IMG/VR virus record: IMGVR_UViG_3300042392_001626
Span: 1-37,237 of that record
DNA: 37,237 bases
Direction: 5' to 3' (one strand)
Source: a virus
Under the pieces are notes generated by a model. That model saw only the letters and a list, made by a program, of their open reading frames with translations. It did no database searches and was not told where the DNA came from. Each line of letters starts with the position of its first letter. Positions within the stretch are counted from its first letter, which is position 1. Below are positions 1 to 37,237 of this stretch, piece after piece. The translations under genes and the position numbers were made by a program.

Positions 1-156
1 CAAAACAAGGCGGCCATATTTTTCACGATATTTGGTATTATACATTCTCAGCGAATTAAGAATGATGTGTCGTATAAAGTCTTCAGTAATTTTTTCTGGG
101 CGAGACTGAGAAAAAATTGCAGAGATTGCAATGCCTGAATAGTCAATTAGTATAAT
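1..156 (-). CDS. rnh: RNase H / FEN1-like 5'-3' exonuclease, N-terminal part (gene runs off the window)
   Basis: The 52 visible codons read IILIDYSGIAISAIFSQ and later FIRHIILNS. This matches the start of T4 RNase H (remembered as LIDFSQIALS ... VRHLILNS), the enzyme that removes RNA primers during lagging-strand synthesis. The Asp of LID is the first metal-binding acid of the FEN1 fold. No ATG, GTG or TTG exists in frame: a TAA lies at 174-172, and the first plausible initiator is ATT at 156-154, preceded by AGTAGG six bases away. That ATT sits where I would expect Met in related marine-phage proteins, so I place the start there. An early-type promoter lies directly upstream at 198-227. Confidence 0.8.
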   Translation of the reverse strand, partial: MILIDYSGIAISAIFSQSRPEKITEDFIRHIILNSLRMYNTKYREKYGRLVL

Positions 157-197
157 TTTGGGCCTACTTTCTAGTTAGAGTTAATTTGTTATGATGA

Positions 198-227
198 ATT
201 ATATCATAATTTTTAGAATTTGTAAAT
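198..227 (-). promoter_or_regulatory. Early-type promoter for rnh
   Basis: Read on the minus strand: ATTTAC at 227-222, an 18-base spacer, then TATAAT at 203-198. It lies between the GIY-YIG gene and rnh and has the same spacing as the other early promoters in this window. Confidence 0.7.
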
Positions 228-231
228 AAAA

Positions 232-891
232 TTATTTTTCTAAAATTATTATTTCCCCGCGGTTAATCATGCCTCTAGCCATACCCTTTCCAATAGAAAA
301 ATCTCTACATAATTTATTTATTGATGGATAGATTTTATCTTTATATTGTACTTTGTAACCTTTTCTAGGATTATTTTTATACATATTTTTGATATTGTTT
401 TTCCATTCTTCAGTTTTTGGTATACCAAAGTTAATAGACCCAATTCCAATCAAATCATCGTTATTAACGAATATTTCGCGTGTAACTGACACTCTTTCTC
501 CAGTTTTTTTATCAATTGCAACTACTTTTCCTTCGTTCATACCTTTAGTTACCCATGTATTTTTTCTTCCCGTTAATGCTTGTGATATTCTTAAATTTCT
601 ATCTGCAGTATAAGTCGTGTAACCACCTTGTCCTTCTTCATAGGTTAAATTCGCAAATTCACTAGATTCAACGATATTCCAATTGTATGAATATCTTAAA
701 GCGACTTCTCTAAATTCTTGTTTAGAAGTAGTTTCAAATAAAATTTCAGTAGTCACATCATCTCCATATTCCTTTATATGTTTTTTCCATAATATACCAG
801 AACCCAAATATGAATATGGATCTTGAGTTGTTTTTCCCAAATATTTTAATCCGGTTTTATTATGAGTTTTTAAATATAAATAAATTTTCAT
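232..891 (-). CDS. GIY-YIG homing endonuclease
   Basis: A 219-residue free-standing homing nuclease. The N-terminus carries a GIY-YIG variant: YLY at residues 4-6 and YLG at 17-19 (GLKYLGKT), followed by SYLGSG and a WKKHIKEYG helix typical of the phage branch of the family. Around residues 100-113 is a NUMOD3-like stretch. The last ~35 residues (YKDKIYPSINKLCRDFSIGKG) look like an IENR1-type helix-turn-helix DNA-binding module. It is inserted directly upstream of rnh. It has an early-type promoter at 944-973 and a TATAAATA box seven bases before its ATG. No Shine-Dalgarno site is visible. Confidence 0.85.
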   Translation of the reverse strand: MKIYLYLKTHNKTGLKYLGKTTQDPYSYLGSGILWKKHIKEYGDDVTTEILFETTSKQEFREVALRYSYNWNIVESSEFANLTYEEGQGGYTTYTADRNLRISQALTGRKNTWVTKGMNEGKVVAIDKKTGERVSVTREIFVNNDDLIGIGSINFGIPKTEEWKNNIKNMYKNNPRKGYKVQYKDKIYPSINKLCRDFSIGKGMARGMINRGEIIILEK

Positions 892-897
892 CTAATT

Positions 898-905
898 TAT
901 TTATA
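898..905 (-). promoter_or_regulatory. Late-promoter-like TATAAATA box before the GIY-YIG gene
   Basis: TATAAATA on the minus strand ends six bases before the ATG at 891. With T4 late-promoter geometry, transcription would begin about one base before the start codon. An 8-base A/T word can arise by chance in such AT-rich DNA. Confidence 0.4.
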
Positions 906-943
906 TTTAAAAGTTGATTATTGTGGTATAATATTACATGTGT

Positions 944-973
944 ATTATACACTATTTTTCAGTATTTGTAAAC
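944..973 (-). promoter_or_regulatory. Early-type promoter upstream of the GIY-YIG gene
   Basis: Minus strand: GTTTAC (973-968), 18-base spacer, TATAAT (949-944). It overlaps the stop codon of the upstream gene. The -35 is identical to the T4 early-promoter core GTTTAC. The leader to the ATG at 891 would be about 46 bases. Confidence 0.75.
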
Positions 974-1404
974 TACTTTTTCCATAATCCTTTTATATGA
1001 GCGCTGTGAATTTTAACGCCAATAAATTCGTTGTAATAGTCATCAGTGAGTAGCACTTCGCGGTCAAACTGTTCTTTTGCTTCAAGATATGAGAGCTCTC
1101 CCTTTGTTTTGCAAAGATGAATAATACGTCTAATAAAATCATGCTTTCTCTCTTCGACAAGCGCCTTGACAGCTTCGCTGCTGCCATAATAACTTTGCCA
1201 ATCAGACTCAACAATTTTAGTTCTCTTACGACTTTTGCCTTTAAGTGGAGGCAACTTTCTTTTGCCGACAAGCAACTTTTTGCCAATATACTTTTTGCCG
1301 TTAGAGGCGTCAGTAATTTCATAGACAAAACCAATATAGCCTTCGTCTATCTTTTGTGCCGCTTCAACCTCAGTAAAAGGGCACTCGTTGTACAGCCAAG
1401 ACAT
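973..1404 (-). CDS. GIY-YIG-domain phage protein
   Basis: 143 residues. The segment GFVYEITDASNGKKYIGKK (residues 25-43) is a GIY-YIG core with FVY at 26-28 and YIG at 39-41. It is followed by a basic stretch and by SDWQSYYGSS, which resembles the conserved Y-x-GS element of the family. Proteins of this type occur in many T4-like phages as resident genes. They lack a separate DNA-recognition tail, so this may be a domesticated nuclease rather than a mobile one. It lies eight bases downstream of the zinc-ribbon gene in the same direction. Its exact role is unknown. Confidence 0.65.
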   Translation of the reverse strand: MSWLYNECPFTEVEAAQKIDEGYIGFVYEITDASNGKKYIGKKLLVGKRKLPPLKGKSRKRTKIVESDWQSYYGSSEAVKALVEERKHDFIRRIIHLCKTKGELSYLEAKEQFDREVLLTDDYYNEFIGVKIHSAHIKGLWKK

Positions 1405-1411
1405 AGTTTAA

Positions 1412-1612
1412 TTAGTCATCATCTTCATACGAGTCGTCTTCAGTGCCATATGCGCGGTGTGTTCCGCAGAAAGGGCAATATTCTGGATACAACTCTTCAC
1501 GTTCAAGATCTTCAAAGTCGTCTTCGTCGTCGCAATAGTATTTGTCGTCTTCGTCATCCCAAGACACTTCATATACATACTTACATTTGGGGCATCGATT
1601 GTCTTCTATCAT
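1412..1612 (-). CDS. Small acidic zinc-ribbon protein
   Basis: 66 residues with two CxxC knuckles, CPKC near residues 7-10 and CPFCG near 46-50, which would bind one zinc ion. Between and after them are runs of Asp and Glu, making the protein strongly acidic. No specific family is recognised. Acidic zinc ribbons of phages often bind host enzymes or mimic DNA, but nothing here shows that directly. A TATAAATA box at 1638-1645 lies 26 bases upstream. Confidence 0.65.
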   Translation of the reverse strand: MIEDNRCPKCKYVYEVSWDDEDDKYYCDDEDDFEDLEREELYPEYCPFCGTHRAYGTEDDSYEDDD

Positions 1613-1636
1613 TTTATATAGTTAAATTATTTTCAG

Positions 1637-1804
1637 TTATTTATATTCTTCAGAAGACTCGCTTTTTCTTTCAAAATATGCAATAATTGGAATCAGCGGC
1701 CAAGAAATTACAATAATAAGCGCACACATCAATAACAATATTGCCACAAATGGCGCAACAGCAGTCATTGTAAATGCATATGGAAGTGGACTTAATTTTG
1801 ACAT
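1637..1804 (-). CDS. Small membrane protein, 55 residues
   Basis: Translates from ATG at 1804-1802 as MSKLSPLPYAFTMTAVAPF and onward. A hydrophobic segment covers roughly residues 13-43 (VAILLLMCALIIVISWPLIP) and a charged tail ends SEEYK. This predicts one or two membrane passes. The ATG lies one base after the nrdA stop codon, so it is probably read from the nrdA transcript. No family is recognised. Phage proteins this small and hydrophobic are often holin-like or host-membrane modifiers, which is speculation here. Confidence 0.6.
   Translation of the reverse strand: MSKLSPLPYAFTMTAVAPFVAILLLMCALIIVISWPLIPIIAYFERKSESSEEYK
1638..1645 (-). promoter_or_regulatory. TATAAATA late-promoter-like box
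   Basis: TATAAATA on the minus strand overlaps the end of the small membrane-protein gene, 26 bases before the ATG of the zinc-ribbon gene at 1612. That distance allows a normal short leader. Confidence 0.4.
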
Positions 1805-1805
1805 T

Positions 1806-3458
1806 TTAGGCTTCACACGTACTGCATGTTAAGATTGAACGAGCAAGTTCTTGAGCAGGGTTTGCACTACGCTGATAATATAGTCCTTTTATACCTTGTT
1901 CCCAAGCAAAGATCATAAGCTCATTGACGTCCTTTGGCTTTGCCTTAGGGGATATCATTAAATTTAGACTTTGTCCTTGATCAATAAACTTTTGACGTTG
2001 CGCAGCTTGAATGATAATTTCTTTTTGAGAAATTTCACCGAATGTCTTAAACACTTCTTTTTCTGCGTCACTCAAACAATCAAGATGTTGAACACTGCCG
2101 CCACGCACAAGTATATCTTTCCACGTCTCTGCAGTGTCTTGACCCTTTTCTTTGAGCAGTTTAATGAGATATGGATTTTTGTAGGTAAATTTACCCTTAG
2201 CAAGATCCTTTACAAAATAGTTGCTATTCAGTGGCTCAATACTAGGACTGACTTGACCCAAGATAAATGAGCTGCTTGTAGTAGGAGCAATTGCAAGTGT
2301 AGTAGTATTGCGACGACCATAACCCTTTAACAGCTCAGGTTCACCATACTGCTTAGCAAGTTCTGTTGTGGCGGCGTCACACCGATCACGCATCGTACTA
2401 AAGATTTCTGCATTCTTAAATTTCGCATCAATACTCTCAAAGCCAATCATAAGAGACTGCAAATAGCTGTGCCAACCAAGTACGCCAATACCAAGTGCTC
2501 GTTGATTCATTGCAAATCTACGAGGAGCATCCATAAACTTGATGCCTTCAGTCTTGTCAATAAACTCAGTCATGACTGCGTCTAAGAAATATACAAGTGT
2601 CTCTACAGCATCAGTCTGAGACAACTCATCCCACTTTTCAAGATTTAATGAAGACAGGTTGCACACAAAGCTTTCATCGGCATCAGTAGACAGATAGATT
2701 TCGTTGCAAAGGTTTGACGCATAGATTTTCTTCTTCTTGTCCTTATAGACTTGCGGCGCGTCGTTGTTTGCATTGTCAGTGAAGAAAAGATATGGATAAC
2801 CAGACTCAAAACGTTTTTTAATGACTGCACCCCATGTTTTACGTTTGTCTTTGTCGCCTTCAATCATGCTGCGCATCCATTCATTTGACACACACACGCC
2901 GATCGAAAGATCTTGAATGGCATTGCCTTCACCGCGAATGCCAAGAAACTCATGTATGTCTCCGTGATCGATCGGCAGATATGCCGCAAAACTGCCACGA
3001 CGAACATTACCTTGAGACACATAGTTTACTGTTGAGTTAAACACAGTAAGTTGATGATGCACGCCAGTTGCGGTTCCGCCGCTACTAATTTCAGAACCAC
3101 GAGGACGTATGTCTCCAAAGTATGCTGACGTTCCACCGCCGAGTTTTGACATCATAGCGACTTCACTTATCTTGCCAAAAATGTCTTCCATTTGATCTGG
3201 AATATAACTGCCAAAGCAAGAGATTGGCAGGCCGCGTGATCGACCAAAATTACTCCAAATCGGACTGGACAGTGAATAATATCCAGCATGCATATAAGAT
3301 TCAAATTTGTCTGCCCATCCAGAGATGCCTAAAAGCTTTTCAGCACTTTCAGCAATGTCGCGTATGCGTTGTTCTGGAGTTTCTCCTTCAAGTAGATAAC
3401 CTCTTTTTAAGAAACTTCTGCTATCTTTATTAAGCCAATCAATGTGTTTATTTTCCAT
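1806..3458 (-). CDS. nrdA: Ribonucleotide reductase large subunit, class I (NrdA)
   Basis: The 550-residue alpha subunit reduces ribonucleotides to deoxyribonucleotides for phage DNA synthesis. Catalytic residues are visible: Cys81 in LPISCFGSY, Asn249-Cys251-Glu253 in SNLCNEI, and Cys266 in FVCNLSSLNL, equivalent to E. coli C225, N437/C439/E441 and C462. The C-terminus carries the redox pair TCSTCEA that passes electrons from thioredoxin. The protein starts almost directly in the catalytic region and is about 200 residues shorter than T4 or E. coli NrdA, so it lacks the N-terminal ATP-cone and should lack overall-activity control by dATP. The partner nrdB lies upstream, separated by an antisense HNH gene. 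A thioredoxin gene is near 36.5 kb. Confidence 0.95.
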   Translation of the reverse strand: MENKHIDWLNKDSRSFLKRGYLLEGETPEQRIRDIAESAEKLLGISGWADKFESYMHAGYYSLSSPIWSNFGRSRGLPISCFGSYIPDQMEDIFGKISEVAMMSKLGGGTSAYFGDIRPRGSEISSGGTATGVHHQLTVFNSTVNYVSQGNVRRGSFAAYLPIDHGDIHEFLGIRGEGNAIQDLSIGVCVSNEWMRSMIEGDKDKRKTWGAVIKKRFESGYPYLFFTDNANNDAPQVYKDKKKKIYASNLCNEIYLSTDADESFVCNLSSLNLEKWDELSQTDAVETLVYFLDAVMTEFIDKTEGIKFMDAPRRFAMNQRALGIGVLGWHSYLQSLMIGFESIDAKFKNAEIFSTMRDRCDAATTELAKQYGEPELLKGYGRRNTTTLAIAPTTSSSFILGQVSPSIEPLNSNYFVKDLAKGKFTYKNPYLIKLLKEKGQDTAETWKDILVRGGSVQHLDCLSDAEKEVFKTFGEISQKEIIIQAAQRQKFIDQGQSLNLMISPKAKPKDVNELMIFAWEQGIKGLYYQRSANPAQELARSILTCSTCEA

Positions 3459-3491
3459 AATGTTGTTGTAGTATATATAAATGTTAAATTG

Positions 3492-3499
3492 TATAAATA
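3492..3499 (+). promoter_or_regulatory. Late promoter box for the plus-strand HNH gene
   Basis: TATAAATA on the plus strand, 62 bases before the HNH ATG at 3562. The leader contains a possible hairpin, GTCGGT (3505-3510) with ACCGAC (3529-3534). Both plus-strand homing genes in the window have this box upstream, which makes chance less likely. Confidence 0.55.
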
Positions 3500-3561
3500 A
3501 TATTGTCGGTCACGATACGGGAATATCTACCGACTCTATTCAATCCTAACTTAAAGAATCT

Positions 3562-4179
3562 ATGAACAGCTATAAAACTATATATAATAATCTTGTTCGC
3601 TCTCGTCAACATTTGAAAAAAGAGTGGAAGCCAATTGGAAGCGGTCTTGAACGACATCGTATTATTCCACAACATCAAGGTGGAACATATGAAGAAAATA
3701 ATTGTACATATTTGACTCATAGAGAACACATTATTGCTCATTGGTTATTATGGAAAATTAATCGACACATCGGCGATTTATATGCTTACAGGTACATGCG
3801 TGGAATAGCAATTTATCCTATGTTGGGTAAATTTCATTCTGAAGAAACTAGAAAAAAGATGAGTGAATCGCATAAAGGAAAAATTATGTCTGCTGAACAT
3901 CGTCATAATATTAGTAAGTCTGGAAAAGATCGCAACGCATGGAATAAAGGAAAATATGGTTTTCTTAAACATACTGAAGAAACAAAGCAAAAAATTGGAG
4001 AGTGCAGTAGTAAAAATAGAATGGGAATCGTTTTTTCAGAAGAACATTGTCATAATTTAAGCTTAGCAGCAAAGAAAAGAAAAAGAAAACCACTTTCTGA
4101 AGAAACTAAGCAAAAAATTGCAAAATCATTAAAAGACAAAAAACATACTATAAAGAGAAAGTGGAAAAATAAAATTTAA
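3562..4179 (+). CDS. HNH homing endonuclease between nrdA and nrdB
   Basis: 205 residues on the opposite strand to nearly everything else. The HNH core is HRIIP (residues 32-36), Asn47, then THREHIIAH with His56 and His60. The rest is about five NUMOD3-type repeats (SEETRKKMSESHKGK and variants), used for DNA contact in homing enzymes. Its tail overlaps the nrdB stop codon by four bases. T4 carries mobE, also an HNH gene, between nrdA and nrdB, so this intergenic site is a recurrent homing target. It is related to the HNH gene at 19146-19961 over the core. A late-type promoter lies upstream on its own strand. Confidence 0.85.
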   Translation: MNSYKTIYNNLVRSRQHLKKEWKPIGSGLERHRIIPQHQGGTYEENNCTYLTHREHIIAHWLLWKINRHIGDLYAYRYMRGIAIYPMLGKFHSEETRKKMSESHKGKIMSAEHRHNISKSGKDRNAWNKGKYGFLKHTEETKQKIGECSSKNRMGIVFSEEHCHNLSLAAKKRKRKPLSEETKQKIAKSLKDKKHTIKRKWKNKI

Positions 4180-5168
4180 AACAAATCGTCTTCGCTGAAA
4201 CTTTGATTTTTCTTGCTGTATTCTACTGGACGGCTGTGGAAAAAGTCAGTCATATTATTACCATGTAGCTGCTCATCAAACCACAGCGTGTCTTTTAAGA
4301 GTTCGCTGTCAACTTCAAATGGAACCTTAAATCCAATTGCTGTCATACTTTCGTTAATACGAGACTTGATAAACTCTTTTAAAATTGGAGCAGACAACCC
4401 TTTTTCATCAATACCGTTGACCATCCAGTCAATAATCTTTGCTTCTGCTTTCCATGCCTCGTGTGCTTCGCTTGCAATCTTTTCTTCAAGTTCGGCATCA
4501 AATAATTCAGGATGCTCTTCACGAATAGTATTGATAATCTTTATGCCAACCAACGCGTGAATGTTTTCTTCGTTGCGAGTATACTTTACTTGCTGATCAG
4601 TGTCCTTTAAAACATTCTTAAAGGTAGAAAACCAGTTAATGACATAAAACTGAGAAAAGAGAGAAACGTTTTCTACAAAGAGTGTGAACAGGATGAGCGC
4701 ATAGAGATATTGTTTTTTGCTATCTTTATAAAATCTATGTGTATACTTTTTAAGATACTTAACACGACCTTGAATCCATTCAAGTTTTAAATTTTCTTCA
4801 AACACATCTTCAAGTTCAAGCACTGAAAGCAAACGCTCATAGGCGTTGTTATGAATGACCTCAACGTTAGCCATAACATAACCCAAATCTTGCAAGGATG
4901 GGTGTGGCAGATTTTCACCAAGTTTTGCCCAAAAGGTTTTTACAGCAACTTCAATTTGACCAATTGCTGATAGAGTACGAACTATAATTTCTCGTTCTTG
5001 CTCTGTTAATTCTGTTTTAAATTGATGAACGTCTGAACTAAAGCTAAATTCTTTGTCTGTCCAAAAGCCATTGTGCATGGCTTCAATAAATTGTTCTGTC
5101 CAGGGATAGTAATTTGGTTTGCGACTAATTTGTTCTTCGAAGATGCTGTGTGTTGTTTGAATACTCAT
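4176..5168 (-). CDS. nrdB: Ribonucleotide reductase small subunit, class Ia-like (NrdB)
   Basis: The 330-residue beta subunit holds the di-iron tyrosyl radical that starts catalysis in NrdA. Probable ligands, by alignment with E. coli NrdB, are Glu73 (QIEVAVKTFW), Glu103 and His106 (VEVIHNNAY), Glu166 (FVENVSLF), and Glu201 and His204 (EENIHA). The radical Tyr110 sits seven residues after Glu103, as in E. coli. The first ligand appears to be Glu rather than the E. coli Asp84. The C-terminal tail ends FSEDDLF, suitable for docking into NrdA. The ATG at 5168 follows an early-type promoter at 5206-5235 with a leader of about 36 bases. Confidence 0.95.
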   Translation of the reverse strand: MSIQTTHSIFEEQISRKPNYYPWTEQFIEAMHNGFWTDKEFSFSSDVHQFKTELTEQEREIIVRTLSAIGQIEVAVKTFWAKLGENLPHPSLQDLGYVMANVEVIHNNAYERLLSVLELEDVFEENLKLEWIQGRVKYLKKYTHRFYKDSKKQYLYALILFTLFVENVSLFSQFYVINWFSTFKNVLKDTDQQVKYTRNEENIHALVGIKIINTIREEHPELFDAELEEKIASEAHEAWKAEAKIIDWMVNGIDEKGLSAPILKEFIKSRINESMTAIGFKVPFEVDSELLKDTLWFDEQLHGNNMTDFFHSRPVEYSKKNQSFSEDDLF

Positions 5169-5205
5169 GTTTGAAATTTAAGTGATGCTGATTGAATGTT
5201 TGTAT

Positions 5206-5235
5206 ATTATACACTATAAACCAAAATATGTAAAT
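5206..5235 (-). promoter_or_regulatory. Early-type promoter of nrdB
   Basis: Minus strand: ATTTAC (5235-5230), 18 bases, TATAAT (5211-5206). It lies just upstream of nrdB, and readthrough would also reach nrdA if not blocked by the antisense HNH gene. Confidence 0.75.
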
Positions 5236-5269
5236 AATTTTTACATATTTATTCCATATCGCTTTTCAC

Positions 5270-5587
5270 TTAAGTTACCAATTCTGTTTCGTTGGAAAGC
5301 ACCTCTTCATTCATAGCACGTTTACGAATACTACGAAGAGCGCCAGTAGAGCTATCACGCAATATTACGGTATGACTTCTATTTTTTCGTGCATAATCAT
5401 AGAGATTCTGCTGTTCAGCGTCAGAAGTGTCGAGATATTTGCTCCAACGTTCAAACTTATTTCTACCAGTTTCAAATCGCCTAAATATGTCGGTTGGCAC
5501 ATTAAACAATCTCCAAGTTGCTCCAGACTTTGGATAGTCTGACGGTGGCATCGCTACGTCTCCAGTAGTTACTTCTTCATTTTTCAT
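5270..5587 (-). CDS. Conserved phage protein, function unknown
   Basis: 105 residues, mostly polar. The central part (RRFETGRNKFERWSKYLDTS ... NLYDYARKNRSHTVILRDSS) looks like a compact conserved domain that I associate with T4-like phages, without a known role. Its start overlaps the end of the next gene upstream by four bases (ATGA), so the two are probably translated as a pair. The short gap on its 3' side leads to the nrdB promoter, so this is the last gene of the late block. Confidence 0.7.
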   Translation of the reverse strand: MKNEEVTTGDVAMPPSDYPKSGATWRLFNVPTDIFRRFETGRNKFERWSKYLDTSDAEQQNLYDYARKNRSHTVILRDSSTGALRSIRKRAMNEEVLSNETELVT

Positions 5588-6168
5588 TGGATAATATCGT
5601 GTTGAGTTATTAATATTTTTTGAGCAGTGTTATGATGATATGCTTCATAGACATTTATTCCAAATATCTTTCCGCATGGGCGCGCATCTTCCTTTATAGA
5701 AATCTTTGATTTGCGAAGCGCCAAAGTTTCTCCAGTAGAAGGCAACGAGATATCGCGAAGCAACGAATATGTTCCACTTCGAAGAGAGCAGTCTTCATTG
5801 ACGTACCAGCATGACTCTTCTAGTTGTAGTTGACGAGGATCAAGTCCCGTAGTCTCCTTAATAATTTTAGAAAGTGCTCGGTCAGACACTCCATATTTTT
5901 CCTTGATTAGATAGAGCGCGGCTAGATATGAAGCGATAGTTGTCTTGCCGAATGGAATGACATTAAGCATTCGCTTTACATTAAACACAAGTTTATGAAA
6001 AATGTTGTATTTACTTTTTTCTTCAGACGTTTCTGGCTTTCTTATAACTTTACCATTGGCATCGATTAAACCCAATTTATACGCTCCCGTTTTTGTCCAT
6101 GGAGTCGTCAATAGACGTAAAAATCTAAATGCATATACAGTATCGGCAGTGCGTGTTAGGAGTCCCAT
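5584..6168 (-). CDS. Conserved T4-like phage protein, possibly structural
   Basis: 194 residues. The N-terminal half has a helical, basic stretch (TADTVYAFRFLRLLTTPW, then KLVFNVKRMLNVIPFGKT) with a hydrophobic AALYLI segment. It resembles a protein often found in marine T4-like phages near virion genes. No catalytic motif is visible. A TATAAATA box at 6217-6224 lies 48 bases upstream, consistent with late expression. Confidence 0.65.
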   Translation of the reverse strand: MGLLTRTADTVYAFRFLRLLTTPWTKTGAYKLGLIDANGKVIRKPETSEEKSKYNIFHKLVFNVKRMLNVIPFGKTTIASYLAALYLIKEKYGVSDRALSKIIKETTGLDPRQLQLEESCWYVNEDCSLRSGTYSLLRDISLPSTGETLALRKSKISIKEDARPCGKIFGINVYEAYHHNTAQKILITQHDIIQ

Positions 6169-6172
6169 ATTT

Positions 6173-6541
6173 TTAAAGTCTTTGAAGTGTTCGAGCTACA
6201 TACAGATCAATAGGTATATTTATATATTCTCCTTCTGGAATATAATTTAGATAGAGCAAAAACGTTTTTAATGCTGGCCAACTATACTCATTAACACGAT
6301 AAAAACACATGCGTGTTGCGGCCTCTGGATAAAACATATTATGAAATATAATGATATGATTAAGAATCAAACGTTCTTGTAAAATTTTTTTATCGTTATA
6401 TTTCTTAAATAGCTTTTTGATATACTTTAGATGAGAAAGATCAGCTTCAAATTCTTTTATGTCTAAACAACGAGGGTTGTTATAGTGCTTTGCCGCGTAT
6501 ATCAAAAAGTTTTTGTCGTTTAACTCATGTACTAACTGCAT
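6173..6541 (-). CDS. Conserved phage protein, function unknown
   Basis: 122 residues, largely alpha-helical in appearance, starting MQLVHELNDKNFLIYAAKHY. Features include KYIKKLFKKY, ERLILNHIIIFHN and a WPALKTFLLYLNYIP segment. I recognise the general pattern from T4-like phages but know no function. It lies between a virion-type gene and a putative capsid-internal gene on the same strand. Its codon use resembles its neighbours. Confidence 0.65.
   Translation of the reverse strand: MQLVHELNDKNFLIYAAKHYNNPRCLDIKEFEADLSHLKYIKKLFKKYNDKKILQERLILNHIIIFHNMFYPEAATRMCFYRVNEYSWPALKTFLLYLNYIPEGEYINIPIDLYVARTLQRL
6217..6224 (-). promoter_or_regulatory. TATAAATA late-promoter-like box
   Basis: Inside the 3' end of the gene at 6173-6541, placed to drive the gene starting at 6168 with a leader of about 40 bases. 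Confidence 0.4.
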
Positions 6542-6561
6542 AATATAATTTATATCGCAAT

Positions 6562-6876
6562 TTATTTCGACAATAAATCAGTCACAGTCTGCCCCTTTTC
6601 CCAAAACTTACAACTCCAATAGCGAGCCTTCCACTTTGGCCCAGGATCTGTATCACACTGATGGCGAGCTCTAAAACTTTTTAGACGCTCTGGATCATCA
6701 CGCTTAATTTCTGCCTTTGGATCACCAAATCCAAGTTTTATAACATTGCCTTTTTCATTGCGAACATAGACATAAAACTTATGCTTTTCATCGTCGCTGC
6801 GAAACGGCTCGTTGAGAGTCACCTTGCGACCATCATATTCTGCATGCTCAGAGATATATTCTTTAAACCGCATCAT
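6562..6876 (-). CDS. Small virion-type protein with capsid-targeting-like N-terminus
   Basis: 104 residues starting MMRFKEYISE, which fits the T4 capsid-targeting pattern ending in I/L-x-E where the prohead protease cuts. The rest holds a conserved pattern, KLGFGDPKAEIKRDDPERL followed by FRARHQCDTDPGPKWKARYW and SCKFW, with two Cys and several His that could bind metal. I associate this family with T4-like marine phages; its role is unknown. Packaging in the capsid is inferred from the N-terminus and from similar N-termini on several neighbours. Confidence 0.7.
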   Translation of the reverse strand: MMRFKEYISEHAEYDGRKVTLNEPFRSDDEKHKFYVYVRNEKGNVIKLGFGDPKAEIKRDDPERLKSFRARHQCDTDPGPKWKARYWSCKFWEKGQTVTDLLSK

Positions 6877-6882
6877 AGCATA

Positions 6883-8187
6883 TTAACGTGATATTTCTTC
6901 CCAGTCTAGAGATGCATGAATTTGTGCTGGATTACCACCTGAGGCAGTGCTTGCGGAAATTACCAGTGTTAATTCATTTGGAACTCCACTTAAACCATTG
7001 CGTTCAAGTTGAAATTTAAATAGCGCTTCTTTTAAAATATCAAGGGAAGGTTTGCTCTGAGTTGTAGAGCTCATATAACCAGATGCCAATATTCTTCCAC
7101 CGGTAATTGCACTAGCATCCATCTTATATTCTACAGCTGAATCTGCCGATGCTGGCTGCCAAAGTCCACTTCCACCAGTAGTTGCGCCTCCTGAAACTAC
7201 TTTCCATTTATAGTTAGTTGTTGATACAGGTAATATTGAAAGAGCAGTAAGAATTACAACTGCATCCAGTTTTGTAGATTTTAATCTCATTGTAAGTATT
7301 GGATAATCAGTGCCCGCAGCAGTTATTAAATTATATGGAGCATTAATTGCAGTGCCTATGCTTTGTTGCGCTCCATATAGTTGATATCCACCTTCTGAAA
7401 TTACTGTAGAGCATATTTGCTTAAGAGTACTTGTACTGCCAGTGTTAGAGGCATTTTCGATTTCGTATCGCAATGGCAGTGAAGCAGTAGTTATGTATGT
7501 AGAAGCAATTATATTAGCATGATGAAATGTATGGCATACAACAAATTTTCCATTAATTACAAAACCAACTCGAACGCTGCCAACTCCCAACCATTCAAAA
7601 TCCATCCATAAAATTTGTGCTTTAGAAATATCGAGAGTAAAGCCAGATGAACCGGTTCCATTTAATAATTTATCACCATTCCACTGTGATTGTGGTATCT
7701 TGATATTTTGCAAAGATCCATTTACAATTGTGCGTTTTACTATATTTAAAGTCGTGCCATCAAGTTCAAAATAGATGCCATTATCGGCACCATAATATCC
7801 TACACGTTGCACTAATCCTGCTTTTGCAGATGACATTACAAATGTATTGAGAACTAGCAATGATTTTCCAGGTTGATATGAAAAAACCTTCGTCGTTTCT
7901 CGCTTTACAGATGAGCCAGACAGTGCAGTAACACTACAATCAATTAGACCTTGGTTTGCATTAAATGTTGCTGTACCGCTACCAGCTACACCAGTACTCC
8001 AAAGACCATTATCAGCAAATCTATGACTAGAATCAAATAGAGTAAGCGGCGATGATGTACGCAGTCGGCCAAATGCGTCACCTGCAGTTTCAGACTGCAA
8101 TATTGATTGACTAGTTGAAACACTACTAGCATCAAGAAAGTCTTCTATCTTACGAGACAGCGTATAATTTTTAGTGTAGTGCGGCAT
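6883..8187 (-). CDS. Virion structural protein
   Basis: 434 residues rich in Ser, Thr, Gly and Ala with alternating hydrophobic residues, the composition of beta-rich virion proteins. Near residues 36-60 the pattern GDAFGRLRTSSPLTLFDSSH recurs in structural proteins of cyanophages and related T4-like phages. No signal peptide or enzyme motif is seen. It ends with NPAQIHASLDWEEISR. It lies within the late block, so a surface or tail-fibre-associated role is likely but not proven. Confidence 0.75.
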   Translation of the reverse strand: MPHYTKNYTLSRKIEDFLDASSVSTSQSILQSETAGDAFGRLRTSSPLTLFDSSHRFADNGLWSTGVAGSGTATFNANQGLIDCSVTALSGSSVKRETTKVFSYQPGKSLLVLNTFVMSSAKAGLVQRVGYYGADNGIYFELDGTTLNIVKRTIVNGSLQNIKIPQSQWNGDKLLNGTGSSGFTLDISKAQILWMDFEWLGVGSVRVGFVINGKFVVCHTFHHANIIASTYITTASLPLRYEIENASNTGSTSTLKQICSTVISEGGYQLYGAQQSIGTAINAPYNLITAAGTDYPILTMRLKSTKLDAVVILTALSILPVSTTNYKWKVVSGGATTGGSGLWQPASADSAVEYKMDASAITGGRILASGYMSSTTQSKPSLDILKEALFKFQLERNGLSGVPNELTLVISASTASGGNPAQIHASLDWEEISR

Positions 8188-8207
8188 TTTGTTATTAAAG
8201 TAATAGA

Positions 8208-9161
8208 CTATTTAGACTTGCGAACTAAACTTAACTCTTCTTCCATATCAGAAAAATCATAGTTATCATCACTCATTTCAATCTCATATTTTTCATCGAC
8301 CATCATATAGAGTTCATCGAGAGCGGTGTATATGCTTGCGATTGCTGCGCGAATGTCTTCGTCAATTGAGTCAAGATCTGAGAGTGTGCTATAGATGTCA
8401 TCAGTCATTTCTGAAACGTCTTCTAAGAGAGCAAGTGATTCTCCGACTGGATCAGCTTCTTCTTCAGTGCCTTCACTGTAAAAATCTTCTCGATCAAATT
8501 CTGCTTTCGTTTTATCGAGTGCTTTAAGAGCGTCATTATAGTCAGAGAATGTTTGCGAATCTGCGCCGCGATAGACTACTGCATACGGGCGAGTCTCGTC
8601 GTCTAAGATCATAAAAAATAGATTTATCCAAACGCGTGGACGAGTTGACACTCCATATATTGCTTGAATCTTTCCTTTTGTTATGTTTTTAATACCAAAA
8701 AAATGACCAGCAAATTTATTAACTGGAGCCTCGATAAATCCGCGCTTTTTAAGTGCTTTAACCAAAGTGGCATCAACTTCAACCTGCTCATAGACAGCAT
8801 CTATTTCGTCATCAGGCTGCTCTTCTTTGATGGTACGCATACGCTTCATCAGTGCCTTAGAGGCATCGTTTAACTTGGCATAGCTTTCAGTGCCGTCACG
8901 ATCAATGATGCGCCATGGAAGACGATCGTCATACATAACTGCAAAAAAGATGTCTGTCCATTTTCCAGCGCGCATTGGAATACCCCAAAGTTCTTCTACC
9001 TTTCCACGATTCGATCCTGGCTTGTATGTTGAAGATTCAATTGGAGCCTTTTCAAAACCCAAAGATTTTAGTGTAGAAATAAATACCTTATATTCTGCCA
9101 TCATGCGACCCAATAGATCGTCACCGGTCGATTCGTTTAAAATGTCGTTTAATGATTTCAT
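8208..9161 (-). CDS. Putative capsid-internal protein with a duplicated domain
   Basis: 317 residues. The N-terminus MKSLNDILNE is short, basic then amphipathic, and ends in L-x-E like T4 capsid-targeting peptides. Two copies of a ~75-residue domain follow, at about residues 32-106 and 137-217. Each has a GF-x-x-AP start, a KGK/RGK...I/LWG-type centre, a W-(T/I)-(D/N)-x-FF strand with DD, and an acidic-aromatic end (LNDASKALMK / YNDALKALDK). The last 100 residues are very acidic (EGTEEEADP, SDLDSIDEDI, DMEEEL). Its ATG overlaps the end of the upstream gene's stop by four bases. Function unknown. Confidence 0.7.
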   Translation of the reverse strand: MKSLNDILNESTGDDLLGRMMAEYKVFISTLKSLGFEKAPIESSTYKPGSNRGKVEELWGIPMRAGKWTDIFFAVMYDDRLPWRIIDRDGTESYAKLNDASKALMKRMRTIKEEQPDDEIDAVYEQVEVDATLVKALKKRGFIEAPVNKFAGHFFGIKNITKGKIQAIYGVSTRPRVWINLFFMILDDETRPYAVVYRGADSQTFSDYNDALKALDKTKAEFDREDFYSEGTEEEADPVGESLALLEDVSEMTDDIYSTLSDLDSIDEDIRAAIASIYTALDELYMMVDEKYEIEMSDDNYDFSDMEEELSLVRKSK

Positions 9162-10114
9162 GCGTCTTGAATATACTTATTAAAGTTTTCTTTTAGTTCT
9201 ACGATTGAAGAATAGCTCGGTGATGTAAGAGCATATTCATAGAGAGCATCACTATCAGTGCAACCAGTTGCAAGTGAAACAATCTTCATGATACGAAGAG
9301 TTTCGAGGCTAATTTCTTCTTTGATTGGATAGCCAACTTGTGCAACCTTCTTTGTCTTTACAATCTTTAGTTTTGAAGGATGTGGGCTTGAAATTGGCGG
9401 AAGGTGTGCGCTGCGTATGCTACGCTTTGCTCCGTCTTCACTTGATGAAGTTGCAACTACTGTGCCGTCTGTAGTGTCTACTACAGCATAAAGTTCGCGC
9501 ATTTCATTGATAGATTTTTTACGAGATTTCATCATCAACTCATAGGTACGTCCTTCATAACCGTTTTTTGCCCACAATTCATGTTCGTCAGGAGTTAAAA
9601 ATTTCATAAGATCAGCAATTGCTTGCCAATTTTCAGTATCGATATAACGATTGATTTGACTTGCAGATACTTTGACTGCTGCTTCCTTTGAGATACTCTC
9701 TTCAAGTTCAACCTCTTCCTTTTTACTAAAGTGCGCCTTATATTTTTCCCATGCTGCTTTAGTTTGTTCTTCAGAATGATTTGGATACATCTTTTTATGC
9801 TGTTTTGCAAAGTCAACATAGTTTGTAATTACTGCTTCTTCTATACTCTCATTGCGTTGAGCAGCATAATAAGCGCCAAGCGCCATCTTGATGCGTTCTT
9901 TTTTTGACTTTCCGGAGAAGCGAGAGTTGTCACTATCAATAAAATCACGAATCCAATCTCCGACAGGATCACTCTTTTTTAGTATTTCAGATAAACTTTT
10001 AGTTTTCATATATTGTTGTATGCTTTGCCCAGGTGTGTCTTTTATATATTTATACAATAAGGCTTTTGTGCCCTCAAAGCCGGCACCATATTCTTCATCG
10101 AGTTCCAAATTCAT
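9158..10114 (-). CDS. Putative prohead/capsid-associated phage protein
   Basis: 318 residues. The segment SDPVGDWIRDFIDSDN followed by SRFSGKSKKERIKMALGAYY matches a pattern common in T4-like phage proteins (D-F-x-x-SD ... F-x-GKSK-x-x-R-x-x-MA). A second motif is VDFAKQHKKMYPNHSEEQTK. The long start at 10114 overlaps the upstream gene by 20 bases. An internal ATG at 10009 (MKTKSLSEIL) also exists, with TATAAATA at 10047-10054 upstream. I keep the long form because the extra residues include KYIKDTPGQ, which I have seen conserved in similar proteins. Function unknown. Confidence 0.65.
   Translation of the reverse strand: MNLELDEEYGAGFEGTKALLYKYIKDTPGQSIQQYMKTKSLSEILKKSDPVGDWIRDFIDSDNSRFSGKSKKERIKMALGAYYAAQRNESIEEAVITNYVDFAKQHKKMYPNHSEEQTKAAWEKYKAHFSKKEEVELEESISKEAAVKVSASQINRYIDTENWQAIADLMKFLTPDEHELWAKNGYEGRTYELMMKSRKKSINEMRELYAVVDTTDGTVVATSSSEDGAKRSIRSAHLPPISSPHPSKLKIVKTKKVAQVGYPIKEEISLETLRIMKIVSLATGCTDSDALYEYALTSPSYSSIVELKENFNKYIQDA
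10047..10054 (-). promoter_or_regulatory. Possible internal late promoter box
   Basis: TATAAATA inside the gene at 9158-10114, 37 bases before an in-frame ATG at 10009. It could give a shorter protein starting MKTKSLSEIL. It may also be only the coding sequence for LYKYIK. Confidence 0.3.
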
Positions 10115-11156
10115 GACCTGCTACTCTTTGCATTTGTGCTTTAAATTCTTCGAAATCTGGTTTGTCTTTGTAATATTTAATAGTGCGTGAAGAGTCATCT
10201 TTGCCCTTTATTCTCCATTTATATCCAGCTTCTAAACGATCTGGTTTGGTAACTTTTACCACACGACGCTCATAACCAGCTTCCCAGGTTTCTTCATCCA
10301 AAACTAGTTTTTCTCGTATGTCATGTATAAAAAATTTAACTTGTGAGTCGCTGCCTTCTGAGACACACGTCACATAGTTAGGACCGCGACTGACAATCTC
10401 ATACTCGCGGTTGTCTTTTATTGACACCACACTGTCTCCAACATTATAAATTTCTCCAGCAATATAGCGCTCGCGCGTTTCGCTTAGTGTTTCAAATTGA
10501 ATATGCTTACGGAAGTTATGACTTTCTTTAAGTCCCATACCCTTGCGAACTGCATTGAAGAGATCTTTTACGTCGCCGTATGTCTTTGGCACGCCTTTTG
10601 CAAACGTCTCAAGATCATTGGTCGCTGCGGCGCTTCTCATCTTGCTTGCGCTAACTTTAAATGTGCTCTGTCCAGTGACTGCATCCACATCAGGGTCACG
10701 TTGACCGGTAGAAACAATATTGATGCCGTCTTTAAAGTTATAGTATCCGTGGGTGCCTTTTACTCCGTTATACTTTTGGAGAGTCTTTTTAAATTCTTCT
10801 ACGCGATCGCTGCCTACAGCAACCGTAAGCCGAGTGTATCCTTCGTCGTATAGACTTGAAGCAACATTAAAGATATTTTTTAGCGAACGATCGAGTATAA
10901 TATTGCGACCATATTGAGGAAACATCTTGCGCATAAACTTGATCTTTTCATCATAACTCAGAGGATTTTTCTTAGGATCCTCACTCTGAGAAGCATAGAT
11001 TCGGAATGGTTTGCCCTTTGCAATTTTCTTTGATATGGCATCAAAGTTTTCTTCATGACCTACCGTAGGCGGATTAAAGCGTCCAAAGGTAATAACAATT
11101 TCCTTTGTAGTCTCTTCTAGGTATGTTTTAAACGATTTCAATTTTTGATCAATCAT
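10095..11156 (-). CDS. Nucleotidyltransferase (NMN adenylyltransferase-like), putatively packaged
   Basis: 353 residues. GRFNPPTVGH at residues 25-34 is the (T/H)xGH nucleotide-binding signature of the nucleotidyltransferase superfamily (NMNAT, CoaD, glycerol-3-phosphate cytidylyltransferase). SASKMR at 169-174 is in the place of the conserved ISSTxxR motif. VAVGSDR lies between them. The C-terminal 140 residues contain a KOW/Tudor-like segment (GDSVVSIKDNREYEIVSR) of unknown use. The N-terminus includes KSFKTYLEE, again like a capsid-targeting peptide, so the enzyme may be cut by the prohead protease and injected. Substrate is not shown by the sequence; NMN and CTP-choline types are both possible. 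Confidence 0.8.
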   Translation of the reverse strand: MIDQKLKSFKTYLEETTKEIVITFGRFNPPTVGHEENFDAISKKIAKGKPFRIYASQSEDPKKNPLSYDEKIKFMRKMFPQYGRNIILDRSLKNIFNVASSLYDEGYTRLTVAVGSDRVEEFKKTLQKYNGVKGTHGYYNFKDGINIVSTGQRDPDVDAVTGQSTFKVSASKMRSAAATNDLETFAKGVPKTYGDVKDLFNAVRKGMGLKESHNFRKHIQFETLSETRERYIAGEIYNVGDSVVSIKDNREYEIVSRGPNYVTCVSEGSDSQVKFFIHDIREKLVLDEETWEAGYERRVVKVTKPDRLEAGYKWRIKGKDDSSRTIKYYKDKPDFEEFKAQMQRVAGHEFGTR

Positions 11157-11157
11157 A

Positions 11158-11811
11158 TTATTTTTGTGTTCTCGCTTTCATACGAGCATTCTCTTTTGCT
11201 CGTACCTGGCTTAGGAGTCTTTGTGCAAGGGATTTAATCATTGTTTTCTTTTGTGCTAACATTTTTTCAACACGAGCACGAGCCGCAAATGATAATTCGC
11301 CCTTACTCTTACCACCAGTAAGTCGTTTTGTAAGCTCATTACGAGCTGCACGTTGAGCACGCGCCTTTAGCACTTCATTGGAAGCACGACGACGAGCTGC
11401 ACGAGCCCGGCCTATTTTGATTCGTGATTTGAGGCGTCTCATAATTTGACGACGCTTGATACGCTGTTGCGGCGTTAGGGCTTCTACAAGATCAACCTCT
11501 TCCTTTAGCATTGCCAGCACACTGTCACGTGCATTTGTTAGCAAGTCTATAGAGGCCTGAACTTCTTTTGTCTTGTCTTGCTTTTTAAGACGATCTAGCT
11601 CTGCATTTATGCGGCGAAGTTCTGCATTCAACTCATATTTGGTCATTGTGTCATAGACAGACTCTTCCATTTCTGGCTCTTCTTCGCTGATCATCCAATC
11701 ACGCTTGCGCTTTTTGTATGCAGTGACAATAATATCAAGAGGGTCATAGTCATATGAGCCGTCAGTGGGGTCAACGGTTAAGAGATCTTTGAGTCTTACT
11801 TCTTTTTTCAT
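11158..11811 (-). CDS. Arg/Lys/Ala-rich putative DNA-condensing virion protein
   Basis: 217 residues in two halves. The first 110 are acidic-mixed and coiled-coil-like (YELNAELRRINAELDRLKKQ). The second half is extremely basic (QRIKRRQIMRRLKSRIKI, RARAARRRASNE, RAQRAARNELTKRL) and ends with SKGELSFAARARVEKMLAQK. Such proteins are common in the capsid region of T4-like phages. The composition suits binding packaged DNA, or a scaffold core removed by proteolysis. No enzyme motif. TATAAATA lies 12 bases before the ATG. No Shine-Dalgarno site. Confidence 0.7.
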   Translation of the reverse strand: MKKEVRLKDLLTVDPTDGSYDYDPLDIIVTAYKKRKRDWMISEEEPEMEESVYDTMTKYELNAELRRINAELDRLKKQDKTKEVQASIDLLTNARDSVLAMLKEEVDLVEALTPQQRIKRRQIMRRLKSRIKIGRARAARRRASNEVLKARAQRAARNELTKRLTGGKSKGELSFAARARVEKMLAQKKTMIKSLAQRLLSQVRAKENARMKARTQK

Positions 11812-11823
11812 ATGTAGATTATA

Positions 11824-11831
11824 TATTTATA
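11824..11831 (-). promoter_or_regulatory. TATAAATA late-promoter-like box
   Basis: Minus-strand TATAAATA ending 12 bases before the ATG at 11811. The predicted leader is only about seven bases. Confidence 0.45.
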
Positions 11832-11842
11832 TCTTTAAAACT

Positions 11843-12295
11843 TTAGTCACCCTTTGATTGTTTATGAGCCGTCCAAAGATCTGCGTCTGCAGTCTTTCGC
11901 GTTGGACCTCCCATAATAAAACTATTTACTCGCGCGTATGCCCATTGATGTTGGTTTGCACCCGGTCGATGACCGGTTTTCCATGCAGCCATGCCGCGAT
12001 CAAATACTTTTTTAAGAATGCTGTATGCTATGCCGGTCTTTTCTGCTTTCTTTTGGAGTGCACTCGTTTCTGACTCTTCAAGCTCTTCTCCATATTTGTC
12101 AGTATACGCTTGCGTCCATTTAGAAGTTTTCGTGTCAGCGCGAGCGTCACCTGGGGCAGGTTTATAAGCGCGCGGATCGTCGTCACTCATGCGGGTCTGA
12201 CGATTAAATTGAGCACTACGTTTGTCAGACGTGCTCTTTGACAGGCCTCGATAATAGCCACTATTTTCTTTTAAAAATTCTTTGAACGTTTTCAT
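11843..12295 (-). CDS. DUF5824-like phage protein with capsid-targeting-like N-terminus
   Basis: 150 residues. The start MKTFKEFLKE closely resembles the T4 internal-protein leader (MKTYQEFIAEA) with a possible cut after L-K-E. The C-terminal half has the conserved run LQKKAEKTGIAYSILKKVFD, RGMAAWKTGHRPGANQHQWA and ARVNSFIMGGP, which I recognise as the DUF5824-type domain of phages, function unknown. The middle (residues 30-65) is low-complexity and polar. Its ATG overlaps the end of the upstream gene by four bases. Confidence 0.75.
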   Translation of the reverse strand: MKTFKEFLKENSGYYRGLSKSTSDKRSAQFNRQTRMSDDDPRAYKPAPGDARADTKTSKWTQAYTDKYGEELEESETSALQKKAEKTGIAYSILKKVFDRGMAAWKTGHRPGANQHQWAYARVNSFIMGGPTRKTADADLWTAHKQSKGD

Positions 12296-12924
12296 GCTGA
12301 TGGAGTCGATGTGAAGTTTGTCATATAGTGATCGTCAGTATAGCTAACCTTTGTGTTTTCTACACTGTATATATTCGTATCAATCTTATAGCCTGGATTG
12401 CATGTTATAGGCTCATCACTCCATGCTTTGTCATGCCATATAATTCGATTGTTTGGATAGGCATAAAAATGACCGCTGTCTGCTTTAAAGAGATGAGCGC
12501 ACTTGTGTTCGCTTGTCTCTGAAAAGTTTGTGTCTAGTATCCCTTTATTTTCCCAAGCCCAATCAAGAGTGAAGAGATATTCTCCCCAAACTTTAGAGAA
12601 TGACGGAGTTATAAGTTGTGCTCTCAAACCTCTAAAGCGAGAGCGAGTCGACACGTCAATATACGGACTAAAGCAGTCCCAATAGACAAGCTCTTCGAGC
12701 GGAAGCGGATCGCATTCTTTCCAACAAAATGCTGAGAGCGGACGACGAGTCCAATTTACACCATTTGACAAGAATGCTTCAAAGAGCGGAACACGATTTT
12801 CAATTGAAGTCACTGAATGTATATTGACAGGAGTATATTCACCATGCCCCTTTTCGTGATTAAAAAGATATTCATTTCTTATGAAACACGTAATGTTCGG
12901 GGTGTTATGATTTAAGTATGGCAT
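12292..12924 (-). CDS. Conserved phage protein, function unknown
   Basis: 210 residues starting MPYLNHNTPNITCFIRNEYL, rich in Trp, His and Cys. Phrases such as GHGEYTPVNIHSVTSIENR and RRPLSAFCWKECDP recur, as I remember them, in cyanophage-type T4-like genomes without assigned function. No capsid-targeting peptide is present, unlike its neighbours. Several His and Cys residues could bind metal. It lies between two genes with capsid-targeting-like starts and is probably co-transcribed with them. Confidence 0.7.
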   Translation of the reverse strand: MPYLNHNTPNITCFIRNEYLFNHEKGHGEYTPVNIHSVTSIENRVPLFEAFLSNGVNWTRRPLSAFCWKECDPLPLEELVYWDCFSPYIDVSTRSRFRGLRAQLITPSFSKVWGEYLFTLDWAWENKGILDTNFSETSEHKCAHLFKADSGHFYAYPNNRIIWHDKAWSDEPITCNPGYKIDTNIYSVENTKVSYTDDHYMTNFTSTPSA

Positions 12925-12927
12925 AAT

Positions 12928-14166
12928 TTATCTCTCCCAACCTTTTATAATATTTGGATCAAAATTATTCTTAGAGAAGGTCATGCGGTCGACAAGCTTA
13001 ACGACATTATGTTTGATTCTGTCATTGATAGCAAAGCCTTCTTGTGGAGTCACTTGAAAGCCACTTGAAGTGCGCACAAATGTCTTCATCTTTTTAAGAG
13101 TGTCAAGTTTGCGTATAATAATAAGCTTGGCATCAATGAGTGCATTTTGTAGTTGATAGATGAGGTCTAAGTTTGCTTTGTTTGAATCAGAAAAGAATGA
13201 CATAAACTCATTGCGCTTTCCAGTTGCAGCGAGCTTTCCCTTTTCGCTCTTTTTAGATTCAATGTCTTTCTGAAACCGATCATTCACCCAATCTACCAGT
13301 CTTTGCACGTGTTGAGCGGTATTTGTGACAACTTCTCCACGACGAACGAATGTATTATTGAATGTCTCGAGTGTTTGAGCAAGAGTTGGGTCTGCTTCAA
13401 TTTGACGAAGTGTGCTGCCCGATATCTTTTGGAAAATACGTCCAGCCTCTGAAAGTTTAGCTGTTAATTGGTCAGTTTCAGTTGCAGTAAGTGTAGCTTT
13501 TCCAGACAGGTCACGTATATAGGTATCGCTAAACCAAACGCTTGGAGTCTTTTTAAGGGTACGAGAGTCAAAGCCATAGCTTGCCTTCATCGTCTCAAAG
13601 CTGCTTCCAGTGTATTGTGTATGAAACATCACACCAAGCTTTGCCGCTTTAATCTTGTCAGCCAGATCACTGTTTGCAGGAACTGCATAGACGATTGTGT
13701 TTGGTTGAAATGTAATATATTTTTCGCCGTCAAAAGTTTCAGTTGAAAGATCTTTTTGTGTGAATGCAATGTCGCCTTGAAGCACTCCCTTTATGCCTAG
13801 CTTTTGCAGTTCTGTAAACGCGATTGACAGTTTGTCAGCAAGGTCACCGCTCGTATCAGCACGCACGTCTTCAATGCTCTTATAGACCTTTGGATTTTTA
13901 TTGAATATACCCTTTTTAGCGACGAAGAATGCCCCATCACTTGGATCAGTTCCGGCAAATACTGCAGGCGCCCCATCAAACTTTGCAGCGACGTCATATG
14001 ACTGTGGACTGTTTCCAGCGAGCATGTCTCTCATGCTACGTAATGCAATAATTGCTTCACGAGCGCCTTTGACGCCGCCATATAATACCTGATCTTCTAG
14101 GTGCACCATATGAAGATTTTTGCCTTCAGTGCTTGCTTCTGTTAAGTGTTGTTTAAAGGTTTTCAT
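12928..14166 (-). CDS. DUF6267-type protein with ligase/nucleotidyltransferase motifs, putatively packaged
   Basis: 412 residues. The N-terminus MKTFKQHLTE is capsid-targeting-like. The remainder carries what look like the motifs of covalent nucleotidyltransferases (DNA/RNA ligases, capping enzymes) in order. Motif I is AKFDGAP with Lys62, then a strand ending FFVAKKG (80-86). Motif III is LQGDIAF (129-135), a IIIa-like strand is ITFQPNTIVYAV (151-162), motif IV is QEGFAI (375-380), and motif V is VVKLVDR (388-394). The gap between IIIa and IV, about 210 residues, is longer than in ordinary ligases and mostly helical. I recall the family as DUF6267 in phage annotation. The ligase reading is my inference from the motifs. 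Confidence 0.75.
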   Translation of the reverse strand: MKTFKQHLTEASTEGKNLHMVHLEDQVLYGGVKGAREAIIALRSMRDMLAGNSPQSYDVAAKFDGAPAVFAGTDPSDGAFFVAKKGIFNKNPKVYKSIEDVRADTSGDLADKLSIAFTELQKLGIKGVLQGDIAFTQKDLSTETFDGEKYITFQPNTIVYAVPANSDLADKIKAAKLGVMFHTQYTGSSFETMKASYGFDSRTLKKTPSVWFSDTYIRDLSGKATLTATETDQLTAKLSEAGRIFQKISGSTLRQIEADPTLAQTLETFNNTFVRRGEVVTNTAQHVQRLVDWVNDRFQKDIESKKSEKGKLAATGKRNEFMSFFSDSNKANLDLIYQLQNALIDAKLIIIRKLDTLKKMKTFVRTSSGFQVTPQEGFAINDRIKHNVVKLVDRMTFSKNNFDPNIIKGWER

Positions 14167-14169
14167 GTG

Positions 14170-14916
14170 TTAAAAATCTATAATGTCACGCCCACTTGCA
14201 GGCTTATCAACTATTACAATACGACCTGCGCTGTCTCCTTTTGACGGTGACTTTCCATAAATTTTGTGTGTACCATTTGGATATTTAGCAGACGGGTCAA
14301 ATGGCTGATCGTCACGACGGGCACGCAATCTAAAATATAGATCATGCTCATTTGCATATTTTTTAGCCTGAATTAAATTTCCATTTACAGTTAAAACGCC
14401 AGACGCAAATTTTGACTCTACATCCATGGGTCCAATGTACATATAATGAATAGGACCTCCCATAGCAGAATTACCAATCACAAGTAAATTTTTATCTGCA
14501 TCGTTTAATTTACCAAAAATATCAGGCACTTTTGAGCCTGACTTTAATTTATTTTTGACGTGTTGTTTGTATGCAGCAGCATAAAATCTAAAACCAATTC
14601 CAGGAATAATCTCTTCAATTCCGCTCAATCCACCACCGGCGAGTGATGGAGCACTCGTTCCCTTCATTGAAACGTTTACAACTTTTCCAGTTTTTAATAT
14701 AAGTTGAACGTCTGTGTATGGCTCAGATCCGCTAGACTGACGACCAGTATATTTTTGAGCGTCAACTACATCTTTTACTGTATCTTTTCCAGTTTTTACA
14801 GTTATAGCTTTCCCGCCATTCTTTTTAAACGCAGACTTTACTGCATTAACAAATGAAGTTTCTTGGCGTTCAGCTGATGCTCCAGCTTCTGTTATATACT
14901 CTTTAAAGCTTTTCAT
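14170..14916 (-). CDS. Putative packaged nuclease-like protein (D...SxK core)
   Basis: 248 residues starting MKSFKEYITE, a strong capsid-targeting match with a possible cut after I-T-E. The core YTDVQLILKTGKVVNVSMKG (Asp69, Ser83, Lys85) has the strand-turn-strand D...x-K layout of the PD-(D/E)XK nuclease fold, with Ser in place of the usual Glu/Asp. A Gly-rich APSLAGGGL follows. The gene overlaps the next one upstream by four bases, and that protein has the same core. The family is not named with certainty; nuclease activity is a hypothesis. Confidence 0.65.
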   Translation of the reverse strand: MKSFKEYITEAGASAERQETSFVNAVKSAFKKNGGKAITVKTGKDTVKDVVDAQKYTGRQSSGSEPYTDVQLILKTGKVVNVSMKGTSAPSLAGGGLSGIEEIIPGIGFRFYAAAYKQHVKNKLKSGSKVPDIFGKLNDADKNLLVIGNSAMGGPIHYMYIGPMDVESKFASGVLTVNGNLIQAKKYANEHDLYFRLRARRDDQPFDPSAKYPNGTHKIYGKSPSKGDSAGRIVIVDKPASGRDIIDF

Positions 14917-15812
14917 TCAATATGTGTTTTAAATGTTCTTCCGTCTTTAGGATAGATTGAAAATCTAGCCCCTTTAATATTAAATTGATCTCTGTCTCCT
15001 TTATATATAGTCGCTAAAACCGGAGTAAATCCACCGTCAGGTATATCCCCATGATAATGAATATGTCCTGAAGCAGTTAGACTGTATGTTCCCTTTGAAA
15101 GTTTTTTTAAACCAGGATCACCTTGAATCAATACATCAACTTTATTTTCATCTATGCTGCCTTTATCAAAATTAACGCCAAATACTGACATCATTTTTAA
15201 ATCTTTACTTTTTATAATAGAGTATGCAGATTCACCTGGCGGTATTTTATCTCCATACAAGGCTTGGCATTTAAGAATAAATGCTTGTGTTTCTTTATGA
15301 TTTTTTATGCGATCTTCTGTCAAGCCACCCCATTGTTGAAAGTCCTTTGGAGCTTTTCCTTTTTTGTGACTTATATGAATTAGTGGTTTACCAGAGCCAT
15401 CAGCTAAATGAAAATCACTTTTAGGAGTGCCCGGCGTCTTTAATACTCGAGAAATATTAGAAATTATTTTTCCATTTCCTAATTTTACTTTAATTGGTCC
15501 TCCGGTTTCTGCAACTGCTGCAAACACTGCAGATTCTAATGCACCTATTGCAGCTGATTCAACATCTAATCCACCAGTCCTTCCTGCTCCCTTAATTAGT
15601 ATTTTTACATTTCCAACTTTAATTCCGCCGATACTAGATCCTTTCAAATTTGAATCGACTACGGCATTTAAATTTGATAAAAATTTTGCAACTCTATGCA
15701 TTTCTTCTATACGATTGCCATTTACTAGCACTACTATGGATGTTGATGTAGAAGATTTTATGGTAACGCCTTTTAATTTTTTTAAAAGTTTTGCTATGTC
15801 ATTACCATTCAT
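14913..15812 (-). CDS. Nuclease-like partner protein (SDFHL...ISHK core)
   Basis: 299 residues. SDFHLADGSGKPLIHISHK (Asp133, Ser148, Lys150) shares the pattern [ST]-D-[VF]-[QH]-L...GK...[VI]-S-x-K with the downstream gene. A preceding helix has Glu85 and Glu93, as the first helix of PD-(D/E)XK enzymes often does. KDFQQWGG follows and is conserved in a family I know from phages without a firm function. The C-terminus is beta-rich (SGHIHYHGDIPDGGF). It lacks the capsid-targeting start. TATAAATA lies five bases before the ATG, predicting a leaderless late mRNA. Confidence 0.65.
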   Translation of the reverse strand: MNGNDIAKLLKKLKGVTIKSSTSTSIVVLVNGNRIEEMHRVAKFLSNLNAVVDSNLKGSSIGGIKVGNVKILIKGAGRTGGLDVESAAIGALESAVFAAVAETGGPIKVKLGNGKIISNISRVLKTPGTPKSDFHLADGSGKPLIHISHKKGKAPKDFQQWGGLTEDRIKNHKETQAFILKCQALYGDKIPPGESAYSIIKSKDLKMMSVFGVNFDKGSIDENKVDVLIQGDPGLKKLSKGTYSLTASGHIHYHGDIPDGGFTPVLATIYKGDRDQFNIKGARFSIYPKDGRTFKTHIE

Positions 15813-15817
15813 GTATA

Positions 15818-15825
15818 TATTTATA
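15818..15825 (-). promoter_or_regulatory. TATAAATA late promoter box, leaderless geometry
   Basis: Minus-strand TATAAATA ends five bases before ATG at 15812. With the T4 late start site about six bases past the box, the first base transcribed would be the A of ATG. No Shine-Dalgarno sequence is present. Confidence 0.5.
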
Positions 15826-16273
15826 ATTTACCGCTAGATTCTAAAAATGAATCATACAATGCATTCTCCCTAAAATTTGCCTCTACCTCCCATGGGGCTG
15901 TTTCATAGTTATAATCTTTGTACATTTTACCTTTCCAACGTGCTGCGCTTGGGGCCTGAGCATAAAAACGTAACTCATTACGGTCATACTGTTTTAAGTG
16001 CACAAATTCATGCGCCAAAGTTATTAACATTACATATTCCGAATCATCATAATGCAAACGAATAATATAGTCCTCATCTGGATCGTCCCTGTAGCATTGA
16101 TAGCAGTCTCCGAATACTCTTTCATTTAACGCCAAGTCTTTTATGAGCTGTATTGTTATGCGTACATTTCTCTTTTTAGGCATCAATTGTTTAAGATAAT
16201 GGTGAGCAGCTGCTATCAGTAAACCCTTTAGTTTTCTGTTTTTGCTTGAGCCATATACCTTTATACAGATCAT
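15821..16273 (-). CDS. HExxH zinc metallopeptidase-like protein
   Basis: 150 residues. LAHEFVHLKQY contains HExxH (His88, Glu89, His92). PWEVEA (Glu129/Glu131) downstream supplies a probable third zinc ligand, as in the SprT/M-type gluzincin-like phage peptidases. No signal peptide is seen, so it acts in the cytoplasm or virion. It starts 18 bases after a strong terminator and seven bases after TATAAGTA, a near-match to the late box, suggesting its own late promoter. Substrate unknown. Confidence 0.75.
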   Translation of the reverse strand: MICIKVYGSSKNRKLKGLLIAAAHHYLKQLMPKKRNVRITIQLIKDLALNERVFGDCYQCYRDDPDEDYIIRLHYDDSEYVMLITLAHEFVHLKQYDRNELRFYAQAPSAARWKGKMYKDYNYETAPWEVEANFRENALYDSFLESSGKL

Positions 16274-16280
16274 ACAACTA

Positions 16281-16288
16281 TACTTATA
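16281..16288 (-). promoter_or_regulatory. Late-box-like TATAAGTA
   Basis: One mismatch to TATAAATA, seven bases before ATG 16273 and just downstream of the terminator hairpin. A promoter is needed here if the terminator is efficient. Confidence 0.4.
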
Positions 16289-16291
16289 AGC

Positions 16292-16330
16292 AAAAAATGC
16301 TACTGATTTTTATTACCAGTAGCATTTTTT
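16292..16330 (-). terminator. Bidirectional intrinsic terminator
   Basis: A perfect 14-base inverted repeat, AAAAAATGCTACTG at 16292-16305 with CAGTAGCATTTTTT at 16317-16330, and an 11-base loop. It works as an intrinsic terminator on either strand. It follows the AAA+ gene, which ends at 16352. Confidence 0.85.
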
Positions 16331-16351
16331 ATTTAGATTAAATTTTAAATA

Positions 16352-17884
16352 TCAAGCGTATGTTGATATCATACGAGTAAGATCATCGTCTGATACTGTA
16401 ACTCCAGCTGCAAGAGCACCTGCCGCCATATTTAATCCACGAGATAACTTACGAAGGTTAGCGCTTTGCTTGCTCTTCCCTTTACGAAGAAGGTCAACAA
16501 CATGTAGGCGGGATTTTGAATCAAGCTTTAAGCCGTCTTCAAGTTCCATGCCATCAACAATCTTTTCCATAAAGTCATAGATTTCAACTTCAGTTGGATC
16601 AATATTGATGATAAACGCACGAGTACGAAGAGCGCCGTCTGGATCAAGTTTATCAAGATTTAAGTTTGAAATAAAGATAATCTTACCAGTAAATTCGAAA
16701 TAGCGAGGAATCAACCCTTGATCGAGAATCTCGTCATCACTCATGTCATTCTCTGGGTCAACAACATTTTTACCCATCTTATTCCATACGAGTTTACGAA
16801 TCTTTTTAGTATCTGTTGCAGCTTTAAGAAGGTTACGTGCCTCTTGATCGCCGAGTGCGTCGTCGCTGTCGTCAAAAAAGATAATGTCATTCTTATAACG
16901 GAACAGCAACGAATACATACCAGCGGCAGAAGCAGAACCAGTATTTTTGAAATAACCATTACCATCAGTCAGACCCATACTAGACAAGATCTTTTCAGTT
17001 GTATGTGTTTTACCAACACCACCCTTACCAGACACAAAGAGCGCATTTGCTGCTCCACTAATTGTAAGCTTTACTAGATTTTCAAGGTCTTTTAGTTGTG
17101 CTTCAAACGACAGACGCTCGCGGTCTGCTTCAATTTGGTCTACTTGCGGATTATAGCTATATTTTTCTACAGCAGGACCCTTTGTTACGGTGCCAGACAC
17201 AATTCCAAGGCGAGCCATAATCTTACCTTTTTCAGCCTTGATTTGTTTAAGATCTTTTGCCTTTCCAACCCAAACATATTTTATGCCTTGCTTTTCAATA
17301 AAGCTTGGATATGCAGAAGAAAGAGCGTCAAAGATTTTTACACCAGGAATTCCATACATGCTGTAAATTTTACTCTTTACAAAATTTGGGTCAACTAGAT
17401 AGTCAGCAATTTCGTCATATATGCCTTCAAAGTCATGCTTGTTTCTTGCCTCGTTTAGGACGCCTTCATAAAGAGGCACATCATCTGGCATTGTAGTAAT
17501 TTTACCAAGCTCAGGAGTCGACGAACTAATGAGGTCTGCAATAATTGGAAGAGTCTTTACGAGCGAAACAGTTTGATCAAATTCAATATGGAACGGGGCT
17601 TCAGATTTGCCGTTCCAATAGTCAACGGACATAAGGTTATTAAGACCAGCAAGACTACTTTGTGCCCAGTTAAAACGAATACTTTTATTAAGTTTTGCTG
17701 TATAGAATCTTAATCCAAAGCCTTTTCCATTGCTGTTCTGATAGCCTTCAAGTCCAGGATATCTGAAAAATACTACTCCTGTTTTCTTTTTTAAGAATCG
17801 GGAAATAATGAATGCCGCTTTGTCTACTGATGAAGTTGATAGGGCTTCGGAAAGAAATTGTTTATATTTTAATAGGGCTGACAT
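16352..17884 (-). CDS. AAA+ family ATPase with capsid-targeting-like N-terminus
   Basis: 510 residues. Walker A is GKGGVGKT (286-293), Walker B IIFFDDSDD (334-342), sensor-1-like IIFISN near 402-407, and Arg finger candidates in GALRTRAF (~418-424). The first 280 residues are a separate domain of unknown fold. The start MSALLKYKQFLSE resembles the capsid-targeting leaders nearby, with L-S-E at residues 11-13. A motor that is packaged, or one that acts on the prohead, are both possible. Two TATAAATA boxes precede it, the nearer six bases from the ATG. A strong terminator follows. Confidence 0.8.
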   Translation of the reverse strand: MSALLKYKQFLSEALSTSSVDKAAFIISRFLKKKTGVVFFRYPGLEGYQNSNGKGFGLRFYTAKLNKSIRFNWAQSSLAGLNNLMSVDYWNGKSEAPFHIEFDQTVSLVKTLPIIADLISSSTPELGKITTMPDDVPLYEGVLNEARNKHDFEGIYDEIADYLVDPNFVKSKIYSMYGIPGVKIFDALSSAYPSFIEKQGIKYVWVGKAKDLKQIKAEKGKIMARLGIVSGTVTKGPAVEKYSYNPQVDQIEADRERLSFEAQLKDLENLVKLTISGAANALFVSGKGGVGKTHTTEKILSSMGLTDGNGYFKNTGSASAAGMYSLLFRYKNDIIFFDDSDDALGDQEARNLLKAATDTKKIRKLVWNKMGKNVVDPENDMSDDEILDQGLIPRYFEFTGKIIFISNLNLDKLDPDGALRTRAFIINIDPTEVEIYDFMEKIVDGMELEDGLKLDSKSRLHVVDLLRKGKSKQSANLRKLSRGLNMAAGALAAGVTVSDDDLTRMISTYA

Positions 17885-17890
17885 ATTGTA

Positions 17891-17921
17891 TATTTATAAG
17901 ATAAGTTCTATCTTATTTATA
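17891..17921 (-). promoter_or_regulatory. Tandem TATAAATA boxes flanking a dyad
   Basis: Two minus-strand TATAAATA boxes, at 17914-17921 and 17891-17898, with ATAAGATA-GAACT-TATCTTAT (8-base arms) between and partly overlapping them. The downstream box ends six bases before ATG 17884. Confidence 0.5.
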
Positions 17922-17924
17922 AAA

Positions 17925-19094
17925 CTATACGTTTATGCCACTAAAGTCTCGGGGTTTGCGACCTGCGCTAAATGGAGTGTTTACTACGGGAGAGCTGTCT
18001 GTGTCGTTTGTGATGTTTGCCATTGGATCAGAGATATCATAGAGTCTCATCTTTGAGAGATCGATGCCAATTGTGAAACGTTTGTTTGTGGTTGGGTCAT
18101 TATATCGATTTTTGAGTTGCTTGACCATGATTTGATTCATCTTGTCGAGCTGTTCTGTGCGTATAAATGCAACCATCATGTCAGCAGTCGCAGGCAAACC
18201 AAAGCTCTCGCTTGTGTCTGTAATCTCAACGTCACTGCTATTAAATCCACCACGAGTAATTTGAGTCGCACTCCATATAGGCACGTTAAATTCAACTGCC
18301 AATCCACGAAGTTCTTCAGCAATGCTCTTGATCAAACTATAGGTATTGATGCTGCCACCAAGTCCTTTCATACGACTGCTTGCGCAGATATTTAAGTAGT
18401 CAACATAGATAATGTCTGGCTCAAACTTTTTCTTGAGTTTTAGTTCAAGAAGTAGTGCTCTAAAGTGTCCGACATGAGCAGCTGCAGTAGGATATTCTTT
18501 TACAATAAGTTTGCCATGAGTACGTTGACTTATAGCTCCTACTTTTGATTGAAACTCTTTTTGAGTCAAGTCTTTTAGCTTGTCAATCTTTATGTCAAGT
18601 AGGTTTGCATCGATACGTTCTGCGATGCGCTCTTCTGCCATTTCAAGTGTGATATAAAGAACATTTCGTCCTTGAGCAAGAGCAGCTGCTGCCATATGGC
18701 ACATGCCAAGACTCTTACCGCAACCAGTATTATGAGAAGAAACCCCATTAGTATAATAACGGTGATTTTCATGATCAACAGTAATATCTACAATCGGTAT
18801 TTTATTTCCTGTTTTTGTAACTATACCAATTTGATAGTCATCTTCAGTTAAATATTCTTGTTTTTTATGAACCAAATCTTTAGCATATTTCCAACCATCA
18901 ATGGTTTCAAATAAATGATTTTCATTAACTCTAATAATTTTTCCATTATTAAGCAATAAAACATATTCATCCCACATTCCTTTATCAACAAATGCTGACA
19001 CTGGAACATATCCATCTGGAGAATGCACTTCTATTGAATAACCTTCATTTAAAAGTGTTTCGATTTCTTTAATTGCAATAACTTTTTCTGTCAT
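17925..19094 (-). CDS. C-intein plus C-terminal half of gp41-type replicative helicase
   Basis: 389 residues. Residues 1-122 are a C-intein and 123-389 are the C-terminal helicase extein. The extein begins TGCGKS, the second half of Walker A. It continues with the catalytic-Glu strand (LYITLEMAEER), Walker B IIYVDYLNI and the RecA-fold Gln/Arg region (SATQITRGGF, VKQLKNRYND), as in DnaB-family 5'-3' replicative helicases such as T4 gp41. Alone it lacks the first Gly-x of the P-loop and the N-terminal oligomerisation region, so it should be inactive until spliced to the product of 19891-20547. No clear Shine-Dalgarno site. How this half is transcribed is not evident. Confidence 0.93.
   Translation of the reverse strand: MTEKVIAIKEIETLLNEGYSIEVHSPDGYVPVSAFVDKGMWDEYVLLLNNGKIIRVNENHLFETIDGWKYAKDLVHKKQEYLTEDDYQIGIVTKTGNKIPIVDITVDHENHRYYTNGVSSHNTGCGKSLGMCHMAAAALAQGRNVLYITLEMAEERIAERIDANLLDIKIDKLKDLTQKEFQSKVGAISQRTHGKLIVKEYPTAAAHVGHFRALLLELKLKKKFEPDIIYVDYLNICASSRMKGLGGSINTYSLIKSIAEELRGLAVEFNVPIWSATQITRGGFNSSDVEITDTSESFGLPATADMMVAFIRTEQLDKMNQIMVKQLKNRYNDPTTNKRFTIGIDLSKMRLYDISDPMANITNDTDSSPVVNTPFSAGRKPRDFSGINV
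18729..19094 (-). other. Split intein, C-terminal fragment (122 residues)
   Basis: Starts MTEKVIAIKEIETLLNEGYS. It contains a block-B motif NENHLF (NxxH), a block-F strand IVDITVDHENHRYYTNG, and the C-terminal VSSHN with penultimate His and terminal Asn. The next residue is Thr (+1 nucleophile). This fragment holds nearly the whole Hint fold except the first strands, so it is far longer than a classical C-intein (~35 residues). No endonuclease domain lies inside it. Confidence 0.93.
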
Positions 19095-19108
19095 AAAATG
19101 TAAGTTTT

Positions 19109-19116
19109 TATAAATA
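19109..19116 (+). promoter_or_regulatory. Late promoter box for the intein-associated HNH gene
   Basis: TATAAATA on the plus strand, 29 bases before the ATG at 19146. It fits late expression of the homing gene from its own promoter, against the direction of the helicase. Confidence 0.55.
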
Positions 19117-19145
19117 TAATATTAGCAGGAACAGGATATAGTCTT

Positions 19146-19961
19146 ATGAAATTTTACTCTCAAATTTATTATAAACTTTGTAATGAAAATGTAAATAATA
19201 AAATTCATTATTGTAAAGGATCAAATATACATAAACATCATATTATTCCGCGTCATGCGGGTGGAGGAGACGACGAAAGCAATTTTACTTATCTTAGCAT
19301 TAGACAACACATAATTGCTCATTTTTTGTTATGGAAAATGCATGGAATGGTTAACGATTTGCGATCAATGCAGATGTTAGGAGCAAAGTTAACGTATGAA
19401 CAAAGGAGTATTGTTGGCAAATGGTGTTATGAAAATAAGATAGGAATGTTTTCATTTAGTAAAGAAAAAAAGGCAGAAATTTCACGACGAAATGGTAAAA
19501 TGGCAAAAGAAAAGAAAACTGGTATTCATAAGCCAGAAAATTTTTCAAAATTTGCTTCGCTTGGAGGAAAAGCTTCGATAATTTCTTCTAATAATCCATG
19601 GGCATATTGGGCTACGCCTGAAGGTAGATCAACACGAGCAAAGTTGGGTGGAAAATCACATCTCGGAAAATTATGGATCCATAAAGATGATGTCATAACA
19701 CGTTGTCTATATAGTGAAATTAACGAAAAAATGGATAATGGATGGAAATATGGAATGAAAGATGGAGGAAGAGAATATGTGAATAATGGAGAAAAAACAT
19801 TTCGAGTTGAGTCAGATAAAATATTTGACTTATTATTGCGAGGTTGGAAATTGGGAAAAGCGCTTAATTATAAACCAGATCGTAAACGTTCTAAGTATGA
19901 ACTTTCTTATGCAGCCTTACTCGAATTTGAGTGTCAGGATGAACACAACCAGCGAGAATAA
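19146..19961 (+). CDS. HNH homing endonuclease between the helicase halves
   Basis: 271 residues, plus strand. The HNH core is HHIIP (31-35), Asn46, and SIRQHIIAH with His55 and His59, followed by FLLWK. It is related to the HNH gene at 3562-4179, which has HRIIP ... HREHIIAHWLLWK. The C-terminal part has a NUMOD-like region (SKFASLGGKASI, RSTRAKLGGKSHLG) in place of the repeats of the other copy, so target recognition likely differs. Its last 71 bases are antisense to the N-intein and the end of the helicase N-half. It is the likely agent that spreads the whole fractured cassette. Confidence 0.87.
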   Translation: MKFYSQIYYKLCNENVNNKIHYCKGSNIHKHHIIPRHAGGGDDESNFTYLSIRQHIIAHFLLWKMHGMVNDLRSMQMLGAKLTYEQRSIVGKWCYENKIGMFSFSKEKKAEISRRNGKMAKEKKTGIHKPENFSKFASLGGKASIISSNNPWAYWATPEGRSTRAKLGGKSHLGKLWIHKDDVITRCLYSEINEKMDNGWKYGMKDGGREYVNNGEKTFRVESDKIFDLLLRGWKLGKALNYKPDRKRSKYELSYAALLEFECQDEHNQRE

Positions 19962-20547
19962 TGTTTAGTGTCTTTCGTGGAATGCCACCGCCAGTAATGA
20001 CGTTAAACATTTCAAGGTCGAATGGAATCTTGTCTTCTGTCTTGTGATAAAATTCATAGCGACCGTCGACATTTTCAAGATAGTCATGACCAACATTCGT
20101 ATCAAACGAAACGCTAAGTGCTTTGCTGAGTATACTCGGAATCGCACCTTCTGCCTTGTCTGCTGATTTTCCGTCTATTATAGAAATAGATTCCATAATA
20201 GCAAGATGAACTGCTCGATCTTTACACCATTTTTCTGTGTTGTCTAGCAGCCATTCACTCTCTACAGCGAGAGGTGATTGCAAGCTTTGTATATGAGCAA
20301 GCGCCTCTGGCGCTTTTTGATGTCGTATCTCATCTGAGCCTTGAAACTCAATAGCAAGTGCTGTAGAGTTTGGAAGCTTATTATATTTTGTAATAAACTT
20401 TAAGATGCAGTCATAGACTAACCGACTCTCACCTTCAAAATATTCTGGCTTTAGATGTGGTAATGCTTTGCGACAAAAGTTTTCATTGTGAATAAGATTG
20501 TTAATTATAATGTTTTCAAGATTGCTCTCCATGTGGCTTTGTTTCAA
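19891..20547 (-). CDS. N-terminal half of gp41-type replicative helicase plus N-intein
   Basis: 218 residues. Residues 1-200 form the N-terminal collar and the beginning of the RecA core, ending TLNIILAG, the lead into Walker A. Residues 201-218 are the N-intein, followed by a stop. Together with the 267-residue C-extein the spliced product would be 467 residues, close to T4 gp41 (475). The start at 20547 overlaps the upstream gene. The internal Met6 (MESNLENI) at 20532 is an equally good start. No P-loop is present in this half, so it cannot bind ATP by itself. Confidence 0.92.
   Translation of the reverse strand: MKQSHMESNLENIIINNLIHNENFCRKALPHLKPEYFEGESRLVYDCILKFITKYNKLPNSTALAIEFQGSDEIRHQKAPEALAHIQSLQSPLAVESEWLLDNTEKWCKDRAVHLAIMESISIIDGKSADKAEGAIPSILSKALSVSFDTNVGHDYLENVDGRYEFYHKTEDKIPFDLEMFNVITGGGIPRKTLNIILAGCVHPDTQIRVRLHKKVHT
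19894..19947 (-). other. Split intein, N-terminal fragment (18 residues)
   Basis: CVHPDTQIRVRLHKKVHT, starting with the catalytic Cys1 and matching intein block A (C-x-x-x-DT-x-I). It ends at TAG. Natural N-inteins are usually near 100 residues. Only a few atypically split inteins (AceL-TerL, VidaL) have fragments this short. Its coding bases are also the antisense of the HNH 3' end. Confidence 0.9.
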
Positions 20548-20827
20548 ATTTATTATTTGCTAAAATATCATTTAATATATCACCCAAATAATTTTTAAAC
20601 GTGACATCATTCATTAATGCACCTTTCTCTAAGTTATCGGGACAATACATTATACCAAAAATAAACTCTAATGTACACTCATCTTTTTCGAAATTTTCGC
20701 GAAATTGTATTTTTCCATATTTGTAAACCACTCCTTTATATTTTTCAGGAGTTAATAGTTTAACACAAAAATCTTCAAGATTATTTGGATCTGGTACAAA
20801 GATATAGTCTATTGTTTCGCTTGGCAT
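20516..20827 (-). CDS. Hypothetical protein
   Basis: 103 residues, start MPSETIDYIFVPDPNNLEDF, with hydrophobic and acidic segments (CTLEFIFGIMYCPDNLEKG). No family recognised. It lies between the 2OG oxygenase and the helicase N-half, overlapping the latter's start by up to 32 bases, so it is translated from the same mRNA. Its place just before the helicase could indicate a replication accessory, but nothing in the sequence demonstrates this. Confidence 0.6.
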   Translation of the reverse strand: MPSETIDYIFVPDPNNLEDFCVKLLTPEKYKGVVYKYGKIQFRENFEKDECTLEFIFGIMYCPDNLEKGALMNDVTFKNYLGDILNDILANNKFETKPHGEQS

Positions 20828-20829
20828 AA

Positions 20830-21429
20830 TTAGTCACAAGAATTTCCATATTGTTCAGGCAACCAAACATATGAAGATATTACATATTTAGGATTAGAAA
20901 TTGGAGTTGCTCCTTTGTGTGGATACATATAATATGGGGGAAAACATAAGACGTTCCCAGCTTCAGGCTTTATAGAGATTTCAGTTCCAATGTCAAAGAC
21001 AGTTTCACCGCCTTCAGCCACATCATTGAGATACCAAAACATTACAATTGCTCGCTTGCTAGACGGCACATCACAATGGTCTGTATGCCAATCAAAGATT
21101 CCTGTGCCTGGCTCATAGCGCTTTATGCGAGGAGCCTCAAAGTCTTTGAGTGGCTCATAACACGGCAGTCGGTCTCTTAAGATATTGTCAGTTTTTTCTA
21201 GATAGTGATTGTTAACAGCTTTCATGAGCTGCATCATAGGCAATCTAAAATCCTTAAATGCATCATGATTCAACATGTTAATTTCATGAAAGTCTAATAT
21301 CCTATTTTTACGATAGACTTTTTGTGGATCACTTTCACTCACAGAGTCATATGTCTCTATAAGTGCTTCACACATATCGAGAGGCATCGCTCCCTTTAGC
21401 AGCATTATATAGTCAGCAAGAGTCTTCAC
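20830..21429 (-). CDS. 2-oxoglutarate/Fe(II)-dependent oxygenase (prolyl-4-hydroxylase-like)
   Basis: 199 residues. Iron ligands are His115 and Asp117 (DWHTDHCD) and His171 (MYPHKGATP); Lys181 (PKYVISSYVW) should bind 2-oxoglutarate. The HxD...H...K arrangement and the double-stranded beta-helix strands (AIVMFWYLND, GGETVFD) fit the P4H-type family common in T4-like marine phages. The start is GTG, preceded by GAGGAGGAAG, one of the few good Shine-Dalgarno sites here; that site is inside the acidic tail of uvsX, which overlaps by four bases. The substrate is unknown. Confidence 0.87.
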   Translation of the reverse strand: MKTLADYIMLLKGAMPLDMCEALIETYDSVSESDPQKVYRKNRILDFHEINMLNHDAFKDFRLPMMQLMKAVNNHYLEKTDNILRDRLPCYEPLKDFEAPRIKRYEPGTGIFDWHTDHCDVPSSKRAIVMFWYLNDVAEGGETVFDIGTEISIKPEAGNVLCFPPYYMYPHKGATPISNPKYVISSYVWLPEQYGNSCD

Positions 21430-22496
21430 GCATCTTCCTCCTCTTCTTCGAGAGAGGATTCAGATGAAGAGTCGATCATGTCTCTTAAGCCAATTGTATA
21501 TTTGCCCTTGATGTATGATGCAAAGTCAGTCTTTGTAAAGATAGTCTCCCAAAAATCTTTCGTAAGAGTCTGAGCTGCTCGCAGATTTCCAGTAAGTTCA
21601 GTCTTACCTTTAGGATCATAAGCAGTATACCAACCATTTTTTGGTTTTACTACATATCCGCCTTCAAGCGCAACATCGAGGAGTCCACTCCATTTTTGAA
21701 TACCACCTTCCCAACTTACACTAATTGGAATCTTACTCTTTTCTTTTACAAATCGTGACTTTTCAACGTTGATAATAAAGTGATAGCCTTGAATTTCTGT
21801 GCCTTCTTTGTCTTGCTGCCGCCCAAGAATCCAGATGTTGTCGGCTGAATAGGTGATGCCAGTGCCACCACTTACTACAGCTTTGCTAAACATTTCCTGA
21901 GTTTGATAGGTATGGTTAATTGCAAGGAGTGGAATGTTTTTAAGAGTAAGATATGGCGTGACCATGCGGAACAAGCCTTTCAAGCTTTTTGCACGAGTCA
22001 TATCAGCAACACTCTTTTCATTCATCGCATCTTCAAGTTCTTTTTTAGATGCAAGGTTTCCAACAGAGTCAATTACAATAATAACCTTGTCTTTGCGATC
22101 AAGCCCTTCAAGTTGATTTACAATATCAAATTTAAGTTCTTCAATATTCTTAATAGGAATATGAAGAACTCGATTTGTATCAATACCAAAGCTTTCAAAA
22201 TATGCTTGAGGGCTTCCGAATTCGCTGTCATAAAACATCAAACATGCATCTGCGTGTTTCTTAAGATACGCACTTGCCATAAGAAGTGCAAAGCTAGTCT
22301 TGAAATGTTTACTTGGACCGGCAAGTACAGTGAGTCCACTTGTAAGTCCACCATCAATGCTGCCACTCAAGGCAACGTTAATCATAGGCACACTCGTACT
22401 TGTAATATCCTTTTCAGAATAAAAAGAACTTTCAGCAAGTACTTCAGCTTCTTTAATACGACAATTCTTTTTTAGTTTTTCTAATACTGATGACAT
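21426..22496 (-). CDS. uvsX: RecA-like recombinase (UvsX)
   Basis: 356 residues. Walker A is GPSKHFKT (60-67), the unusual UvsX form (T4 GPSKSFKS), and Walker B is KVIIVIDSVGNL. Strand-exchange loop residues follow (FRMVTPYLTL, AINHTYQTQEMF, VSGGTGITYSADNIWIL). The tail EEEEEDA is acidic, as in T4 UvsX and RecA, where it tunes DNA binding. It drives recombination-dependent replication and repair, and would also carry out the homing events implied by the endonuclease genes. An early-type promoter lies at 22514-22542. Confidence 0.95.
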   Translation of the reverse strand: MSSVLEKLKKNCRIKEAEVLAESSFYSEKDITSTSVPMINVALSGSIDGGLTSGLTVLAGPSKHFKTSFALLMASAYLKKHADACLMFYDSEFGSPQAYFESFGIDTNRVLHIPIKNIEELKFDIVNQLEGLDRKDKVIIVIDSVGNLASKKELEDAMNEKSVADMTRAKSLKGLFRMVTPYLTLKNIPLLAINHTYQTQEMFSKAVVSGGTGITYSADNIWILGRQQDKEGTEIQGYHFIINVEKSRFVKEKSKIPISVSWEGGIQKWSGLLDVALEGGYVVKPKNGWYTAYDPKGKTELTGNLRAAQTLTKDFWETIFTKTDFASYIKGKYTIGLRDMIDSSSESSLEEEEEDA

Positions 22497-22513
22497 AATT
22501 TTTTCTTTGGTAT

Positions 22514-22542
22514 ATTATATATTGTTTTCGCTAAAAGTAAAA
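22514..22542 (-). promoter_or_regulatory. Early-type promoter of uvsX
   Basis: Minus strand: TTTTAC (22542-22537), 17 bases, TATAAT (22519-22514). The leader to ATG 22496 is about 11 bases and purine-rich (AAAGAAAAAA). Confidence 0.65.
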
Positions 22543-22548
22543 CAAAAT

Positions 22549-23577
22549 TTACACATTTAGTGCTGCATTTAATTCTTGACGCGTGACTTCTTTATCTAGC
22601 GGATGATTACGATAAATTGCTTCGCGTTGTGCCACAGCAATTTCTTCTAGTTGAGAGTCAGACAAGTTTGCAATATCAATAGCACGTAGGTTTGCGAGTG
22701 ATTCATCCTTGTAATACAGCATCATTTCCTTTGGCTCACCAATTAAAATAGACTGCACGTCTGCAATTTGTAGAGGGCGGGCTCTCCACCACCCAGACCC
22801 GGCATGAAAATATCCAGGCATGAGTATGCCCCACTGTGAAGCATAGACATTCATCATTTCACTTTCAATTACGCGGTCTTGCCCGTCTTTACGCGAGCCG
22901 TATTGTTTTAGCGGCCAACCAGTAGATTGCACCTCTTGTTTAGCCAACCATTTTTTAGTCTTGTCTTGAACGAGACCGGCAAAATTAAACACCCGCTGTT
23001 TTGGTTCAGGAAACAAAGACGTCGCAGGTTGACGATTTAAGTGATATGGATTTGGGTTGTATGCAAAGAATAATTCTTTTGGCCAATCTAGAAGTAAGGT
23101 TAAATCACCTCCTGAAAATGCCGGCACGAGCATTCTATTTGTTTTGCTCTTTATACGTTCAATTGCAGAGATAAACTCGCCTTGATATGATTGTATATTT
23201 TCTGGAATGTGCTTATGACTGTCAACGACAAATGATCTAAATAGTTTAGATGGATCATCAAGTGCAGTAATTCCAGAGAAGATGCTGTCTGTTTGCCAGT
23301 CATCAAATGCAAAGATGCAATTTGGTTTTTGTGATATTGCCCACAGTGCATTATACACATATCCAGCAAATCCAGACGGGTTGTGTAAAAATACAAACAC
23401 CTCATCATATTCTTGAAGGCTTTCGCCTACAACAACTGGACGCATGTCAACGTCATGACCCATATCACGAAGTACTCGTGGCAAGCTGTATTGACACATC
23501 GCAACCTGCAATTGCTGTTGCAAATAAAAGTCAAATGTGCACTGAGCCTTATTGCAGCCTGTAATTAAAATCTTCAT
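22549..23577 (-). CDS. Glycosyltransferase-like protein (GT-B type), possibly DNA-modifying
   Basis: 342 residues. The N-terminal half reads MKILITGCNKAQCTFDFYL and PRVLRDMGHDVDMRPVVV, a Rossmann-like start of GT-B enzymes. The C-terminal half has GSGWWRARPLQIADVQSILIG followed by EPKEMMLYY, resembling the donor-binding region where GT-B enzymes hold the nucleotide sugar. Its ATG overlaps the upstream Nmad1-like gene by four bases, and a dCMP hydroxymethylase is close by, so glycosylation of hydroxymethylcytosine is a reasonable guess. It is not clearly similar to T4 alpha- or beta-glucosyltransferase. Confidence 0.65.
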   Translation of the reverse strand: MKILITGCNKAQCTFDFYLQQQLQVAMCQYSLPRVLRDMGHDVDMRPVVVGESLQEYDEVFVFLHNPSGFAGYVYNALWAISQKPNCIFAFDDWQTDSIFSGITALDDPSKLFRSFVVDSHKHIPENIQSYQGEFISAIERIKSKTNRMLVPAFSGGDLTLLLDWPKELFFAYNPNPYHLNRQPATSLFPEPKQRVFNFAGLVQDKTKKWLAKQEVQSTGWPLKQYGSRKDGQDRVIESEMMNVYASQWGILMPGYFHAGSGWWRARPLQIADVQSILIGEPKEMMLYYKDESLANLRAIDIANLSDSQLEEIAVAQREAIYRNHPLDKEVTRQELNAALNV

Positions 23578-23921
23578 GCTTGTGTTTCTTGCTTACGACG
23601 ATTTAAAAAGTCACGATTTGGATCCTGTCCATCAATTCCACCACGACACCACGCAACTAGAAAGCTGCCATAGTTAATTAGATCCTTACCACTGTCTTCA
23701 ATGCTTTCAAAGTTTGGAGTATAATTTGGATCATTTTCCATTGCTTCAAGAACACTTGACATGCGCAATACCTTTGCATGAATCACATCAAGTATACTAG
23801 CTGCACCGCGTGGATAATAGTCTGCTTGACGAATCCTACTATGAGGATTTTGATAGTCATTAGACTTTTTGAGTTGCAACTCTGCACACTCTTCAAGAAC
23901 TTTTATTGATGCCTTTTTCAT
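23574..23921 (-). CDS. Nmad1/DUF1599-like nucleotide-modification-associated protein
   Basis: 115 residues, all-alpha in appearance. The run KKSNDYQNP ... ILDVIHAKVLRMSSVLE ... NFESIEDSGKDLINYGSFL follows the DUF1599 (nucleotide modification associated domain 1) layout: K-x-x-DY, I-x-x-K-x-x-R, and ESIED...DLINY. That family is related to MazG-like nucleotide hydrolases and clusters with modified-base genes. It overlaps the glycosyltransferase-like gene by four bases (ATGA), indicating coupled expression. Confidence 0.7.
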   Translation of the reverse strand: MKKASIKVLEECAELQLKKSNDYQNPHSRIRQADYYPRGAASILDVIHAKVLRMSSVLEAMENDPNYTPNFESIEDSGKDLINYGSFLVAWCRGGIDGQDPNRDFLNRRKQETQA

Positions 23922-23927
23922 AAAAAA

Positions 23928-24053
23928 TCAACCTTGACCGCGAGAAAGTTTTTTATAGTTTTTAGACTGTTTAAGGTGAGAAGTTTTACTTTTAGCATGA
24001 ATGCCTTTACGTTTAATTTTCCTTTGTTGTACTTTAATTCCGGTGTGTTTCAT
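23928..24053 (-). CDS. Small very basic T4-like phage protein (41 residues)
   Basis: MKHTGIKVQQRKIKRKGIHA, then KSKTSHLKQSKNYKKLSRGQ and a final Gly. About one third of residues are Lys or Arg. The pattern KRKGIHAK-(S/T)-K-x-S ... SKNYKK-x-x-RGQG is conserved in many T4-like phages, function unknown. TATAAT of its promoter lies seven bases before the ATG, so the mRNA should have almost no leader. Confidence 0.8.
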   Translation of the reverse strand: MKHTGIKVQQRKIKRKGIHAKSKTSHLKQSKNYKKLSRGQG

Positions 24054-24060
24054 ATGTGTT

Positions 24061-24089
24061 ATTATATATTAAGTTTAAATTTTGTAAAC
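24061..24089 (-). promoter_or_regulatory. Early-type promoter, near-leaderless
   Basis: Minus strand: GTTTAC (24089-24084), 17 bases, TATAAT (24066-24061), seven bases before ATG 24053. Confidence 0.75.
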
Positions 24090-24090
24090 A

Positions 24091-24792
24091 TTAAAGATTA
24101 CACTCTTGAATATATTTTTCTACAAGAGAATAGTGACGTTCATAGATATGCAGGCTACCAACTTGCCAAGTGATATTTCCTGGAACAATCTTGTCTGCTT
24201 TTTTGGTGCCACAATTATAGTCATAGACGAGTTTATCCTGAACATACTTTTGCCACGCATAGTCATTGCGATAGCCGTATACAACGTCGTTGCTGCGCAT
24301 CTGTACGACAACTTCAAGCATGCCATTGCGAATAAGATATTGTACTGCGTTTGTGCAAATAAAGTCGCTCATGCCATTTACACACCAGTTGCTGTGCATA
24401 GACGGACGTGTATAGATTGCGACTGCTCGCCGACTGTTTGGCGAACGAGTCAATTCCATAAGCACATTCTCATATTGACAAAAATTTTCTGAACTAAACA
24501 TGAGATAGCCATAGTTAGAATTGATTTTGCCATCACGACTTGAGACATCTTTCCAAATTTTAGGAACAACTCCTGGAATGTCATCGACATAGAGACTCAT
24601 CGAAATATACCATTCAAGCTCACGTTGAATATAGTCATCGTTAATTTCACCAAAGATACTTGGCTCATCTGCGCAAAAACTTGCACCTACAAGTTCAAGC
24701 GTAGTGACGCCACTCTTATCAACTACAAAATTTTTATTTTTGTATTGATCCGCAAAATATTGACGAATGCTCTCTATTGTCATATTAACCAA
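24091..24792 (-). CDS. dCMP hydroxymethylase (T4 gp42-like)
   Basis: 233 residues, strongly similar along its whole length to T4 gp42 as I remember it: NFVVDKSGV, GASFCADEPSIFG, YIQRELEWY, INSNYGY, TRPSMHSNW, MRSNDVVYGYRNDYAWQKYV and GSLHIYERHY. The catalytic Cys146 is in GMSDFICTN. This thymidylate-synthase-family enzyme makes 5-hydroxymethyl-dCMP from dCMP with methylene-tetrahydrofolate, which implies that hydroxymethylcytosine replaces cytosine in the phage DNA. The start overlaps the upstream gene by eight bases. Met4 (MTIESIR) is an alternative start. Confidence 0.93.
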   Translation of the reverse strand: MVNMTIESIRQYFADQYKNKNFVVDKSGVTTLELVGASFCADEPSIFGEINDDYIQRELEWYISMSLYVDDIPGVVPKIWKDVSSRDGKINSNYGYLMFSSENFCQYENVLMELTRSPNSRRAVAIYTRPSMHSNWCVNGMSDFICTNAVQYLIRNGMLEVVVQMRSNDVVYGYRNDYAWQKYVQDKLVYDYNCGTKKADKIVPGNITWQVGSLHIYERHYSLVEKYIQECNL

Positions 24793-25147
24793 AAATAATT
24801 TTACGGAATGAAACGATTAGGCTCAAGTGATATGTGTCTTGCTCTTCAAGAGCCACACTGTGCTCAGAGAGTGCATCATAATTTTCTGACAACTCACACT
24901 CTATAAGTTTATTCACTTGAAGTGGTCGATCATTTGTGATGTACAAATAAACATCTGAAATAGCATCTTTAATTGAGTGACCATTTTCAATTGAAGACCA
25001 GGCAATGCTATTAAAACAATCCTGACGTTCAACAAAATCAACTACCTTTGAAAATAATTGTTCTTGTAAAACGTCAGTTGAGTGTGTGTTTGCCTTTGAA
25101 GCAAACATTGAATAGAGGCGTTCTAGAATAGGATGTGTGTCTGTCAT
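24785..25147 (-). CDS. Hypothetical protein
   Basis: 120 residues, start MTDTHPILERLYSMFASKAN. Mixed helical protein with an acidic middle; no family recognised. It is co-oriented with and overlaps the dCMP hydroxymethylase start by eight bases. It begins just after a hairpin terminator, with TATAAA (25160-25155) seven bases before the ATG, so it seems to open a new transcript that includes the hydroxymethylase. Confidence 0.65.
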   Translation of the reverse strand: MTDTHPILERLYSMFASKANTHSTDVLQEQLFSKVVDFVERQDCFNSIAWSSIENGHSIKDAISDVYLYITNDRPLQVNKLIECELSENYDALSEHSVALEEQDTYHLSLIVSFRKIIFG

Positions 25148-25168
25148 ATAGTGATTTATAAGAGAAAG

Positions 25169-25203
25169 ATCCCAGACAGCAATTTAAAATTACTATCTGG
25201 GAT
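25169..25203. terminator. Hairpin terminator
   Basis: ATCCCAGACAG (25169-25179) pairs with CTATCTGGGAT (25193-25203) with one mismatch or wobble. Five Ts follow on the plus strand; on the minus strand the following bases are only weakly U-rich. It separates the gene at 25225-25659 from the hydroxymethylase transcript. Confidence 0.7.
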
Positions 25204-25224
25204 TTTTGTAGGCGTCAAATTATA

Positions 25225-25659
25225 TTAGAGACGCTTTACTTTACGTGGCTTTTTAGCTTTAACTGGAGCTGGAGTCTCAAACTCTTCAGACATCTCTTGT
25301 GGGGTTGCGATCCAGCAAAAGACTTCTCCACCTTCGCTTGAAGAAGGCATCTCGTCATGTGCTTTTTCTACAACCTCTGGTGCAGCGTCAGCGATAACCT
25401 TTTTCGCTGCACTTGGCTTGCGACCGCGCTTCTTTGGGCCAGCCTTCATTGCCGCAGCAATTACCTCAGCGGGAGGCATTTGCGGCAGATAGCGGCTATA
25501 ACCAATTGCCTTGTCTTTGCCAAGGAAGGTTTGGCCAATTTCACGGCAAGTAAGACCAAAAGTCTTACCAACTTCATAAACTTCCTTGGCAGTAAAGCCA
25601 GAGGAAGCATTGGGACGAGAATTGAACTCGTCAATCATTTCTTTTACACGCGTTAGCAT
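25225..25659 (-). CDS. Hypothetical protein with AT-hook-like motif
   Basis: 144 residues. The first ~75 residues look folded and helical (TAKEVYEVGKTFGLTCREIG). KKRGRKPSAAKK near residues 76-87 resembles an AT-hook, a minor-groove DNA-binding element. The tail is Pro/Lys/Glu-rich and ends KKPRKVKRL. This suggests an early DNA-binding protein acting on host or phage AT-rich DNA; no family is named. Its promoter at 25690-25719 shares an extended -35 with that at 26621-26650. The leader is about 25 bases and A-rich. Confidence 0.65.
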   Translation of the reverse strand: MLTRVKEMIDEFNSRPNASSGFTAKEVYEVGKTFGLTCREIGQTFLGKDKAIGYSRYLPQMPPAEVIAAAMKAGPKKRGRKPSAAKKVIADAAPEVVEKAHDEMPSSSEGGEVFCWIATPQEMSEEFETPAPVKAKKPRKVKRL

Positions 25660-25689
25660 ATGTTTGTTTTGTTTTGTTGTTAGGAGAGT

Positions 25690-25719
25690 ATTATAACTTA
25701 AAATTTAGAGGTTGTACAC
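25690..25719 (-). promoter_or_regulatory. Early-type promoter with extended -35
   Basis: Minus strand: AAAAAGTTGTGTAC ending at 25714, 18 bases, TATAAT (25695-25690). The 14-base -35 block is identical to that at 26645-26658. Confidence 0.78.
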
Positions 25720-25767
25720 AACTTTTTACATTAAATTGCATTGAGAGCATATTGTCCAAGACTTCTT

Positions 25768-25944
25768 CTAGTATTGTTCGTTGTGACGCTTGGTGATGTT
25801 AAGAAGATTATCGCGAAGGCGCATACGATCAGCGCTATGCTTATCATAATCGATGAAGTTGATTGCTTCGTGACTTAACATCATGAGCTCATCGACAGTC
25901 TTCATCAGCTTCTCAATAGTTTGTTCGACGGTGTCTGTTTGCAT
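25768..25944 (-). CDS. Small coiled-coil protein (58 residues)
   Basis: MQTDTVEQTIEKLMKTVDEL, then helix-forming residues, ending NITKRHNEQY. Heptad-like spacing of Leu, Met and Val suggests a helical hairpin or dimer. TATAAT lies five bases before the ATG, so the mRNA may be leaderless. No family recognised. Confidence 0.6.
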   Translation of the reverse strand: MQTDTVEQTIEKLMKTVDELMMLSHEAINFIDYDKHSADRMRLRDNLLNITKRHNEQY

Positions 25945-25955
25945 ATCTTATTATA

Positions 25956-26111
25956 TCAGAGTTCCTCTGAAGTTTCAGTTACTATAGTGACCATAAAGCC
26001 TTGCGACAAGTAATCAAAAACGCACTCCCTGGCACCTTCTTCATCGAAATGATAGACAGTGAATGCATCGTCATCGTTTGTACGTACTTTAACATTGTAG
26101 ATCGTTTCCAT
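25956..26111 (-). CDS. Small conserved phage protein (51 residues)
   Basis: Start METIYNVKVRTNDDDAFTVY, with FDEEGARECVFDYLSQGFMV and a C-terminal acidic tail. An upstream in-frame ATG at 26162 exists, but the downstream one is favoured. TATAAT at 26118-26123 is six bases before ATG 26111, the longer form would overlap the neighbouring gene, and the family as I remember it begins here. Function unknown. Confidence 0.65.
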   Translation of the reverse strand: METIYNVKVRTNDDDAFTVYHFDEEGARECVFDYLSQGFMVTIVTETSEEL

Positions 26112-26133
26112 ATGTGTATTATATCTGTGTTCC

Positions 26134-26388
26134 TTAATCGTCTTCATCGTCGATCTCGACATAGTCTGGATCGTTGTAATTCATGTCCTTAAGTATGCTA
26201 AGAATATCTTCACACATCTCTTTGAGTCTATCGTATGCTTCTGCCTCTTGACGGCAACTCAACGCTTTGCGATAATCTTCGGGCGAAGTTCCATCATCGA
26301 GAGCATTTAGTAGATCACTCTCGATTTGTTTCATGGCATGAACGGTATTCTCGAACATGCAGTAGCTCATATTAGGGTAGTTTGACAT
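26134..26388 (-). CDS. Hypothetical small acidic protein
   Basis: 84 residues from MSNYPNMSYCMFENTVHAMK. Helical and acidic, ending DYVEIDDEDD. I chose the Met at 26388 rather than 26436, because the longer form overlaps the neighbouring gene and its extra residues (SNTNTTT) look non-coding. No family recognised. It belongs to the group of short early genes at 25.7-26.6 kb. Confidence 0.55.
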   Translation of the reverse strand: MSNYPNMSYCMFENTVHAMKQIESDLLNALDDGTSPEDYRKALSCRQEAEAYDRLKEMCEDILSILKDMNYNDPDYVEIDDEDD

Positions 26389-26404
26389 AGTGGTGGTATT
26401 TGTA

Positions 26405-26593
26405 TTAGAGAAGATCGTGGACAATATATTCTTCAACGGTTGGAAGAGTACGACGATATTGTTCCAAGTCAGAGATCAAATCGTCGAGCGACTCACGATT
26501 GTGCATTCCGCGCCAGTTGGCACTTGCATTGAAAAGTTCGAGCATCTGCTTATAAATCTCTTCGTGGGTAGGAAATTTGGGGTTGGCTTCCAT
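26405..26593 (-). CDS. Hypothetical small protein
   Basis: 62 residues from MEANPKFPTHEEIYKQMLEL, mostly helical (NRESLDDLISDLEQYRRTLP). The longer reading frame starts upstream at 26662 but would overlap the -10 and -35 of the promoter at 26621-26650, so the Met at 26593 is the real start. The leader is about 22 bases. No family recognised. Confidence 0.6.
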   Translation of the reverse strand: MEANPKFPTHEEIYKQMLELFNASANWRGMHNRESLDDLISDLEQYRRTLPTVEEYIVHDLL

Positions 26594-26620
26594 GTTGTGG
26601 TTGGTTTGGCTTACATGGTT

Positions 26621-26650
26621 ATTATAGCATAAAACCCACGGAAAGTACAC
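26621..26650 (-). promoter_or_regulatory. Early-type promoter with extended -35
   Basis: Minus strand: AAAAAGTTGTGTAC ending at 26645, 18 bases, TATAAT (26626-26621). It starts the small early gene group. Confidence 0.78.
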
Positions 26651-26739
26651 AACTTTTTTCATAAAAATGCACTTTTTTTCACTTTTTTAGGCCCTGGAAC
26701 AGATTTTTGCCTAATTTTAGCCTAAAATAGGTCTGGGCA

Positions 26740-26774
26740 GGGGATAGTGTATACAAAAATGACACACTATCCCC
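26740..26774. terminator. Strong hairpin, probable terminator
   Basis: GGGGATAGTGT (26740-26750) pairs perfectly with ACACTATCCCC (26764-26774) around a 13-base loop. It lies 25 bases after the stop of the 3D-domain gene on the minus strand. There is no clear U-tract after it, so it may instead stabilise mRNA 3' ends. The remaining bases between 26651 and 26739 show only T-runs and an imperfect CCTAATTTTAG/CTAAAATAGG dyad. Confidence 0.55.
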
Positions 26775-26798
26775 AAACCTGCTTGTCGAGTAGCTTTT

Positions 26799-27212
26799 TT
26801 ACTTCAGAATATAAACATCCATCCAGGCAGGAGTGGACTTTACAAGCTGAGTGTATGATGCTCTTGAGACATAGACGTCAAAGACATATCCACGTCCGCG
26901 AGCAGCACTTTTGCGAGTAACGGCCGAACCACGATCTTGGACGACGAAACTCCCATTTCCTACTTTTCCTTTCAAGACGGGGATGAATAGCTTTGTTCCC
27001 ATCTTGAAATCAGGGTGAGCTGCTACAGTCACCCCACTTTTTGCGGTTTTGGTTTTTGGGCACGCTACACGATCCCACCACGGAGATTCCGAATAGTAGT
27101 ATGTAATGCGCGCGCGTACTTTTGTCGCGTTCTTAGGTACAATAACTGTAGAGTATGCATTCCCAAGAAGCAATAATGAAGTTATAGTTGTGTACAACAA
27201 TTTTTTCATCAT
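26799..27212 (-). CDS. Secreted 3D-domain protein (RlpA/MltA-like barrel)
   Basis: 137 residues. The N-terminus MMKKLLYTTITSLLLLGNAY is a typical signal peptide with probable cleavage after AYS. The mature part has the 3D domain found at the end of MltA and in YabE-type proteins: TAKSGVTVAAHPDFKMGTKL, VVQDRGSAV, VFDVYVS and MDVYIL, with the Asp residues that give the domain its name. These act on or bind peptidoglycan. An AAGGA site nine bases before the ATG is unusually good for this genome, hinting at acquisition from a bacterium. Possible roles are lysis help or envelope modification. Confidence 0.75.
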   Translation of the reverse strand: MMKKLLYTTITSLLLLGNAYSTVIVPKNATKVRARITYYYSESPWWDRVACPKTKTAKSGVTVAAHPDFKMGTKLFIPVLKGKVGNGSFVVQDRGSAVTRKSAARGRGYVFDVYVSRASYTQLVKSTPAWMDVYILK

Positions 27213-27286
27213 TATTTTGTTTCCTTTCTATCTTTAGTATTATTTTTTCCTCGACAAACAAGGAGAGGAATATACTCATCCTCAGT

Positions 27287-27304
27287 CTCATGACAGACGT
27301 CATG
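27287..27304. other. Perfect short hairpin in the gap 27213-27313
   Basis: TCATGAC-AGAC-GTCATGA, a 7-base stem with a 4-base loop, just after the metallopeptidase gene on the minus strand. No T-run follows on that strand. It could be a processing or termination signal. Confidence 0.4.
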
Positions 27305-27313
27305 AAAGGGTTT

Positions 27314-27913
27314 TTAATCACAAACCTTTTCGTGCCTTGCGCGCAGTTTTGCACTATAGTTGTTTGTATCTAAATAAAAATCAAGAGGCTCTAGCCGCGT
27401 TGATGCGAGACCTCGCAATGGCTTTGAGTATGGTGATCGGCTATTATTGCACCACGCTCTTAACTTTTCTACAGTATGATAGAAGAAGAGATAGCAGTTT
27501 GCACCACGAATATAGTTGTCAACGTCAATGTCCAACTTATATCGCTTAATGGTTTGTAGCACTAAATTTTCGCAATGCCATTCTAGTTCTATAGCGTCTC
27601 GTATGCCTTGAGTAACTGCCTTTTTTGAATAACGTTTGCCGTCAAGCCAATCAAACACGACATCGCATCCCTTTGCTTTTTTAGTAAAAAACCTACGATG
27701 ATGCTTCCATTGTAGATAGTGACAATATTCATGCACAAAAATTTCGAATGAGCAGTCACGCTTCATCGCGACTACAAATTCTTTTTGTGTACGATCATCG
27801 TTAAACCATCCACCATACTTACCGTCAATAGACTTTACCATCGGTAGTCGAATAGAAAAGCCATCTTCAAGCAATTCAGTGATTGCCTTTGCAATAAAAT
27901 CATTTTTTGTCAT
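27314..27913 (-). CDS. HExxH metallopeptidase-like protein
   Basis: 199 residues. FEIFVHEYCHYLQWK contains HExxH (His61, Glu62, His65). The helix ELEWHCENLVL near residues 109-119 offers a third ligand, a layout typical of minimal gluzincin-like phage proteins. No signal peptide, so it is cytoplasmic. It is distinct from the HExxH protein at 15821-16273, which shares little outside the motif. Substrate unknown; degradation or processing of a host protein early in infection is possible. Confidence 0.7.
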   Translation of the reverse strand: MTKNDFIAKAITELLEDGFSIRLPMVKSIDGKYGGWFNDDRTQKEFVVAMKRDCSFEIFVHEYCHYLQWKHHRRFFTKKAKGCDVVFDWLDGKRYSKKAVTQGIRDAIELEWHCENLVLQTIKRYKLDIDVDNYIRGANCYLFFYHTVEKLRAWCNNSRSPYSKPLRGLASTRLEPLDFYLDTNNYSAKLRARHEKVCD

Positions 27914-27918
27914 ACGGT

Positions 27919-28644
27919 TTATTGGTCCTTTGTCGGTTTATATCCTTGCTTTTTAGCTTGTGATTTACTCAGAGTAGCATACCACATTCCACGACGACAC
28001 AGTTGTCCAGGCTTTCCAGTGTCTTGACATGTAAGCGAAGACAGATGTTCAGCATAATGAACCATGCCTTTAACAACATCATCTCCACCATCAAAATAGA
28101 CGCGCAGAGTGCCAAACTTTTCTTTGTATTGATCGATAACTACAGGGGGAGGAGACACGCCAATGTAAAGATCGTGTCTATTAAAAAACTTTCTATCGAT
28201 AGTACTTACGAGAGCACGAATACGAGAGGCAAAAGTTTTATTAATCTTCTCTCGCTCTTCATTGCTCGGAGAAGCAAACTTTGCACCTTTAGGCAATCTC
28301 TTTTCAAAGTCTCGATATGGATTGAACTTTCTGTAAATTGGATCACGTACATACTTCCAATATGCTTTACGCATTCTTAATTGCAGTTTGCGCTTTGGAT
28401 TGACTTCTGTATACTTATGATGCTTTACATAGTCATCGATGCAATCAAACAACGAGTCTACAATATTTCTCCACCCGTCTGGGCAATCGTTCCAGCATCG
28501 TTGGCTTTGTGGCAATAGATTACCACTTTCATCTCGTGGAAAGAGAGCAGGATATTTTGCAAACAGTTGCGTTTCAAATTTGTCGTCTTCTTCTATAGCT
28601 TCCATAATTTTATCGTTTAATTCTTCTACTGATTTATATTTCAT
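27919..28644 (-). CDS. Conserved phage/bacterial protein, function unknown
   Basis: 241 residues. The C-terminal part, DQYKEKFGTLRVYFDGGDD, then MVHYAEHLSSLTCQDTGKPG and GMWYATLSKSQA, belongs to a widespread phage-associated family whose usual form has CxxCG at the end. Here the pattern is TCQDTGKPGQLC, so one Cys of the knuckle is replaced. An N-terminal CPDGWRNIV segment (around residues 54-62) is also typical. The function of the family is not known to me. Its ATG overlaps the stop of the upstream gene by four bases. Confidence 0.7.
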   Translation of the reverse strand: MKYKSVEELNDKIMEAIEEDDKFETQLFAKYPALFPRDESGNLLPQSQRCWNDCPDGWRNIVDSLFDCIDDYVKHHKYTEVNPKRKLQLRMRKAYWKYVRDPIYRKFNPYRDFEKRLPKGAKFASPSNEEREKINKTFASRIRALVSTIDRKFFNRHDLYIGVSPPPVVIDQYKEKFGTLRVYFDGGDDVVKGMVHYAEHLSSLTCQDTGKPGQLCRRGMWYATLSKSQAKKQGYKPTKDQ

Positions 28645-29186
28645 AGTTTATGTACATCACATGGTCCATCATTGCATCCATGACTTGCCAAAGCATCACA
28701 CTCTGGGCAACTCATATTATCTATATTTGTTTTACCTTCGCATTTAGCAGCATTAAAAATAGCAATAGCAGCATTAACGTCATCAGTGTGTTCCCATTTC
28801 TTCCAAAGATATTCATCTCCCCATTGTGAGCGACGATCTTCATATTCTTCAGCGAGTAGTTTACCAACTGCTACGAGCATATTACGTTCTACTCGCGCAC
28901 GCTCACATTCGCGTTCGAGCTTTTCTCGCTCAGTGGTTTCCTCGGCAAGTGCTTTCGCCAAGTCGCCAATCATCTCTGGTAGGTTCTCCGCTGTGTGTGT
29001 TGGAATATAGCCGACTGGCATAGCCGACAGGCATTGCTTCAATAGGTTTTGCGCCTCAGCCAGCCTGTCGCGTTGCTCGCGTAGCTCGTAGACTTCCCTT
29101 GGCGTCCAATCCACATCGCAGCCGCATTCTTCCTCGCTGTGAGCGTGGTATAGACAACCTTCTTCGGGTGTGTAGTTCTTTTTCAT
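28641..29186 (-). CDS. Coiled-coil, Cys-rich accessory protein (GC-rich gene)
   Basis: 181 residues from MKKNYTPEEGCLYHAHSEEE, selected because GGAGG sits eight bases before ATG 29186 and the ATG overlaps the upstream stop. The N-terminus has ECGCDVDW, the middle a long coiled coil (LREQRDRLAEAQNLL, EETTEREKLERECERARVER), and the end SCPECDALASHGCNDGPCD. The architecture resembles Ea22-like/accessory proteins of temperate phages. Bases 29041-29160 are about 57% G+C by my count, far above the flanks. The QRDRLAEA segment and its DNA recur in the next gene. Confidence 0.65.
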   Translation of the reverse strand: MKKNYTPEEGCLYHAHSEEECGCDVDWTPREVYELREQRDRLAEAQNLLKQCLSAMPVGYIPTHTAENLPEMIGDLAKALAEETTEREKLERECERARVERNMLVAVGKLLAEEYEDRRSQWGDEYLWKKWEHTDDVNAAIAIFNAAKCEGKTNIDNMSCPECDALASHGCNDGPCDVHKL

Positions 29187-29644
29187 GGCTGACCTCCTTT
29201 CACGGCGGCGAGGGCTTTGACTCCTTGTTCGACGGCATAGTCCTCCTCTGATCCTCCGCATTTACCCCAAAGTTCAATCATACCATCCAGAGCCTCCGCC
29301 AGCCTGTCGCGTTGCCCTAAAACGGTGTGATAAAGATCAGTGTTTTTTCTCCAGCGTTCAGCTTCAGCTATCCAAAGGTCGCGCTCGCGTTTAACTCGCG
29401 CAAAAACTTCCCACGGTGGTTCTAATTTACCATCAGCGCGATCTTTTGCTGGAATTGGATCGCATTCCAATGCTACGGCAACTACCTTTGCATACATACT
29501 CTCTAGTGTTTCTTCCTTTAAATCTTCAAGAGACGATTCATAAACAGGAGTCGCTCCAAAAACCTTTAAGCATAGTTGTTCAATCGCTTCTGTTTTGGAT
29601 TTAAAACGAATGCCATAGTTGTTGTCTGCAAAGTAGTTTTTCAT
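29183..29644 (-). CDS. Coiled-coil accessory protein, related to downstream gene
   Basis: 153 residues from MKNYFADNNYGIRFKSKTEA. The start at 29644 is supported by a four-base ATGA overlap with the upstream stop. A coiled-coil segment VKRERDLWIAEAERW and LGQRDRLAEALDGM shares QRDRLAEA with the next gene. The DNA GCCTC(A/C)GCCAGCCTGTCGCGTTGC occurs in both, at about 29053 and 29292 (plus-strand sense). This points to a local duplication or mosaic recombination. Function unknown. Confidence 0.62.
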   Translation of the reverse strand: MKNYFADNNYGIRFKSKTEAIEQLCLKVFGATPVYESSLEDLKEETLESMYAKVVAVALECDPIPAKDRADGKLEPPWEVFARVKRERDLWIAEAERWRKNTDLYHTVLGQRDRLAEALDGMIELWGKCGGSEEDYAVEQGVKALAAVKGGQP

Positions 29645-30237
29645 GTCCACATTTTTTGATAGTGTTTGATAATAGTCTTCATAGCCCACATATCTTTTTC
29701 TTCAAGCAGTGCTTCAAGACGATGAACCTCAGCATATGCTTCTTTATATGACATACCGTAAAGCTCTTCACAGCTTCTCATTGTACAATTGCCATCTTCC
29801 TCTTTAATGAAAAGATCATTGATTGCTTTTGAACTTGGTGTTGGATAAGAATTCTCATGTTGTTTTTCAAGTCCTGGTCGCTCGGTTTTAATATAATTAT
29901 AAACTTCACGAAGCTCATTATCAGTGTTTTTAACACTATCAACATACTCTTGCGAGATATATCCTTTTTCAAGATCTTCAGTCCAATCAGTATGATCTTG
30001 AAGACCTTTTTCGTCTTCTACATAGTGTGTGAGACAAGTAAAAAGCAAATGAGGAATAAGAGCAGTCTTGTCACACCATGTGTTAGGAATAGTTTTAGTT
30101 AGCCACTTTTGGCGAGGTTTAAAAAATGCAGAAATTTTATATCTCAAATCACACCAATAAAAACTACTGAATAGCAATGATGGATGTTTAAAGATCCTCC
30201 AAGGACTTGGCGTGTAAACTTCATCTAGTATGCTCAT
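29641..30237 (-). CDS. Conserved phage protein, function unknown
   Basis: 198 residues from MSILDEVYTPSPWRIFKHPS. A conserved segment KWLTKTIPNTWCDKTALIPH followed by THYVEDEKG is found in other large phages, to my memory without a function. The ATG at 30237 was preferred to the in-frame GTG at 30252, because the GTG overlaps the -10 box. TATAAT ends six bases before the ATG, so the transcript should begin at the A of ATG. Confidence 0.68.
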   Translation of the reverse strand: MSILDEVYTPSPWRIFKHPSLLFSSFYWCDLRYKISAFFKPRQKWLTKTIPNTWCDKTALIPHLLFTCLTHYVEDEKGLQDHTDWTEDLEKGYISQEYVDSVKNTDNELREVYNYIKTERPGLEKQHENSYPTPSSKAINDLFIKEEDGNCTMRSCEELYGMSYKEAYAEVHRLEALLEEKDMWAMKTIIKHYQKMWT

Positions 30238-30243
30238 AGGTCT

Positions 30244-30272
30244 ATTATACACTAAAAATTTAGAATGTAAAT
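30244..30272 (-). promoter_or_regulatory. Early-type promoter, leaderless geometry
   Basis: Minus strand: ATTTAC (30272-30267), 17 bases, TATAAT (30249-30244), six bases before ATG 30237. Confidence 0.75.
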
Positions 30273-30279
30273 CTTTATT

Positions 30280-30564
30280 TTAGTTCCATATGCGGTGTTT
30301 CTCGGCAACCCATTCAACTCCGTCATATTCTTCAATTTGCCACTCTACGCCATCTGGAATCTCTACAACCTTTAGCGCAGAGTATTGTCCCCAACATTTT
30401 TCGCCAAGTTCTTCAACCACTGCTATGAGATTTTTATCATCTCGTGGTATGTCCCATGCTACAAGATGTGAATCTTCGACGACATCGGCTCGCTCTTTAT
30501 AGAGTTGTAAACCTTGTTCAGAAAGGTTAAAACTTCCATGACATGTATTGATTGCAATTTTCAT
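30280..30564 (-). CDS. Conserved phage protein, function unknown
   Basis: 94 residues: MKIAINTCHGSFNLSEQGLQ, then WDIPRDDKNLIAVVEELGEK, and EIPDGVEWQIEEYDGVEWVA near the end. This domain is widespread in phages of many hosts and well conserved (INTC-x-G-x-F-x-LS; RDD; VEEYDG-x-EWVAE), but I know no assigned role. It is followed by similar short early genes on the same strand. Confidence 0.75.
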   Translation of the reverse strand: MKIAINTCHGSFNLSEQGLQLYKERADVVEDSHLVAWDIPRDDKNLIAVVEELGEKCWGQYSALKVVEIPDGVEWQIEEYDGVEWVAEKHRIWN

Positions 30565-30567
30565 CCA

Positions 30568-30879
30568 TTAAAATTCCTTTTTCCAATTATAACTTTCCTG
30601 TTTGCGTTCAACTGATTCCTTTGAAATACCGCATTCGACTTCATCGTCATAAGAAATAATATCTTCAGATTCATCATCTATTGCATAATCGATTTGTGGA
30701 TCAAACAATTCTTTGATCGTGTCTTCTGGAAATGTTTGATGCAACAGAATAACCTTAAAGGTATCGATCCACTCTTCAATCATAGCATGCGGATGCAGTG
30801 TAAGTTGAAGAGAACGATCTGGGCACAGACCGCCTTCGACAGTAATTTTGATTGGTGTAACTTGATCGTATTTTTTCAT
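30568..30879 (-). CDS. Hypothetical protein
   Basis: 103 residues, acidic. KITVEGGLCPDRSLQLTLHP near the N-terminus looks like a beta-sheet core. The middle is DDESEDIISYDDEVE. No family assigned. The start MKKYDQVTPI has no strong Shine-Dalgarno site. It is three bases from the next gene, so probably co-transcribed. Confidence 0.6.
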   Translation of the reverse strand: MKKYDQVTPIKITVEGGLCPDRSLQLTLHPHAMIEEWIDTFKVILLHQTFPEDTIKELFDPQIDYAIDDESEDIISYDDEVECGISKESVERKQESYNWKKEF

Positions 30880-30882
30880 AAT

Positions 30883-31128
30883 TTAATTTATATCATGGTT
30901 TTGTGCTTCATACAAATATTCAGCAAGGTCAGCGAGTTGTTGCTCGTTTAGTATAATCATGTCTGTGTATGGTCGACCACACAATGCGCTCCATGCTACA
31001 CGAATACGATTCCATATTGAACGAGACACGTCGCGACTAAACATCGCAACCTCTAGTCCCCATTCGGGATCATAGTGTAGATGAAGAACTCCGCAGTGAC
31101 ATTCGCATTTAAAAAATTTACCTTGCAT
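30883..31128 (-). CDS. Conserved phage protein with Cys cluster
   Basis: 81 residues. MQGKFFKCECHCGVLHLHYD begins with CxCxC. The central helix WNRIRVAWSALCGRPYTDMI is followed by ILNEQQLADLAEYL. The FF-x-CEC ... G(R/K)PYTDM-(V/I)-IL pattern is found in phages and some bacteria; function unknown. It could bind metal through the N-terminal Cys/His. Confidence 0.68.
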   Translation of the reverse strand: MQGKFFKCECHCGVLHLHYDPEWGLEVAMFSRDVSRSIWNRIRVAWSALCGRPYTDMIILNEQQLADLAEYLYEAQNHDIN

Positions 31129-31131
31129 AGT

Positions 31132-32088
31132 TTATACCTCCCATTGTGTGACTCTTCTTGCTTGTGTGTTTCTAATGTCTAATAGATTTTTTCCTCCCGA
31201 ATAGGATATTGCTGACTGCAAATCCTGCTCAATCTCTAACAGTTTATCTTCATAGGTCATGGTATCGAGTTGCAGCGTTCGCTTGACTCCTTCGACGTTG
31301 CGATATTCACCTTTATTGTATTGTGATGCAGACCCGAAATAAACTTTATGCCCGTCTACAACCTCTGCGGGGGAATCGATGCATCGGCTAAAGATTCCAC
31401 CTGCCATTACCATCAACGCACCGGCGTGTAGTGCTTTGACGATGTCTGCATGCTCACGAATGCCGCCGTCTGCAATGACAGGCACGCTGCGATCATAGTG
31501 CTCAGAAGACGCGATTTCTTGCAGACAACTATACATTGGCAGCGTAAATCCAGTCTTGTTTTTTGTGCTGCAAGCCGATCCACCCCCGATTCCAACTTTG
31601 ACAGCGTCTGCGCCCCAAAGTTTTAGTCTACGATAACCATCAACACCACACACGTTGCCAGCAATAACCTTTGATGTAAAACCAAGAGACTTGATAAACT
31701 CAATCATCTCTTTCATTAGAATACTATCGCCGTGTGCAATATCGATTGTAATAAAGTCTGGATAGAATCGATCACTCTTCATGCGAAGCAAACACTCTTT
31801 GTCTGCCTCTTGAACGCCTACGCTAATACTCGAAAGTTTCCAACTTTGAGTCTTTTTTACAAACTCATAGTTGTCGACGCCAAAACGGTGCATAACATAA
31901 AAATAATCATGCTCACTCAACCATTGTGCTCGCTCTTCATCAACGACGCATACCATGTTTGACGGCACTACAGGCAACCTAAACTTAAACCCAAGAAATT
32001 CCACAGAAGTGTCTGCTTGTTTTCTTGTTTTGAGCTCGCTGTATTCTGGCAGCAAACAAACGTCTTTATAGTGTAGTGCAATGTCCAT
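31132..32088 (-). CDS. IMP dehydrogenase / GMP reductase family enzyme
   Basis: 318 residues, a TIM-barrel enzyme without CBS domains. VIDIAHGDS-like (ITIDIAHGDS, 114-122), VIAGNVCG (141-148), GADAVKVGIGGGSACSTKNK (159-178) with catalytic Cys173, and VIADGGIR are all present. The Thr usually following Cys is Ser-Thr here. The length and the tail match GMP reductase better than full IMPDH, but the two cannot be separated safely by eye. It would shift the guanine/inosine nucleotide pool for phage DNA synthesis. IMPDH-family genes are known split-intein sites in phage metagenomes; this copy is intact. Confidence 0.85.
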   Translation of the reverse strand: MDIALHYKDVCLLPEYSELKTRKQADTSVEFLGFKFRLPVVPSNMVCVVDEERAQWLSEHDYFYVMHRFGVDNYEFVKKTQSWKLSSISVGVQEADKECLLRMKSDRFYPDFITIDIAHGDSILMKEMIEFIKSLGFTSKVIAGNVCGVDGYRRLKLWGADAVKVGIGGGSACSTKNKTGFTLPMYSCLQEIASSEHYDRSVPVIADGGIREHADIVKALHAGALMVMAGGIFSRCIDSPAEVVDGHKVYFGSASQYNKGEYRNVEGVKRTLQLDTMTYEDKLLEIEQDLQSAISYSGGKNLLDIRNTQARRVTQWEV

Positions 32089-32089
32089 A

Positions 32090-32281
32090 TTAGTCGCGCA
32101 ACATTATTATAATCGCAGCAATAACACACGCGATCAACCAAATGATAATTTTATTTTTTGGCGTGTCGGTGTTTAGAGACTGCATCTTTTGCTCTAAGTT
32201 TTCAATCGTGTGTGGCACTCGTTCTAAACGCTCAGACGCATCTTCAACCTTCTTTAGTATTTTTTCTAGTTTATCACTCAT
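32090..32281 (-). CDS. Small coiled-coil membrane-anchored protein
   Basis: 63 residues from MSDKLEKILKKVEDASERLE, an amphipathic coiled coil, ending in one transmembrane helix KIIIWLIACVIAAIIIMLRD. The start at 32281 avoids overlap with the upstream gene. The arrangement (cytoplasmic coiled coil, C-terminal anchor) suits a membrane spacer or holin/antiholin-like part. No family recognised. Confidence 0.62.
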   Translation of the reverse strand: MSDKLEKILKKVEDASERLERVPHTIENLEQKMQSLNTDTPKNKIIIWLIACVIAAIIIMLRD

Positions 32282-32282
32282 A

Positions 32283-32585
32283 TTAGTATTCTTCTTTCCA
32301 AGTATCATGTAAGTTATGTCTCAGCATACGATGAGACGCCAGTAAAAAGTTAATTGGGTCTTGAACACCGATGTCTCCGTTATTACATTCTTCAACAATA
32401 TATTTTGTCACTGCTTCTTCTAGTTTAAAGAGACGATGCGCTTCATTGACAACGCGAGTAATTTTATCTGGCAATGCTGAATAGGAAAGATCTTCACCAG
32501 CAATTGGAATACGCTCGTAGATATCAAACAGCAGTTGACGCACTTCTGCTTCAGTCAACTCAGATACAAATTGAATCTCTTTCAT
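32283..32585 (-). CDS. Hypothetical protein
   Basis: 100 residues, predominantly helical: MKEIQFVSELTEAEVRQLLF, followed by ERIPIAGEDLSYSALPDK and a HRMLRHNLHDTW tail. No recognised domain. It is the gene immediately after the SemiSWEET-like one, in the same direction, and is probably part of the same transcript. Confidence 0.6.
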   Translation of the reverse strand: MKEIQFVSELTEAEVRQLLFDIYERIPIAGEDLSYSALPDKITRVVNEAHRLFKLEEAVTKYIVEECNNGDIGVQDPINFLLASHRMLRHNLHDTWKEEY

Positions 32586-32589
32586 AATA

Positions 32590-32880
32590 TCATTTATATT
32601 TTGACCAACAAATTAGTACTATAGACTGAAGTATAATACCGCTTATACAATTAATTAACAACCACACTCCGTATGGACCAGTTAGTGTGTATATGAGTCC
32701 AGAGACAGCACATAGCAATCCAATACAAATACTATGTGGTGAAAGATCTGATGCATGTTTTGTTTTAAGCACTTTAAAAATTTGTGGTAAAGCTGCAGTC
32801 ATACAGCAAATTGACATAATTGCTCCAGAACATTCTCGAACAACGTCAATTGTAGTTTTCATCTCTAAACAGTCTATCAA
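32590..32880 (-). CDS. SemiSWEET/PQ-loop-like membrane protein
   Basis: 96 residues with three hydrophobic segments (about 14-34, 48-66, 70-92). The first ends in the PQ-loop signature ALPQIFKVLKTKHASDLSPH, and the third contains WLLINCISGIILQSIVLI with an Asn in the expected spot. This triple-helix-bundle layout and length match bacterial SemiSWEET sugar transporters, which dimerise to make a channel-like carrier. Met7 (MKTTIDVV, 32862) may be the true start, since the longer form overlaps its neighbour by 35 bases. Sugar transport is inferred, not shown. Confidence 0.7.
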   Translation of the reverse strand: MIDCLEMKTTIDVVRECSGAIMSICCMTAALPQIFKVLKTKHASDLSPHSICIGLLCAVSGLIYTLTGPYGVWLLINCISGIILQSIVLICWSKYK

Positions 32881-33040
32881 TTTTTTCTAAGTTGTCAACT
32901 ATAGAATCTTGTGACATTGTAATGTTTCGTGCAATATACATGCGATTACAAATATCTTTGAGAATCATAAGTTGAGTCAAAGAATCATATTTGTCGATTC
33001 TTTTTAAATCTTTTTTATCGGGTACAGTTGTCATAATCAT
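32846..33040 (-). CDS. Hypothetical small helical protein
   Basis: 64 residues: MIMTTVPDKKDLKRIDKYDS, then YIARNITMSQDSIVDNLEK. Charged and helical, no family recognised. Its start region AATAAAATATGATTATGACA is the same as that of the next gene upstream, suggesting a duplicated initiation region. It overlaps the upstream stop by four bases. Confidence 0.55.
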   Translation of the reverse strand: MIMTTVPDKKDLKRIDKYDSLTQLMILKDICNRMYIARNITMSQDSIVDNLEKIDRLFRDENYN

Positions 33041-33351
33041 ATTTTATTTGAGTTCCATTTCTCAATTGTTTTTAGAAATGCTTCAGCGCGTTGACGAGCG
33101 GTTGCCATATACATAGAGTTGTTCCCTTTAATTGTTAGATCGCAAAGCTCGTTAATATATCGACAATACAGTGCGGTATCAAATACCTTCTCCGCTTCGT
33201 GCATTGCGTTGAGATCGTTGCAGTAGTCAGGGATTTCTGGCTCCTTTGACCACCAGAAGGAGCCATCTGGAGCATGAGTTTCGTTATTCGCATATTTCCA
33301 CCCACACGCTTCCGCAATTGCTATGTTGATTTCTTCGTATGTCATAATCAT
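33037..33351 (-). CDS. Phage ABA-sandwich-like protein
   Basis: 104 residues. INIAIAEACGWKYAN, then IPDYCNDLNAMHEAEKVFDT and ATARQRAEAFLKTIEKW follow the conserved layout of the Phage_ABA_S-type domain (IAEA-GW...PDY-x-DLNAMHEAE...R-x-EA-L). The function of the domain is unknown. It is common on phages and prophages of diverse hosts. Met3 is an alternative start. Confidence 0.7.
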   Translation of the reverse strand: MIMTYEEINIAIAEACGWKYANNETHAPDGSFWWSKEPEIPDYCNDLNAMHEAEKVFDTALYCRYINELCDLTIKGNNSMYMATARQRAEAFLKTIEKWNSNKI

Positions 33352-33354
33352 ATT

Positions 33355-33522
33355 TTATTGTTTTTTCCAAATCCAACGCTTTGGTTTCTTTGATTCCAAA
33401 TACGCTTCATACGCTTCACGATCTCTGTCAGCTTGGCAACCTTGTGGTCCTCTGCAAGCACTTCTCAAAGCTCCGTATTTTAAACACGAGCATTCATAAG
33501 TGACTTTAGGTTTTTTATTCAT
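33355..33522 (-). CDS. Small Cys-rich basic protein (55 residues)
   Basis: MNKKPKVTYECSCLKYGALR, SACRGPQGCQADRDREAYEA and a basic Trp-containing tail. Four Cys (CSC...C...C) could form a zinc site. It lies between two other small genes without gaps of note. No family recognised. The regular codon structure and tight spacing support it as a real gene. Confidence 0.6.
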   Translation of the reverse strand: MNKKPKVTYECSCLKYGALRSACRGPQGCQADRDREAYEAYLESKKPKRWIWKKQ

Positions 33523-33525
33523 ATT

Positions 33526-33681
33526 CTACCAGTGTCGTATTGTATTTGCCATAATAAAAAAGCAAGTGATCAAATTTACAATCCAGAAAATTGTTCTTAC
33601 TATTGCAGCGATATCAGACTCACGATCATCGTCGCTGATCTTTGATCCCATTGCTTTAGCCCATATTCTCCATAACTTCAT
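33526..33681 (-). CDS. Small membrane protein common in T4-like marine phages
   Basis: 51 residues: MKLWRIWAKAMGSKISDDDR, then a transmembrane helix AAIVRTIFWIVNLITCFFIM. I recognise the pattern MKLWR-(I/V)-WA ... (S/D)DD ... R-T ... I-R-HW from cyanophage-type genomes, where it has no known function. The N-terminus is cytoplasmic by charge. Confidence 0.72.
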   Translation of the reverse strand: MKLWRIWAKAMGSKISDDDRESDIAAIVRTIFWIVNLITCFFIMANTIRHW

Positions 33682-33682
33682 A

Positions 33683-33880
33683 TTAGCAAAGATTTCTCAA
33701 TCCGTCTTGTTTAATTTCTTTTAATTCTTCAAGTAAATCTTTTGCTTTCTTTTCCAATGCTTCACGACAATAGTTGTATGTGCCGTCTGGTCGTTTGTCA
33801 TTTGAAACGAGTTCGACGAAACTACGCAACTTCTCATACTCGATGAGAGAGTAAATTTCAAGTGGACTTAGGTTGTTCAT
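33683..33880 (-). CDS. Hypothetical small protein
   Basis: 65 residues: MNNLSPLEIYSLIEYEKLRS, with a helical, Lys/Glu-rich second half (EALEKKAKDLLEELKEIKQD). No family recognised. The promoter at 33887-33916 places TATAAT exactly six bases before its ATG, giving a leaderless mRNA that continues into the small genes that follow. Confidence 0.62.
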   Translation of the reverse strand: MNNLSPLEIYSLIEYEKLRSFVELVSNDKRPDGTYNYCREALEKKAKDLLEELKEIKQDGLRNLC

Positions 33881-33886
33881 AAGCTC

Positions 33887-33916
33887 ATTATATCACGGTT
33901 CCTGTTGTTTGTAAAC
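33887..33916 (-). promoter_or_regulatory. Early-type promoter, leaderless geometry
   Basis: Minus strand: GTTTAC (33916-33911), 18 bases, TATAAT (33892-33887), six bases before ATG 33880. Confidence 0.78.
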
Positions 33917-33918
33917 AA

Positions 33919-34578
33919 CTAAATGTATTTTAATTTAAATTTTCCATCAGGATAAATCTCGACATAAGAACATCGATGCTCACAAAACGAACCAGAATTT
34001 ATATAGGTGCAAGAATCGATTTTTCTTACTTCTGCATAGTGTGTGTGACCAGCAAGAAGTACATCATGTTTTTTGCCATGTTTCTCGACGAATTTTTTAC
34101 AAACTATATTTTTTGCTTCAATCCAAGATTTGCTTAAACGTTTTAAAAATCTTGAACACTTATGTGTCCTATCAAATTTTTGTATCCAATAATACAAACC
34201 AGTAAAAAACCATGTTAAAAATGGTCGGTGTTTGATCCAATGATCATACTTGTCACCATGTTCAAAAAAGAATCTTTTGTTATTGATTGTGGTTGCATAA
34301 TTTTCTAGCAGTTCCATGCCAGTAATCGCACTTAAAAATTCTGCGTTGCTGTCATGATTGCCCTTAACTAAAATAACATTATGTGTTTTTGAAAGTTTAC
34401 GAATCTTTCCAAGAATTTTCCAATCACGCTTGTCATAGCGTTTGAAAGAATAGTTATCGAATAGGTCACCGTTGATTAGTAGTGTGTTAAAATCAAGCGA
34501 AAGAACTTCTAATACCTTTTCTTTTTGACTTACTGAAGTTCCAAGATGAATATCGCTAACTACTAAAATTTCAATCAT
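33919..34578 (-). CDS. Calcineurin-like metallophosphoesterase (LpxH/YfcE-type)
   Basis: 219 residues from MIEILVVSDIHLGTSVSQKE. The five metal/catalytic blocks are present: SDIHLG, GDLFDN, KGNHDSN, FEHGDKYDHW and AGHTHY. A basic, aromatic insert (FLTWFFTGLYYWIQKF) between blocks resembles the lipid-facing lid of UDP-2,3-diacylglucosamine hydrolases (LpxH). The start at 34578 overlaps the upstream stop by four bases and is preferred to the longer 34587 start. Natural substrate uncertain: lipid A precursor, nucleotide or phosphoprotein. Confidence 0.85.
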   Translation of the reverse strand: MIEILVVSDIHLGTSVSQKEKVLEVLSLDFNTLLINGDLFDNYSFKRYDKRDWKILGKIRKLSKTHNVILVKGNHDSNAEFLSAITGMELLENYATTINNKRFFFEHGDKYDHWIKHRPFLTWFFTGLYYWIQKFDRTHKCSRFLKRLSKSWIEAKNIVCKKFVEKHGKKHDVLLAGHTHYAEVRKIDSCTYINSGSFCEHRCSYVEIYPDGKFKLKYI

Positions 34579-34853
34579 AACTCCCAAGTTTGGGTGCTTA
34601 CATTATCTCCGCACTGATCACAAGACTCGTCGTCATAGTGCCAACTGTCTGGTTGAAAGCATTTGATTAAATCATCGAGTTGTACTGTACACATCTTACG
34701 CTCTTCTTTAAATCGCTCGCAAAGATAGTCGATAAGTTCGTCGATTTCTTTTTCCATAAAGTCGTATCGTGGATCTTCTCCACCAACAAATTTACCATTG
34801 ATTTCTGTATAGAATGCCGTGCATCCTTCGCTAATTGTAATTTTATATTTCAT
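34575..34853 (-). CDS. Conserved small phage protein with CxxC
   Basis: 92 residues from MKYKITISEGCTAFYTEING, with a C-terminal SCDQCGDN that can bind zinc with nearby Cys/His. The segment YKITISEGCTAFYTEINGK-x-GGEDPRYDF is one I recall from phages, function unknown. The start at 34853 overlaps the stop of the upstream gene by four bases, which supports it over 34862. Confidence 0.66.
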   Translation of the reverse strand: MKYKITISEGCTAFYTEINGKFVGGEDPRYDFMEKEIDELIDYLCERFKEERKMCTVQLDDLIKCFQPDSWHYDDESCDQCGDNVSTQTWEL

Positions 34854-35014
34854 TTGTCCCAAGAATAGCCAAAAAAGTTATGAATTGAAAACCAACCATA
34901 TTTCAGTTTGGTTCGACGATGATAATCATTATAAGAAATCTTTGGTAAAAAATTATCTCTTTCTAATTGTAAATGCAAATAAATAAATCGAATGTTAATT
35001 AGTGTGTTGTCCAT
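34850..35014 (-). CDS. Hypothetical small protein (54 residues)
   Basis: MDNTLINIRFIYLHLQLERD, NFLPKISYNDYHRRTKLKYG and WFSIHNFFGYSWDK. Rich in aromatic and basic residues, no signal or membrane segment. The ATGA overlap with the next gene shows tight coupling. No family recognised. Confidence 0.58.
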   Translation of the reverse strand: MDNTLINIRFIYLHLQLERDNFLPKISYNDYHRRTKLKYGWFSIHNFFGYSWDK

Positions 35015-35024
35015 ATTTTATATT

Positions 35025-35369
35025 TCATTTTAATAGTTCTGGATTTTCAAAAATATTTCCAACTACTTCAATATCATCCTCACCCCAAATTCCACGAATA
35101 TCATTTTTATTAATCCAAGTTAAAAAACACCCTTCATCAAAAATCACTTTGCCGACAAAGTTTTCATTTTCGTATTGGTCAGATGTCGCTTTTACAATAT
35201 CTCCCTCATAAATCTCATCACCGTTTTTATCTTTAAGTCCAGTGTATTGCTGAACTGGATAGCCATGTTGATATAAATATCTGTCCGAATGGGCAAACTT
35301 TCCTAATTCAAAATAGGAAAACTTTTCATGATCTGGAATATAAACCCTAAATTTCAGCTCTCTATTCAT
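35025..35369 (-). CDS. YopX-domain protein
   Basis: 114 residues. RELKFRVYIPDHEKF at the start and QQYTGLKDKNGDEIYEGDIV, then VVGNIFENPELL near the end, are the standard YopX-family landmarks. The family is small, frequent on phages and prophages, and of unknown function (beta-barrel fold). The gene end is close to the upstream start of 35014. It overlaps the HAD gene by four bases. Confidence 0.88.
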   Translation of the reverse strand: MNRELKFRVYIPDHEKFSYFELGKFAHSDRYLYQHGYPVQQYTGLKDKNGDEIYEGDIVKATSDQYENENFVGKVIFDEGCFLTWINKNDIRGIWGEDDIEVVGNIFENPELLK

Positions 35370-35890
35370 AGTCTCGCTTTGATAAACTCTTTGATTTCTG
35401 CTACAAAATCTTCTTCATACAAATTATTACCATAATATTCTGGAGTCTGATAATAGTTTTTCTTAACGATTCCCATCATGTCCATCTTTGAGTTGTTATA
35501 ATGATGTGGTAGATTATCAATAAGCACATTATCTGCATCAGCGATAGGAATAGGCACGACTCCTTCGCCACCCCAACCCCACGATACACGATAATTTTGA
35601 ATGTCTTCACGGGCGTAGATGTGATCATTATCCAAACCAAACTCCCCGAGTCGATTCAGCGTTTCAGCATAGTCGCGAGTTGCAGACGTAAGAATATAAA
35701 CATTTTCTTTTCCTACTACGCTGTTATAATACTCGAAAAGTTCTTTAGCACACGGACGAATAACTGTACGATAGTTGTGCATGTCTTCACTAAGCATAAA
35801 CTCAACATACTTCTCACCCTCAAGCGGCATCGAATTTACTATAGTATGCAGGATACATTCGTCTAAATCTTGAAATATTCTTTTAATCAT
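35366..35890 (-). CDS. HAD-superfamily phosphohydrolase-like protein
   Basis: 174 residues. FQDLDECIL gives the DxD nucleophile pair (Asp8, Asp10), VYILTSATRD the Ser/Thr of motif II, and NVLIDNLPHHY the acidic motif IV strand. The overall size fits a minimal HAD such as phage 5'-nucleotidase or polynucleotide-phosphatase-like enzymes. Motif III Lys is not obvious; KENVYIL or KMDMMG could supply it. Substrate unknown. Confidence 0.75.
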   Translation of the reverse strand: MIKRIFQDLDECILHTIVNSMPLEGEKYVEFMLSEDMHNYRTVIRPCAKELFEYYNSVVGKENVYILTSATRDYAETLNRLGEFGLDNDHIYAREDIQNYRVSWGWGGEGVVPIPIADADNVLIDNLPHHYNNSKMDMMGIVKKNYYQTPEYYGNNLYEEDFVAEIKEFIKARL

Positions 35891-35925
35891 AATTTTATTT
35901 TAATATAGTTCCTTTAAATTAGTCC

Positions 35926-36060
35926 TCTAGTCCATCGCGTCCGACGGATTCACATGTCAATTCATGATCAAAGGTGCGCAAAGTGGGCGCCTGCGATACA
36001 GGCGAGTGAAGTATAAACTCATGGAGTTTACAGAGGCGTTGGAGGAAATCTTTTTATAAT
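35926..36060. other. Gene-free stretch with several hairpins, possible structured RNA
   Basis: The gap 35891-36063 has no convincing reading frame and is more GC-rich than other intergenic DNA here. It holds CGCCTG-CGATA-CAGGCG (35988-36004) and TAAACTC-ATG-GAGTTTA (36014-36030). An AGGCG at about 36033 could compete with the first CAGGCG for CGCCT. On the plus strand it ends in ATCTTTTTAT, a possible terminator tail. No tRNA clover-leaf could be drawn. Either strand could be the RNA. Confidence 0.4.
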
Positions 36061-36063
36061 TTT

Positions 36064-36498
36064 TTAACATAATTTTTCTAAAACTTTTCTAATTTCTTTT
36101 ACTCCCCATCGATTAGCGCTATGAACATAGACATATGGAAGCCAATCAATATTTTGTTTTTTACATTGCTCTACAAAATATTCAGCACAATGTTTTCCAG
36201 TCTTAATTTTTAGATTGCCATACTCAATAATTCCGGTGCTTTCAGTTACTTTATAATAGTGACGTATATGCTCTTCATCGAGATCGTGATCAAAACTTAC
36301 CGCAGCTGGCAGTCCTCTCTCTTCAATTGTCGATACAAATTCTTCATAGCTTCGAACAATTACCCAATCATCATTATCAATTCCTGATAAATTTTTTAGA
36401 CTGCTTGAGGTAATAATGACACCGCCAGAGTCTCGCTTAGGATAGATATAAGCGTGTTCTGGTTTTCTCAAGTCGTCTAAAAATAGGTTATAGCTCAC
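36064..36498 (-). CDS. Cyclic-phosphate-processing receiver-like (cREC) protein
   Basis: 144 residues. LFLDDLRKPEHAYI at the start, WVIVRSYEEFVSTIEERGLP, and VSFDHDLDEEH match the cREC layout, a receiver-type fold with an acidic DD and a DHDL motif in place of a phosphoacceptor. TGKHCAEYFVEQCK follows. Proteins of this kind are predicted to handle 2',3'-cyclic phosphate ends of RNA or nucleotides. The biochemical role is a family prediction. Overlaps the thioredoxin gene by 11 bases. Confidence 0.8.
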   Translation of the reverse strand: MSYNLFLDDLRKPEHAYIYPKRDSGGVIITSSSLKNLSGIDNDDWVIVRSYEEFVSTIEERGLPAAVSFDHDLDEEHIRHYYKVTESTGIIEYGNLKIKTGKHCAEYFVEQCKKQNIDWLPYVYVHSANRWGVKEIRKVLEKLC

Positions 36499-36829
36499 TA
36501 GTTTCCTTTATCTTTTGAAATATTTTATCGCTTCCAGTAATTAATTCATGACCATCATTGCCAAACACTACGAGTGTTGGAACAGATTTGATGCCATGAT
36601 CTTTAAAAAACATTTGATCTGTGTCCATGTCTATAATTTCAACTGACAAACCTTCTTTTACGATTTGTGCCTTTAATGCTTGACATGGACCACACCATGT
36701 CGCTGATGCTAATTTAAGAGTAGGTTTCATGCTCTTTTTTCTAAAAATAAAATCATAGTTTTCACGACCCTGTGCCGAAAAAACTTTAGATTGTATCTGA
36801 TCTCCAGTAATGTCGTTTGTACTTGCCAT
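36488..36829 (-). CDS. Thioredoxin with phage N-terminal extension
   Basis: 113 residues. WCGPC at the active site is preceded by TLKLASAT and followed by the cis-Pro loop SVPTLVVF, so residues 33-113 are a complete thioredoxin fold that can reduce the class I ribonucleotide reductase. Residues 1-32 (STNDITGDQIQSKVFSAQ, then YDFIF) look like a small domain that I have seen on its own in other phages. Met33 (MKPTLKLA) could be an alternative start giving plain thioredoxin. Confidence 0.85.
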   Translation of the reverse strand: MASTNDITGDQIQSKVFSAQGRENYDFIFRKKSMKPTLKLASATWCGPCQALKAQIVKEGLSVEIIDMDTDQMFFKDHGIKSVPTLVVFGNDGHELITGSDKIFQKIKETSEL

Positions 36830-36831
36830 CC

Positions 36832-37038
36832 TTATTCGAAAAGTTTTTCTTGTGCTAGCGCATCATACTTGCTGTCTCCAACAGACGAGTTGAAAACATA
36901 GTCGAAAAGCCAATCAGAGTCGCAGTCGACGCGTTCGCACAACTCAGAGTATGCCTCGTCTTGAAGACGCGCAAGCTCGACGACCTTCACCTTGCACTCT
37001 TCAACGAGTGCCTTTTGTGTTTGGTTTAACTTCTTCAT
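36832..37038 (-). CDS. Hypothetical small helical protein
   Basis: 68 residues from MKKLNQTQKALVEECKVKVV, with helices ARLQDEAYSELCERV and DWLFDYVFN. The Met at 37038 reduces the overlap with the upstream frame and is preferred over 37071. No family recognised. Confidence 0.58.
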   Translation of the reverse strand: MKKLNQTQKALVEECKVKVVELARLQDEAYSELCERVDCDSDWLFDYVFNSSVGDSKYDALAQEKLFE

Positions 37039-37162
37039 ATCTTTCTTTTGATCGGTTATAAGCAAGTGCAAGATTTAGTTGCTGAATCGTGTGTTCAGCA
37101 CATTCAAAAACTTTACCACGAAACGTGTAAAGCTTAATTTTATTGTTCGTACCATTTGTCAT
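37001..37162 (-). CDS. Hypothetical small protein (53 residues)
   Basis: MTNGTNNKIKLYTFRGKVFE, then CAEHTIQQLNLALAYNRSKE. It looks protein-like (balanced, amphipathic) but overlaps the neighbouring genes by 38 and 23 bases, so it is less certain. No family recognised. Confidence 0.45.
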   Translation of the reverse strand: MTNGTNNKIKLYTFRGKVFECAEHTIQQLNLALAYNRSKERYEEVKPNTKGTR

Positions 37163-37235
37163 GTTTTTCTCTGTATTCTTTGATTAAAAATTTAATATTA
37201 CTCAACGCGTTGCCAAGATCTTCTTCATCAAACAT
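37140..37235 (-). CDS. Small protein at window edge, perhaps incomplete
   Basis: Visible codons read MFDEEDLGNALSNIKFLIKE, ending YREKHDKWYEQ. The ATG at 37235 is two bases from the window end, so the gene may start further upstream. Charged helical peptide, no family recognised. Confidence 0.45.
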   Translation of the reverse strand: MFDEEDLGNALSNIKFLIKEYREKHDKWYEQ

Positions 37236-37237
37236 TG

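What the first reader, a model, noticed from the sequence alone, without database searches (positions are those of the whole stretch)
17925..20547. Replicative helicase fractured through its Walker A motif by an ultra-short-N split intein
The N-half ends ILAG followed by an 18-residue N-intein beginning with Cys (block A) and a stop. The C-half starts with a 122-residue C-intein ending VSSHN followed by TGCGKS. Joining the exteins gives ILAGTGCGKS, an intact DnaB-type P-loop, and a 467-residue helicase close to T4 gp41 in length. Split inteins in gp41 genes with endonucleases between the halves are known from marine metagenomes (fractured genes). Typical gp41 splits have a long N-intein and a ~35-residue C-intein. 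Here the break is near the very start, as in the atypical AceL-TerL and VidaL inteins. The helicase would be switched on only by trans-splicing.
Basis: partly seen in the sequence, partly recalled or inferred. Interest (0 to 1): 0.92.

Follow-up and report, generated by a model that had tools for sequence, protein, structure and literature searches.

The report
Phage helicase rebuilt by split intein
In this virus the gene for the DNA-unwinding motor of replication is cut in two through its ATP-binding loop, and a self-removing protein element with an extremely short first half should weld the two proteins together, while a DNA-cutting enzyme gene lodged in the cut helps the whole unit spread between viruses.

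Summary
Confirmed and extended. On the minus strand, N-half 20532-19891 ends ILAG + CVHPDTQIRVRLHKKVHT* (18-aa N-intein). C-half 19094-17925 is a 122-aa C-intein ending SSHN, then TGCGKS + helicase. The exteins are adjacent columns of the gp41/DnaB profile (PHROG 19), and abut exactly in 69 intein-free relatives. About 99 distinct IMG/VR loci carry this intein at this site: 85 split (N-intein 14-21 aa), 8 contiguous. Cys1 is invariant in 93/93 and Thr+1 in 100/100. A contiguous relative folds (pLDDT 95) onto VidaL; the break is in the turn after strand beta-2, the known 'S1' atypical site. VidaL itself sits in the P-loop of UvsX, so this is a VidaL-type intein in a second P-loop gene. An HNH endonuclease gene lies antisense in the gap. 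The cassette is 89-100% identical to L001's where the exteins are only 62-88%, with sharp junctions: recent homing. Unexpectedly, the endonuclease's late promoter overlaps a 24-nt copy of the EMPTY insertion site (NIILAG|TG; 15/16 matches at codon positions 1+2, 0/8 at wobble), resembling the I-TevI autorepression operator. Some relatives carry a second, canonical split intein, leaving gp41 in three pieces. Splicing itself is untested.

The parts
19948..20532 (-). N-extein of the gp41/DnaB-type replicative helicase (195 aa), ending ...TLNIILAG
   Evidence: ORF; PHROG 19 columns 156-361, E 1e-40
19891..19947 (-). N-intein, 18 aa CVHPDTQIRVRLHKKVHT, and stop
   Evidence: residues 1-14 conserved in 93 loci, Cys1 93/93
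18729..19094 (-). C-intein, 122 aa, motifs NENH (block B), NHRYY (block F), SSHN (block G)
   Evidence: alignment A1, conservation, HINT fold of a contiguous relative
17925..18728 (-). C-extein (267 aa), begins TGCGKS: second part of Walker A and rest of the RecA-like helicase domain; stop included
   Evidence: Pfam DnaB_C E 2e-16; PHROG 19 columns 362-588, E 2e-75
19146..19961 (+). HNH-type homing endonuclease gene (271 aa), antisense to the helicase; its 3' end overlaps all of IntN and 14 nt of the N-extein
   Evidence: PHROG 655 homing endonuclease E 2e-16; Pfam HNH E 0.0014, below Pfam's own cut-off; relatives lie antisense in the gap of most split loci
19109..19116 (+). TATAAATA, T4-type late promoter element of the endonuclease gene
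   Evidence: 12 in the window against 3.35 expected; TATAAATA or a close variant found in most gap regions of split loci
19113..19136 (+). operator-like copy of the empty insertion site: AATATAATATTAGCAGGAACAGGA, read as N I I L A G T G, overlapping the late promoter
   Evidence: 7/8, 8/8, 0/8 matches at codon positions 1, 2, 3 to the host's own junction; no other 8-codon window of this helicase scores as high (best 12 against 15, 412 windows); 76/88/21% over 69 empty sites

Best explanation
A mobile split-intein cassette sits in the phage's replicative helicase gene (gp41). Two polypeptides are made: N-extein + 18-aa IntN, and 122-aa IntC + C-extein. IntN docks as the first strands of the HINT fold onto IntC; Cys1 attacks at ILAG|C, the chain moves to Thr+1, Asn122 cyclises, and ILAG is joined to TGCGKS, restoring Walker A and a 462-aa helicase. 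The contiguous intein has been broken in the beta2-beta3 turn (S1 site), where an HNH homing endonuclease gene now lies antisense. The endonuclease is expected to recognise the empty site (N-I-I-L-A-G|T-G codons) in intein-free helicases so that repair copies the whole cassette in. In the invaded gene the site is interrupted, but a wobble-diverged copy of it overlaps the endonuclease's own late promoter and probably serves as an operator for autorepression, as for I-TevI. Shown: anatomy, conservation, predicted fold, cassette transfer between diverged helicases, operator similarity. Inferred: the splicing reaction, the cleavage site, autorepression.
For: Exteins are adjacent in the helicase profile and abut in 69 intein-free relatives. 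Invariant catalytic residues over about 100 loci: Cys1 93/93, HN at the intein end in all complete rows, Thr+1 100/100, NHRYY block F 98/100. The same intein occurs contiguous in 8 loci, including L095, which is close to the window's clade (86% identity in IntC) and 96% identical in IntC DNA to a split sister, L094. AlphaFold of L095: pLDDT 95, pTM 0.85, break in the loop between strands 7-12 and 16-21; best PDB match VidaL. Homing: window against L001, cassette 89-100% identical per 60 nt against 62-88% in the exteins, changing at the junctions; synonymous distance is 0-0.19 in the intein but saturated in the exteins. dN/dS of about 0.1 in IntC. Operator; I-TevI precedent in PMC2988022.
Against: No experiment. 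The C-half of the window has no clear Shine-Dalgarno sequence, so how it is translated is unclear. Endonuclease specificity is not tested; Pfam scores its HNH domain below the family cut-off. The operator copy is seen in about half of the distinct leaders; the rest have a hairpin leader or neither. Leaders are related by descent, so they are not independent trials. The short tree (113 columns) does not tell whether contiguous forms are ancestral or re-fused.
Confidence: 0.9

Rival explanations
1. The two halves assemble non-covalently without splicing (as in the mobE-split NrdA of phage Aeh1), or the gene is decaying.
For: Endonuclease-split phage genes that work as separate polypeptides are documented (PMC2988022).
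Against: Non-covalent assembly would not need an intein, yet every catalytic residue is invariant over about 100 loci and IntC evolves at dN/dS of about 0.1. The cut goes through the ATP-binding loop itself. Contiguous versions of the same intein exist, and 77 split loci with both halves present are not what decay would give.
Confidence: 0.05
2. The halves are joined at RNA level (intron with an endonuclease gene) or the break is an assembly error.
For: Phage homing endonucleases often sit in group I introns.
Against: No Rfam intron match in the window. The same break recurs in many independent contigs, with gaps of 445-1998 nt and different relative frames. The N-intein ends with a stop in all split loci. 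Eight loci show the intein in one frame.
Confidence: 0.02
3. The copy of the empty site before the endonuclease gene is a chance likeness produced by a late promoter plus purine-rich ribosome-binding sequence (AGGAACAGGA).
For: Core LAGTG codons GCN GGN ACN GGN resemble a Shine-Dalgarno sequence when the third base is a purine; leaders of one clade share ancestry; half of the leaders lack it.
Against: In the window clade the likeness extends to 8 codons (NIILAGTG) and no other window of the same helicase reaches it. Other lineages keep it with pyrimidine wobble bases that are no ribosome-binding sequence: L148 AACGTTATATTGGCAGGGACCGGT, L232 AATATTGATATAGCCGGTACAGGG, L140 TTAGCCGGTACAGGC. Mismatches fall at third positions (23/280 matches against 201 and 247).
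Confidence: 0.2

Closest known systems
VidaL split intein (PDB 6vgv/6vgw)
   Same: Class 1, Cys1, ultra-short IntN (16 aa against 18), S1 break after strand beta-2, homologous over the whole length (E 2e-10; 28% identity by fold, TM 0.87), inserted in a Walker A motif of a T4-like replication/recombination gene
   Different: VidaL sits in UvsX (GESG|SGKS), this one in gp41 helicase (AG|TGCGKS); +1 residue Ser against Thr. No HNH-endonuclease relative was detected in the VidaL loci; this one has an antisense HNH endonuclease in the gap
UvsX split intein of Pseudomonas phage PA5oct and relatives (isolates)
   Same: S1-split intein, N-half MTKPFD...GESG|CLPETAKVKIRLSKKQS*, C-half with 127-aa IntC, 34% identical to the window IntC; a 477-aa ORF between the halves
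   Different: UvsX host; intervening ORF in the same orientation and without a Pfam match
Canonical split inteins of gp41 (gp41-1 type) and 'fractured genes'
   Same: Split intein in the same gene, halves separated by an endonuclease gene
   Different: Long N-intein with a short C-intein, inserted downstream at TRSG[FY]|SSDV (or TSE|SFGLP), not in the P-loop; found in the same gene as the P-loop intein in L003, L034, L116, L121, L126, L206
AceL-TerL, GOS-TerL and PolB16 OarG atypically split inteins
   Same: Short IntN of 15-37 aa (PMC13014065)
   Different: Other host genes; AceL/GOS-TerL break at S2 after helix 1, not S1; PolB16 is cysteine-less
I-TevI autoregulation in phage T4
   Same: Homing-site-like operator overlapping a late promoter upstream of the endonuclease (PMC2988022)
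   Different: GIY-YIG endonuclease in a group I intron; here an HNH endonuclease in a split intein, likeness confined to codon positions 1 and 2

Membership tests
Class 1 intein | Cys/Ser1, block B His, block F, C-terminal His-Asn, Cys/Ser/Thr+1 | tested here: met
   Cys1 93/93, N-x-x-H block B, NHRYY block F 98/100, [SE]SHN in all complete rows, Thr+1 100/100
Class 1 intein | HINT fold | tested here: met
   model of contiguous relative L095 pLDDT 95; the PDB matches listed are inteins or intein-like HINT domains
Atypically split intein, VidaL (S1) type | two polypeptides, IntN of 15-37 aa, break right after strand beta-2 | tested here: met
   IntN 18 aa and stop; break between strands 7-12 and 16-21 of the fold
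Atypically split intein, VidaL (S1) type | sequence homology to VidaL over the whole domain | tested here: met
   phmmer E 2.3e-10, residues 5-140 of the contiguous relative L034
Atypically split intein, VidaL (S1) type | trans-splicing activity | not testable with these tools
   needs expression of both halves
gp41/DnaB-type replicative helicase | profile match over both exteins, intact Walker A when joined | tested here: met
   PHROG 19 columns 156-361 and 362-588; AGTGCGKS
Canonical gp41-1-type split intein | long IntN, about 35-aa IntC, insertion at TRSG[FY]|SSDV | tested here: not met
   18-aa IntN, 122-aa IntC, P-loop site
HNH homing endonuclease (PHROG 655) | profile match | tested here: met
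   PHROG 655 E 1.9e-16; Pfam HNH E 0.0014, 19.2 bits against cut-off 21.4
I-TevI-like autoregulated endonuclease | homing-site-like operator overlapping its promoter | tested here: met
   15/24 nt, 15/16 at codon positions 1+2, overlapping TATAAATA; that this is the true homing site is inferred
I-TevI-like autoregulated endonuclease | binding without cleavage and repression | not testable with these tools
   needs gel shift, cleavage and reporter assays

The most novel reading that the evidence does not exclude
The endonuclease carried in this split intein keeps a codon-phased copy of the empty homing site over its own late promoter. Its recognition would read the protein-coding constraint of the P-loop (codon positions 1 and 2) and ignore wobble bases, which lets it home into helicases with saturated synonymous divergence and at the same time represses itself. 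This would be an I-TevI-style operator evolved in a split-intein system, and the same gene can carry a second split intein so that the helicase is assembled from three polypeptides.
Probability: 0.55. Interest if true: 0.78.

Novelty: new variant of a known kind. Interest (0 to 1): 0.68.

Why it matters
It gives a large natural family (about 99 loci) with empty, contiguous, split-with-endonuclease and split-without-endonuclease states at one codon, so how a protein becomes split, and whether splitting reverses, can be followed directly. It offers dozens of natural 14-21-residue N-inteins, a size wanted for protein chemistry. It ties the endonuclease to the splitting, and the operator-like copy suggests how such an endonuclease may keep itself in check inside an essential gene.

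Tried and rejected
RNA-level splicing: no Rfam match in the window. Bacterial genomes: no relative of the C-intein in 84,980 species genomes. Isolated phages: tblastn with IntC listed UvsX and TerL host genes among the rows shown, and the full C-half found gp41 without this intein; only the best 30 and 60 rows were read. Lake Vida/VidaL contigs: they carry the UvsX intein; the only helicase match is distant and intein-free. Direction of split against contiguous: parsimony needs 6 changes to place the contiguous loci, at least 3 by starred branches, but the linker DNA of L095 and L146 does not show whether they are re-fusions or relics. Papers: the VidaL (Burton 2020), Neugebauer 2017 and Dassa 2009 papers are not held. 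From memory, Neugebauer 2017 also named a Lake Vida intein 'T4Lh-1'; if that means T4-like helicase, this helicase site may already have one described member. I could not check it, and this lowers my novelty claim. Rfam search of the hairpin leader: nothing.

Full report
What is there. On the minus strand the helicase gene is in two reading frames. The N-half (20532-19891) ends TLNIILAG and then CVHPDTQIRVRLHKKVHT and a stop. The C-half (19094-17925) opens with 122 residues ending NHRYYTNGVSSHN, followed by TGCGKS. PHROG 19 (DnaB-like replicative helicase) takes the N-half to columns 156-361 and the C-extein to 362-588, so nothing is missing between them. The joined protein is 462 aa from ATG 20532 or 467 from TTG 20547. 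Between the halves an HNH-type homing endonuclease gene (19146-19961) runs the other way; its last codons overlap IntN and 14 nt of the N-extein.

It is a family. In IMG/VR 349 stretches encode relatives of this C-intein. After removal of identical copies, 99 loci carry it at the same helicase codon: 77 split with a long gap, 8 split with a short gap, 8 contiguous, 6 with the N side not placed (mostly off the contig). N-inteins are 14-21 aa; CVHP-[EDN]-T-x-[VI]-x-[IV]-[RK] is nearly invariant, and Cys1 and Thr+1 are invariant. In 69 intein-free helicases the exteins abut at the same base. In most long-gap loci a relative of the endonuclease lies antisense in the gap; in L008 it is in sense orientation.

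What it works like. The closest solved structure by sequence is VidaL. AlphaFold of the contiguous relative L095 gives pLDDT 95 and pTM 0.85; its best PDB match is VidaL, TM 0.87. The natural break falls in the turn between the strands at residues 7-12 and 16-21, the S1 position described for VidaL and PolB16 (PMC13014065). VidaL's own host, read from contigs fetched with its sequence, is UvsX: VFAGESG|CLPKEAVVQIRLTKKG* and SHN|SGKS. The same arrangement exists in the isolate Pseudomonas phage PA5oct. So S1-split inteins of one kin occupy P-loops in at least two T4-like genes.

Mobility. Between the window and L001 the cassette (IntN, endonuclease, IntC) is 89-100% identical per 60 nt, while both exteins are 62-88%, with the change at the junctions. 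Synonymous distance is 0 in IntN and 0.19 in IntC but saturated in the exteins. That is recent horizontal transfer of the whole cassette.

Operator-like copy of the empty site. Immediately before the endonuclease gene, overlapping its TATAAATA late promoter, stands AATATAATATTAGCAGGAACAGGA, which reads N-I-I-L-A-G-T-G, the uninterrupted insertion site. Against the host's own junction it matches 7/8 and 8/8 at codon positions 1 and 2 and 0/8 at position 3. None of 412 windows of the same helicase scores as well (15 against at most 12). Among 68 distinct leaders 35 show it beyond shuffles (p <= 0.015); pooled position matches are 201, 247 and 23 of 280. In 20 of the 35 leaders classed as carrying the pattern, the junction is the single best window; in the 33 others it never is (that class was defined partly by the pattern, so the window clade, where all six are best, is the fair test). 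T4's intron endonucleases have homing-site-like operators over their promoters, shown to repress for I-TevI (PMC2988022). The same function is the simplest reading here; a fossil of helicase coding sequence is the alternative. Binding is untested.

Extra complexity. L003 and L126 carry a second intein at TSE|SFGLP, and L116 and L206 one at the gp41-1 site. With the split P-loop intein this leaves gp41 in three polypeptides, the middle one with intein parts at both ends (the third piece was read in L003 only). L034 and L121 combine a contiguous P-loop intein with a gp41-1-type N-intein.

Verdict. The splitting mode is known (VidaL), so this is a variant of a known kind. The scale of the family, the recent homing and the operator-like copy are what a specialist would not expect. 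Shown here: sequence anatomy, conservation, predicted fold, cassette transfer, site likeness. Inferred: splicing chemistry, endonuclease specificity, repression.

Noticed in passing
window 3492-3541 (+), before the second endonuclease gene 3562-4179: TATAAATA late promoter followed by a hairpin GUCGGU-CAC-GAUA-CGGGAA-UAUC-U-ACCGAC-UCUA (3505-3538). 97 distinct leaders of this type were found in fetched loci, before HNH and also GIY-YIG-looking endonuclease genes; of 88 distinct cores 83 have stem 1 fully paired and two stem-1 pairs occur as AU, CG, GC and UA. No Rfam family matched. Looks like a shared regulatory leader of lake-phage homing endonucleases.
   Followed up: partly
window 3562-4179 (+): A second HNH/NUMOD3 homing endonuclease lies antisense between nrdA (1806-3458) and nrdB (4176-5168), the intergenic position where T4 has mobE.
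   Followed up: partly
L003 about 3522-7765; also L116, L126, L206: gp41 apparently broken into three polypeptides by two different split inteins (S1-split P-loop intein plus a canonical one); in L003 a further ORF lies between pieces two and three.
   Followed up: partly
L095 against L094; L146 against L149: Near sister loci (IntC DNA 90-96% identical) differ in being contiguous or split with a long gap: natural splitting or re-fusion events.
   Followed up: partly
L250 (NC_071039.1, phage PA5oct) 754-3760: UvsX of a cultured Pseudomonas phage is split by a VidaL-type intein with a very short IntN around a 477-aa ORF; the record lists ESI-MS/MS evidence for the C-half product.
   Followed up: partly
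window, 12 sites listed: TATAAATA is enriched (12 against 3.35 expected), consistent with T4-type late promoters in this phage.
   Followed up: no
window 19095-19145, upstream of the C-half start (minus strand): No clear Shine-Dalgarno sequence before the C-half start codon, where the antisense late promoter and site copy occupy the leader.
   Followed up: no
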